Assembly (NCBI GenBank): GCA_022835595.1
Contig: BQUP01000004.1
Coordinates: 620,001-684,000, forward strand
DNA from: Cystobasidium ongulense
Lineage: Eukaryota > Basidiomycota > Cystobasidiomycetes > Cystobasidiales > Cystobasidiaceae
Reading direction: 5' to 3'
Length of the DNA stretch: 64,000 nt
Shown: one piece after another, positions 1 through 64,000 of the stretch
Position numbering within the stretch: the stretch's first letter is position 1
How the letters are laid out: each line of letters starts with the position of its first letter
Notes under the pieces: generated by a model
The model's input: the letters and a program-made list of their open reading frames with translations, nothing else
Databases searched by the model: none
What the model was told of the DNA's origin: nothing
Translations under genes and position numbers: made by a program

Positions 1-711
1 CCATCTTCTAGCCACTAGAAGTCTCAAATGTGCTGGAGCTAGTCCGGTCAACGCCGCCTTTCGGCGCTGACGCCGTCTGCAGGTTATCTCGCCAGCATCT
101 TGAGTCTTCGAACCTCATCTCAGGCACATTGGATCATAGCGCAGTGACTCTTCTCCTTCCATAGCCAAGAACTGAAATGCAATTCGCGTCTTAGACACTC
201 GCAGGACTTGATCGTGTAAAGAGGGGTAACCCGCATGATGCTTCGGATTTCATGCAAGCGCAGCTTATCCTCCTACCGTAAGCGGTCAATACCGCCAAAG
301 GGCGACTAACAAGTCGACATCCATTGTATTCTCTAGAGGACGCATACATGCGCTGCGTCAACGATGTCTGCGTATAGGCTTACCCAGCAATGCCGGGCCC
401 AAACAGGAAGATCGCGAAGATCTGCCCCTCTGGAATGTCACGGGATGCGCATTGTCTATATAAGAAGTATCAGGGGTGGGAAAGCCTATCTTCCCATGGG
501 TCCGGGCATTCCAACAGGCGTCATTCATCCCTTTCGAAGATCCTAAGAATGCGCTTGCAGATTGTGGCAATGTAGTAATCGGACGATATCTGCATGTCCG
601 AATCTGCAGGATCAGCATGCATAACAATACGAAGCTGAATAAGACTTGGCAACTCGAACTCGTTTCTACCTCTCACTCCACCTCTTTGTCCCAGTCCAAG
701 GCTCGCCATCA
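1..711. other. Window edge and upstream region, no gene recognised
   Basis: No reading frame here resembles a known protein, and the longer frames conflict across strands. A TATA-like element (ctatataag) lies at 456-464, about 250 bp before the first credible ATG of the kinase gene at 712, so it could be part of that promoter. The first 350 bp might hold the end of a gene lying outside the window; I see nothing to prove it. Confidence 0.4.
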
Positions 712-2342
712 ATGCTCCTACGCAAACTTTCGGGCTCCGAGCGCCACCGCCCTCAGGGAAGAGCGGGTCGTCGCAGTGGACTCCTGCCAGATGCTTTCAC
801 CTTGAGGTTGCCCAAGGTTGCGCCGCGCCTAGTTAGTCCTCTTACACCGACTTCTCCAGAGGCGTCACTGGTCGGCCAGACGCTTACAAATTGGAGCACG
901 GAAGACGAGCCCGGAACCGAAACACAGCGACTTGAGCAGGACCCTTCTAAGCAAGTGGATGCAGGACTCGGCATCGCACTAGAAGGACATGCACCTGAGG
1001 TCGGCCAACCACCATACACTCCAGCCAATACTCCTCCCCCAGACACAAGTGTAGCTCTGCCTAAGGCATCGCACGTACCAATTCAGATTTCCTTTAATCA
1101 TCTATTAGCTTCAGGACATCCACTTCATCCTTTCCTCCTCGACAACTACACGGTTCTCGAAGAGCTTGGTGCAGGCGGCTACGGTGTTGTGGTGAGAGCT
1201 GTGAGAGCGCAAGACATGCGAGAAGTAGCCATCAAGATAGTTTGGAGAGATAGGATGCCGAAGGAAGCCTGGGTAGCGGTGACTGGGTGGGAAGAACGAC
1301 TTCTTACTACTCCTGTAATTGTCACGAAGGAAGCCCATGTTCTGCGACAGATCAGCCACCCCGGAGTCATATCCTACATAGACTACTTTGACGATGCCAA
1401 CTTCCTCTATCTGGTAAGTCAGATTTTAGTTTCCAATAATAGCGTACTGACATTTTGTCTCCTCGGTTGTTCCAGGTCATGGAGCACTTTGGTACACCTT
1501 GGAACGTTGAAATGACGCTTGGCACCGCAGAACCTAATCTGAACAAGCCAGAAGCGGGTCTGAAGAAGGTCGGGGTACCCATGAATACTCCCCCTCCTTC
1601 ACCGCCAGCTTCTCTTGCACGTCCTAGCGGACCCATTCGACGGGCTTCGTGCGATCTCTTCGAATGTTTGGAGGCTTACGAGCGGTTACCGGAAGAGAAG
1701 TCACGATTCGTGTTCAAGCAGTTGGCAGAAACCGTCTGCCACCTACATCGTAATGGCATCGTTCATTGTGATCTAAAAGTAAGTTTTGGAAGACCTCTTG
1801 TCCTCTGGCGTGTTCTTTTGCTAATACTTGTGGCTGCAGGACGAAAACATCGTTATAGATGCGGATTTCCGGGTCAAGATAATAGATTTCGGCTCAGCTC
1901 AGATGCTTGATCCGCTCAAGCCTGCTCCATATCATACGAAATTCCGGGGCGTGAGTGTTGCACGCTTGCGTCACTAGAAGATCTTATTAGTGCTAATAAT
2001 GAATAGCAGACCATCACATTCGCTGCACCCGAGATATTGCGCGGCGAGATGTTTCAGGCTCCTCAAGCAGAGGTCTGGGCACTTGGATGCATTCTTTCTA
2101 TCCTGCTGACTGGAAAGGGACCTTTCTCAAACGCCGAAGCCGCCAAAAAAGGTAACCTTGCCTCCACAGCTCTTCGCAGAGCTCTTTGTTGACCGTTCGA
2201 CTCCGTAGCGCAAATATCGAAGCCTGCATTCCCAATACCACTGCTCGCTTTCGATCTGATGATGGGATGTCTACGACTTCGCCCTCACGACCGCCTCAAC
2301 ATCTGCCAAGTCAAGGACCATCCTTGGTTGTCCATGGAGTGA
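712..2342 (+). CDS. Serine/threonine protein kinase, PAS-kinase-like catalytic domain
   Basis: Five exons fit the reading frame: 712-1413, 1476-1778, 1840-1950, 2010-2151 and 2209-2342. The start is the first ATG in frame; the codons before it contain none. After a roughly 140-residue low-complexity N-terminus comes a full kinase domain: glycine loop GAGGYGVV, VAIKIV lysine, catalytic loop HCDLKDEN, metal-binding IDFGSA, and FAAPEIL with VWALGCIL in the C-lobe. The CDLF..LEAYERLPEE and VKIIDFGSA stretches resemble fungal Psk1/Psk2 and animal PASK, which link nutrient state to glycogen and translation control. No PAS domain is visible in the short N-terminus. The catalytic HRD is HCD, so this is a non-RD kinase. 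The substrate cannot be inferred. A different CAMK subfamily is the main alternative. Confidence 0.85.
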
Positions 2343-2509
2343 TGCGATGCTGGATGTCGTTATCAGGTGTAGCGTGCTCTGCTGGTCCATCGCCTGCTCA
2401 TTGCTCGCTGCGATTTCGTTGTATTGTATATACGTGTAAAACAGACAGTCGTCAAAATATGTAGCAGTTTACAGGAATACCTCTTGTATACACATTCCAT
2501 TTTGAAGGT

Positions 2510-4781
2510 CTATAATTCGTAAAGGACGTCCAAGTACAGCTTCGCAAACTCCGACACGATGAAAGGCCCTGAGACGCTCGACTTGCCGAGGCCGTAAATC
2601 TGGACCATGCTCCCTTCTTGTGCGCCTTCAGGGATAATCTTGACTTCCTCGACGGCTTCGCGAAGGTCTGACAGGAAGGTGCTAACAACCGGTACCGTAA
2701 GGCGAGTGCAGCATATGTGCACAGCCGGCGGGTTCTGCAAAGCGTTTACTAATCACAAGGCAGTATCAGCATTGGGAAGGAGCTTCTGATATCCCTGAAG
2801 CACTTACGATGCCAGCCTCTTTCCGACATCTTGTCTCCCACCGCATACACATCGAGCGTTTCGCTTTGGAACGCTACGACTGTCGACTTTGGATCGCCCA
2901 AAATCTCTAGTTCGGGAATATTCTCTCTGATGCCAGCTACGATTTGCCTAGCAGCTCCGACGATCTGCTTGCAAGACTCGAGGTAGCCTTGTCTTCCCAT
3001 AAACAGCATTGCTGCCCACGCGCCTGCTAGCAGCGCACCCGGTCGCGACCCTGCAATACTTGGTGAAGCATAAACACCCCCGGGCCATCCAGTTGACACA
3101 AAGTATTGATAGTGTCGCCATTTAGGCTCCGAATCTACAACAGCATGATATGGTCAGAATTGGCGAGTCAGCCATAAGATACTCAAAAACCTACACATGA
3201 TGATGGATGATCCTTTAGGAGCAAAACCGTCTGATATTCGTTGTATGATTGTCAGTGAGGATCTGTCTTTGCAAGCTCAGTGTCAAACAATAACTAACAC
3301 TTGTGTGTGTCGCAGCTGATACTGGTCACGCCTGGAAGCTTGAAGTCAAAACTGCCTATGGAATAACCAGCTTCCTCCAAGAAAGGCACAATGAAGGAGC
3401 CGCTAAGTAACAAAGAAGGTAAGTTTTGAGCCATTGGAAGAGGTAATTCGGAAAGGACACGTACAGGCAGCAATCGACGTGCAGAGGAATGTCGTTCTCT
3501 TGTGCAAGCGCGCTCAATTCCGGGATTGGATCGATGATACCGTCTGGGAAATTTGGGGCACTTCCTACCAGCTATAGAGAGCTAGCCTCAGCTGAGACCA
3601 TGACTACTTGCTGGTCAGTATGGACTTACTAAGATGGTATTCGAGTTGATGGCTCGTGCTACTCGCTTTAGGTTCACTTTCCGCGAGGTTGGATCAACTG
3701 GAATATGACGAATCTTGATCTGGAAGTATTCTCCAGCTTTATCGAAGGCAGCGTGCGCTGAAATTGGTATAACCCTGTACATGCACGTAGCTCAGTATTT
3801 ATGCAAGGGACCAGCAGCACTCTGCGACGCACATCTCCGGCTCTGTGATGCCCCGTTGAACTCTCGCCCAATCTCGATACGCCTTGCAGGCCATGATGAT
3901 ACTTTCTGTACCGCCAGAGGTCGTCGTTCCGCAACCTCGTTGAGGATCTGCGTGGAATAGCGACAGTGTCATTGCTATTACCTCAGCTTCCATCTTGCGC
4001 ACTCCAGGAAAGACATCTGGATGCAGGGGATTGGAAAGCAGGAATCGCTGCATCGCTGCCAAACAACAGGGTTAAACACAAGGCGAAAGGACCACTGACG
4101 AGAAGGAGAAAATAGACTGACCTTCATTAATAATTTCTCCCAATTCAGTGCCTTTCGAATGGCCATGATAGACAGCCCCACTACGCCACCGAAAGAGTGT
4201 CAGAAGAGCAAGCCGTGCCGTTGCAACAAGGCACCCACCTGACTTTTCCACTTTCATAATCTACCTTGTGGATTTTGTCTAGCTCATTCAACATGCCTGT
4301 TAGCTGGTCTCTTGTCTGTCCATTCACCGGTAATTGCGCATGTTTAGCGAGCATTTGAACCTTGTCTTCTTTGTCCGTGATGAGCTTCTGCTTCAACTCT
4401 ATCCTGGAGGCATCTAGCTGCTTTTTGAGCTTTCGTTTGGCTTGCGGTGTCGTCAGAATGAGATTGTAGAGGTAATGGACGATGTTCAGATATTTTGCAG
4501 ACACGCTCTCGATTAGGCCTTCGGCTCGCACGTTTCGGTACGCGGCGAGAACGTACTTGCAGAGTGTATAATACAGTAGAAGCTATACCGATTACCACGT
4601 CAGTACAGCTGTCCACGGTGGCCTAGAGGCTGCAAGTGTCCGACGTTCTTGGTGACGATGCAGCCCGTTGGCTACAAGACGCTGACAGTCGACTCACGCT
4701 TTTGGCATTGTCCAAGGTCAGGACAATGCCAGCCAGGCGTTTCGCAGCTTCCAGCCGGGGTTCTTGAGATTTGGTAGCCAT
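2510..4781 (-). CDS. DPL1: Sphingosine-1-phosphate lyase (PLP-dependent, ER membrane)
   Basis: The enzyme cleaves phosphorylated long-chain bases to phosphoethanolamine and a fatty aldehyde, the exit step of sphingolipid breakdown. The gene has many exons. The N-terminus (ATG at 4781) leads into a hydrophobic segment, as in Dpl1 membrane anchors. Then come [15 protein letters not shown], the [13 protein letters not shown] phosphate-binding stretch (about 3830-3930), and [16 protein letters not shown] around 3195-3330. The THK lysine is the expected Schiff-base residue. The Lys-Tyr junction uses a gttagt donor about 3300 and restores the frame exactly. The C-terminal part [20 protein letters not shown] is typical of the family. 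The protein ends LDVLYEL. It lies 205 bp downstream of the queuine transferase on the same strand, with no evident functional link. Confidence 0.93.
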
Positions 4782-4985
4782 GTTTGCTGCTCTGTTGAGT
4801 AGCCAGGAAGTGAAGCGCAGGTCATCGAAATGAAGTGCGTCGAGGCAGCGAAGTCTACAAGCCGGGAGCTGGTGGCAACCGAAGTCTCGCTCCGAGGCGC
4901 TCGGTCGAAGTCGATGCAATTTTGGTAGGGCGAGGCTGCCTGCAACGGCATTACAAGATATCCGCACCCGGGGCTAGCACTATTG

Positions 4986-7118
4986 TCACTCTGCTACATC
5001 CCATTTAGCATCTCCCCGTGGCTCTACACCTGGCTGATCTTCGAGAACATCCACATTTACCGCACGTAAAGCATCTACCGCCCACCGCCTGCGATGTGAG
5101 GACATCAGTAATGCATGTTCGTCATCTGTGGTGCGTAACATTAATCAAACTTACGGGTAGAGCTCGCCTTTCTTGAAAAAGCGCCGGAAGAAGTCTTTCA
5201 AATATTGAGGGAAACGATCTTCTAATATTGCATCTCTGATTCCTTGCATCAGACGGTGCTGAAATTCATTCGGTAAATTTAGCTTCCTTTCATGCGGGTG
5301 TATCAAAACGGACTTGCCTGGTAGGCGAGATTATGCAACGTAATAGCGTGTGCACCAGCGGTTTCTCTTGTAACGATATGATGCAGGTATGACCGTGACG
5401 GGCCGTTCCCACGATCACACGTAGGACATGGACAATCCTTGTCTATAACATCGAAGTCCTCGGCGTACTTGCGTAGGCGTAGATTGAGATGGCCATCGAA
5501 AGTCAAGGCAAGACCGAAACGCTAAATGCAGATGTTGGGCGGAAATTGAGCAGATACTTGCGAATGCAGGATGCGATAGGCTTACCGCCGTCCGTGTGGG
5601 AAAGACGCAATCTGCCATATCTATACCAAGCGCTGCGCAGACTAACAGGTCTTCCCCATAGCCAATGCCCCTAGTACGTAAGTGTTCAGCAGTGCTCTAT
5701 CCGGCAATGTGTGCTTCACTCACATGCAGTATCGCGGCTTATCTTGAGGCAGGCGGTTAGCACATTGTAGTACACTGGTCAGAGACGGGACCGTGTCAGT
5801 GAAAGGCGTGTGCATCGCCATGCTCGACTCGCCCACATTTGCCAAAATATTGATTTCTCCCTGAAAAGATTTAGGCACGATAGTCAGGCCTTTGCTTGAA
5901 GAAGTAGAATTAATACAAGCCAGCTTACTCTCCACCAGATAGACCTCCCACAGCGTAACCTGGTATTCTATCACTGCGCTTGAGCATCTCGTCTAGGCCT
6001 GTTGAACAATGCGGGTGAGAAAAAGCGCGAGTATTGTTGTCATGAAGAGCTTACATCTATCCCGTAACTCTGCATCAAGACCACCTGTAAAAGTCACACT
6101 CAGTCAATGAAATCCCCTTGTCGAGCTTGTATAAATCGGACCTTGTATAATGGCAAACAAGTTTTGTTTCTGGTGATGTCCTTCCGCTTCGTGCGCTTCT
6201 ATACACCGGTCCAGCCCTGTTCATACGGGTATCAGACTGTCTTAGAGCCGCAACGATCATGCACAAAACACTTACATCTAACAGATCGTTCTGAGGCTTC
6301 TTTCATTCTGATTGGTTCTGTAAGTGAAGCCACCACATCATCCAGTTGCCTGTGGGAAAAGAGTCTAAGCACCTCGGACGATATACGTTGTTCGCGTTGA
6401 ACTTACATCATGATGTCAGCACCTATCGAATGCTGTATCCGCATACTATCTTCCGGTCGTAACATTACGCGATCTCCAGCTTGGAAAGGATTTTCAAACC
6501 TGTACATATAAGGTGTCTTCAGCTATGCTTCAAGTCGAAAAGGGTCCAAGGGACTACTTACATCACACCCTCTTCTGTTATGACCGACAGCTTTGCCCTG
6601 TAAAGCGATGATAAGCTATAATACCATTGAGGACTAGTTGGGACGTACAGGGAAACCATCTGAAACCCTCCACTGTCTGTGAGTAGATTACCGTGCCATC
6701 CTTGAAATTCGTGTGCACCTGAAGAGAGGTCAGCTCATACAAGGGCAATCAAGAGAACAGGTGACAGAACGAACCGCCGACTAGGTCCAAGATCTCGGTT
6801 CCAGGGCGCAATCCCAAATGGTAGGTGTTGTTCAGTATCAGAGTAATACCGACATCTTTGACTTGTCGAGCAGTGACACCTTTCATTGTAGCCTGCGTAG
6901 CTGCAACGCGACGTCAGAAGATATTTATGTCGAACGCCTGCTTGACTGTACCTACCGACAGGCATGAATGTAGGTGTATAGGTCACTCCGTGTGGCATAG
7001 TCATGCGAGACACTCTGGCTTTCGTGGTTGAACATCTTGCCAATACTTCAAACTTCAAGGCAGGTCCAGACGAGGAAGGGAGAGATCCTGAAGCATGCTG
7101 TCCATTCGTCGCTGCCAT
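4986..7118 (-). CDS. QTRT1: Queuine tRNA-ribosyltransferase catalytic subunit (eukaryotic TGT)
   Basis: The enzyme exchanges guanine-34 for queuine in tRNAs with GUN anticodons, usually as a heterodimer with QTRT2. The start at 7118 gives a 35-residue disordered N-terminus, then [17 protein letters not shown]. The small following exons read ...[10 protein letters not shown] and [18 protein letters not shown] (about 6640-6710), where the Asp of TDSGG is the catalytic-site signature. Near the C-terminus, [10 protein letters not shown] with a later His (about 5330-5440) forms the zinc site. The last exon ends WDVAE at 4986 after an intron with a cgtaagt donor. Several introns are about 50-70 nt. 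Many fungi, including budding yeast, lack this pathway, while fission yeast has it. It is divergent from the ornithine carbamoyltransferase gene. Confidence 0.92.
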
Positions 7119-7444
7119 ACCAGCAGCAAGTACTCTTGAGAAGGAGCGTATATTGAGTATGTCTTGCCTATATGATCGGTGTGCGTTCCAACCAGCGCTT
7201 GCTTGTAGTCGTTCTTGGAAAGCTTCAGGCTAGGTTTTGGGCTAGGTGACTTGTCGGTGTTCCACTACAGTCTGTAATCAGGCGAATAAAGCAGGATATG
7301 CGGTAGGCTTCAGCCAGACATGGGCTTTGCAAGAATTGCTGCAAAGTACAAAGCCCGATCACGTTTTTTTCGTTGCTGCATGACTGCCGCCGGCCGCTGG
7401 AGCTCTTATCTTATCTCACTATCTGAAGAATCAACACTACAAGC
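7119..7444. promoter_or_regulatory. Divergent promoter QTRT1 / OTC, with paired GATA motifs
   Basis: The 326-bp gap lies between two divergent starts. At 7405-7416 the sequence cttatcttatct holds two adjacent TTATC units (GATAA on the other strand), 28 bp before the ATG of the arginine gene. Fungal GATA factors regulate nitrogen metabolism, so a role is possible. The site is so close to the ATG that it may lie in the transcribed leader instead. Confidence 0.3.
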
Positions 7445-8757
7445 ATGGCTTCGCGAACCTTTGTCCGAGCTCTCAGCTCTTCTGCACCCAAGCACGCCGC
7501 CCAGAAACCGCCGCATCTGCTATCGCTGGCAGACTTGACAGTTCCTGAAATTGGAACACTGCTCGAGTCAGCTCATCGACTAAAGAAGAACTACAATGAG
7601 AACCGCATACCACTACAGGCTAGCCAGTTTGGCCATTCAAAAGAGACAGAACTGCTCAAAGGCCGGTCTGTCGCTATTCTGATGAGCAAGCGAAGTACTC
7701 GAACTCGCGTAGCCAGTGAAAGCGCGACTGCTTTGCTAGGTGCGTGTCGTATTTCCCATAGAGCACTATACCTGGCTGACCTGCTCTTCTCTATGCAAAG
7801 GCGGGCATGCAATGTTCCTCGGGTCGCAAGACATCCAGCTCGGTGTCAACGAGTCTCTGCATGACTCTGCGAAGGTCATCTCCTCAATGGTTGACGGTAT
7901 CATGGCACGAGTCGGACATCATTCAGAAGTCGAGGTAAGGCATTCATACTTCAGACATTAGCAAACCAGATGCCGATTCAACTTCCCTTTCCTAGACTCT
8001 GGCAGAACATGCTTCCGTGCCCGTTATCAACGCCCTCTCCCATCTATACCACCCCACCCAAATCCTGGCCGACCTCTTGACTATGCTTGAAACCTACTCT
8101 CCCAACGGCACGTCTCTGTCAGCTCTTCGTGGCCTGACTGTTGCCTGGATTGGAGACTCGAACAACATCCTCAATGATATGATAGTCTCCTTCGCCCGAC
8201 TTGGCATCAATTTGCGAGTCGCAACGCCAAAGGGCTACCCTCTGGAGGAGCTTGTCATGAAGACAGCACGTGAAGGACTATGGAATGAGAGTCTGAATGG
8301 AACTGCCACTAGCACCGTCTTGGAATATTTCAATAGCCCAGAAGAAGCCGTGAAGGGCGCCGACATCATTGTCACGGATACATGGTAAGGCTGTCCCCGA
8401 ATATTAAAGTAAGATGGTTCTGATCCTGTGCCGTTGTCAGGATTTCAATGGGTCAAGAAGCAGAAAAGGCACAGCGACTGAAAGACTTCGCTGGCTATCA
8501 AGTCACTATGGACTTGGCCAAGCGCGGAGGTGCCAACCCAGATTGGAAGTTCATGCATTGTCTGCCACGAAAGTCGGAAGAGGTTGACGACCACGTCTTT
8601 TACTCTGACCGCTCGCTCGTCTTCCCTGAAGCCGAGAACCGCAAAGTGAGTTGTACCTTCTCGACTGTGGAAAAATAACTGATCATAGTCTTCTGCTTTG
8701 TAGTGGACCATTGCAGCACTATTTGAGTCGTTCTTTGGAAGATGGCAAAAGTGCTAA
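7445..8757 (+). CDS. ARG3: Ornithine carbamoyltransferase, mitochondrial
   Basis: This enzyme makes citrulline from ornithine and carbamoyl phosphate in arginine synthesis. The N-terminus [20 protein letters not shown] is rich in Arg and Ser, with no acids, as expected for a mitochondrial presequence. The carbamoyl-phosphate site MSKRSTRTR (7681-7707) is intact. Then follow [20 protein letters not shown], the HYHPTQ-type motif as [13 protein letters not shown], the ornithine-domain [14 protein letters not shown] and the signature MHCLPRK (about 8550). The exons are joined by introns near 7740, 7935, 8385 and 8647. The last exon ends [17 protein letters not shown]. Length and motif order match the whole family, so the gene looks functional. 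Confidence 0.95.
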
Positions 8758-8962
8758 TGGGTAGTAGAAAGTACGCACGCTGTTGTACACTCACACGCAA
8801 TGAAGCAACCATGCTTGATATTATTTTGCCACACTTTTTCGATTGGCTTTCTGGAGATTGTTGACACTTGTGCCGCACGCACTTGCATGACTCGATATTG
8901 CATCGACAACAACAGAGATATACTTGCTGTAGCTACCAGCGCCTTGAGAACCTGGCAGAGAT

Positions 8963-11900
8963 ATGGCCAGCAGGCCTCGCTCCTCGCTGGCGGCCAGTAG
9001 CGGCCTGCCGACGCCAGGCGCAGGAGTGACAGCAAGACGCAAGTCTGGGCTACCGAGTCCAGGGAATAGTCCTACTAAGAGCAGCAGAGGACCAGCAGGT
9101 AGCGATGAGATCGCAAACCGCATGTCGGAGCTGCAGGCTGCTATACGCAGTAAAGATCCAGCGAGCTATGGTGCGTCTGGCAGACGGTCAGCACTGGGCG
9201 CTAGCACGACAACAATGGACGAAGACGAGGTGGAAATGCTCCAGCCACTGAGTGCCCAGTCACCACCAGAGTTTGCAAGTCCACGACCTATCAGACGGAT
9301 ACCGTCGTCTGCAACAGCCCTGCGACCTACACCACAATCAACCTTGCGAAGCCTCGATGAGAATGGACGCAATGGAGAAATAGGTACCCCGACATCAACA
9401 CCGGGCCCAGCCGCTTCTTTCGTGAGACCAGGCTCGAGTCTTTCAAGCTCCAGCTACATGTCAGCACATGCTGCGTCTGATAATCGTGCAAGGTCACCCA
9501 TGCCACACGATGTGCCAGTTACACCGGCAAAGCGAACGAGCGACAGCCTGGCGCCCAGTTCGGCAAGGCTTGCAAGAACCGCTAGTAACGTTTCTTCTGC
9601 CTCGAGCTTCAGGACTGCACCTTCTTCCACGTATCGTGGTGATGACGGTTCAAATGATGCACCACCTCAGGTCGGCGACCGCGTACAAGCAGCTGGGATG
9701 GAGGGCATACTGCGGTACGTTGGTGAAGTACACGGCAAGCCTGGCACATGGGCGGGTGTCGAATTGGTAGGAGATTATGTTGGCAAAGGGAAGAACGATG
9801 GTACTGTTCAAGGGTGAGCTTCACTATTGCATAGAGAGGAATGCAAACACCTCGACTAAGCTTGGGTTCCTAAATCACGTGCTTCTGAAATTAGGCGTCA
9901 ATACTTTGCTTGCCCACCAGAGTGTGGCATATTTGCGCTGCTATCGAAGGTACAAGCTGTGGTGCCTCAATGTATTCTTCTACAAGCATCTCCGCCGGCA
10001 TCGGTTGCACGGCGAACTTATCCCCGTCCTTCGTCTTCTCTTTCAACCGCTGGTAGTAGTGCAGGTCCAACTCCGCGTAGACCGCTACCCCGGCCCAGTG
10101 GCTCCCTAGTGCCGCCATCAACGGTAGCACGACAAGCCACAAAGACATCGAGCGATGCAAGCCAATATGCCAGCTCCCAGATAACAGCTGGATCGCGAGC
10201 GTCCAGCTACCTCAATCTGACAGCAAAGCAACTCCAAGAGCGAAAAGCACAATCCACTACGAACACGGCGGCGAGTCCCAGTACACTGCGCAGTCCGCGC
10301 AAATCAATTACACTTGCGAACTCGACAGCGAGTGCTTACAGCACTGGAGGTCCTACGCCTAAAGCTACGCGCACGACTGGTCGCCCCAGTGGTGTCATAG
10401 CCAGTGCCAGAAAGTCTATAGGGAATACGCCAGGCGCGTCAAGCTCGATTCGACGTCCTGGATCCTCCATGCGAAGCCATACGCCGGACGTCCCGTCAGT
10501 GCCACCTTTACCGACTAGCATGTCAGCCAGCAACAATGTAGCGTCAACTCCCGCGAGAAGATACTCTAGCATCTCAAGACCAACGACCCCGTCTGGGAGA
10601 CCCTCATCGCGTCAGTCCAATGCGGGATCCGTGTCAAGATCCGTCAGCCGCGCTTCGTCGCGAGCATCTTTACTTTCTGGCCCGTCTCGCTTAAGCCAGC
10701 GGGAAGACGAAGATGCGGAAGAAACCCTGAAAGACACGGACCAAGCTAGCCTGCAAGAATTACAGACCGCAAGAGATTCGCTCAATAAAGCAACGAGAGA
10801 AGCTGAGCAGGCGAAGTTGGAGTTACTTGAACTCACCAGCGATTTCAGAGATGAGCAAAAAAAGACAAAAGCATTACAGCTTGAAGTAGACGAATTAAAA
10901 CGGAAAGCAGCGGATAGTCGGCTCGATCAAGCTAGCGCTATAGATGAAAGGCAAGCTGAAAAGGAACAGCAATCAGCTGAGCTTGAGCGTTTGAATCGAG
11001 AACTTAAAGAAGCGCGAACACAAGCTGAAGAAACGAAAAACGCTCAAGCGACTATGACTTCTGAATTGGAACAGGGTCATGATTTGCTTGCTCGACTACA
11101 GGCCGAGCGAGATGCTTCTGCCAAGGAAGCGAAGTCACTTGCTGTGCAGCTAGATGATCTACAGAAAGCAGGAAGGGCTATGGTGGATCTTTATGAGGAC
11201 AAATTTCAAAATTTGGAGGAGGAATTCCAAACCACTCAAGATGCATTACAAGCTAGAGAAAAGCAGCTACGAGATATGCAAGAAGAGATTGAAAGACAAC
11301 AAGCTCTCCTCGCTAAACGAGATCAAGCGAATCGGGATGCAAATAATGCAGATGCTTTCCTTGCTGCTAGTCTTGGTGCAGGCAGACCTATGGAACAGCA
11401 AGAATCGGCATTGGCTATTGAGAACGATGATCTTCGTGCTGAACTTGCTCATGTCAAGAAGCGTATGGCTTCATTAGAAGAAGAATCATATGACAAAACT
11501 GTTGAATTTGAAAGTCGGCTCGAGAAAGAAAAGCTTAAAAGGCAAGAAAGTGGAGAAAATATTGAGAAATACAAGAATGAAGTTAAGGACTTTAAGGAAC
11601 AGATTGATAAGATCAAGAATGAAAAGGTCAAAGCCGAAGAGAGAGCTCACGAACTTGAAAGTGCCCTCCGAGAAAGTCAACAAACCCTCGAAACTGAACG
11701 CGTGGAACTGGAAAATCTGCGTAACGAGCAGCAACAACAGAACACTTCATCTTCTGGTAGGAATGATGAATTTGCGCATTTGAGATCCGCTCTCACTGTA
11801 GCACAACATGAAAAGAAGGATAAAGAAAAGGAAATTAGAAAACTGAGGTCTGATTTGGAATCTATACAAGAAGAATTGAAATTGATGGATGAGATTAGAG

Positions 11901-13360
11901 AGGAAGGGAAAGTTGACGGTATTGATGGTGAGGATACTACTGAAATTACTAAATTCATCGCCGAAATACGTGAGAAGGATGAAAAGATTATGAGATTACA
12001 GAATGAGTTAGCTCAAAATACCAAGAGAGGTCTACCGACGATATCTACAGAACCTACTGATACAGATTCGATACCTACTCCTATACAATCATCATTCAAT
12101 CAACATCTCTCACCTCACGATCATCCAAGTTCACCTAAAGAAAGTCCGTCTTCATCAACTTCTTCTTCTTTGCGGAGGAAGAGAGATTCAAATACTTCCA
12201 TACACTCTAATACTAGTCTGTCGAGTTTGACTTCGTTAGGTTCTAATTATAGAAGGGGCTCCCTAAAGGACGAGAGCTCTATGATGAAGGATGAGATTGA
12301 AGGGTTGAAGATCTTGCTTAGACAAGCTGAGGCGGAAAATATGAAACTCAAGGAAAGGTCAGAGGCTGTTGAAGAAGAAGCTTTGAGGCTGAAAGACGGG
12401 CAGAAAGCTCTGGAAAGCACAGTGAACAAGTAAGGGTTATCAAACATAGGATAATTGAGCTATACTGACCTGATTTCATCCTGCCGAACCAGCCTTGTGG
12501 AGCAGCTTGAAACGCAACAAGCCGGCAAAGGGTCACATACGCCAGTGAACTTGCCCGTTCTTCCACCAAAAACAAGCAGTCAAGAATTATTGGAAGCGGA
12601 GGTGAGAGAATTGAAAGTAACACTAGCTAGATTAGAAAAAGAGTATAAGAAGGATAAAGAGAATTTGAATTCCGAAGTACTTCAACTTGAATTGTTAGTA
12701 GAAGCTAAGATATTCAGAGAAGGAGAATTAGAAAGTCAATTAGAAGATGTTAGAAGAGCTTTAGCTGCATCTAAACGATCTTCTGTTGCTGCTGTTACAA
12801 AGCTAGCGAACGGTGATCTACCACCATTGAAGAATCATGATAGTCCCAGAAGAGGTAAATCTACTGTTAAACCTGATAGAGGATCTGTTTCTTCTATCGC
12901 TGCTCATTCTAGCAGTAATAACAAGGACGAGGGAGAGAATGTACCCTCTGGAAGAAGATCGGCTAGTCAGTATATTGAAGAGGACTATGACGACGGTCTG
13001 TGTGAGATTTGCAAGGAAGACCATGCAGTCGAGGTGAGTCCATTATCTCTCAAAAAAACCAGCTTCAATGCAGTTCTACGAAGACGACTAATGAATATCT
13101 CTCATCCCGCAGAACTGCCCCATATTCGGAGGATCCGCTGCATCGGATACCGAAAATAACAAGAACAAGAAGAAAGCGAATGGGACTCCGAATGGCGAGA
13201 ATGATGCCCCGTATTGCGATGATTGCGAGGAGTATGGTGCGTTGTGTCTTTCACTCTCTTCGGACACTGCCGGAAAGGATGGAAAAACTAAGACTTGGAA
13301 TGTTCTGTCTTTACAGGTCACGATTTAGCGAATTGTCCTCTGGCGGATGAGGTATTCTAG
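8963..13360 (+). CDS. CLIP-170/Bik1/Tip1-like microtubule plus-end protein (CAP-Gly, coiled coil, zinc knuckles)
   Basis: A Ser/Pro-rich N-terminus of about 225 residues (ATG 8963) leads into a CAP-Gly domain. It has VGDRVQAAGMEGILRYVGEVHGKPGTWAG-type residues and a GKNDGTVQG core that spans the intron at about 9814-9893. A second basic, Ser-rich linker is followed by a coiled coil of roughly 600 residues (about 10690-12800). The C-terminus carries two Cys-rich knuckles, CEICKEDHAVENC (broken by an intron at about 13033) and CDDCEEYGHDLANC, ending DEVF. This order is that of CLIP-170, whose knuckles bind dynactin and LIS1 while CAP-Gly tracks growing microtubule ends. Short introns split the tail. 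The last donor reads gtgcgt. The coiled-coil exon is clearly AT-richer than its start. Confidence 0.92.
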
Positions 13361-13691
13361 TCTCCTTTGGCATTCCTCATGTGATTGTCCTTCCCATGAT
13401 TGATACGAGTATATGCCCGAACGCCACAAGCATGCTGGTGTCCCATCTTTAACATCAGTTGAGAGTAGCACATGATCAAAAGTAATCATCTCGTCTGTAT
13501 CATAGTAACGAGCGTATGTTACGAGTGGAAGTAGCGAGTTTAGCGCGGAATAACAATCATAATGGATTCACCGGCGGGCATTTCCTGTCATTCTCCGTCA
13601 AGCGCCGGCCGGATGAGTGCGAGATCGTGACTTCGCGGTCTTTCGACGTAATGGAAGACGCTCTGTTTCTCTCTTCTTCTAACCTCTTCAT
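13361..13691. other. Intergenic, no feature seen
   Basis: The gap between the CLIP-like stop and the ATG of the BLI-3-like gene holds a C/T-rich run just before 13692 (ctctgtttctctcttcttct), common in fungal promoters near the start site. No reading frame or RNA gene is convincing. Confidence 0.4.
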
Positions 13692-14907
13692 ATGCTCAGA
13701 CACACCTGCATTGCTCAAGCACGACAGGCACTCCGCACAGCAGTCCTTCCTCGCAACACCCTCCGACTCGCAGCACACCGCTCCATCAGCTCGACGACAG
13801 CTTCCCGATTCACCCACGCTCCATCCGCAAAGATGCCCGCAGACGCAAGCAAGGCCGCCTCCAAGGACCCTTACACTGGTAGGGCCACCTCACTCTTGCT
13901 CGTAATGGGCACGCAGGTGCACTGATACTCTGGACTTGTGCCGCTTCCCATTACTGCAATCTGGCCCGCTGCTCCAAATGACATCACATCGCTACAAACA
14001 CGAACTGCATCGCATCGCATCAACAGAGAATACAGAAAAGCAGGCTTCTCCTCAGGAAAAGGTCAAGGAGATACAGTGAGCTTCAATCTTGGTTCTGAAT
14101 TAGAGTCCACGGTGCAAACGCTGACATGTGCCTTGTTCTTGCAGGACCATCATCCAAGAAGCCAAGGTATGCATGTTGACTACCCGAGCCAGAGATGGCG
14201 CTCTGCACAGGTTCGTTCAAATTTTTGTTCTTGAGTACACTGTAGAGCTAGCTGCTGATCTGCTGCTGTTACAACTCTTCGGCTTCCTTCCCCACCCAAC
14301 GACACGCCTCGCTTATGTTGTGATACAGCCGAGCAATGGCACCAGCAAGCAAGACAGCACCGTTCGCTTTCGAATTCATTGCCAACTCTGAATCGGGCAA
14401 GTTCGATGAAGTAGACTCTCATTCCGAAGTCAACGTCAGCTTCTACGACCAGAGCTCGACCGACTGGATCTCAGTCGCCGGTAATGCTCACGCCAGCAGT
14501 GACAAGGCTAGAATCAAGGGTGAGTTCAGAGCATTTCTTATCGTTGACCTGTGCATGCGCTCAATTTTGGTATCCTTCGACAGAAATCTTCAACCCTATG
14601 GTCTCCGCTTGGTTCGGTGATCTAGGTGATGGCGTACACGACGGTACTGCCGCTGACCCAAGAGTCGAGCTCATCGTAGTCGAGCCTACCGAGATCCGAT
14701 ACTGGAAGAAGACACAGACCAACCTTGGCCAGCTCGCTAACGTAGTTGTGTCCGCCGCGACAGGTTAGTCTTGACTTTCGGCCCTTTCAGATCTCACACA
14801 TGAATACTTCGCTGACCACCTTGTTGGGACATATAGGCAAGACCGCCAACCCCGGGTACTTGCGCACCATCACCAAGGATGAGCTCGCTCAAGCCAAGTC
14901 TGCATAG
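13692..14907 (+). CDS. bli-3: BLI-3-like pyridoxamine-phosphate-oxidase-fold FMN protein
   Basis: The family is the general-stress-protein-26-like split-barrel group that includes the Neurospora blue-light-induced protein BLI-3. These bind flavin; the substrate is unknown. The exons splice to ...SKDPYTENTEKQ, then EIQTIIQEAKVCMLTT, then ALHSRAMAPASK, FEFIANSESGKFDEV, SFYDQSSTDWISVAGNA, the core NPMVSAWFGDLGDG and RYWKKTQTNLGQLANVV, ending ELAQAKSA. The DWISV..G and W(F)GD residues are the family signature. The first 47 residues are Arg/Ser/Ala-rich without acids and look like a mitochondrial presequence. A second ATG (KMPADAS, about 13833) would give a cytosolic form. All junctions keep frame with gt/ag ends. 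Confidence 0.82.
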
Positions 14908-15144
14908 AAGTCTGAAGGAGACGTTGGGCCATTGACGCGAAAACGCGCCTCGCCTAATTCAGTCATAGTAAGACAACCTCGCATTTAGTGTAGCTTTCAA
15001 TTATATCAAAGAAATACATTCTCATTACCGTCATCACTCAATCGCCTTATTGCATATGTCTTCCTGTGCCGTTATTGCGACCTAGAACCTTGCGTCGTCC
15101 AGTTCCAGCAGCTTGACAGGCTTGCCTTTGCAGCGATTATTTGC

Positions 15145-18100
15145 ATGTCTGTACTTGCCAGCGATGTCATTGCTTCCACAAGCGCTGCATCAGGGTCGAA
15201 TGAGCTCAGTCATCCTTCTATTGCTTCGAAATGCCTAGCGTGTGCACCAGTCACGGCGCTCGAGTTTCTGTCGCCATCAAATCTTCTCCTAGCAGCTCAA
15301 GGACCATGGCTCAAGCTATACGATGTGTGTAGTCCGAAGAAACCCATAGCCGAGTTGAAACTATGGAGCTTCCAGCGTATACATGGTATTGTGCGCCTTT
15401 CAAATGGTGGCAGTGAAGAGCCAACAAGGGAAAGATTGATTGTATTCGGTGGGAAACAAGTCGCTATCGTAGAGGTTGATCAAGAAAAGTACGTCCACTG
15501 CCCATATGCAGCTACTGGCATTGTAGAAGGCAAATCGGAGCACTGATCTTCATTCTCATCTATCTAGACGTTCCCTGTCCATAGAACGCTCTTGGGTAGC
15601 GAATGATTGGCTCCTTGCGGCTGCCTGGTTTGGTGTAAGTACCGACAGACATACGGCGAACATGCGAAGATCGTTTTGACTGATTCCACCACTCGCATAA
15701 TATCAGGGGGACGCTGTCCTGCTCATAACATCGCACAATACACTGCTGCGGTACGACCTGTCTGTCCAAGAAAACAAGACAACAATATCTTTATTCGAGC
15801 TGCACTCTCACGAAAGGCCTCTACTATGGTCGGCATGCTTCTCACGCTCCGTATATGAACATGAGAAAGATGTATATATCGCAGTTGGAACGATCATGAA
15901 TGAGATTCTAGTCTGGAGACCTTTTGTGGATCATGGGAGGATTGAGAGACGACTTATAGGGCATCACGTGAGTTCGAATAATTAATCTGGCTGAGAATTA
16001 AAGGTGTTTGTACTTCTGAAAATTTGGAGCTGATGAATATTATATCGCACGCAGGGATCTGTCTTCTTTGTGGTTTTCTCGCCTGTCACCGGCGAAGATG
16101 GCAAATATACACTCGCTAGTGGTTCCGACGACAGAGATGTTCGACTCTGGACTTGGAAAGCTGCTTTTGAGTAGGTCTCAAACACTGCCAATGTGTGCCA
16201 ATGTGGGAAGGTGTCCGGTGTACCCGACTAAGTCTCTCGTGTCGCAGTCAATGCACGAGTACCATCTTGCGGGGTCATACACATCGACCGTGGAAAGCTA
16301 CCTTCTGCAAGAACTCCAATCTGCTTGTCACAGTTGGCGAGGTGAATGACTTTTCTTGTAGTGATTCACAGAGTACACTCTTATTCTCGTATACGTTCTT
16401 AGGACCTTCGCTGCTTGCTGTGGGATACAACCGACCACTCCTCGACGTCCCCGGTGCCCCCAGTGGGTCAATACAAAGGTCACGAGGGCAAAAATCTATG
16501 GAGCGTGGCAGCATCAGAGAGTCATGCCTTGATAGTGTGTACCTGCTCAAGAGGGAATCGCGCTCGACCGTTACTGACCGATTTGTCACAGGCCACAGGA
16601 GGATCAGACGGGGCTATTCGTCTTTGGCCATTGACGCCGGAACAATCCCCCAAGGCGATTTTCACGGCTGAACAGAAGGATCTCATAGTGGCGTTTGATG
16701 TGACTGACAAGCACGTCGCTTTCTTAACGCGATACGGGTAGGTAGTTCAAGAATAAAGACAGTAAAATCCCACTGATCTTGAACCCTGCCAGAAACGTAT
16801 ATTACTGCCAGACTGGTAATGAAGCAGAAGCACCCCGACATTTGTTCAATATCGAAAACAACAAACGAAGTTTACAAGCTGAAATATCAATACAAAGCGA
16901 TTCAATTTGGATTTGGACGCGAGAAGGGCGTGTATACTGCTTCTGCTTCGGAGACGAGGAAGCATCGCCTTTGCAGACGCAAAACATAGCTGCTGTGCCA
17001 GTATTGGTAAGCGCTAGCGACCATGGCAAGAAATGGGCGCTGTACGATCGTCGTAGTCGCACTGTGCAGGTGTGGGAGCGCCGCGGTGAAACTCTGCTTC
17101 AAAAGAAAGGACAGAGTCCTGCTCTCGAGGCGGAAAAACTTCCAAAATTCGCAACATGGCTAGATGAATCCACTCTACTGCTCGTGGATGCCGTTTCATC
17201 GATTTGGGTGTTCGCTTACGCAAAAGATGCTTCAGAGATCAGCTTGCTACATAGCTGTCGACTCGCTACGAAAAGCATATTTGCACTGCAAAGAGATGAT
17301 AGCAGAGCTGAAACATTCTGGATTGGAACGAAGGATGGATGTGCTTTGTATCGCCTAAAACGTGACGGTTGCGAAATCGCACTTGAAGTTCTCGGCTCCA
17401 ATTGTCTACATCACGGTGTGGTGAAAGAGGTAGGCGACATGAAGGTATGCGACTAGGTTGCACGCGCTGACGGTAACGAGCCCTTCCAGATATACGCTAG
17501 ACAACCAAGCAGTCGCTCGCTGTATCTGGCTTGCGATAATACCAGTGGGCGAGTGGTGGATCAAGCTGGCAACATTGTGAGCGTTCCATCTTCCTATTGA
17601 TCCATCCGTTATTAAGAGACACTAATCTACATGATGCTATAGCTTGCTACCGTCCACTGCCCTGCGTCATCGGCTCATACGCTGCGATTAATCGTGCAAG
17701 ATGACCGATTATATTTCTACAGCAATAGCGGAACACAATTGCACCTACAAGGACGCGAAATCTCAATTGACCCCATTATCCAAGAAGGCGTACAAGGTAG
17801 GGAAATATGGTCAGTCGATCTGTGCCGCTTGGACCATTCGCAGAGGATATTGTGTGCCACAACTGCAGAAGACAATACAATCAAGATCTTTGAATGGATT
17901 AGCGGCTCCACGAATTCATTACGCACTCTATTTCGATACCCTGATCCGGAAGGGACGCTCCAGAACGCTCGCTGGTCAACAAGTAGCCACGATAGCCATC
18001 TCGACTCTGCAATTTTGTTTATCACGGCCGCAAAAGAACGACTATATGCACTCCAAGTCACAGTTCCCGCTGAAGAGGAGAATGTGGCTGTTCTAAAGCT

Positions 18101-18990
18101 GGGCGAAGCACAGCGGGATTTGACTGAATCGGACGACTCGCGTACGATGACTTTGGATGTGCTGAAGATCCCTGGCTCTAACATACATGCAATACTTGCG
18201 GGAAGCTCTGATGGTAGCTTAAAGGTAAGCCTAGGTGTTTCATACAACCAGTGCGAGCGCTAATGAAATGCCTCCATAGCTCTGGTATTTCGATGAGATT
18301 AGACGCACTTTCACATTACGATGGTCGTCCACTTGGCACGACCGATGTCTTCTCTCCTCGCGCATATTTCCCGTATCTCAAACCCTGTGGGCTGTTTCTG
18401 GTGCAACTGATGGCAGACTAGCTGTGTGGAACCTGAGCACAGTATCAACTGTACCCGCTCACATCATCAAAGACGTGCATCAATCAGGCGTTAATTGTCT
18501 GGATGCTTGCATTCAAGGTGAGTGCCAGACGCAAAGTCCGTGCGCTTCGCTGACTTAGTTCGGTGCAGATGGAGAACTACACATCGTGTCAGGTGGAGAT
18601 GACTGCTCATTGGCATATTCAACACTATCGCTCCAAAGTCAAGCTGAGACAGACTACCAGCTGACTAAAAAGCTTGATGCGCACTCGTCCTCACTCAAGG
18701 GTCAGTCACGCAATGCTCTCGCACATAACCGACCTCCATTGACCATCATTACAGGTATCTCAATACTTGGACCTGGCACTTTCATCAGCACTTCCACGGA
18801 TCAGCGTATAACAAGCTGGCGACTGCTACAGAAAGATTCAGATGATCCCAAGATTGTGCGCGTAGCCTCGACAGTAACATCCGTTGCTGATACTGCAGGC
18901 ATCTCTGTACTCCCTACAAGCGATTGTCCCGGGAATGCACTGGCTGCGATTTGCGGTCTAGGCCTGGAAGTGCTGGAGGTATTGGCGTAG
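15145..18990 (+). CDS. WDR6/Trm734(Rtt10)-like WD40 protein
   Basis: This is a large WD40-repeat protein of more than 1000 residues in about ten exons. The recognisable repeats include TLASGSDDRDVRLWTW (about 16110), the CLLWDTTD region (about 16410), a GGSDGAIRLWPL repeat (about 16600) and later GATDGRLAVWNLS and VSGGDDCSLAY repeats. The N-terminus (CAPVTALEFLSPSNLLLAAQGPWLKLYD) and C-terminus (LAAICGLGLEVLEVLA) match WDR6/Trm734. WDR6 partners the FTSJ1/Trm7 methyltransferase to methylate the ribose of tRNA position 34 and also acts in endosomal recycling in yeast. Introns of 50-90 nt break it throughout. The methyltransferase partner is not in this window. Another multi-WD40 protein is possible but less likely. 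Confidence 0.75.
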
Positions 18991-19500
18991 GTGTAAAAGG
19001 AAGGTCCGTATCGCACAGGAATGGCATTCACGTGTGCACTGTTGTGTATCATGGACGACTTTGTACTGCTGACCTAGAGCTGAAGCCAAGGGTGTTTTGC
19101 TGGTGTATCCTGCCTGGACTAGAGTCATTGTAGTTATAGGTGGCGTTCCAGAGCAGTAATGACCCATGAATGCGCGATAGTGTTTGAGCAACGCTAACTT
19201 CGACAAGACTGCCTAGGATTGTGCAAACCTAGTGAAAGAGCCAATGACGCGTCTGCATTCTTATCGGATTGTCGTGGTGCTCCTTCATGCCAGTCCAGGC
19301 TTGCCTGCTTGCTTCTTTCGCATCCAACTAGAGCAATCCTGCATCTTCCACGTCGGGGCCCTCTCTGCATGACTGTACGAGGGATGCGTGGGCAGTGATA
19401 GAAGAGGAGGACGTCCACAGGCTGTCTCAACGACACTCAGTCAGTTGTCGAAGAACCAAGAACAAGCTTTGGCTGTGAAGAGCACAACAACCGCCCGCTA
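18991..19500. other. Intergenic, no gene recognised
   Basis: A frame in the first 140 bp continues past the WDR6-like stop in another phase but has no family resemblance, so I treat it as downstream sequence. The rest is presumed promoter of the coiled-coil gene. No repeat or RNA gene is seen. Confidence 0.4.
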
Positions 19501-21621
19501 TGGAAGCACAAGCATCGCGGCACGCACGTTTTGACAAGCAGCGATATACAGATGACCAGCGTACATACGGTGAGACTCGGCTCTTCCAGCTTCACTGCTG
19601 TTCAGACAGCTGATTGTCCTCGATCACGTGTTGTTGTCAATCAATAAACAATGATCCATGAATACGAAATGCAGAAGCAACAAGCAGGCCTGGCAGAACA
19701 GACTCGGCTCGTGAAGATCTACCTGTGACCCTGTCCACCCGGAAGCGCGCAGCATCGAGTAGTGCTGCGTATCGAGCCCACCAGGCTGTCGATAGAGACA
19801 GTGCACCTGTGGCTGGAAGTAGGTCTGCATTTGTTGACCGAAATGCCAGCCGAGACAAGTAACCTAACGTGACATATGATTCACAGCTTCTCGAGAACGC
19901 GCACTTCAAGCAGAGCTGGACACGGCCAAGCGGCAAGTCGCCTTCCTGCCCTTTCTGAAAGAGAAGTTCGATGCTTTAGTCAAAGAGCATTCAGACTCCA
20001 AAGCCCGATATACAAGCAAAACAAGCCTTCTCAAAGAACAAGTGAACGAGTTAGAGAAGAAATGCAACGGTTTTCAAGCAGACACAGAACGCTTGCGAGC
20101 AGAGAATCTAGCAAAAACAAGCGAAGTTAGGACGTTAGGAACTGAATTAGGAAGGCTTAGAAGCGCGAAAGGTGAAGTCGAGCAGCAGCTTAAAGAAAGT
20201 CAAAGTCAACACGACCAAGTGAAGCAGCGGTCACAAGATCTGGAAGAAGCATTAGAAGCTCAGCAAGCGCAATACAGAGAGCTCGCGACGTTCACTCACA
20301 ACCAAACGGATGTACTGAGACAACAGGCTAGTACGGCTTTTTCAGCTCAGAAAGCATCGCACGAGTCCGCGAAAAAGTATCTGGATAGTCGCCTACTGGT
20401 TCACCAATTCACGAGGTTCAAGCTAGACAGAAAGATAGAAGAAAAAGATGATCAAGTGTGCCAGCTGGTGGAACTGATTTTACAATCTGAAGAAGAACAA
20501 TCATTTAGCGAATCTAGAATAGATGATCTAGAAGACGACGTAGAGACTATCGAGCGTAGCCGAGCAACGGAAAGCAGGCTTTTCCGTCAAGAACGAAGAG
20601 GTCTCATTGAACAGGTAACGAGTCTGGCGGCCGATGTCAGATATACACAAGAGCGACACGCACAGAAGGAGCAGGAGTGGAGGAATGAGCGAAGTGTCTT
20701 AAAGAGGGAAATCAAGACCGCCGTCTCTATCCTCGACTCTCAGGAAGAAGCGTTGGCCGAAATGCAAAGCATGTCGATGGCCAAATTCGAGATTGAGCAG
20801 CAGCTATCGCAGAAGAGGCTGGAGCTAGAAGAAGCGCTACAAACTATCACGGCCAGGGATGAGGAAGTGCAGGAATTACAGAAGCGCATGGAGATGCTTT
20901 CGCTGGAAAAGGAAGAATTGTCGAATGATCTATCTACAGTTCAAGATCAGTTGCACACAACAGAACAAGATCTAAACAACGAAAGAGCCCAACGCCGTCA
21001 TCTCAGTTCGCTTCTTATACAAAGTCAAGCGGCAGAGACTCAGTTACAAGACGAAGTCTTCTCACTACAAAACGATCTAGTTTCTTATTTGCAACTTCAA
21101 GAAACACATGCTGATTTAATCAAAAACTTAGATCGGTTGATGAGAACTGCTGATTTAGCGGAGGAGGATGCGAAGGAATTAGCACGTATGAACTCGGAAC
21201 TGGCTGGTCATAACAACCCGAATCAGAGGATCAGACAGCTTGATCGGCTACGAAATGAGCTGGCGGAGCTCAAGAAGGTGTGTAACTCGCTTCCACGCAG
21301 AGGTCAGCCCTGTGCAAATGTCTAACGTTCCACCTTCAGAAATACGTCAATGCCCAAGCGGACCTCGCTGGTCATAAAGGCAAGATTGCAGCTCTGGAAG
21401 CCGAAGTTTCTTCGTATAAATCGGTAGATGAGCAAAGGCCGAAGATTATCAAACATGTCCAAGCTTTACAGAATTCGACTAACATCGCGAAGGAGATGCC
21501 ATTAGGAAGCGTAGGGTTCGGTCATGTTTCGGTCAGGAAAAATAATATTCAACAGGTAGATCAGAATAAGGCTGCTAAAGTGTTCGGACAGAGAGGTCCT
21601 GCCAAGTCTTTTCTTTCGTAG
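19501..21621 (+). CDS. Coiled-coil protein with HMMR-like C-terminus
   Basis: Exon 1 starts MEAQASRHARFDKQRYTDDQ at 19501 and ends at about 19569. A second exon (from about 19678) is Ser/Ala-rich. From about 19888 a coiled coil of more than 450 residues runs almost to the end. The segment NPNQRIRQLDRLRNELAELKK, split by an intron at about 21276 from KYVNAQADLAGHKGKI, resembles the C-terminus of hyaluronan-mediated motility receptor. That animal protein binds the mitotic spindle and centrosome. The tail (VGFGHVSVRKNN...VFGQRGPAKSFLS) is basic. The role is likely cytoskeletal by analogy only, because coiled coils are easily over-read. The frame is intact across all exons I checked. Confidence 0.65.
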
Positions 21622-22127
21622 TTCCCGTATGAAATAAGTGGGGTTTTCCAACCCCACGTTTATTCGTTAGTTTCGATTAAGCAGCGGCATGTAGTCTGTT
21701 ATTGTACCATTATCAGTATAGCTTCGAGAGAACAATGCGGCAGTCTTCATCAGACAGGAACGGTCAAAAGGGAACCAGCTTTTCTCTGACTTCCTTTGCT
21801 TCACTTTCCCTTTGCCAACATTGCTTTATTTTTGTACGAGAAGAAAAGGTATACTAAACAAGAATAGTTTCTCCTCCTCCATACGGTATATTGTTTGCTG
21901 CTGTTTTTGGAAATTTGCGACGACTTATTGCACGTTCAAGAAACTCTGCCTCTTTGCATCCGCTTCCTTGGTTTTTCTTCTTCTTTACTTTCTACTCTCT
22001 ACTGATTCAGCATTTTGACTTTCCCTCTCATTGCAGTGAACGACAGTTCAGTGCATTTAACAGAAAACGACATTTATGCTGCATTCTTGAGTTACTGTAC
22101 TTCTGAGACTTCACCTGCAGGAGAAAC
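21622..22127. other. Intergenic between converging genes
   Basis: The region receives the 3' ends of the coiled-coil gene and SEC61. It is T/C-rich (tttttcttcttctttactttctactctc near 21980, written in part) and has no believable coding frame. Both polyadenylation signals are presumably here but no strong AATAAA stands out. Confidence 0.4.
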
Positions 22128-24357
<2,230 letters not shown>

Positions 24358-24920
24358 CCTTGCGTGCTCGACGTGTCACTCTTGAAAAGCCGGTGACTGC
24401 CTCGTGGTTTGCGGTTGTCTTCTATCCAAGCAGCGCCGTCCATCCATGGGGCGGGAGATATCGTCCTCGAAGCTGGAGGAAGGCATGCATAACGCAATAA
24501 CACGACATGCAAGACACTCTGATTAACAGTATTCTAACGGACTGCGAAAGATATGCTCCCGCTGCTGCTCCTGTTACTGCCTAGATGGTGCACACCTGGA
24601 TGCAGAGATGGACACATAGGGTACCTCTGTCCTTTGAACAACACACTTCGCCCGCCTTTTACAGATTGCTAACGTACTCCGACTGGGCGGAACAATACCT
24701 GATACGGCATCACTCCTTCAGGCCAGACCTTGGCGGGCCACTGCCTTTGTGATGTAGTTGACGGACTAACCAGGCTGAATCTATACCCACCCAACACATC
24801 ACCGTTATAGCAATACGAATTGGTCAGTCAACCTATTAGATCTACAATATAGCCGCAATACCTGGCAAGCTCCACCTGACTGTAGCAGCTCAACTGCCTG
24901 TTACCTCATAAGAGGTCCAA
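24358..24920. other. Divergent intergenic region
   Basis: These 563 bp lie between the SEC61 start and the start of the type II membrane protein. They presumably hold both promoters. No clear TATA box, repeat or RNA gene is recognised. Confidence 0.4.
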
Positions 24921-26844
24921 ATGCTATCTACAAGACGTGACGCAGCAAAGACAGACGACGATAGTGCCCATGCATTCGTTTCAATCAGTCTCACCGATTC
25001 CCTTCCCTCCTCCTTAGGGACCACTTTATCCTCGAACAGTTTAGTATCTCCGAAACTTCCACGTCCAGGTTCGAACACCTTAAGCTATGCACGCCGTCGC
25101 TCATATTCTATATCTCGTCGTCGAGTGTTGCCCTTTCTTCGTCATTTATCACTCTGGGGAAGATGGAGTGTATTACTTCTCCTAATTGTCATAGTACTCT
25201 TACAAGCTATAGTGAGAGGAGATAGAAATGCGATGATTTCATCGGGTAAATCGAACTTTAATTGGGCTATTACAAGACTGAGACCTCAAAAAGTGGCTAT
25301 ATATTGCGGTCGTAACACGGATTTTGGTAAGTCCAGTCCTCTTTACGGTTCCCGTGCCGTGAATGATCCACTCTAAGGCTTGCAACTAAAGCTTGTCTTC
25401 CCTTTAACGATACTAGACATTGTCAACTCTCTCATCACTGCATTATCAATACAGGGAATAAGGCAACGAGTAAATCCCTCAATATATGCAGAATATACAT
25501 CTGAACTTGGTAAACTTGCAAATGGGCAGAGTAATTGGATAAAGAAATTCGCTGTGATGTACTCTCAGCCTCTCAGCCTGCTCCGGACAGCCCAACATAA
25601 GCCAGGTAGGCCACTGCCAATGATAAGCAAATGATGCAAATACTGCCAGCTATGGACTGATGGCTGAATCTTCCCTTGACGTTTATATTTCCCAGATGTC
25701 CTTATGGTACCGCCATCGGAATCACCACTCACATCTGTAATCGACATCCTCGATAAGAACATCAAAACGCGAGCAATATTCATAATTAAAGATCCAAAGA
25801 AGTTCACATTATCATCATTAGACAATCCATCATTACCAGTATTTCAAGACTTATTAAAAAGAAAAAGGATTTCATTCTTATTAACCGATAAACGACAAGT
25901 TCGATTTTTTATTGAAAGAATGAATAATCTATTTCAAGATGAATTACATTATAAAGTTGAAGAAAGAGTAAAGTCTTATTTTCCTTTGTTGGATATACCT
26001 TATAGGAAATCGACACCCAAGAAAAGGGCGCTTCTACATTATGGAGTTTTTTATAATGATGATCATAGTGAACAATCAATTGAATACATTAATTCTTTAA
26101 TCAATGATGTTGGTCATTGGATCAAAAAGGATGGTACTTCAACTGGATATGATATCGTACAAGACTCTGCAACTGGGAAGAACGTCTTGAAAGCCAAGAA
26201 TCATGGTAATGGAGTCATTACTTTTCATATATTTTTCCCTCCTCATTTAAATGAACAGCGTAAAGAAGCTATCAAGGAGAGGTTTTATATACCTGATAGT
26301 CTCAAACGTCCCATCTATATACACGACAATACCAATGTAAACGCACTGTATGGCGTTGTAGCTAAAATGGTGAGTTTCGAAAATCAGGTTCTGTCCGTTC
26401 GAGTCTACGCTTCTTGACAATTCCAAGTTATTGTCGCTATCTTCACAGCATCTCCTCCTTCCTTCACAGCCGTATCGCTTCCCAGCATACAATACTAACG
26501 ATCCCGATCCATACGACCCAATTATACCAATTGCGTTCTCGGGTCATAATCGTGTTCTGCTCCCTCATTCTCTATTGAGCGCATACAGCGCATACGGTGA
26601 AGGGTCCGACTCACCTGTCATGATAACATACCCCGATGATCCAAACGCAATTGGAAGAGGCGATAAAGCAATATCAGTTATCGATGCAGTTTCAATGATC
26701 AATAAACGCCAGGACCCTAGATTTAAGATGGCCATTGCAGGTAGTCCTTGGTTGAGAAGGAATGTGGATTGGCATTATAGACCGTTGCTGGATAAAATAG
26801 TGAAGGAGAACGCTGACTCTATCGCAGAAATTCTGAGCTTGTAA
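24921..26844 (+). CDS. Unrecognised type II membrane protein (glycosyltransferase-like topology)
   Basis: Four exons join cleanly: NTDF|DIVNSL, QHKP|DVLMVP and VAKM|HLLLPS. The protein is about 520 residues. A Ser/Arg-rich cytosolic N-terminus of about 70 residues ends in many arginines (YARRRSYSISRRR), followed by one hydrophobic segment (WSVLLLLIVIVLLQAIV, about residues 75-95). The large remainder should therefore face the lumen. It has no motif I can name. Late features are HNRVLLPHSLLSAY, PDDPNAIGRGDKAISVIDA and a final AIAGSPWLRRNVDWHYRP. The layout is that of Golgi or ER glycosyltransferases, but this is inference from topology. The exon at about 25700-26370 is strikingly AT-rich compared with the first exon. 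Confidence 0.7.
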
Positions 26845-27221
26845 AATAACATGTATATGTCAGTCTATCTTGTGAGAAGAAACAAGTACTCTTCATAAGG
26901 CCTGCGTGACACGTGTATCTGAACCAGGAAATATCTGAGGCATGTCATTTGCCTGCAACTCGAGGTGTTGGTCGATGAGCATAGTACGCGCGTTACATGA
27001 GGTGCAAGTACCTGACAGCATTAGCAGTCAAGAGAAGGTATGTTGAGGTATATTTGAATGAGACCAACAACAGGATAGAAACCAACCACGTAAGGTTACA
27101 AGAGACTGTGAAGTGCGCTATGTCTCATCAATCGCGGGATGGCCGTCGCAAATGAAGTGAAAGCGCGTCTATATTGAGAGGGATAGAGGCATGATCGGAG
27201 AGAGATACACCATCGAGCCGT
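26845..27221. other. Intergenic between converging genes, nothing seen
   Basis: This is 3' flank of the type II membrane protein gene and of the small zinc-finger gene. There are no credible frames, repeats or RNA genes. Confidence 0.4.
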
Positions 27222-27845
27222 TTATGCTTCGAAGCACTGCTCGTACGAGTGCTGTTGGAATGATTGAGAGGAAGGTTATCAGATAACCGTCTCTGAACCG
27301 AATCCAACAAATTCCGGGGAGAACCACGAATTTGTAGTTTGACAAGCCTACCTTGGGATGCTTAGCTTCGGCATGTTGCTTGAGGAAAGCCTGGTAGATA
27401 CAACGATGTAAGTATGAGCGTGTAGCATGTAGGCAGAATGACAAATATAACTTACAGTCTTCTCCTTCTCAATCTCGACGAGGCAGACCTGATAGAATGC
27501 AGAGAGGTGGCGATAGGCAGTATCAAAATGTCAAATTCTCGTTCTCCAAATTTCAAGGATTGACAGACCCACCTTGCATTTGATCTTTTCCTTTGCAGCT
27601 TTGACAGGCACTCCAGATGAAGTGAGAGCAGCTCTGGTTCCAGCAGCATCAGCAGCTTTACATGCCGTTAATCGGACGTGTCAGTATTTTCACGGAAAAG
27701 CGAGAAGGCGAGGCGATGGTTCCGGCCCACCTTTCTGGTCGCGGGCTCTGCGGTCTTTCCTGGGAGTAGCGAGACGGTGTATCAGCTATATAAGGTCACT
27801 GGCGTCCTCGCTGCTGTTCTGTGCTGCTCACTTTGAGATAGGCAT
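27222..27845 (-). CDS. Small C2H2 zinc-finger protein (ZNF706/At2g23090-like)
   Basis: This gene is built of five short exons. The predicted product is about 75 residues: MPISKKDRRARDQKAADAAG, a linker, then KEKIKCKVCLVEIEKEK and TAFLKQHAEAKHPK, ending HSYEQCFEA. The Cys-x2-Cys...His-x4-His arrangement, the HAEAKHPK motif and the final xxCF ending are those of the small eukaryotic ZNF706/At2g23090 family, whose N-termini are also basic. The function in fungi is poorly known. Donors are gtgagc, gtgggc, gtgggt, gtaagt and gtaggc; the last acceptor is ttccaacag. Because every exon is under 120 nt, the gene is easy to miss in an ORF scan. The main doubt is the last junction, chosen because it yields the family ending. 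Confidence 0.75.
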
Positions 27846-28429
27846 GGTTGGGTTGTAGATTTAGGATGATCGAGAGGATTGGGAAGAGAAAGAAAAGCAC
27901 GAGTGTGGGAGAAGTGCGCTTTGTCAGTGGTGAACAGCGAGAATGTCAGAGTAATGGTCGATGAATGTGAACGGAATGAGGCTGGTTGGCAGACATGGGT
28001 AGTCCACGCCCGCTGACTTTGCCAGTGCAATACCTGCGCTATGATAGCAGCTTAACTGGGGATGAGGCACCATCTCATCAGGCTGACCAGAGTCTCGCCA
28101 GTTGGTCAGCAGGTCATCAAGCCATCTAGTGTGTGTGCATTGCTCGAGGTGGATTGCACGCAATGTCTACTCTGTCCATTCACTTAGAGCACGTGTCAAG
28201 TTCGAAGTAAGGACGTAGAGCAGGCAAGAAAGCAAGCACCAGACTGATGGACTGAAGCTACATACAGCATGGCTCAGCGAGTGACTCCAGCAAGCAGGAC
28301 CGACATTGCCATGTACGAGCTCGAACAAGTGGACTGCTCACTTCCGCCACACTGAATGGGCGATGAATCTCGAATTATCGACACCATTCCTTTCTCTTTC
28401 TCTTTCCTTGCACACCCCATCGACACACC
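27846..28429. promoter_or_regulatory. Divergent promoter, zinc-finger gene / ERO1
   Basis: These 584 bp separate two divergent starts. A palindromic CACGTG core occurs near 28190 (gagcacgtgtc). bZIP or bHLH factors read such sites, and the unfolded-protein-response factor is one candidate given the ERO1 target. This is motif matching only. A pyrimidine tract (ctttctctttctctttcc) precedes the ERO1 ATG at about 28390-28407. Confidence 0.3.
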
Positions 28430-30637
28430 ATGTCCCATTCTCGACGGCCATCAACACGCTCACGCAGGGCGAGGAGGTCAGCGATGCTGCCTCTGCTCAC
28501 CCTCGTTGCGCTGTCCGCGTCGACGAGCGCGGTGGTGGCCACTCAGTCATCGTCTGGCTGGTCCAGAGGATTCGATGGTGCAAGAGAGAGCTTCCTCGAG
28601 ACCGTCCTCGAGGCCAACGTGTCTAATCAGAAGAGCTGCAAGGTGCGTCGTCTGCAACTGCACTGCTGGCCATCAGCTGGAAAGGAAACACACAGCGATC
28701 ACTAAGCTGACACGTCGCCTGAATATCGCCAACTATTACACACACAGCCTACTGGACTGATACAAGATGCATGCTGCGACTATCAAACTGTAGAAGATAT
28801 GAATGAAGAAATGGCAAATCGTCTGGGTGAACTTACAAAGTTGCCCTTTTTCAGATATCAGAAAGTGGACCTCTTCCGTGAATGTCCATTTTGGCAGGAG
28901 GATGGTAGCTGTATGAACAGAGCGTGTGCAGTGCAAGAGACGGAGGAGGTGAGTTATTGTCGATTCTGATCTCAGCGGGGTACTCCATCTCACGCTTCCC
29001 TCCGAATCGTAATTACAGGCGGACATACCAGAAGCGTGGCGATCAGGCGCTTTAGGTCAAGTCAAGGAAGCTTTAGGAGTAAGTTTATACACCTTATTCT
29101 CAGTCAAGAACGGTGACTGACGCGTACTTACCTACAAACAGTACCCGAAAACGCTAGAAGGCGCTCTATTCCGAGACGAAGACTTCTGCGTATGTGACGA
29201 AGATAGTCCAAACAGCGAAGGAGTATACGTAGATCTACACGACAATCCAGAACGCTTCACAGGATATGCAGGAGCATCAGCAAATAAAGTATGGAAAGCG
29301 ATATACGAAGAAAATTGCTTTGACTTGGTTCCTTTTGGAACCCCCTCAAGGTCAAGCGAAGCTGGTGGTTCGGGTTATATTGGTTCTTCACTCCTTCAAG
29401 ATGCGGGAAAGAACGTTAGAAGTATAATGGGCAATCTAGGTCTTGCAGCTCCGAAGGACCCTCAGGATGACGAGCAGTGTCTGGAGAAGAGGGTATACTA
29501 TCGCTTGATCTCAGGTGGGTTGCTAGTGGCCATAACCTATGACGCTTAAATCTTGCTGAAACGACGTTGTTATTCTCTCTTCTCACAGGCCTCCACGCAT
29601 CTATCTCGATACACATCTGCGCAGAATACCTCGACCAAAGCACTGGAGAATGGCGTCCAAATCTGGAGTGTTTCATTACTCGCATAGCAGAACACCCCGA
29701 ACGACTCCAGAATGTCTACTTTGACTATGTTCTCATGCTTCGTGCATTACGAAAAGCCACCCCATACCTACGGTCATACAACTACGACACAGGTGATAAA
29801 GAAGTAGATACCAAAACACATCAAGCAGTAGAAGCATTATTAGAAAAAGCAGAATCATGTTCAGCTACATTTGATGAAACTTCAATGTTTAGTGGACCTG
29901 AATCAACTGTTTTGAAAGAAGAATTCAAACATCATTTCAGAAATGTTTCACGTATTATGGATTGTGTCGGATGTGATAAGTGTAGATTATGGGGTAAGAC
30001 TCAAGTTACTGGCTTAGCTACTGGATTAAAGTTATTATTCTCTTTTGATAATGATGAAAGTATTAGTTCTGCTAGTAACGCCAAATTTAGTCTTAGAAGA
30101 TCTGAAATCGTCGCTTTTATTTGGACTTTAAATAGATTCTCTGAGAGCTTGGCTGCAGTCGAAGAATTTAGAAAGATGTGGGCTCAGAGGAATCTAGCAA
30201 GTGGGAAAGAACAGAAAGCTATTGCACAGAGAGAAGAACAAGCTTTCAACCAGGACTCGATACCAACACCAAGCACACGGCCGGAGGAAATCGTCGGACC
30301 AATTGCTCTACCACTAGTAGAGACGGAAGAGGAAGCACAAGAAGAGAAAACACCAGAAGAGACCAAAGAAGAAGAAGAAGCAGTCGAAGATGATGACATC
30401 GAAGCTGAAGTGACGCCTGTTGAAGCTCTAATACCGGAACATAGCCAGCAGGTCCTGAACAACGCCTCAGCGCCGGTACAATCTGTCACGACTACCTCTA
30501 TGGGCCCGATCCTGCATGGTCTACTCGAACGAGTTCTCGACGCCTGTCGCTCCTCGATTGTCGCATGCTTCGCTCTTGTCGAACGAGGCCTGGCAATTCT
30601 GAGTGCAGTTCTGGGCGAAGGGAAGAGCGAGCTATGA
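28430..30637 (+). CDS. ERO1: ER oxidoreductin, disulfide-generating flavoenzyme
   Basis: Ero1 oxidises protein disulfide isomerase in the ER lumen and passes electrons to oxygen through FAD. The N-terminus has Arg-rich residues then the hydrophobic AMLPLLTLVALSASTSAVVA, a signal sequence. The flexible shuttle pair is CMNRAC (CX4C, about 28910-28930). The core reads CDEDSPNSEGVYVDLHDNPERFTGY, VWKAIYEENCF, YYRLISG|LHASISIHI, and the catalytic CVGCDKC (CxxCxxC, about 29965-29985) followed by RLWGKTQVTGLATGLKLLF. The protein continues in an acidic tail of about 100 residues (EEEEAVEDDDIEAEV), a hydrophobic stretch and the ending GEGKSEL. Six exons fit with short introns. All catalytic cysteines expected from the family are present. 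Confidence 0.95.
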
Positions 30638-30932
30638 GAGTACCCCAAGCTGGGTCTTTCCTGGACGACCCGCGTTACGGACACTTTCGCGTTAAAATAG
30701 AATATATATTGCATATCATCATACCGGACCGCTATGCAGTCCTCGGAAGACTTCGGTTTTCATTCGCACTGTAGTCCTGATAGTATTTGTTGCATTTCGT
30801 TTTCCTTTTGTATCATCGTTTCTTTATTAGTCGCAGACTATTGCAATTACACCATGGTACCAATACAACAACAGGGCACGATGGTTGTTGCGGATAAGTC
30901 ACTGAGTACTGACTCCCTAGTCCATGATGACT

Positions 30933-33900
30933 CTAGCTATCATCCTCATCGTATGGATAACGAACTTTTCTAGCGAGTTTCCGAGCGAGTGGATTTTCAG
31001 TCAAGAACCGCCTACGCGATGCCACTGATCCCTTTCCTCGTCTACTCTCAATTTGTTGCAGCTTTCTAGCTATCTTGAACTGCTCTGGATTGGGATCTTC
31101 TACCGCTTGATCGTCTTCTAGCGTCCAACAACGCTTGTAAACGTTTCGTGTATTTGGAAGCGCAATACGACCATCGTGTGTAGGTCCATCTGACGAGACT
31201 TCGTCCTGAATGGATCGAACAATGTCGAGATTACTCTCCGCTATCTGGCAAGCCGCGTCAAGGTCGCCAGAGCAGCAGCTGCGGGGCGAGACTTTAGCCA
31301 CCTTACAGTCTTGCACGAAAGTGCGACATAACTCACTACCAAAGATCAATGCTTTGCCGTCGAGTAAGCCCTTTGCTTTCCAACATCGTCTTGATATCTT
31401 CCATGATCAGATTTACGGCTTTCCGAGCATCTGACTGCTGTATAGATGGACCCGATGTTCGCCGGCTTGCTGAGATGGAACGTGAAAGCGGTCGTGGAGG
31501 CTCGTTGGCGTTTAGGCTCAGGGTGCCCGGTGCGCTGGGGTGTCGATGAGAAGGGATGGGTACTGCTTGGGCTGATTTTGGCGCATTATTCGTTGCCCGT
31601 GTTGATAACAATGCTGAAAACGACGAATGGCTTAAGGACTCGACTCCGTTGGGCTTGCTGTCAAGAGTCATTACGGCTCTGACGTTGGCTGGCGGCGCTT
31701 GTGCAGAGTCTTTGCTAATTCCTTGCGGCCTTGCCAGTATTGAACCTATCTTTGTCTGTGCCATAAAGTCACGGAGGCTTGAAGCCATGTCTTCTCGCCG
31801 TCCAGGCGGAACGGGTGTAGCACTTGAGCTAGACCTAGCATTCTCTCTATCAGAAATATTGCCCCTTCTAGAATCGAAACTTGTGGTCGAGCGCTTCCTC
31901 CCAAACAAATATCTAACCTGTTTCAACAACTCGTTCAAGTCTTCTTGAGACACAGTGTTCAGTTGCAGTGCCAGTGGAGGCGCTTCGAGAGTTGGTGACG
32001 GTTCTATCGAAACACTCTTCCCTCCCAATGGAAGCGGAGGTGAAAAGGGCAAGTCCGGCATTTGAGGACTGGGTAGATGCACAGTATGATGCATTCTCAT
32101 AGCATCCTCTTCAATCTTAACGCTTGGAAGGAACACATCATTTTGGGTACCGTTAATGAAAGACACAAATTCGAAGCCATCGCTGGAAAGTCCCGAAGAT
32201 GAGGCGGCTGAAGATACGCTCTCGCCATCCTGACCAATAAAGAACGATGGTCGTCCTCCCAGATGGTCGGACTTGAGATTTCCAGGATCAACGACAGACT
32301 GCGCTGTCACCGTCACATCGACTGTCGTGTCCTTCAAGGGTGATGACGCCGCACGAAACAGAGGCTTCGAGTGTCCATAAAATGCATTGGTTTCGAGGGC
32401 AGTGAGATCTGGTTTATGATTTGAAGAGTCGCCATTTGGAGCTTGAGGTGATGAATTCGCATCTCCCAAGGAAGCCACGTCTACAAGTATGGAAGTGTTC
32501 GATCCTGCTTGTATCCGATGTTGATGCGGAGAAGTAGATGATGCCAGAGTTTGAATAGTCTCTTTGTGACTACTATTTTTTGGAGTCGATTGCCTCGCTG
32601 AGCTATACGATTCATTCTCCAAGATTGCTATAGGTTCTTCCATGCTGCTGTCCCGTGATTCTAGCGGGAAACGGGGCAGCGGTTCCGATTTTCTTTTCTT
32701 CCTGGCGGGCGCTGAGGTACTGAGCTGACGCTCTTCGCGAAGTTCTACCTGCAGTACTGCATCCAGGGGTGGCTCTTGACTCCCACGGTCTTGCTTCGCG
32801 GGAGGCGATCTGTTCCCTAGGGCCCTATTACTCGGGCCAGTGGGAGGTGATGAAATTGGAGCAGCCATTGTGTCTGCGGAAAGGTCTCGATCCGACACTG
32901 GTTGAGTACCCATTGTGACGGTGGACATAGCGGCGCCTTGCAACTTCGACGACTCCGCTAGAACATTCTGAATTAGAGACGGTGAAGCTTCTCGGGTAGT
33001 AACCAGCTCTCTTTCAAGACGAATTGTGGTTGTTGTTGTGACAGTATTGTTGACTGTGGTATTGCCCGAGTCCGATGATGAAGGAGGAGCCGGCGTGGAA
33101 GGTAATATTTCCAGGAGGTCTTCGGTTTCATCAGTCTGGACTGGAGGAAGTTCCGTCTCGACGAGGTTCGACTGTACTTGAGATTGTTCTCTTTCAGCGA
33201 GGTCTGACCCTTGGACAGGTGGTGATCCCATGGTTGCCAAGAGCTCTGGTGGAATAACGGGCATATTATTCAGATTCAAGCTGCGCGAAATCCGTTGTCG
33301 CTTCGGCGAACGACCTGACGATCTTCCTGAAGAATTCCCTTAGTCATAAGGATATGTCAGTATTTGTATATGCTCCAAGATGTGCTAGACTAACGTTTAG
33401 CACGTATGACATCTGCAGCGGCCTGCATTTCTTCTAGGCTTGGAGGTGCATCGTGAGCGTGCTGTTCGATGTGCATATTAGCAGACTGCAGCTTTTCGTG
33501 TAAGTTCCCTTTGTTTTTTCTCCAATGTAACTCACTGTCTGACTAGCAGTGTTCTGTATGACAAGACCCCGCTTCTTTTCCTCATCCACTTCAATATCAG
33601 TCTTCCAATTCCTGGTGAGTTCCTCGAACTTGCGGGTGCGAGGACCGAAGTTACCTTCACCCTTCGACGAGATGTAGTTGAACTTGGTAACTAACAAGTA
33701 GAACATGCGGGGATTTGCAAGATCTTCAATCGTTCGGGTCGGAATATTTGAACGTGGTTCTTCCGAAATATAGTCTGTACCAAGAACGAACTTGTATTCT
33801 AGAATATGGAAGAGGCCATAACGGTACGAAGTGAAGGACTCGTGGGTTCTGCAGTGTCAAGAAATATCAGTATGTAGTGGATGTTGAATGAGGTTCAATG

Positions 33901-34352
33901 CCGTACTCTTCAAACGCGTTGACGACCTGAGAATCGAAGCGGATCAACACCTCGTACGCCTTGTCATGAGCCCAAGCATAGACATCCTTCCGCTTTTCCT
34001 CTTGCAGGCTCGTATTTCGATAGTTGTTGTACTAGAGGACTTATCAGTCTATAACGCAGGCCCGCTCACTTCTCTCAGCTCACTTGTACCACTTGCAAGA
34101 GCCGGCCCTTCTTCGTAAATGTCAGGTTTCGGCCGTGCGAAAGACGGTATTGAGAGACAGCCTCCGCGAGCCACGGTCTCAGTGTATCCGACATGTCCAG
34201 TGAGATCTCGCGGGTGTCATGACGGCATTCAAGATAGGAAAGTAGTGTTGGCGGAAGACCTGGCTTGTTTAACAGGTGTGGCCAGCATTTGACCTGATCG
34301 AAGCGGTGATTCCAAGAAGCATCGCGTTGCGGGCCTCTCTCTCTCTCACCAT
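30933..34352 (-). CDS. Unrecognised nuclear Ser/Pro-rich protein with conserved N-terminal domain
   Basis: The start of about 220 residues is globular: KCWPHLLNKPGLPPTLLSYL, DMSDTLRPWLAEAVSQYRLS, KRKDVYAWAHDKAYEVLIRF, SYRYGLFHILEYKFVLGTDY and ANPRMFYLLVTKFNYISSKG. A basic patch RSPKRQRISR (about 33290) looks like a nuclear localisation signal. About 700 low-complexity residues rich in Ser, Pro and Thr follow (31340-33279). The C-terminus is again basic (IESRRGKGSVASRRRFL) and ends RYPYDEDDS. Junctions are intact; the last intron (about 31277-31343) joins SIDLW to CCSGDLDAAC. I do not recognise the family. The likely start is an ATG at 34352 directly at a gtgaga donor; an internal Met (MSDTLRP) is an alternative. 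Confidence 0.65.
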
Positions 34353-34734
34353 TCACATTTGTGCAGTGCCTAAGTAGAAGTAGAGATACTTCGTGCTAGT
34401 AGGACAGTCTCGACTTTGCCCTGTGCAGGCGGGCCGCAGTATCTGACCACAACATCGAGTTTTATACCGACCACAGCGAACAGCAACGTCAAGGCAAGGT
34501 CTATCCAAGTATCGCAGTCGAATGATCTATATACGTCTATATTGCAAGTCTAAGTATGATGTGATTCTAGATAGGGCAGTCTTCGTACTGCTACAGAGAT
34601 AGCTGATATCATGGCCTTTCAACGCGAAGACACTACATGGAAATGTATTCAGCCGGGTTCCTGCATTTCTGTAGGAAGAAGGACACGCCATTTTTCAACT
34701 TTTCCAAGAGGGTATCGGACTTGGACACGCCATT
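34353..34734. other. Intergenic, including downstream copy of a 42-bp repeat
   Basis: The region lies between two minus-strand genes. It holds the 3' flank of peroxiredoxin A, including the extra repeat copy described separately, and the upstream region of the unrecognised nuclear protein gene. No other feature is seen. Confidence 0.4.
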
Positions 34735-34764
34735 CTATAACTTTTCCAAGAGGGTCTCGGACTT
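34681..34764 (-). repeat. Tandem 42-bp duplication across the stop of peroxiredoxin A
   Basis: Two adjacent 42-bp units (34681-34722 and 34723-34764) differ at about four positions. One unit encodes the end of peroxiredoxin A, KSETLLEKL plus the TAG at 34735-34737. The other follows in the same frame and reads NGVSKSDTLLEKLK. It remains open until a stop at 34633-34635. Confidence 0.9.
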
Positions 34765-35786
34765 GGTGACCGTCGTCTTATCGATATCCGGTTCAGATTC
34801 GATATATTCGACGACACCATCCTGGACTATCATTGCGTATCTCTCGGAGCGAAGACCACCGAGCAAGGTCCTGGAGTCACAGCCCATCCCGATAGCCGCA
34901 GTCCACTCGCCAGTATCGTCGGCCAAGAAGTGTAATTTGGTGTCTTCAGCAGCACCGAGCTTCTCCTTCCAGGCTTCCGTGACCTATGGCGCAAAGAAGA
35001 GGTGTAAAATGCGAAAGTCCTTCATAGAGAAGCGTGTTAAGGAAGACTGGAAAAACTTACGAACTGATCGTTGACCATGACAACATATACTCCCTGTGAG
35101 ATGCATTGCCATCAGTAAACAAGCGCGGGGAAGCCCAATAGTACAGCACTAAGCTCACCTTGATACCTTTAGCGATAAAGCGCTTGAGATCTTTCACATA
35201 ACTTGGTATTTGGCAAGAACAAGTGGGCCTGTAAGACGGAGCGATTGAAGTAGGTCAGCCGTTTTCATTTCGCTGTGTTCGGTCAATCTGGACCTCACGT
35301 GAAAGCGCCCGGAATACCGACGATGACGATTCTGCCTGGTATATTGTCGATGTCGACATTGGCTGCTTTGCTAATGATGCAGAGAAGGTTCAGCAACTTG
35401 ACTCGAGGGACAGATGCCTCGTATTACCCACGGCGAATGTCTATAGGAAAACACATTATCAAGGGTCAGGAATACAGCTTTTCGCCACAACGAAGTTTCG
35501 AGAAGAAGACTCACTCTTTGAGCTTGATCCCAGTTGCGAGCTTGTCTCCAGCTTTGGGTGGTACTACTCCGAACCCTAAAGATGCCTGGCAAAAGCGAGG
35601 TATCCAGCTAATGAGCAAGCATATTCCAGGCAATAATTAGCGATGACTTACTTGAACTACGAAATAGATCGGAACACCCGTCGAGCTTGTCAGTATATCT
35701 GAGTACCGGTGCCCTCTCTTCTAGACGAGTGTCACGGGATGGTCGATAGAAAGCGACCCACCTCTCTGAATTGTTTCGATTGCCAT
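34735..35786 (-). CDS. Peroxiredoxin A, PMP20/AHP1 (Prx5) type
   Basis: These thiol peroxidases reduce hydrogen and alkyl peroxides. Exon 1 (35786-35762) reads MAIETIQR. A 5-nt exon at 35656-35652 supplies Val-Gln, and exon 3 from 35585 reads ASLGFGVVPPKAGDKLATGI. Further exons give PTCSCQIPSYVKDLKRFIAK with the peroxidatic Cys in PTCS (about 35210), then VYVVMVNDQFV, a WKEKLG stretch, LHFLADDTGEWTAAIGMG and RSERYAMIVQDGVVEYIESE. It ends TLLEKL at 34735. The C-terminal EKL is not a standard peroxisomal signal, unlike its paralog. It lies head to tail downstream of peroxiredoxin B, with about 50 percent identity by eye, so a tandem duplication is likely. The family includes fungal allergens such as Asp f 3. 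Confidence 0.92.
35652..35656 (-). other. 5-nt microexon of peroxiredoxin A
   Basis: TTCAA lies between a cgtag acceptor and a gtaagt donor. Upstream AGA G and downstream GCA TCT complete ARG-VAL-GLN-ALA. The flanking introns are 105 and 66 nt; the first has atactgac as a branch site. Without it the frame is lost. Confidence 0.8.
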
Positions 35787-36600
35787 TTGTGGTATTAGAT
35801 GTGTGTGTATGAGGAAAGGAGAGGAAAGCAGGCGAATACAAACAGTCTTTTATACATCAAATGCTTCTCAGGTCAAGGTTGGCGTGATGTGTGGCAATAT
35901 ACGGTCAAGCGGGTGACTTGCTGAATAAAACCAAGAAGCCTGCGCCGGACAAGCGGCGGACGAGTTCGGATTAATCTGATTAGAGTATCGGGGGAAGACC
36001 AGTAGTACGACTTTCATCATTACAATCTCCCCCTTATAAGCAGCCAGTATGTCTATAAAGTACAGTCGTGCAGAAAAATCGTACGCCCCCTGGCCAAACC
36101 CAGTCATACTTCTGTATAGTACTGCTGACTGACATGGCGAATGTCGGAGTTATGGAAGCAGTCGTTCGATTAACGGAGCTCGAGTCAGTGTAAGGTCCCC
36201 ACTGTGGGGTTGCGGCTCGGAGTACTTGCCATGACTGCTTCGTACGAGAAAACCAATAACACTCGGGTGGGCCATTCAATGCAGAGCGATGTCAAAGCAA
36301 TATTAAAGAACGCGCGATTTGCTTAACAAGCGCCTCCAGATGCTTGCATTTTCTTGCAGAACCATGTCCAAAAGAGATAAGAGTAGTAATTTCGTCAACC
36401 CACTTAAGGCAGATGGTCTCATAAATGATGCCCCAATCATTTGCAAGGCTTACGTCGACTTTTCATTGCAGATATTTCTAGATAGTTCTAAGGACTCCGC
36501 CCGAGTACGCATCTAAGTACCGATTCTAGAACAAACTTGGTGTAACAGGCTGTTCAATATTGAAGAAATCCTATGCGTAGATGACACCGCTTCTCGGTGC
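35787..36600. other. Peroxiredoxin A promoter and peroxiredoxin B 3' flank
   Basis: These 814 bp contain no gene. Two TATA-like stretches are visible for the minus strand (tttatac near 35850 read on the other strand, and tataaag near 36055 on the plus strand). I could not find a convincing Yap1-type site by eye. Confidence 0.35.
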
Positions 36601-37662
36601 TTAGAGCTTAGCGAGGAGCTTGTCTGCAGCGCTGTTCGTGACCTTTCCATCATCAGGTTCCTATAACGAGGAAGATGAACACATGGACACCGGGTCAGCT
36701 AGGGTGAAGGCAAGCAAATCGAATACTAGATGAGTCCGTCTTACCTGCTCAAGGGCCTCGATAACGCCGTTGTTGACGACCATGGCGTATCGGTGAGATC
36801 GCATGTTACCGAGGAGGCCGGTAGCATCAAAGCCCATTCCAATTGCGGACGTGAATTTTCCCGCATCGTCACTCAAGAACTTAATCTTTGTCTCCTCTTC
36901 GGCACCTAGCTTCTCCTTCCATGCTTGAGTAATGAAGACATCGTTAACGGAAACGACGTAAATGGCCTGTTCAAAACCGAATCAAGGCTTCAACATTGCA
37001 ATGACAGAAGATCTCACAAGAGGACGCTTCCGAACCCACCTTGATACCCTTGGAGAGGAAGGTCTGTAGTTCCTTGATGTATCCAGGTACCTGATTGGAG
37101 CAGGTAGGGGTGAAGGCGCCTAAGAGCATGATAATAAGTCAGAGCTATCTCCTTGCACAGATGAAAGTACGAGCAAATGTACCTGGGACACCAACAATGA
37201 CAATCTTGCCTTCAATGTTGTCGAGGCTGACGGTAGCTTCGACACTACAATCCAATAATCAGCGGAGACTTCGTATAAGATGAAATATGCACAACTCACG
37301 GCGAGTGTCTGATTGATAGTGACAGACAGATGAAGATGCGAAGCCATGAGGTAGAAGAGTCAGCTCTTGCTTGTAGACCTTCCACTACCTGGAAGGTGCC
37401 TTTGAAAGTGCCTCACTCCTTGAGCTTGACGCCAGTCTCGAGCTTCTGTCCAACCTGGACGGGGACAGCGCCGATGCCGACAGCTGCCTGGAAGAGAGGG
37501 CGACAATGCATCCTGTCAGCGCTTGCTGCTGCTGCTTGTAATCTGCTGCTTGCTTGAACCTACCTGGACTATGAGAGACGTGATCGGACGTCAGCAATAT
37601 CCCAGAACAGCCCGATGGCCGGGACAAGCAGAGCGTTTACCTTTCTGAACAATGCTGGCCAT
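36601..37662 (-). CDS. Peroxiredoxin B, peroxisomal PMP20 type
   Basis: Exon 1 (37662-37641) reads MASIVQK. The 5-nt exon TCCAG (37568-37564) adds Val-Gln, and exon 3 (from 37487) reads AAVGIGAVPVQVGQKLETGV. The catalytic region is PTCSNQVPGYIKELQTFLSK (about 37050-37110) with the peroxidatic Cys in PTCS. It then reads IYVVSVNDVFI, WKEKLGAEEETKI, KFLSDDAGKFTSAIGMGFDA and RYAMVVNNGVIEALEQ. The end is EPDDGKVTNSAADKLLAKL. The terminal AKL is a peroxisomal type 1 signal and is the same as in Candida boidinii Pmp20, so a peroxisomal location is likely. It is the upstream member of a tandem pair. Every exon retains frame. Confidence 0.93.
37564..37568 (-). other. 5-nt microexon of peroxiredoxin B
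   Basis: TCCAG lies between a catag acceptor and a gtaggt donor; flanking introns are 72 and 76 nt, each with a gctgac branch site. G plus TCCAG gives Val-Gln, the same two residues at the same place as in peroxiredoxin A. Confidence 0.82.
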
Positions 37663-38188
37663 GTTAAAATGCGTAAGGTGTCTTTTAAGGTGAGTGAAGT
37701 TGATATTTTGCAAGCTTTCTTTTGGGCAAAGGAAAGGTGTGCAAGCAACAAGTTGGGTGTACTCGGCTTCGAGTACCTATATTACCGATACAAGGCCGTT
37801 TTGCCGCGGAAGGCACGGAAATTTCGTAAATAGCCTCAAGCTATCAGCCGAAGAAAGAGTGTACACTGTGTCCAGTAGTTATCTAAATGTAGAACTCGCC
37901 TCTGGTCTACACTGATGCACGCCTTCGTCAGATCTAGTGAGACTGCACTTCTGCCTCAGTGTCGGAATAAAACTGATAAAGAGTATTATTGAGAAAAAAA
38001 CACAGTGTTGAGACACAGACAGATATGACATGCTCAAAGTAGATGGCTCGTGTCAATTGCTGCAAGCTACATAACTAAGACTGCAATGCCGTTCCGTGAT
38101 TTGTTAAGGCTATCCGAAAGGCAGTAATCTACCTCACAAATTCTGTGCTCTACTCCTGGTGGAATCAGGACAGGGTCCCCTCGTGATC
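37663..38188. other. Peroxiredoxin B promoter region
   Basis: These 526 bp hold no reading frame I believe. The part next to the ATG is T/C- and A/C-mixed; no canonical TATA box or repeat was recognised. Confidence 0.35.
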
Positions 38189-38914
38189 CTACACAAACTG
38201 GCGTGGATTGACTGGGGTCCTATCCTTATACATTAGTGTGTTTCCTAAAGCACCATGCTGGGAAGCCTTTGTAGGCGCGCCATTGCTATACCTAAACTGT
38301 TCTCTGGGTGCAGCCCTGAGTCGGACGTCTTGGGAAGGTTGGGGCCTAACGGTTGTGGCTGCCTTACGATTCCCGCCGTCTTCGCGGGTAATCTGGCTTC
38401 CACCGGGGAACCGGTTTTCGTCGCTGTGTGGTACGCGAGCTCCTGAAGTACGCACTCCGGTTTGATGTTGCAAGTGAAACGTATGCTCATGCAGAGGTTG
38501 CTTTAGAAGGGATCGAGGCTGCTGTAGACCATCCTGTCTTTCATGTGGACGATTCCATCGCTCGCACATGCGGAATTCATTTCCATGGTCGTCTGCTCCA
38601 ATATGTACTATTCGCGTTCTAACCCAATTGCCAGGAGCGAATCGGTCGCTAGGCAGGGTTGCCGAACGCTCCTGCGACTTCTCCGTTGCAGGTATTGCCT
38701 TGCTCAAGAGGGGCTTAGCTTCTGGATCATGGCGTCGAACGCCACGCCCCTCTACGGAAGCAGCTCTTTGGCGTCGGCCACGGCCCCAAAAGGATCGAAA
38801 CCACATATTCCGGAGAGGCATGGTGTGAGTTGTTGTGGTGTGAGTTGTTGCTTTGCTGTGTCGAAATTGTATACGTGTAAGCAAGAGCAATTGCGCGGGC
38901 AAGAGCGATAGCAT
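38189..38914 (-). CDS. Orphan reading frame, 241 residues, uncertain gene
   Basis: An uninterrupted frame begins at an ATG at 38914 (MLSLLPAQLLLLTRIQFRHS) and ends at 38189 (NPRQFV). The product is basic and rich in Arg, His, Gln and Pro with no recognised domain. The first residues are hydrophobic and could be a weak signal or membrane piece, followed by repeated Thr/His codons (THTTTTHT). Opposite-strand frames of 60-120 residues overlap it, and unlike nearly all neighbours it has no intron. It could be a lineage-specific gene, a long noncoding RNA or chance. Conservation or transcript data would decide. Confidence 0.3.
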   Translation of the reverse strand: MLSLLPAQLLLLTRIQFRHSKATTHTTTTHTMPLRNMWFRSFWGRGRRQRAASVEGRGVRRHDPEAKPLLSKAIPATEKSQERSATLPSDRFAPGNWVRTRIVHIGADDHGNEFRMCERWNRPHERQDGLQQPRSLLKQPLHEHTFHLQHQTGVRTSGARVPHSDENRFPGGSQITREDGGNRKAATTVRPQPSQDVRLRAAPREQFRYSNGAPTKASQHGALGNTLMYKDRTPVNPRQFV

Positions 38915-39051
38915 GTTCCACGTTCAGGGATACTCTTGCACCGCATGACCTGTGTCGGGAAAGGGTGCGAGGCGGCAGCCCGAGTAGACTTTCATGCTCT
39001 TGCCACATAAGCCAGGGCTTTTAACAACCAAAAATGAGCCAGTTTCCGATT

Positions 39052-40034
39052 CATTTGTCCACGAGTTGGCGGAAAGTCAGCGATATCCGACCTTGTTTGA
39101 TTTTCAGCTGCTTCGGCTTCGCAACGCGCAAATCATAGTTTTAGCTTGGCGAATATCAGGCATCAAATTTATCCTACATACAATCTCATGCTTCCAGTGT
39201 TTCTGTGTTTGACCTTGCATGATAAGGAGACTGCCGTTTGCAAGCCCGAATCTCTTGCGATATCGGTCATCTGCCCCTGTCGTCGGCGGTTTCTTGTGTG
39301 AAAGAATAAAGTCCCTGGCCGCGCCAAGCGAGATAGAAGCGATGCACAGATTCTCTATAGTGAAGTATCAGCATACTAGTACGCTCCATCAATTGCTAGA
39401 CCTACCTAGATTGTCACTGTGGCTTCCTATGTGAACAGACCCATCTTTGTAGCGATTCAGCATGCAATGGTTAAAGCGCACTTTCAGTTTTTCCTCCAGG
39501 ACTTCCTGTATCTCTTGCAGTATTTTAGGATGCTGCTTTACTAGTGGTACTTCAGTACCGGAGTACTTGATTGATTCGGCAGCTTTCTCGTCTCCGAAGG
39601 CCACGATCTGCAGAGAAAGTCAGCAAATCTCCTTGATCATCCGAAAGAGGTCTCTCACCTGTCTTGACTGAAGGAAGCTCCGGCCATACATTTGTAGTGT
39701 AGGTTGATACCCTGCAAGTCGATGTCAACATTGTCAAGTAAACCAAGCTACGATAGTGGCGAGGAATAGACGAACAGGTGTCCAGCTCTACAAGTTCTTC
39801 GTACCATCTTTTGGCCGTCAATGTATCACACAGAAAGTTTTCAACATAGTAGATTTCGGCGTCTGCCAGATCCAGCTTTGCGCTGTCAGGCAGGATTGCT
39901 GGATCGATAGATTGGAAGTCGGACGCCACTACTTTCTTGCGCTTCACTGGTTTATCTGCTGCAGGGACTTGTACGTCTTCAGAGGCATCCTTCATGGCAG
40001 CTGAAGACGCCAACTCTAACTTGCGCTTGCCCAT
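39052..40034 (-). CDS. AlkB-type Fe(II)/2-oxoglutarate dioxygenase (ALKBH2/3 group)
   Basis: AlkB enzymes of this group repair alkylated bases such as 1-methyladenine by oxidative demethylation. The N-terminus (MGKRKLELAS...KPVKRKKVV) is basic, likely nuclear. The domain reads IYYVENFLCDTLTAKRWYEE, then QPTLQMYGRSFLQSRQIVAF, then FNHCMLNRYKDGSVHIGSHSD with the metal-binding His-Ser-Asp. Next come ISLGAARDFILSHKK and LLIMQGQTQKHWKHEI with the second His. The final exon reads LKIKQGRISLTFRQLVDK, where the Arg of RISLTFRQ is the 2-oxoglutarate binder. Introns are short. ALKBH2 and ALKBH3 are hard to tell apart here. It is divergent from the LisH-WD40 gene with only 76 bp between start codons. 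Confidence 0.88.
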
Positions 40035-40110
40035 GGTAGATGTCTATAACATTGGGCGAGTAGATGGGAGACGAAGCGTCTGGAGCGATTGCTGTCTCGT
40101 ACTTTCCAAC

Positions 40111-41785
40111 ATGATCAACGATATGGATGTGAACGCCGAGTGTCGAAAGCTCGTAGCAAGATATTTGAAGGCCAATGGTACGAGCTGCGAGCAGTTCTTG
40201 GTCATCGAAGTATGGCTGAAGACCTTGCTGCACAGGTTTCTCGAAAACTCTCGCCGCGTTCGAAGCCGAAGCGCCTGTCAGTTCAGTAAATGGGCCATTT
40301 GACGCAATATCGCTAGCGGATGTAGTGGACCTGCTGTTACAGCAACAAGAACTATCGAAGCGCTTGAATCTGACAACGCTGCATGATGCTGTTGGCCCAC
40401 GCGAACCTTTCGACTGGCACAAAGAAATAACCAGTTCATTACCGAAGACCGTGACCCGAACTCTGCGCAACTTACATCTGAGTAGCGTTCTAAGCGTAGG
40501 CTTTACATATCTGCCTCAACGACTATTCGATACCTCGACTGCCTCATATACGAGCAAGAAAATACCTTGTATCGCCACATCCTCGACAGACAAGCGTATC
40601 GTATTCACATCAACCGAAACATGGGATGTTGTAGACGAGTATGAGCCGACTACTTCCGCAACTCTTGTCACAAAGTTCAACCAGGTGTATCCTTTCCTGA
40701 TGCTCAGCGGAGCCATGAATGGAGTGACGACAGTAACAAATCTGATAACTAGGGAGGCCACAAGTTTCCGAGACCACGCGAAATAGTATGTATCGCCGCA
40801 TAATAGTCCATTTATTGACGAGGCTGACTGTATTTCTCTACAAACAGCGTAGTACGCGTTGCGTGGAGTGATGATGGCCGATGGTTCTGTACATTGAGTT
40901 ACGATAAGATGGTTTGTCTTTACGAAGTTATTCCATCTACACCCAGCGTAGCTCCTATCGATGAAGATGAGTTCGCTCAGATACCAGACTTCAAGTATTA
41001 CCTGCGCTGGAAGAAGACTCTACCTACCAACCCCGAAGCATGTACATTTACCCCAGACTCCAAGTATTTGATCTTTACTCGGCGAGACGATAATCACCTA
41101 AATTACGTCGCATTACCGGCCGACTCCTCATCAAGCCAGCCTGACTACAGCGACAAAGACTTCAGTATCACTCGCTTGAATCTGAACGAAAATGACGATG
41201 CACACATCAGCTTCTCCATGTATGTCCTTTCAATGTTGAGCTATGACTATGGTAAACTTTTCGCTAATCGAGATGACTGAACCTCCTCTACGCAGCCTCT
41301 CGATAGCTGTCCACCCTTCGAAACAGGCTTTGAGCTTGCAGACTGACACAGACATTGCTCGCATCATCCTCTTACCATTTCACTCGAGCGAAAGGCTACG
41401 ACATCCTCTATATACCAGCGCCGAACAGTCAGCATTCTCAAATCCGCGACATGCTTGGCTGGAGGAGGGGTCTGGCGTAGCAGTCAGCTCGGATGATGGC
41501 ATTGTGCGCATTATTGATCTACACGGCAAGGTGAAGGCATCCTACGGAGCCCATGGCTTGGCTGGACCGTCGGAACATGAATCAATATCGAATGTCAGCG
41601 AGGTACTACGCGCTCGATACCAAGCGGATCGCGGTTCTAGCGTCGTCAGGTGAGCGTGTCTATCCGAAATCAGCAAGTACGAAAACCTGACGGCTTTCTG
41701 TTGAAGGGATTTGTGTGTGATTCCAGGGAATCGGGTCGTTTCAGTCGGGCTTGACAAGACGGTTCGAATAGCTGAAGTTGAGTAA
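40111..41785 (+). CDS. LisH-WD40 repeat protein
   Basis: The N-terminal exon reads MINDMDVNAECRKLVARYLK; a 63-nt intron (donor gtacga) joins ANG to FSKTLAAFEAEAP. Together these make a clear LisH dimerisation motif. A helical part (ADVVDLLLQQQELSKRL) follows, then divergent WD40 repeats: IATSSTDKRIVFTSTETWDV, VVRVAWSDDGRWFCTLSYDK, ACTFTPDSKYLIFTRRDDNH, then LSIAVHPSKQALSLQTDTDI and VAVSSDDGIVRIIDL. The last exon reads DLCVIPGNRVVSVGLDKTVR and ends IAEVE. Proteins of this form often act as adaptors in ubiquitin ligases or chromatin complexes. I do not recognise the specific family. Introns sit near 40790, 41220 and 41650. Confidence 0.72.
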
Positions 41786-42145
41786 TCGTGCATTGAGTCA
41801 TTGTTGCGCAGGAGAGCCATACTTTGCGAGGTCATGAATAAGACGCAGATTGTAGCATAGCAAGGTGGTCACTCACTGCACTTGCAGTAGTGTCCAGCCG
41901 TGATCGATTTGGCGCCAGTCCAAAAGCTTGTAATGCACCGCGCTTCTGCTTGCATCCGCCCAAACCCAGCGCATCAAGCAAAGAAGCGGGATCATTGTTG
42001 CACTTACCTGCGTAGTTTTCAGCTTACCGCGCTCAAACTTCGCTTGCTTGAAACAGAGTCGGGAGGCGGATTTCGAGAGCTGGCCTAAGAGGCAGACTCG
42101 ACGGAGGAAACAGACAGCAGGCAGTACTAGACAACCCTTGCAATC
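41786..42145. other. Intergenic, CEF1 promoter region
   Basis: This 360-bp stretch lies between the LisH-WD40 stop and the CEF1 ATG. No credible frame, repeat or RNA gene is seen. Confidence 0.4.
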
Positions 42146-44865
<2,720 letters not shown>

Positions 44866-45072
44866 TGTATCGTTTGAATCAGCGGAGATTGATCAACTGT
44901 TGTTAGATCAGTATAGCATGTAAATGCAATGTCTGTCAGTTTCACAAGCGATCTAAGCGCAATTGCCGCTTTTGCACCTGAATAGTACGACCGTCTTGCG
45001 CAGTACACAGCGAGCAAGGCCTGATCTGATGCAAGATAAAATATGCGAGACTAATGACAATGTAAAGACCAC

Positions 45073-46276
45073 CTAGTAACCGGAGCCTTCTGCTTCCTCA
45101 CTCCACGCGTATGCCTGTATGCGAAGTAGCAAGGTTAGGCAAGCTGAAGATCAAGTGAAAGGCTGACATGTAAGTATAGGTAAGCTGCTCACCTCGTATA
45201 AATACGCAATGCCGAAAATCAGGAACAGTACTGCACCGCCTAGCGTGACGTGCTTGACTGATATTTTAGTAGCTAGCCAGCGTCCACCCATGACTGCTGC
45301 GAATGTGCAGGTAAGATGGCCTAGAACGGTTCCTGCCGTCACTATCCAGACATTCTGCAAAAAATGGGGAATAGGCTCAGTATGGGACGGGATGTGCCAA
45401 TATCTAACATGGACGAACATGCGCTGCTGCTAAAGCAATGGTTGATATTTGCGACCGATCTCCCCATTCCGCTAGGAAAGTCATCACGAATGTTTGGAGA
45501 AGGATGGGATTGACGAACAGCTGGACGAGGTTGACGATTCCCTCTTTGAAAGAGTGTTGAGCTTTTGGGCTCTCGCCGCGAGTAAGCAGACGATGCCCAT
45601 TTGCGTTGTCGGCTGCTGGAGGATAGGTAGCTGCACCTTCTTCTGCATCTTCCAATCTACGCGCCGTAACAGGTGAATGAGCTCCAACTTTTTCCTCGGC
45701 ATCTTCGACTTCCTTCTGCACTTCGCGCATCTCCTCTTGGATCTTCTCGTTGCCTGCATCCATGTCGAGGCCTTCTTTGAGCATCACTGCGCCAAACACG
45801 AAGAATAGTACCGCTGCTGCGACCGTCGTGTACCGCCTTGGAAGCAGAGATGGGAGGATGTGACCCAACATGGCCGATAGAAGCGACATTAGAGCGAGCG
45901 CTGCGAATGCTCCAGCGAGGACAATTGTCCGTGGATGTCGCATTGCCATGATTGCAGCGCTGTATCATCATCTCAGCTTCCAGTTGCATTTCAGATAGCG
46001 GCGCGTCGAAGGCCTACAGAAGGAAGGTCTTGTCGCCAATCTCGGAGACTGCGAGGCATGATATGAGCATTGCTTCAACAGTCGCTGTATCGGCCTACTC
46101 ACCAACAATGACCGCTGCAGGTGCGATGCCATCCATCAATATTCAGTGAATGTTTTATCGCGCGCTCAACTGGTCAGCCAGGACCATACCATGTACATGA
46201 AAGCAGGTGCAGCGAGAGACCCACCGAACGAGCGAGTGAGGCCATGCAGGCCAGGCGAGCTCTCGACAGCGTCCAT
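45073..46276 (-). CDS. GDT1: GDT1/TMEM165-family (UPF0016) cation transporter
   Basis: Golgi transporters of this family exchange calcium or manganese for protons and support glycosylation. Both signature motifs are present: EIGDKT (exon 46048 downward) and EWGDRS (about 45450). The order of membrane segments fits the family: AVIVVSEIGDKTFLLAAIMA, TIVLAGAFAALALMSLLSAM, YTTVAAAVLFFVFGAVML, an acidic cytosolic loop, then VNPILLQTFVMTFLAEWGDR, VWIVTAGTVLGHLTCTFAAV and LGGAVLFLIFGIAYLYE. It ends EAEGSGY. A 12-nt exon (46114-46103) supplies Val-Ile-Val before the first motif. The start at 46276 (MDAVESSPGLHGLTRSF) is the first in-frame ATG; the open frame continues to about 46470, so an upstream exon with a signal sequence is possible. 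Confidence 0.88.
46103..46114 (-). other. GDT1: 12-nt microexon of GDT1
   Basis: CGGTCATTGTTG is framed by ctgcag and gtgagt, with introns of 110 and 54 nt. It bridges SF-Ala to Val-Ser-Glu of the first signature motif. The neighbouring intron retains the phrase ggctgaccag as a branch site. Confidence 0.7.
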
Positions 46277-46421
46277 CGTGGAAACTGGGGAAGCGAATGC
46301 TTCGACTGCGTGTATGTGGGAATTTGTGGTCGGTTTGGACGAAAGAGAAAGAGCAACTCTCGAAAACACGTTGCTTTCTGCCCGACTGCTCACCAGCAGG
46401 CCAACTCTCTTCACAGCAACA

Positions 46422-47856
46422 ATGGCAAGAACAGATGCGCGCAACGGCTCTGCAAATGCAGCAGGCCCATCCAAACCAGCTCCAGCTCAGCAGCTGCCAC
46501 TTTTCGAGATGTCGTCGCATTTCAGGTGCGCCACACGCTCTACACAAACAACAAGATAGCCAGTTACTGAATTGTTGGTATGAAATGATCATTATCTGCG
46601 TTTACAGACACTGGAGATACTCTGAAGCTGGGTTAGCGAAAGCTCGCAGTGACCTGAATGCAACCGCTGTTCAAAGAGTCCGATCAATGCTTCAAGAAGA
46701 GAAGGAAGTGGTGAGTTGATGTGACTGATGCGAAGTGGTGCAGATCCCGTAGACTGATTGTCGAGGTACGCTTGGTCTCTTGCTTCGACTCACATCTAAT
46801 TCAGGAAAAGCAAGAAGGACATGCCTCTTCCCATGTTGCCGAAACACCAACGCCGTCTGATGTCGAATACCTTACGATGGAAGACGAGCAGTCTCTGGTG
46901 ACCTACTACCTTCAGCAGCTCACTCGGCTGTGCAAGATGTTCAAATTTCCAGTCAATGTCGAATCTACCGCAATGACCTATCTCAAACGATTCTATACGA
47001 GAAACACGTGTATGGATTATCACCCGAAGAACGTGATGTACGTCGACTAAATGCGTCCATTGTGTTGCTTCTCTTGTCTAATACATCGATTTTTTCTAGG
47101 CTCACTTGCCTCTTTCTATCCACCAAGACTGAGAATCATGTTATCTCACTGGATTCTTTCACCTCTCAAATACCGAAATGCACCAATGAAGATGTTCTTG
47201 CGTTGGAATTTCTCGTTTCACAATCCCTGAAGTTCGAATATAAGTGTCATCATGCAGATCTAGCCGGAAGAGGCATCATGCTTGATATGCAGGTGAGCAG
47301 TAGTGAGGTGGTACAACTTGCAAGGAGACGAATTAACATGCAATCTCCACAGACTCTGCTCGCAGATCAATCAGAGATTGACCACCTCGTCGAAGTGACT
47401 TATCCACGAGCACACTCAACAATGCTCTCTCTTCGCATAACGGACGCCGAGTTTCTCTACACACCGTCTCAGATAGCGCTTGCTGCTTTCCATACAGTCG
47501 ATCCTTCTCTGACGGAAAAGTGGTTAGAATCCAAGTTAGATTTATCATCGAAAAGTACAATGCGGACATTACCAGCAGACGAAGCAACACCAAATATGGA
47601 AGAAATACTTCGCGACACAGTCAATCCAATCGTCAAGCTAGCAGAAGCTGCCAAAGCAGGTAAATTGACTGATATAGAAAAGGTCAGAGCAGTAGATAGA
47701 CGTTTGAGATTCTGCAAGAATCCAGAAAAGGATCCCAATAGTTCGCTGTTCAAGAAGAGACAGCGAGAAAGAGAAGAGGCGACAATGAGCAAAAAAGTCA
47801 AGAAAGAGGAGGAAATTCGGCAAAGGGATGATATATTAGGTGACCCCTTCGAGTAG
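46422..47856 (+). CDS. CCL1: Cyclin H (TFIIH CAK-module cyclin)
   Basis: Partner of Kin28/Cdk7 in the kinase module of transcription factor TFIIH. Exon 1 reads MARTDARNGSANAAGPSKPA through LFEMSSHF; a donor gtgcgc joins it to RHWRYSEAGLAKARSDLNAT, matching the HW motif at the start of cyclin H. The cyclin box follows: MEDEQSLVTYYLQQLTRLCK, FPVNVESTAMTYLKRFYTRN, then YHPKNVM|LTCLFLSTKTENH and EFLVSQSLKFEYKCHHADLA. The second box is ALAAFHTVDPSLTEK-like. The tail is basic and helical (RQREREEATMSKKVKKEEEI). The stop lies 104 bp from the stop of TFB1. Introns near 46525, 46710 and 47035 are short. Confidence 0.9.
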
Positions 47857-47960
47857 GAGTGTCATTTTGTATATGTTACATTTGGGTTGGTGCTGTTGTT
47901 GTAGTAACAAATCTTTCAAAGTGTGCAGATTCGCATGCAAAAGTATTTCAAAGGAGACAA

Positions 47961-50086
47961 TCACTTATTTGCTCGCTCCGTAAAGTATTTTGTTGCCTTC
48001 TTGACAGCCTGTATACAGGGCTGTAGAGCTTCTCTAACAGCCGTTGGGTCGGCTCCGACCTTTTCTCCCTCCTTGACGACTGTATCAACTCGTTCTTGTG
48101 TTTTCTGAAGGTATTCAATCATCCTAGTTGCTTTTGCTGCTCGCTGTTGTGGATTAGCCATTGCTGAAGCGGTAATATCGCCAGTCTGAGCGGGTAATAC
48201 TGCGCTCCAGAAGTGTCGCAAGAACTCATTCGCGCTAGCCTGACAGGATATCATGCTTCTGAGAACTTGTTCAGGGAACATCTTCGAATTTGCAATGGAC
48301 GACGTCACCGAGTTTGACAATCTGGAACTTATGTTGGTCTGTAGAGACTGTAGGGCCAGCTTGGCTTCTGAGGATGGGAAAGAAAAGCGAGCGAGATCTG
48401 CAGTCCATGTCGAATTCCTAGCCTTAGTCGAAATGAATATTTCCTCCTCCTCCTCTTCTGTAAGACGTTTCCTTTTCTTCGATGCTGAATCAGACTCGTT
48501 GGCTGACATTCCTTCGAATAATGTTTCTCGCTCTCGAACATCAAGGGGTACTAGCTCTTCAGTCTCTTCACCTTGTAGGTCGTCTATCACGATATCTTCG
48601 TAATAGCGTCTGGATCCCGCATCTCCACCATCGATTCGGCCTGTCTTTTTGTTAAGCGGGTCATGTCCCATCGTCTGCTCCAGTAATCGTTCCGAATGCT
48701 CATTGAATCGCCTCATTAATGGCAAACTACGCTTTTGGCCACCCGCGCGCATAGTGAAATCTTTAATATTGCCACTCTCTTGGTGATCCTCCTCAGTAGC
48801 TGCTAAGTTGAGCAGGGAATATACATTCTGGTCTTGCAGAGCTGCATTTTTAGGTTCTAAATCATCATCTTCATCTTCGAGATATCTATCGAATATAGGA
48901 TCATCCTTGATATTTGAGCTTGATGCGCCTCCACTAAGGCTAGATCCTCCTGATGCACGATGTCGGTCGAAAAGTCTGGAATGAAAGTATCGATGCCAGA
49001 ACTCGCCCTCGGAAAGCTGCATGACTAGATGTCAGACGAATCGATAGCAAAGACGGGCAGGTTTACCGACTTACGGGTTCCGGAACATTGTCGTTATACA
49101 CCTTGGCAACTATAGGGTATTGCTCAAATATATCCTTGATAAGCTGTTGAGACAGTTTGATCTTGACTTCTCCGTTATCGCCCTGCTCCGGCTTCGGGTC
49201 TACCAGTTGCGCATTCCTTCCTCTTATTTGACTATGCTGGATCGCTTCGGCTACAAGCAGTTGCTCTCTACCTTCCCAGAACTCTTCTTCGCTGATTTGA
49301 CCTGTTCGTACAAGATCGATATGCAGTTGCCGCAGATCTGCATTCTTCTTCAGTAGGCGTTGTCGAACAGCCCAATCTTTTGTGGGGTCCATGATTGTGC
49401 CATTCGGGGCGGAAGCGACGGGTGTAGCGCTGCGGGTACCATTGGCTGCAGCTGCTGCCAGAACCTTGGAAGCTGCAGCTGCAGCCTCGGCAGGACTTGG
49501 GAGTCCATTGAATTGCCCATTAATGGTAGCCGCAATGCCCGAAGGTCCTGGCGTTGGCGGGGCGGTGGAGGGAGCTGACGATGCGGAGGCATTGGCTGCC
49601 GATGCAGCTGCAGCTTTGTTCCTCGCTATGATTTGGGATATTTCGCGCTTGAAATGTTCGCGATCCGATACTGCACTCGCGGCTGATGTGAAACTGGCAG
49701 CCAGCCGGTCAGTCGAAAACACTTTCACATCAGGAGGTCAGGAAGTTTCTCTCACGTGAAGTTGTAGCTTTCTTCGTTTGTACCACCAGTGATGTCGAGT
49801 ACACCGACCTTGAGAACTACTTTGGCGCCACCTTCTTTTGACATGAAGAGAGCTACAGACACACATCAGTCAGCTTCCATCTTTGACGCGAAAAACGTCA
49901 TTCTCACTCACAGTTGAGCCTCGAATTATCAAACGTGAGCTCTCCTTCTGTCTTGTCTGATCCTTGCAAGTTCCACACAAGGTGCGTTTTGGTGAGTGAC
50001 AGCTGGCCCGGTTTCTTCTTGAACGCAGTAGCAGCAGCGCACAGCACACTTGACTTGCCCTTTGACGCAGAAGAGGGCGAAGACAT
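47961..50086 (-). CDS. TFB1: TFIIH core subunit Tfb1/p62
   Basis: Core subunit of the TFIIH complex in transcription and nucleotide excision repair. The PH domain starts near the N-terminus (AFKKKPGQLSLTKTHLVWNL) and crosses introns into ALFMSKEGGAKVVLKVGVLD and SYNFTSAASAVSDREHFKRE. A low-complexity Ala/Pro stretch follows. The BSD region reads DWAVRQRLLKKNADLRQLHI, TGQISEEEFWEGREQLLVAE and PLSEGEFWHRYFHSRLFDRH. The C-terminal half has FNEHSERLLEQTM and helices ending YFTERANK, as in p62. It converges with CCL1 and diverges from ATG4. Confidence 0.93.
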
Positions 50087-50502
50087 CTTCCTGTGTTACT
50101 CCTAGCGTGTTCGTCTCGAGTCTCTCGTCTCTCACTTCCGCTTCCTTGCTTCAGACCTGGAAAGTGCTTGTCATGTGAAGCTTATGGAGCTGTATCTTGC
50201 TCAGCCGTCCAGATCCTGAAGTTCCGATGCCAGCAGTGGTACTCTATGCTCGTTGTTGTCGATGGTGGATGTCCATGGTTATGATGTGAAGACAAGCTGC
50301 AAGGCTGCGTTCGATAGTGGAGGCACCTGCCTGACTTGACGAGCAACCCACCTGGAAATAGCAAGATGTCGCAAAGTCACGTCAAGAAGGCAGACTATCT
50401 AACAGGAAGATGAGGACACCACTGCTGCTCGAGTAATATCGCTGTCCGGGTACACACAGCATCACCATCACATCCACACAATCACAACCCAATCGACCAA
50501 CG
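50087..50502. promoter_or_regulatory. Divergent intergenic region TFB1 / ATG4
   Basis: These 416 bp carry both promoters. I see C/A-rich sequence just before the ATG4 start (catcacatccacacaatcac at about 50467-50486) but no named motif. Confidence 0.35.
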
Positions 50503-53500
50503 ATGTCTGCAAACGACAAGGGCAAGCAAAGAGCTGGCCAGACGTATGAAATAGCGGACAACAGCTCTGCAAGTGCTGCATCTGGATCGTCTGCTGCCCG
50601 CAGGCCAGCCACACTCTCGCCTGACACGGCCAGAGCTGGCGACACGCATGCACGGACAAGCCGGTTCCTGCGCAAGTCGCGTTCAAAGCAACAGCTCAGG
50701 ACTGACACAGATCCGAATGGAGATGCTCCTGACGATGGTACGTAGCTCTCGCTTTGTCCGGCGGTGCTATTGTCAATGCGTGAGCTGACCGCTCCGCCTG
50801 GCTGTTCCGTCTCAAGGCCTGCCGACGAGGAGTCCGAGCATACAGGAATCAACTTCGGATGCGGGCACTGAAGCACTACCTACTCGCTCGCATATAAGTA
50901 TTCCAGCTCCGCCTGCGCAGCAAGCACCTCGAAGTTCCATCTTCAATTCGCCACTATCGAAAGGCGGTGGCAACAGGCAGCACGCATACTCTCCTCAGAA
51001 GGGTCCTGCAACCGATGGCAGTCGTTCAATGGGAGGATGGTTCAGCAGCATGCTCTCGTCATCTCAAACTGGTCAGCGCAATTCCAATACTACTGACGAC
51101 GGTGCTTCTATACGCTCTTTCGCGAGCGTTGCAACTTCCCCGTCACGCCTGCTTCAACGCCGACCCGCTCGCGACAGTCCGGGCCGTAGACCATCGTATA
51201 CCCCCGTCACTAGTGATCCAGACTCGCGCGTCGGATCCGCTTCAAGCTCCCAACCTCCGGCTAGACCGGCTGTTGCCAAGATTGGCGGATTCGACAGAAT
51301 GCTGGACCGGGCCTTGCAGTTCTTTACAGACTCGGATAGCAATGCCGACCGGTGTCCAGACGATATATGGCTGCTTGGAGTACGGCATATAGGCTGGCGG
51401 TCTGAACCAGAGCAGCCTTATCCTAGTCCGTCTCGTTCTCCAAGCGGAAGACCGAGCATGGATACTATAAGCAGCGAATCATACTTTCACGTGACCGAGT
51501 CCTTAGGTCCTCTGCCAAAGCCACCTTCGAGTCGGCAATTAGCAACCTCCACTCGTAGGCGACTGAGCAAATCCAGTAACAGAACTGTTTCCTCCATGGA
51601 TGCCTCCTCGCCTCCAAATATAGCGCTACCGCCGACGCCCCCTCCCAAGCAAACAGGTCTCTTCAAATTACGCGGGGCTGCGAAACCCAGTGGCCATCCA
51701 TCTTCACAATTCCTTGAAAGAACAACCTCGAGCAGTAGTAGTGCATCTTCGGCTGGTCGATCTGAAAAGGGCAGTTCGCTATTCTCGCCTGCACCCCCTG
51801 TAGTGGAAGAACCCAGCGGCCTCCCGTCACCGTCCGACGATGCCTCTTCAATTTATACATTCAACACGTTGAATGAGTCCAACAGCCGCGCATCGACACT
51901 TCCCTTGCCCTTATCCTCGAGTCAAACCCACGGGTGGCCACCTGCGTTCTATCACGATTTCTACTCTCGCCTTCAGCTTACTTACCGATCCGGATTCATC
52001 CCATTGCCCAGTACTCCCCTTCCGGGAGCTACTCTCTCAGTGTCGAATGCGTTTTCCAGTATGATGAGTAATTTGAATGCAAGCATAGGCCGAAGCATGA
52101 GCGCAACAAGTCTGGGTGATGCACAGCCAGCGAGTGGATTGTCCAGTGATACTGGCTGGGGTTGCATGCTGAGAACAGGACAGAGTCTGCTAGCGAATGC
52201 TTTATTAGATGTTCACCTTGGACGAGGTAAGCAGAATTTTCCGAATTTATGGCCTTATATGATGAGCTGCTAACTTTTTTGAGCTGCTAACTTTTTTTGC
52301 TGTAGACTTCCGAAGACCGTTGCCGCAGTCATTGAACGATTCTGTACAGGCCTCTTCCTTCACTTCACATCCAGATTATCATCGATATGTTCGTTTGATA
52401 TCCTGGTTCTTTGACGATCCGTCGCCTTTATCGCCCTTTTCAATACATAAATTCGCATCAGAAGGGAAGAAACTAGGCAAGCAAATCGGAGAATGGTTTG
52501 GGCCGTCTACAGCTGCAGGTGCTATCAAAGTCCTAGCAAACGAGTTCCCACCTGCAAATTTGGGCGTCGCGCTAGCTATCGATACCACTTTATACGGAAG
52601 CGAAGTATCACACGTCGCGAGAAGTGATAGTGTGCAAGGCTGGAATCGACCGGTCCTTATACTAGTTCCTCTCCGCCTTGGCTTGAATGGCGTCAATCCA
52701 ATCTACCATCGTAGTTTGCGGCATTATTTCACTCTGCCGCAATGTGTCGGCATTGCTGGAGGTAGACCTTCAAGCTCTTACTATTTTGTCGGAGCCCAAG
52801 GCAACCAGCTGTTCTATATCGACCCTCATCACACGAAAACAAGCGTCAAGTCCGTCAATGTACCAGAGTATCTGCAACAGCAAGCGCAATATGAGCCATT
52901 GACAGATGCAAGTTCGCCCGGCTCGCCTACCAACGAGCCGACAAAGTCTGGCAACCTTCAGGCCTTCTTCGCAAATGCTTACGGCCCGAAAGAGCTGGAG
53001 TCGTTTCATTGCGAGAAAGTTAGGAAGATGTCCTTATCCGCCCTTGACCCGTCTATGCTTGTTGGACTACTCTGCCAGTCTAAAGCCGACTGGGACGATC
53101 TTTGCAAACGAATGAAAGCATTTCCATCTTCGAAGGATCACCATCCTATTATCAATATAGTTCAGGAGATGCCAGCTTGGATGCGAAAATCATCTCGGAC
53201 TATCAGCGGAGCAGGTCTCAATGCATCGACATCTTCCCAAAGACCGTCTGCAAAGTCTGCATTTACGCCAATGAATAACTCGTCGCCCCCGACTGGTGCA
53301 AAGGGATCTGCTGGGAGCCTTCTAGGAGATGACCTTGAGGGGAGTTCTGTCGAATATGCCGATTCTGACGATTGGGACATTGATGATTCGGATGACGAAG
53401 ATAACAGGGCCAAAAGTGACGAAAGTGAACAGGAGGATAGTATTGCAGATACTAGTATCATCATAAAGACTGCGACTTCACCGTTTCAAGAAGTAGTGCC

Positions 53501-53822
53501 TCTGGGTTCTTTCGAAAGTGATGAGCCGGATTATACAGCGAGTAGGAACGGAAAATCACCAAGTAGACAAATGGAGGGTCTTCTGCCGGCTAGTTCTCTC
53601 GACAGTGCGGTTTCGATGTCTTTAGATGACGACTTTGAACGAGTCAGTGTAGACACAAGACGTGGTATGTCGTGTTCTCCGCTGGATTCGGATGCGGTCG
53701 TTGTTCCTGTCCTTCCGCCCAAGCTACCTCCTACTGCTGAACAGAGAGGGAAACCAGAGAAGAAAGAAAAGGATGATCAGTGGCAGACCTTAGACGAGCG
53801 GTCATCGAGACGTAGACCATAA
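50503..53822 (+). CDS. ATG4: Autophagy cysteine protease Atg4
   Basis: Atg4 trims the C-terminus of Atg8 and later frees it from lipid. A disordered N-terminus of over 300 Ser-rich residues precedes the peptidase. The start of the domain, DDIWLLGVRHI (about 51360), is separated from WPPAFYHDFYSRLQLTYRSG by another Ser-rich insert. The nucleophile is in SSDTGWGCMLRTGQSLLANA (about 52150). After the intron at about 52228-52306, the protein reads DFRRPLPQ and later LRHYFTLPQCVGIAGGRPSS. The Asp/His pair is in FYIDPHHTKT (about 52818). Then FHCEKVRKMSLSALDPSMLV follows. The C-terminus is an acidic tail of over 180 residues with patches such as DSDDWDIDDSDDED. The catalytic triad is complete; the very long flanks are unusual in size. 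Confidence 0.95.
52264..52297 (+). repeat. Duplicated branch-point unit in an ATG4 intron
   Basis: The intron ends with two direct copies of gagctgctaactttttt, each holding a CTAAC branch site and poly-T tract, before the acceptor tgctgtag. Confidence 0.9.
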
Positions 53823-54081
53823 AAATTCATAACGTTTAGTCTGCCTGTAGCATAGTTTCATGATGAGTTAACCTTGACGAAAAGCAGTATTGTTGATCCG
53901 ACTGGAAGAAATGCAGAAAGGGCGTCGGCAGCACTGACAAGTCGAGTTGCCATCCACCCCAAGCTTTGCCGTCGCCCTCAAGCTTGCTCGTTGGCGTCAA
54001 AGTGGTGGCTTTCCAACCTTGTTGCTGCAGCTTGCTCGCCGTTTTCACTTTCCCCAATCGACAACTCGACGACTCGGCAAG

Positions 54082-55343
54082 ATGGCATCTCGAACAGCGA
54101 TGCGCGCAAGCAGCATCCTCAGACAGGCGCCCAAGTCTTCAGGTGCGTGAAGCTCTGGCCTGCCCGCCCGTGCTCTTGGTGTTGCCTTTTGGCTGGACAG
54201 GCTATCGTGACCAACGAGATTGGACGGATGGAGCAGGCAGCGCGTGGACGGACAGAAGCGAGGAAAGGCTGACATTTGTGCTTGTCTGTGGTGTATAGAT
54301 CCCCACAAGTACACTGCGGGAGACACGGTGCGTAGAGCGGGTATCAACATCAGAGTGCTTCGTTATACTCATTCATGCCTTCGGGTGGTTGCAGAGCCCA
54401 TTCTGGACCAAGTTCAGGAAGGCAATGGTCCTCAATCCAGACTCAAATAGCGGTATCTTGGTGTGTAACACTTCCCCAAGCGGCAATGTTGAGCCTCACA
54501 CAGCTTGCTTACCGCTTCCCAATCCCCGTGCAGATCGCAGACGAATATCGCTACCCACCTCCGGGCAGCCGACCTGAAGTCTACTCTCTCCCACCTTCCA
54601 AGGGTGAGTGAACGGCCTAACCCACTGGTTGAAGTGTGGAGAGCTTGCTAAACGAATCGCCTGTCAATCACAGCCAGCGACATTGCTCAGAACGCATACT
54701 ATGAGCGGGACTTCCGGTGAGCAGGGAGAAGTAATGTAAAGCTTCGCCAGGTCTGATAGCTAATCATTGTCCGTCCAATTCAGTCGGGCGTATCCCAAGC
54801 TAGATGTTGTCACTCAAACCGAGCTTTCTGCTCTCCTTCTCGCTCAGCCCGAGCAACTCAAGTGCGTTGTCTGGAAGTACCTTTCGCATGCGATACATGA
54901 CTGATATCATCCACACCCTGCTTTGTAGCCTCCCTGCACCCAACACCTCATCAGCTGTTAAAGCTTCTGCTGGTACCACGGACGTAACAACCGTTCCATC
55001 GCCTACACCATCTCTAGCTTCTTTATACTACGCTTCTTCAGAGCAATCATCAACCCAAGTTTCGAAGACATCTTTCAATGCCAGCCGGCTGCCTCCCAAA
55101 CCAGCCTCGAGCGTTAAAGTCTCTTGGGCCGTCAGTGCGGAGAAGATCCTGCGTGACCCATACGCTTATTTCCCAATGGTAAGCTTCAGCGCAGCGGCTT
55201 AATGTTCTACGTGAAGCCCGTACTAATGCTCGGTCCATTTCAACCTTTTCCAGGATAACTATTCAAGCACGGTAGTAGATCAGAATGTCAGCTATGGACA
55301 TGACACAGAGAGGACAGGCACCAGCAACGATATCCGACAATAG
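54082..55343 (+). CDS. Complex I 21 kDa subunit, NUZM/nuo-21-like
   Basis: A supernumerary subunit of mitochondrial NADH:ubiquinone oxidoreductase. Exon 1 (54082) reads MASRTAMRASSILRQAPKSS, presequence-like. Later exons read DPHKYTAGDT, then SPFWTKFRKAMVLNPDSNSG and ADEYRYPPPGSRPEVYSLPP. Next is ASDIAQNAYYERDFRRAYPK then LDVVTQTELSALLLAQPEQL. The ...DIA.N.Y..RD.RR.YP core matches the Neurospora 21.3 kDa subunit as I remember it. The last part (SWAVSAEKILRDPYAYFPM|DNYSS) ends NDIRQ. Seven short exons are needed, all with gt/ag ends. Assignment rests on memory of one family, so a search should confirm it. Confidence 0.68.
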
Positions 55344-55592
55344 GTACTGAGTCTTCACAGACAGGCATCTCCGCGTCTTTTGTAGATTAAGCTTGTAGTC
55401 CATTAGCCGAGTGCGGCATGCATGCGCGCAATGTATGCATTCAAGCTCGATATCAGTCTTCTTATACTGCTTGTAGGCTTTTCTGTGTCGCCCGTTTCCA
55501 AATCTCGTTGCTCCATGGTAAATTGCAAGAATGACACACTCTGTCTCTTCTCTCTGCACAACGCCTACAAGTCGGCAAGGGACAGCCCCAGC

Positions 55593-58158
55593 ATGAAGCA
55601 AGCGCGCATGCTGCCTGTGCGTAGTCTGGCTAATAGCCAATGGACGAAGGGACGCGCTGTACGCCTTCTCAGCAGTACTGCTGCTCGACTGCAAGTCACT
55701 CCGCACGAACAGCAGCGCCCTCCAGCATCAGATTCTCCAGCTTCCACGACCCATGAGCAACAGTCATCAAGAGCCAGATGGACGCGCGAGAGGGCTTCTA
55801 CTGCCGAGCATCCAGAGGGAGATGGGAGCTTCACCGGGCAAGGAAGCATGATTGATACTGCGCTGGGTATCGCACTCGGTACCGCAATGCTGGGATGTGG
55901 TGGCATTGCCTACTTTCAATGGTGCGTGTCAGCATCAAGATACGAGCTCTTGAAGGTCTTGACGACGGTTTACATTAAATTTTAGGTACAAATGGAACGT
56001 CCTGAGGAAGATGGAGATTGCCTTTCGCGGTAAGTGTTACGCTTGCTTTATAGCGGATCCGCGCCAAGTGAATAGTGGCGCATCTCAATATTTATACTGA
56101 AACTCCACATCTCTCTTTATCCGTACAGGTGGATATGATCCCGTTATGGAGCTAGAGAAAGCTTCAAAGGCGCCGGCAGCCCATCAGTCAACCACACTAG
56201 AAGGAAAAAAACAAGAGGATCGCGATAGTGAACAGGAAGAGCGAATACGACGTCGAGAACAGCATATGATAGACAAGATTATGAAAGGCGAAGAGAAGGG
56301 TCATTATTATCTTATACTTGGACCAAAAGGAAGTGGAAAGACCTCAATGATGATCCAGGCGGTATGTTCGCCTCCTTAAGTCATCGCTAACAGCTTATTT
56401 AGTGTTCTAAGCGAGAGCTTACCTTAACATTCGCTTGCTTAACCAGATGATTGAAATCGATGCGGAAGGTATAGCTATGCTGGAATGCCACGAGGATCCC
56501 GAGGTTTTCAGGACTCGGTTCGGTAAAGCGATAAATTTCGAATACCATGAGGTAGGCCTCCCTATTGCCTCGTAATTTGCCTTTCAAAACTGAGCTCAAT
56601 TCGACTATACAGGACTCGTATAATGGTCTTTTCCAAAGAAGGGATCCAAAAGAAGCAGGACCATTGCTGGACATAGAGCGTGCGATGAGCAAACTCGAAA
56701 AAGTAGCTATTCGGTATAGAAAACGAACGGGAAAGCCTTTGATTCTGGTGTTCAACAATGTGCACTTCCTGAAGGATGACGATGTTGGTGACGGGATACT
56801 GCATCTCATTCAGCAAAGGGCGGAATCTTGGGCTGCTTCGCAATGCGCGAATATGTAGGTTCAGATGTATTGACGAAACGGAAATTGTAATCTGCTGATG
56901 GTGGGCTTTGAAAAGCATATTCAACTCGGACGATTTCCGGATATACGACAAACTAAGTACGTAGAGCTGGCTCACTCTAGCCCACACTCTCCTTTCTCTG
57001 GTGTGGCACCAGCTGATTGTTTCTTCAACAACCGATATTACAGAGAAGAACGCAAACAGAATGGAAGTATTAGCTGTGAGAGACCTCAATGAGCACGAAG
57101 CAGTCCAGCTCATCAGACAAGCACGAAGAAGACTGTTCGGAAAGCTGATGTCGGTAGACGAAGCGAAACAAATTTATCAACTTGTTGGTGGTAGACCGAG
57201 CGTCATTAGCTCGCTTGCGAAACGCAAGGTGTGTTAGCGTTCCCGACAACCCACCATAGATCAAAGATGATGCTGAAGATCCCTTTCAAAAAAAGGATAT
57301 GCTGGCTGCTGCGGAAGATAAAGTGGAACAAGAGAAACAATGGCTGCTCAGCAAGATTGGCCTGATTCCAGACCACGATGACGGTGAGATTTTGTTCTTG
57401 TGTCCATACCTGTGTTAAGCTGAGAGAGCATTTGATCGATCTGGTAGATGTGATGGACGAACAAAAGTGGAGCTCTTGCTCTTGGCTTCTCCTGCAAGAA
57501 CGTTAGTTGATTATTAGTGCTCTCCCAAAAAGAAAATGTGCTGATGGTGTAATTTAGTCGCTAAGCGAGCTGAAGAATCCGACGATCCTAAAGTGACTTG
57601 GGCTAGTAGGTCATACAGAGACCTATACGATTGAGAGATGAACTGACAGATCGATACCTCCGTTGATAGAGGCGCGAGATGTCATGTAGGCTTGAACCTC
57701 AACCCGCATAAGAGGACTACTGACAAACAACGCCACTACAGGACACGGCCGGACTTTATCAATGACCTCGACCACCTCAATATCATTCAAATAGACACGC
57801 ATTACAAGTAGGTCATTCTTGATGAGATAGGCTGGTATTGGATGGTGAGATTTTGCCTTTCTTTTTGCAGTGTCCGACCTGATTCCAGGCTACTACTCAA
57901 CGTCTGCAAGCAAGTGGTCAGCGAGGACGACTTTCAAGAACGTCTGGATACCACACGAGAGCGTGTTGACGCAATTGAGGTGTGTCCGCTCCCATGGATC
58001 TGTCAAAGCAGACGTTCATACTGAATTCTTGGTTTGATGAAACCAATAAGTCACTGCATCGCACGCGTGAACTTACTCTGAAGGACCCACCTGACGCTGA
58101 AAATGTGTTCAAGATAATGCTAGCTCCGTCTCCAAGGAAGAGCTGGTTCAAGGATTAG
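55593..58158 (+). CDS. Mitochondrial membrane P-loop ATPase (AAA+/STAND-like)
   Basis: The N-terminus MKQARMLPVRSLANSQWTKG with RLLSSTAARLQ is a strong mitochondrial presequence. A hydrophobic stretch (DTALGIALGTAMLGCGGIAY) forms one membrane segment, followed by a charged helix (EQEERIRRREQHMIDKIMKG). The ATPase core has YYLILGPKGSGKTSMMIQA (Walker A) and PLILVFNNVHFL (Walker B, about 56738-56773). Later exons give MEVLAVRDLNEHEAVQLIRQ and VDEAKQIYQLVGGRPSVISS, as in ORC/STAND-like families. The tail ends RKSWFKD. Many small exons occur from 57250 to 58158. I place it as a fungal mitochondrial AAA-type protein of unknown role, perhaps in inner-membrane or mtDNA upkeep. Confidence 0.7.
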
Positions 58159-58323
58159 TGACAGCCTGTGCGAAAGAGCCCTAGTGCACGTGCAGGCATG
58201 CGTATTTCGGCATCGTGTATGCTCGTCCCAGTAGCTGTACTATGTTAAAGCAATCAGGCAGGAACGATGAATGAACAATACATACTAGACTATTCTGTAG
58301 TTCTCCATGGAAGTTAATAAAGC

Positions 58324-61168
58324 ATGCTGCTCGAGCCGATCGTCTTCAAAGACCCGCAAGTTTGCCACTTTGCTGCTTCCTGCCTCTCAACCCATCGCTT
58401 CTGCATGTTTCAGAATGCACTGGCTTCTCAGTGCCGTCTCTGTGCCCGCATTGCTGCACGACGAACTCTCGACGCTCGTAATGCCGTGACTTCGACCTCT
58501 ACTTCGACATCGCACCATCAAAATTTCGGAGCATCAGCAGGACGGTCTCGTCAACTTCCAAAAGGCGGCAGTAGTAAAGGGCCTGGCAAAGCTTTTGCAC
58601 CTTATGATACACCTCAAGGGACATGGAAACGTAGAGATGGGTATCGCGGATCAAGAGACGGCAGTCAACCTTTCAATAGGCCACCGTACTCCGCTTTCAA
58701 GCTATCGTCGGAAACGCCAGAAACACCTACGACAGGTGCTGGACCCGTTGCTCTAGATAGACAAGCTATCCTAGATGCTTTGCGTTCAAAACAGGAGGAA
58801 TTGGCTGATAAAGGCCATGCTGCTGAAGCTGGCAGGAGAGGCAGTATGGTGGCCATTCTCGAAGCGATAGCTAAACGCTTGGCCCTGGACAAAGTGGAAT
58901 TGCTCAGGCTTGCGAGAAGCTGGGCCAGGGAAGAGACATATCCTGAAAAGGTCGATAGGAAAGGCAAAGGGAAATCAAATAGTCTTGATGACGATTTGTG
59001 AGTAGCTCTTTCGTTAAAACAAGCGACTTATAAAGGTCCACTACGGCACGCTAATTTCTGAAATGTTACACTTGTATGATTGTATAGTTTTACTCTTGAA
59101 AACGTGGAACGCGATATGGAAATATACGGCGAGAGAGCTATAGATCGAGCTGTCCTATCACATTTTCTCCGTTGGATACGCACAGAAAGCTCACGCTTAA
59201 CTAGCGGAAGCAGCAAATCCACCCGTGTCATTTCTCAGTCAATTAGTGCTCAGCTCACTGCTATATCCGAATCACTTGACTTGCAATATCCTGGCGAATG
59301 GTACCCAATGGCACGGAATATGAAGCGGAAGATTATACTACATGTAGGACCCACCAATAGCGGCAAGACATACAATGCATTGTGCGCGCTCGCAAAAGCT
59401 CGCACAGGAGCTTTCGGTGGCCCTCTGAGATTATTAGCTGCGGAAGTGCATAATCGTTTCAATGCAGGTACAATAGGTGGTCTAACGCCTGAAAGCCCCC
59501 GAATATGTAACCTTGTCACAGGAGAGGAAAAGAGAATACACGATGAATTGGGTGGACTTGAGAGCTGTACTGTGGAAATGATGCCTCTCACTCGAGTATT
59601 CGATGTCGCGGTTGTCGATGAGATTCAGATGATAGCAGACCCATCTAGAGGATCAGCTTGGACACAGGCATTACTAGGTCTACGAGCGAAGGAAATCCAC
59701 CTATGCGGGGAACCATCAGTCGTCGATCTCATCCAGCGGATAGGACATAGTCTAGGAGATGAAGTGATAGTCAAGACGTATGAGCGACTCTCACCTTTGA
59801 CAGTAGCTAAACATAGTATAAAAGGTGATTGGAGCAAGATCAAAAGAGGTGATTGCGTAGTTGCTTTCAGTCGGTCTGCAATCTTTGAACTTAAGAATCA
59901 AATTCAGGAGAGTACGGGATTGAGGGTCGCTGTTGCTTATGGAGGCTTGCCCCCTGAAGTTAGAGAAGAGCAGGCGAAAGGATTTAACTCGCCGGAGGAA
60001 GAGAGTGGGTATGATGTGCTTGTTGCTAGCGATGCTATTGGAATGGGCCTGAATCTGTAGGTTTCCTCCTTGCTCTGTAGATGTATGTGAGACTGGGTAA
60101 GCTAACTTCAACGTTTTCAGTCAAATCAAGCGCGTCATTTTCACCACTCTCAAGAAGTGGGATGGAAGACAAGAACTTCCTCTATCCTTTTCACAAGTCA
60201 AACAGATTGGTGGAAGAGCCGGTCGATATGGCATGTCTTCTAAATCTGCCAGCGCTTCTGGACCCGACGAAATTGATCCTGCAGAAGTTAGTAAAGATGC
60301 CACTTCCAAACAAACCAAGCCTATCGAAGAGAGCGAAGACGATATGAATGGTGTCGTTACATGCCTTCAGGAGGGTGATATGCCGGCTTTGAGAGAAGCT
60401 ATGAACGCACCTCCTGTCCAAATATCAAGAGCAGCACTAGCACCCTTACCATCACATCTTGAACAATTCGCAACATTACTTCCATTAACAACAACACAAG
60501 CACATGTATTTGAAATTTTCCCAGTTATTTCAACTACATCACCAGATTATTTCGTTCCTTCTTTTGGAAGTCCACTGAAATTAGCTGAAAAGTTGAGTAG
60601 TATTGAAAGATTGACTATTGGAGAAAGATGGTTATTAGGTAATGCACCTGTTAATTTAAGGGATCCTATTGTCCTTAATGCATTTGTTACTTTTGTTGAA
60701 CATTTTTCTATTGATGAGAGTTTGAAGATTACCCAGTGGTTGAATGCTCAAGGGATATCGGGGACTCTTCAAGCGTATAGAGATGCTCAGGATGCGTATC
60801 AGCAAGCTCAAGAGGACCAGTCGAAGGAAGGACAGCCACAGCAGGACAGTCGGTCGGTCTCAGCTAAAGGGGAAAGGAAGAGCGGAGCATCGCAAGAATT
60901 GACTAGATTACCTATCGAAGTCATCAATTTCGCAAGCAGCTCCAATTTGCTGGAATTGGAATCATTACATCGCTGTCTAGGACTCTATCTATGGTTAGGA
61001 AATCGGTTTACACTACGATTTCCACAGTCTGCAGAAGCTAGATTGTTCAAAGAGGAAGTTCAAGCTGCTATTGATTTTATACTTCAATTCATGTCTCCTG
61101 CTGCTAAAGAAGCAGCTGAGCAAGCGAAGAAGAAGACAGTTACGAATCCAAAGTTTAGGCGGCGTTAG
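58324..61168 (+). CDS. SUV3: Mitochondrial ATP-dependent RNA helicase Suv3
   Basis: The helicase of the mitochondrial RNA degradosome, working with an exoribonuclease. Key motifs are HVGPTNSGKTYNAL (Walker A), GPLRLLAAEVHNRF, NLVTGEEKRI, VVDEIQMIADPSRGSAWTQA (Walker B DEIQ), then the second RecA lobe (YGGLPPEVREEQAKGFNSPE, VLVASDAIGMGLNL). After the intron at about 60059-60119, IKRVIFTTLKKWDGRQELPL and SFSQVKQIGGRAGRYG follow. Three exons are seen. Two starts are possible: 58324 (MLLEPIVFKD...) and 58408 (MFQNALASQCRLCARIAARR). The second looks a better mitochondrial presequence. The C-terminal exon from about 60430 to 60760 is much richer in A and T. Confidence 0.95.
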
Positions 61169-61721
61169 AAGGTAGCTGGAAGGACTAGTATTCGCATTAC
61201 GAGCCCAAGAGGCTGTGTTGCAGTATAGTTCCTCCTCAACTGGTAGTATTATATATGCAACAACCACTTCGGTGGACTTGCAACCCTAAACCCTTGAACC
61301 CTAAAACCCCATCACTCGACATGGCATTACGTTATGACAGGTCTTGTTGCGTGTTTTGGCGGTAAGTATGTACTTGGCATGAAGTTTCCCCAGTTCGGGT
61401 TCGGCCATCGGAATAGTGGCGGCTTCCGCAGAAGGCTTTCAGTCCATTATGGGAGTTGTTATGAGAGTTCACCTAGCATAGCATACAGGATATCACATGA
61501 CTGTAGCGCACACTGGACTGCCTGTCAAGAAGCTGTCACTGATGCTTTCGTGTCTGTGTCGGCTTTCACACCGGATCAGCGAAGTGTATCGCCCGATCTT
61601 TTTCACTTTGCAAGCCGCTTTGGACCGACCGCGTGCAAGATCCCACGCCGAAGGCTTTGCAGCTTTCTCTCTTTTCTTGTCCATCCATCGACTGACTGCA
61701 CCAGCAGCATAGCGACACACC
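61169..61721. other. Intergenic with telomere-like tract, ABC transporter promoter
   Basis: These 553 bp separate SUV3 from the ABC transporter ATG. The telomere-like stretch listed separately lies near the SUV3 end. A C/T-rich tract (agctttctctcttttcttgtcc near 61661) precedes the ATG. No reading frame is convincing. Confidence 0.45.
61281..61310 (-). repeat. Interstitial telomere-like (TTAGGG-type) tract
   Basis: The plus strand reads caaccctaaacccttgaacc then ctaaaacccc, three imperfect copies of CCCTAA. It may be a fossil of telomere repair or a telobox-like binding site for a Tbf1/Myb-type factor. Confidence 0.7.
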
Positions 61722-64000
61722 ATGGATCCGCCGGACATGCATCCCACTGGCAACGCTGCACCGATGGACTCGTCCTTCTCCACGACCGAGAGCGCCAGTG
61801 AATACTTTACCGACAACACCACCACCGGCTCGCGGACTCCTCGCCAGTCCTTTGACCACCACGACACTGATGCAGAGTCCCAGCTGTACCAAGACGCGCG
61901 CTCGTTCGCAGACCAGAGCATGGTCAGCCTCGTCCCCTCCACCTCGACCCCGTCAGCCACTGGCAATCAAATCGGCGGACGCTTGGCTCCACCTGGAGCT
62001 CCTACATCGACATCAGCTCCCGCGCTGTCAACAAGTCCCAGCGCTCAAACAGTAGTACTTTCACCTGATAATGAGAGAAGCGATGACAGGGAACCACATC
62101 CACAGTCGAGCGAAAGCGCTTCGACCGCAGGCATCGATGCGGCCACTTTACGGGCACATGAGCAAGACCCTCTTGAAACAGCACATCAAGTCTCACAAAC
62201 TACAAAGGCAGATGTAGCGTCTTCTGAGATGGCTCAGACTGTCGGAAAGCAGGCAGCCACGCAGGAGCCGTTTAATATGGTCAACTCGCCAGATGCGACT
62301 GTCCCCAGTCCTACTAAACAGGCGACTGCAACTCTCCCTGAAGAAGCTCGTCCTGATACGTCCCTCCCTGGACAGCAAGAAAGAGCATATGCAGAAGATC
62401 ATCAATCTATCTCCCACAATCTGCTAGGAGTCGGAGCAGCTGGCATCCCTGCAGCATCCGCTTTGCCAGCTACAGAAACCGCATCTCCTGTTGATGCAGC
62501 TGCCGCAAATGCAGCAGGCGCAAGAAACGTACCACTAGCTCACAACGAGTCGCCTACCACAACTGTCGACATGGATGGAGTAGGCCGGTCTTCCTCAAAT
62601 AGTGATCAAGCCTACAACGAGAAACACCACGGCGAAGCCGGTGAAAAGAAAGGTCTTTTCGCACATGGAAACCATAATACTGATCACAAGAAGGAAAAGA
62701 AAGCGAAAAAGGACAAGAAAAAGAAGAGTAATAAGAAAGAAAATCCAGAAGATAATCCAGAACTAGCACATTTTACACCAGAACAAAAAAGAATAATATT
62801 AGATCAAGTAGAAATGGGAAATGGAAATAAGACAGCAACTTATTTAGACATTTATAAATTTGCTACCAAGTTCGAATTGTTCTTAAATTTCATTGGTATT
62901 ATTGCTGCTATTGTTTCTGGTGTTGTACAACCTCTTATGACTTTAATTTTTGGTAATTTGACTACTGCTTTTACGGACTTCGGTACTAGATTAGCTTTAG
63001 GTCAAGATACTTCGGAAGCTAGAGAATATTTGTTTAATGAGGTTGATAAGGACGCTCTTTATCTTGTCTATATCGGTATTGGTATGCTCGTAGCTAGTAA
63101 GTCCTTCCAGACGTTTATCATATGGGACGACTGCTGACCTTTCATGAAACACCACAGCTTACATATACATGGCATCCTGGATTTACACTGGAGAGACGAC
63201 AACTAGAAGAATCAGAGAAGGATACCTACGTGCTGTTCTCCGTCAGAATGTCGGATTTTTCGATCAACTCGGCGCTGGAGAAGTCACTACTCGCATTACC
63301 TCTGATATACATCTCATTCAGGAGGGTATATCCGAGAAGGTGCCTATCACCTTCCAATTTGTCTCGCAATTTTTCGCAGGTGGGTCTATCCGATCACAAA
63401 GAACCCAAGACCACTTATATATGTTAACTGATACACTGCGATTTCCACAGGTTTCGTGGTAGCATTCATCCGAAATTGGCGTATGACACTAGTACTGTCA
63501 TCAATAGTACCAGCAATAGCAGGAACAGGAGCAGTCATGGCAACATTCCAAGCAAAATATCGGACAATCATGTTAAGTTTCGTAGCAGAAGGTGGTAGTT
63601 TAGCAGAAGAAGCAATTTCTTCTGTTAGAACTTCACATGCTTTCGGTACTCAGAAGAAATTAACTGGTCTATACGACGTTTCGAATCAAAAAGCTCAATA
63701 CTATGGAAAGAAAACCGCCTACCTCACCGCCGCTGGATTGTGCCTTTTCTTCTTTATCATCTACTCCGCTTATGCCTTGGCTTTCTGGTGGGGCGCAACG
63801 GTGTGTCTCTATCCTTTCTGAATCTATTTGAACGTATTGTCGCCAAAAATTTGACTTCTATTTTCTTATTTCCAGTTAATCATAAGAGGGCAAGCGACAT
63901 CAGGAGAGATCATTACTTGTTTCTTCGCTGTTCTCATTGGTGCCTTCTCCTTGAGTCAAGTAGCTCCAAATTTACAAAGTGTCGGTTACGCTATTGGAGC
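61722..64000 (+). CDS. ABC-B (MDR/Pmd1-type) multidrug transporter, cut by window end
   Basis: The N-terminal third is visible: an unusually long, disordered Ser/Thr/Pro/Ala-rich extension of about 340 residues (61722-62740), a Lys-rich patch (KKEKKAKKDKKKKSNKKE), then the first membrane domain. The segments are LFLNFIGIIAAIVSGVVQPL then TLIFGNLTTAFTDF. Exon 1 ends near 63092; later exons read YIYMASWIYTGETTTRRIRE, YLRAVLRQNVGFFDQLGAGE, TTRITSDIHLIQEGISEKVP and later ISSVRTSHAFGTQKKL. Such residues are typical of type I exporters (TRITSD, FFD). It continues beyond 64000, so no nucleotide-binding domain is seen here. Family members pump drugs or lipids at the plasma membrane or vacuole. Confidence 0.9.

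Follow-up and report, generated by a model that had tools for sequence, protein, structure and literature searches.

Two tandem neighbouring genes, designated A and B, were located in the window (the whole stretch of 64,000 nt that was analysed) and ran in the same direction on the minus strand, with exons that could be read from the letters. Gene A (35786-34735) comprised eight exons of 25, 5, 71, 9, 72, 70, 33, and 249 nt encoding 177 aa, and gene B (37662-36601) comprised eight exons of 22, 5, 71, 9, 62, 80, 222, and 60 nt encoding 176 aa; with the 5-nt exon 2 included, the frame was uninterrupted from ATG to stop in both, and the two proteins were 60% identical. The exons listed below were all supported by the letters and by the gene finder, and exon 2 of each gene and exon 4 of gene A also by shuffles.

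35762-35786, minus strand: gene A exon 1, 25 nt, ending in phase 1
35652-35656, minus strand: gene A exon 2, 5 nt (TTCAA), last two bases of a Val codon and a whole Gln codon
35515-35585, minus strand: gene A exon 3, 71 nt
35432-35440, minus strand: gene A exon 4, 9-nt micro-exon, ACATTCGCC
35299-35370, minus strand: gene A exon 5
35159-35228, minus strand: gene A exon 6, with the PTC of the PGAFTPTC motif
35061-35093, minus strand: gene A exon 7
34735-34983, minus strand: gene A exon 8, to the stop codon
37641-37662, minus strand: gene B exon 1, 22 nt, ending in phase 1 at a weak donor, GTAAAC
37564-37568, minus strand: gene B exon 2, 5 nt (TCCAG), equivalent in place and residues to that of gene A
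37417-37487, minus strand: gene B exon 3, 71 nt
37300-37308, minus strand: gene B exon 4, 9-nt micro-exon, ACACTCGCC
37183-37244, minus strand: gene B exon 5
37040-37119, minus strand: gene B exon 6, with the GAFTPTC motif
36745-36966, minus strand: gene B exon 7
36601-36660, minus strand: gene B exon 8, to the stop codon, C-terminus AKL

Both predicted proteins matched the Pfam Redoxin profile (PF08534) almost end to end, with scores of 95.8 bits for protein A and 104.7 bits for protein B against a curated cut-off of 26.6; the match began at residue 21-22 and was preceded by about 20 residues that included the product of the 5-nt exon. When protein B was compared with PDB, Prx5-type and AHP1 chains were matched, with 30 distinct sequences at E <= 0.001. 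A PGAFTPxCS-type motif, which we take to be the site of the peroxidatic cysteine, was present in both proteins (GIPGAFTPTCSCQ and GVPGAFTPTCSNQ), and a like motif occurred in the five PDB alignments displayed (PGAFTPTCS, PGAFTPGCS, and one PGAFTPGSS). Judged by Redoxin score and motif, genes A and B are classified as Prx5/AHP1-type peroxiredoxins. No third close copy was found in a genome search with protein B in which the best candidates were scored: nine of the ten matches at E <= 1 lay in genes A and B themselves, and the remaining one was weak (E 0.58). At 2625391-2625588 of contig C1 of the same genome (G000, locus L003), a weak Redoxin match of 23.7 bits, under the 26.6 cut-off and with one internal TGA in the six-frame translation, was observed, which is perhaps part of another thioredoxin-fold gene. 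Pfam GH32 and 5.8S rRNA had no match in this genome, which is guessed, from intron density, genome size, and general traits, to belong to a basidiomycete, perhaps a Tremellomycete. The C-termini of the two copies differed, being AKL in gene B (36601-36612, minus strand) and EKL in gene A (34735-34746, minus strand). The former resembles a peroxisomal targeting signal, and the location of the two copies may differ.

On the minus strand, nt 35656-35652 of gene A read TTCAA within tag-TTCAA-gtaagt, and nt 37568-37564 of gene B read TCCAG within tag-TCCAG-gtaggt. Since exon 1 ended in phase 1 and exon 3 began in phase 0, exon 2 must be 3n+2 nt in length, and both sequences finished a Val codon and then encoded Gln. 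Being internal, no longer than 15 nt, and bounded by AG and GT, exon 2 of each gene is a micro-exon; its coordinates, frame, splice signals, and conservation between the paralogues are observed features of this DNA. In forms lacking exon 2 the frame was shifted and a stop was reached after 78 residues in gene A and 44 in gene B, and a retained intron 1 or intron 2 brought a stop after 14-24 residues in both genes.

The introns on either side of the 5-nt exons were 66-105 nt long, and their signals were ranked against 435 introns of the training set described below. In gene A, the donor and branch site of intron 1 stood at the 77th and 84th percentiles, and intron 2 combined a good donor (71st) with a branch site of middling rank, TGCTCAT (31st); in gene B, intron 1 had a weak donor, GTAAAC (7th), and a strong branch site, TGCTGAC (96th), and intron 2 ranked at the 63rd and 73rd percentiles for the two signals. 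Gene B intron 2 also contained an in-frame ATG at 37511 (37511-37488, minus strand), from which a possible shorter N-terminus, MHCRPLFQ..., could be read; the counterpart stretch of gene A had no ATG. The original prediction held that a 5-nt internal exon was required at 35652-35656 and 37564-37568, which was borne out by the letters and by a frame open from ATG to stop, and that TTCAA and TCCAG, although different, both complete Val-Gln at the same place after a phase-1 exon, as was indeed seen in the translations. It had further described gt/ag ends and believable branch sites on both sides of each exon; the ends were present throughout and the branch sites agreed in three of the four flanking introns (73rd to 96th percentile), whereas that of gene A intron 2 was weaker (31st).

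A purpose-built, unsupervised gene finder was trained on 264 kb, made up of the window and 20 further 10-kb stretches of the same genome, with 34600-37800 masked and with generic consensus strings as seeds. Training yielded 105 predicted genes and 435 introns, with a median intron of 68 nt and a median internal exon of 132 nt. When the unmasked strand was decoded, both eight-exon models were returned exactly, including the 5-nt and 9-nt exons. This masked version superseded an earlier one that had been seeded with six introns of genes A and B and trained with both genes unmasked; that one gave 108 genes with 449 introns, identical models of A and B, and 348 internal exons, of which 13 did not exceed 12 nt. 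Every micro-exon of 2-23 nt that would restore the frame between the donor of exon 1 and the acceptor of exon 3 was enumerated, giving five candidates in gene A (best score 7.84, next -5.77) and a single one in gene B (11.92). The interior of this region was dinucleotide-shuffled 2000 times per gene, with 8 nt at its start and 50 nt at its end kept fixed. Some frame-restoring AG...GT candidate appeared in 1899 of 2000 shuffles for gene A and 1699 of 2000 for gene B, but the score of the observed exon was reached in none of the 2000 for either gene; thus, a bare AG-N-GT repair of the frame arises easily by chance and signals this good do not, on scores that rest on the same model, the training genes of which are themselves predictions.

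A second micro-exon common to A and B, absent from the original prediction, was the 9-nt exon 4, which encoded the end of a Glu codon, His, Ser, and most of a Pro codon. Equally good shuffles numbered 0 of 2000 in gene A and 181 of 2000 in gene B, and forbidding the exon cost 5.11 and 0.67 nats, respectively. By itself this predicted exon would thus be firm in A and weak in B, and it is backed by the identity between the paralogues. The homology test spoke slightly against it, given that the Redoxin score without and with the exon was 95.8 in both cases for protein A and 105.2 versus 104.7 for protein B, and the AhpC-TSA score was 40.8 versus 39.4 for A and 49.8 versus 47.7 for B. Because the frame is kept with or without these 9 nt, the exon could be optional.

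Over 176 codons, A and B differed with a pS of 0.76, that is, at saturation, and a dN of 0.32, with 54, 35, and 108 differences at codon positions 1, 2, and 3, respectively. Five of the seven intron positions were common to both genes, namely both flanks of the 5-nt exon, both flanks of the 9-nt exon, and a fifth beyond these, with two more private to each copy. In the paralogue alignment, the introns beside the 5-nt exon fell at column 9 in phase 1 and column 11 in phase 0 in both genes, with Val-Gln in both, and the residues Val-Gln-Ala were conserved. The 5-nt exons differed at two nucleotides, both at third codon positions, and the single difference between the 9-nt exons was likewise at a third position. 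If two changes struck a 5-nt exon at random, the chance of both landing on its two third positions would be 1 in 10, so that this argument, with two differences only, is modest alone. Similarity between the two genes was at shuffle level for introns 2 and 4 (z 0.37 and 0.13) and weak for introns 1 and 3 (z 2.6 and 2.1). Because the synonymous sites are saturated, five of seven intron positions are shared, and both differences in the exon lie at third positions, the 5-nt exon predates, on the sequence evidence, an old duplication, in agreement with what had been proposed for its age. When viral contigs were scanned with protein B, nine pattern hits came up, none of them a relative, and a degenerate pattern for PTCSxQ[VI]PxY[IV]K gave no match in prokaryote contigs and none in viral contigs; these collections, consisting of prokaryotes and viruses, have no bearing on conservation in fungi.

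Very short exons were also predicted elsewhere in this genome. Among the internal exons of the masked training set, 9 of 337 were 12 nt or less and 1 of 337 was 6 nt or less; cases noted in the window are listed here, together with one short first exon.

24278-24283, minus strand: Sec61-alpha gene, predicted 6-nt exon 2 (TCCGAT), from the gene finder and protein conservation
24357-24351, minus strand: Sec61-alpha gene, predicted 7-nt first exon, prediction only
46114-46103, minus strand: predicted 12-nt exon of a GDT1-family gene (46276-45073), from the gene finder, family by Pfam match
2734-2723, minus strand: 12-nt exon predicted by the gene finder close to the 3' end of the gene at 4781-2510

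The sole training-set exon of 6 nt or less was exon 2 of Sec61-alpha, the protein of which starts MSFRFLDLVRPF. In the best 2 of 16 PDB sequences matched, the alignments started at query residues 3 and 2 and ran ungapped through LRFLDL, and the form without the 6 nt would begin MSFLDLVRPF, two residues shorter. This predicted exon, in a deeply conserved protein, is therefore backed by protein conservation. The 12-nt exon of the GDT1-family gene is a candidate for a further micro-exon, and that at 2734-2723 is doubted and may be a mis-prediction. The gene at 4781-2510 looks like a pyridoxal-phosphate lyase, and we take it to resemble sphingosine-phosphate lyase.

The reading that we favour, with a probability of about 0.88, is that the 5-nt segments are genuine coding micro-exons, included constitutively in old tandem Prx5/AHP1-type paralogues of an intron-rich fungus, the introns beside them probably being removed sequentially. 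It is supported by the open frames, the masked decoding, the shuffles, the conserved Val-Gln-Ala, the shared intron positions, and the predicted 6-nt exon of Sec61-alpha in the same window. Intron definition has been proposed for basidiomycetes (PMC2397502), and the flanking introns, at 66-105 nt, would each be small enough for recognition as an intron unit. Their removal would probably be stepwise, since 5 nt could hardly accommodate U1 on the donor together with the 3'-splice-site factors on the acceptor; it is the size of the splicing factors that grounds this order. The first ligation would fuse the 5 nt with a normal exon, and this longer exon would then offer an ordinary site for the second. 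The micro-exon would in this way reconcile the frame of a phase-1 exon with that of a phase-0 exon and contribute Val-Gln to the N-terminal extension before the Redoxin domain. Since skipping or retention leads to an early stop, production of this form of the enzyme requires efficient inclusion. We infer that transcripts carry the 5-nt exon, that its use is constitutive, and that the introns leave in such an order.

The opposite reading, that no micro-exon exists, is unlikely. With the 5-nt sites forbidden, the best models spliced gene A to an acceptor lying 10 nt into exon 3, with loss of VQASL, and started gene B at the ATG inside intron 2 (MHCRPLFQAAVG...); they keep intact reading frames in both genes and leave the Redoxin domain untouched. 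The weak donor of gene B intron 1 (7th percentile), the middling branch site of gene A intron 2 (31st), and the in-frame ATG in gene B intron 2 speak against the micro-exon reading. Homology is no test here, because the 5-nt exon lies outside the conserved Redoxin domain, and Pfam could not tell the gene A variant without VQASL apart (95.9 versus 95.8 bits). These models were, however, 9.63 (A) and 8.59 (B) nats worse, require a separate, unshared solution for each paralogue, and offer no account of the matched AG-TTCAA-GT and AG-TCCAG-GT sites or of the common Val-Gln. That the 5-nt exons were gained independently in A and B, or were equalised later by gene conversion, is hardly credible: tandem copies can convert each other, introns 1 and 3 are weakly alike (z 2.6 and 2.1), and recurrent gain of an intron 5 nt from an existing one is possible in principle, but the saturated synonymous sites and the shuffle-level likeness of introns 2 and 4 (z 0.37 and 0.13) speak against recent conversion, and the five shared intron positions favour common descent over independent gain.

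It is also conceivable, although very unlikely, that the micro-exon is real and acts as a switch, by which skipping or retention of an adjacent intron would shift the frame, send the mRNA to decay, and lower the amount of peroxiredoxin; such a role and the favoured reading are not mutually exclusive. A length that is not a multiple of 3 and early stops in the skipped or retained forms, a property common to both paralogues, would fit it, but the same behaviour is expected of any exon of 3n+2 nt, and under intron definition errors are expected as retained introns, not skipped exons (PMC2397502). Because skipping wrecks the frame in both copies, one might go further and regard the 5-nt exon as an ancient gate in a fungal peroxiredoxin lineage, whose splicing efficiency sets the output of an antioxidant enzyme and might be tuned by redox or growth state, a speculation to which we likewise give very little weight.

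Taken as constitutive micro-exons, the 5-nt exons add a further case to a known class. The original prediction placed them near the limit of known splicing, which does not hold, since 1-nt exons with transcript support have been described in plants (PMC8831610) and in Fusarium CYP621A (PMC12940212); the 5-nt exons are likely real members of the class and leave the known minimum of exon size where it was. A micro-exon in a peroxiredoxin was not found in the portions of the literature returned by a search on microexon, peroxiredoxin, and intron, and the available portions of Cryptococcus papers used a micro-exon option in read mapping and described no such exon. What the locus offers is a clean case built from sequence alone: a 5-nt coding exon that outlasted an old duplication, accompanied by a 9-nt exon and, within the same 64 kb, by a predicted 6-nt exon of Sec61-alpha. 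This suggests that intron-rich fungi may routinely have tiny exons close to the start codon that annotation easily overlooks, with wrong N-termini as the result. The region from exon 1 to exon 3 is, in addition, a compact natural minigene for the removal order of two introns 5 nt apart.

Compared with Prx5/AHP1 proteins (PF08534; Peroxiredoxin-5 and AHP1 chains in PDB), A and B fit almost the entire Redoxin profile and protein B matches the chains, whereas the 5-nt exon lies in the approximately 20 residues that precede the match. Among micro-exons, those of plants are conserved coding exons of 1-15 nt, including a cluster of size 5 and phase 1; 1-nt and 5-nt exons, as well as adjacent 5-nt and 12-nt micro-exons in a rice transcript, were confirmed by RT-PCR, and they are often overlooked by annotation (PMC8831610). 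The exons described here resemble them as very short coding exons whose size and phase are fixed across diverged homologues, in this case the two paralogues. In fungi, a 1-nt exon was described in 20 orthologues of Fusarium CYP621A with reads from two species, in a report that also cites exons of 2-5 nt in Arabidopsis, Drosophila, and humans (PMC12940212), and a regulated micro-exon is on record in Trichoderma (PMC11121469). Like that of CYP621A, the micro-exon of genes A and B would restore the frame and was detected through a phase mismatch and comparison of homologues (PMC12940212). It differs from both precedents, the plant exons lying in other genes and having transcript evidence (PMC8831610) and the Fusarium exon being 1 nt long, in a conserved motif, and covered by 18 reads (PMC12940212), whereas here 5 nt in the N-terminal extension before the domain of a fungal peroxiredoxin are known solely from the DNA. 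The P450 genes of Phanerochaete chrysosporium, an intron-rich basidiomycete, have coding exons down to 6 bp (PMC1184071), and genes A and B share with them short introns and tiny coding exons; the family and the size differ, the shortest exon there being 6 bp in a P450 gene and here 5 nt in a peroxiredoxin (PMC1184071).
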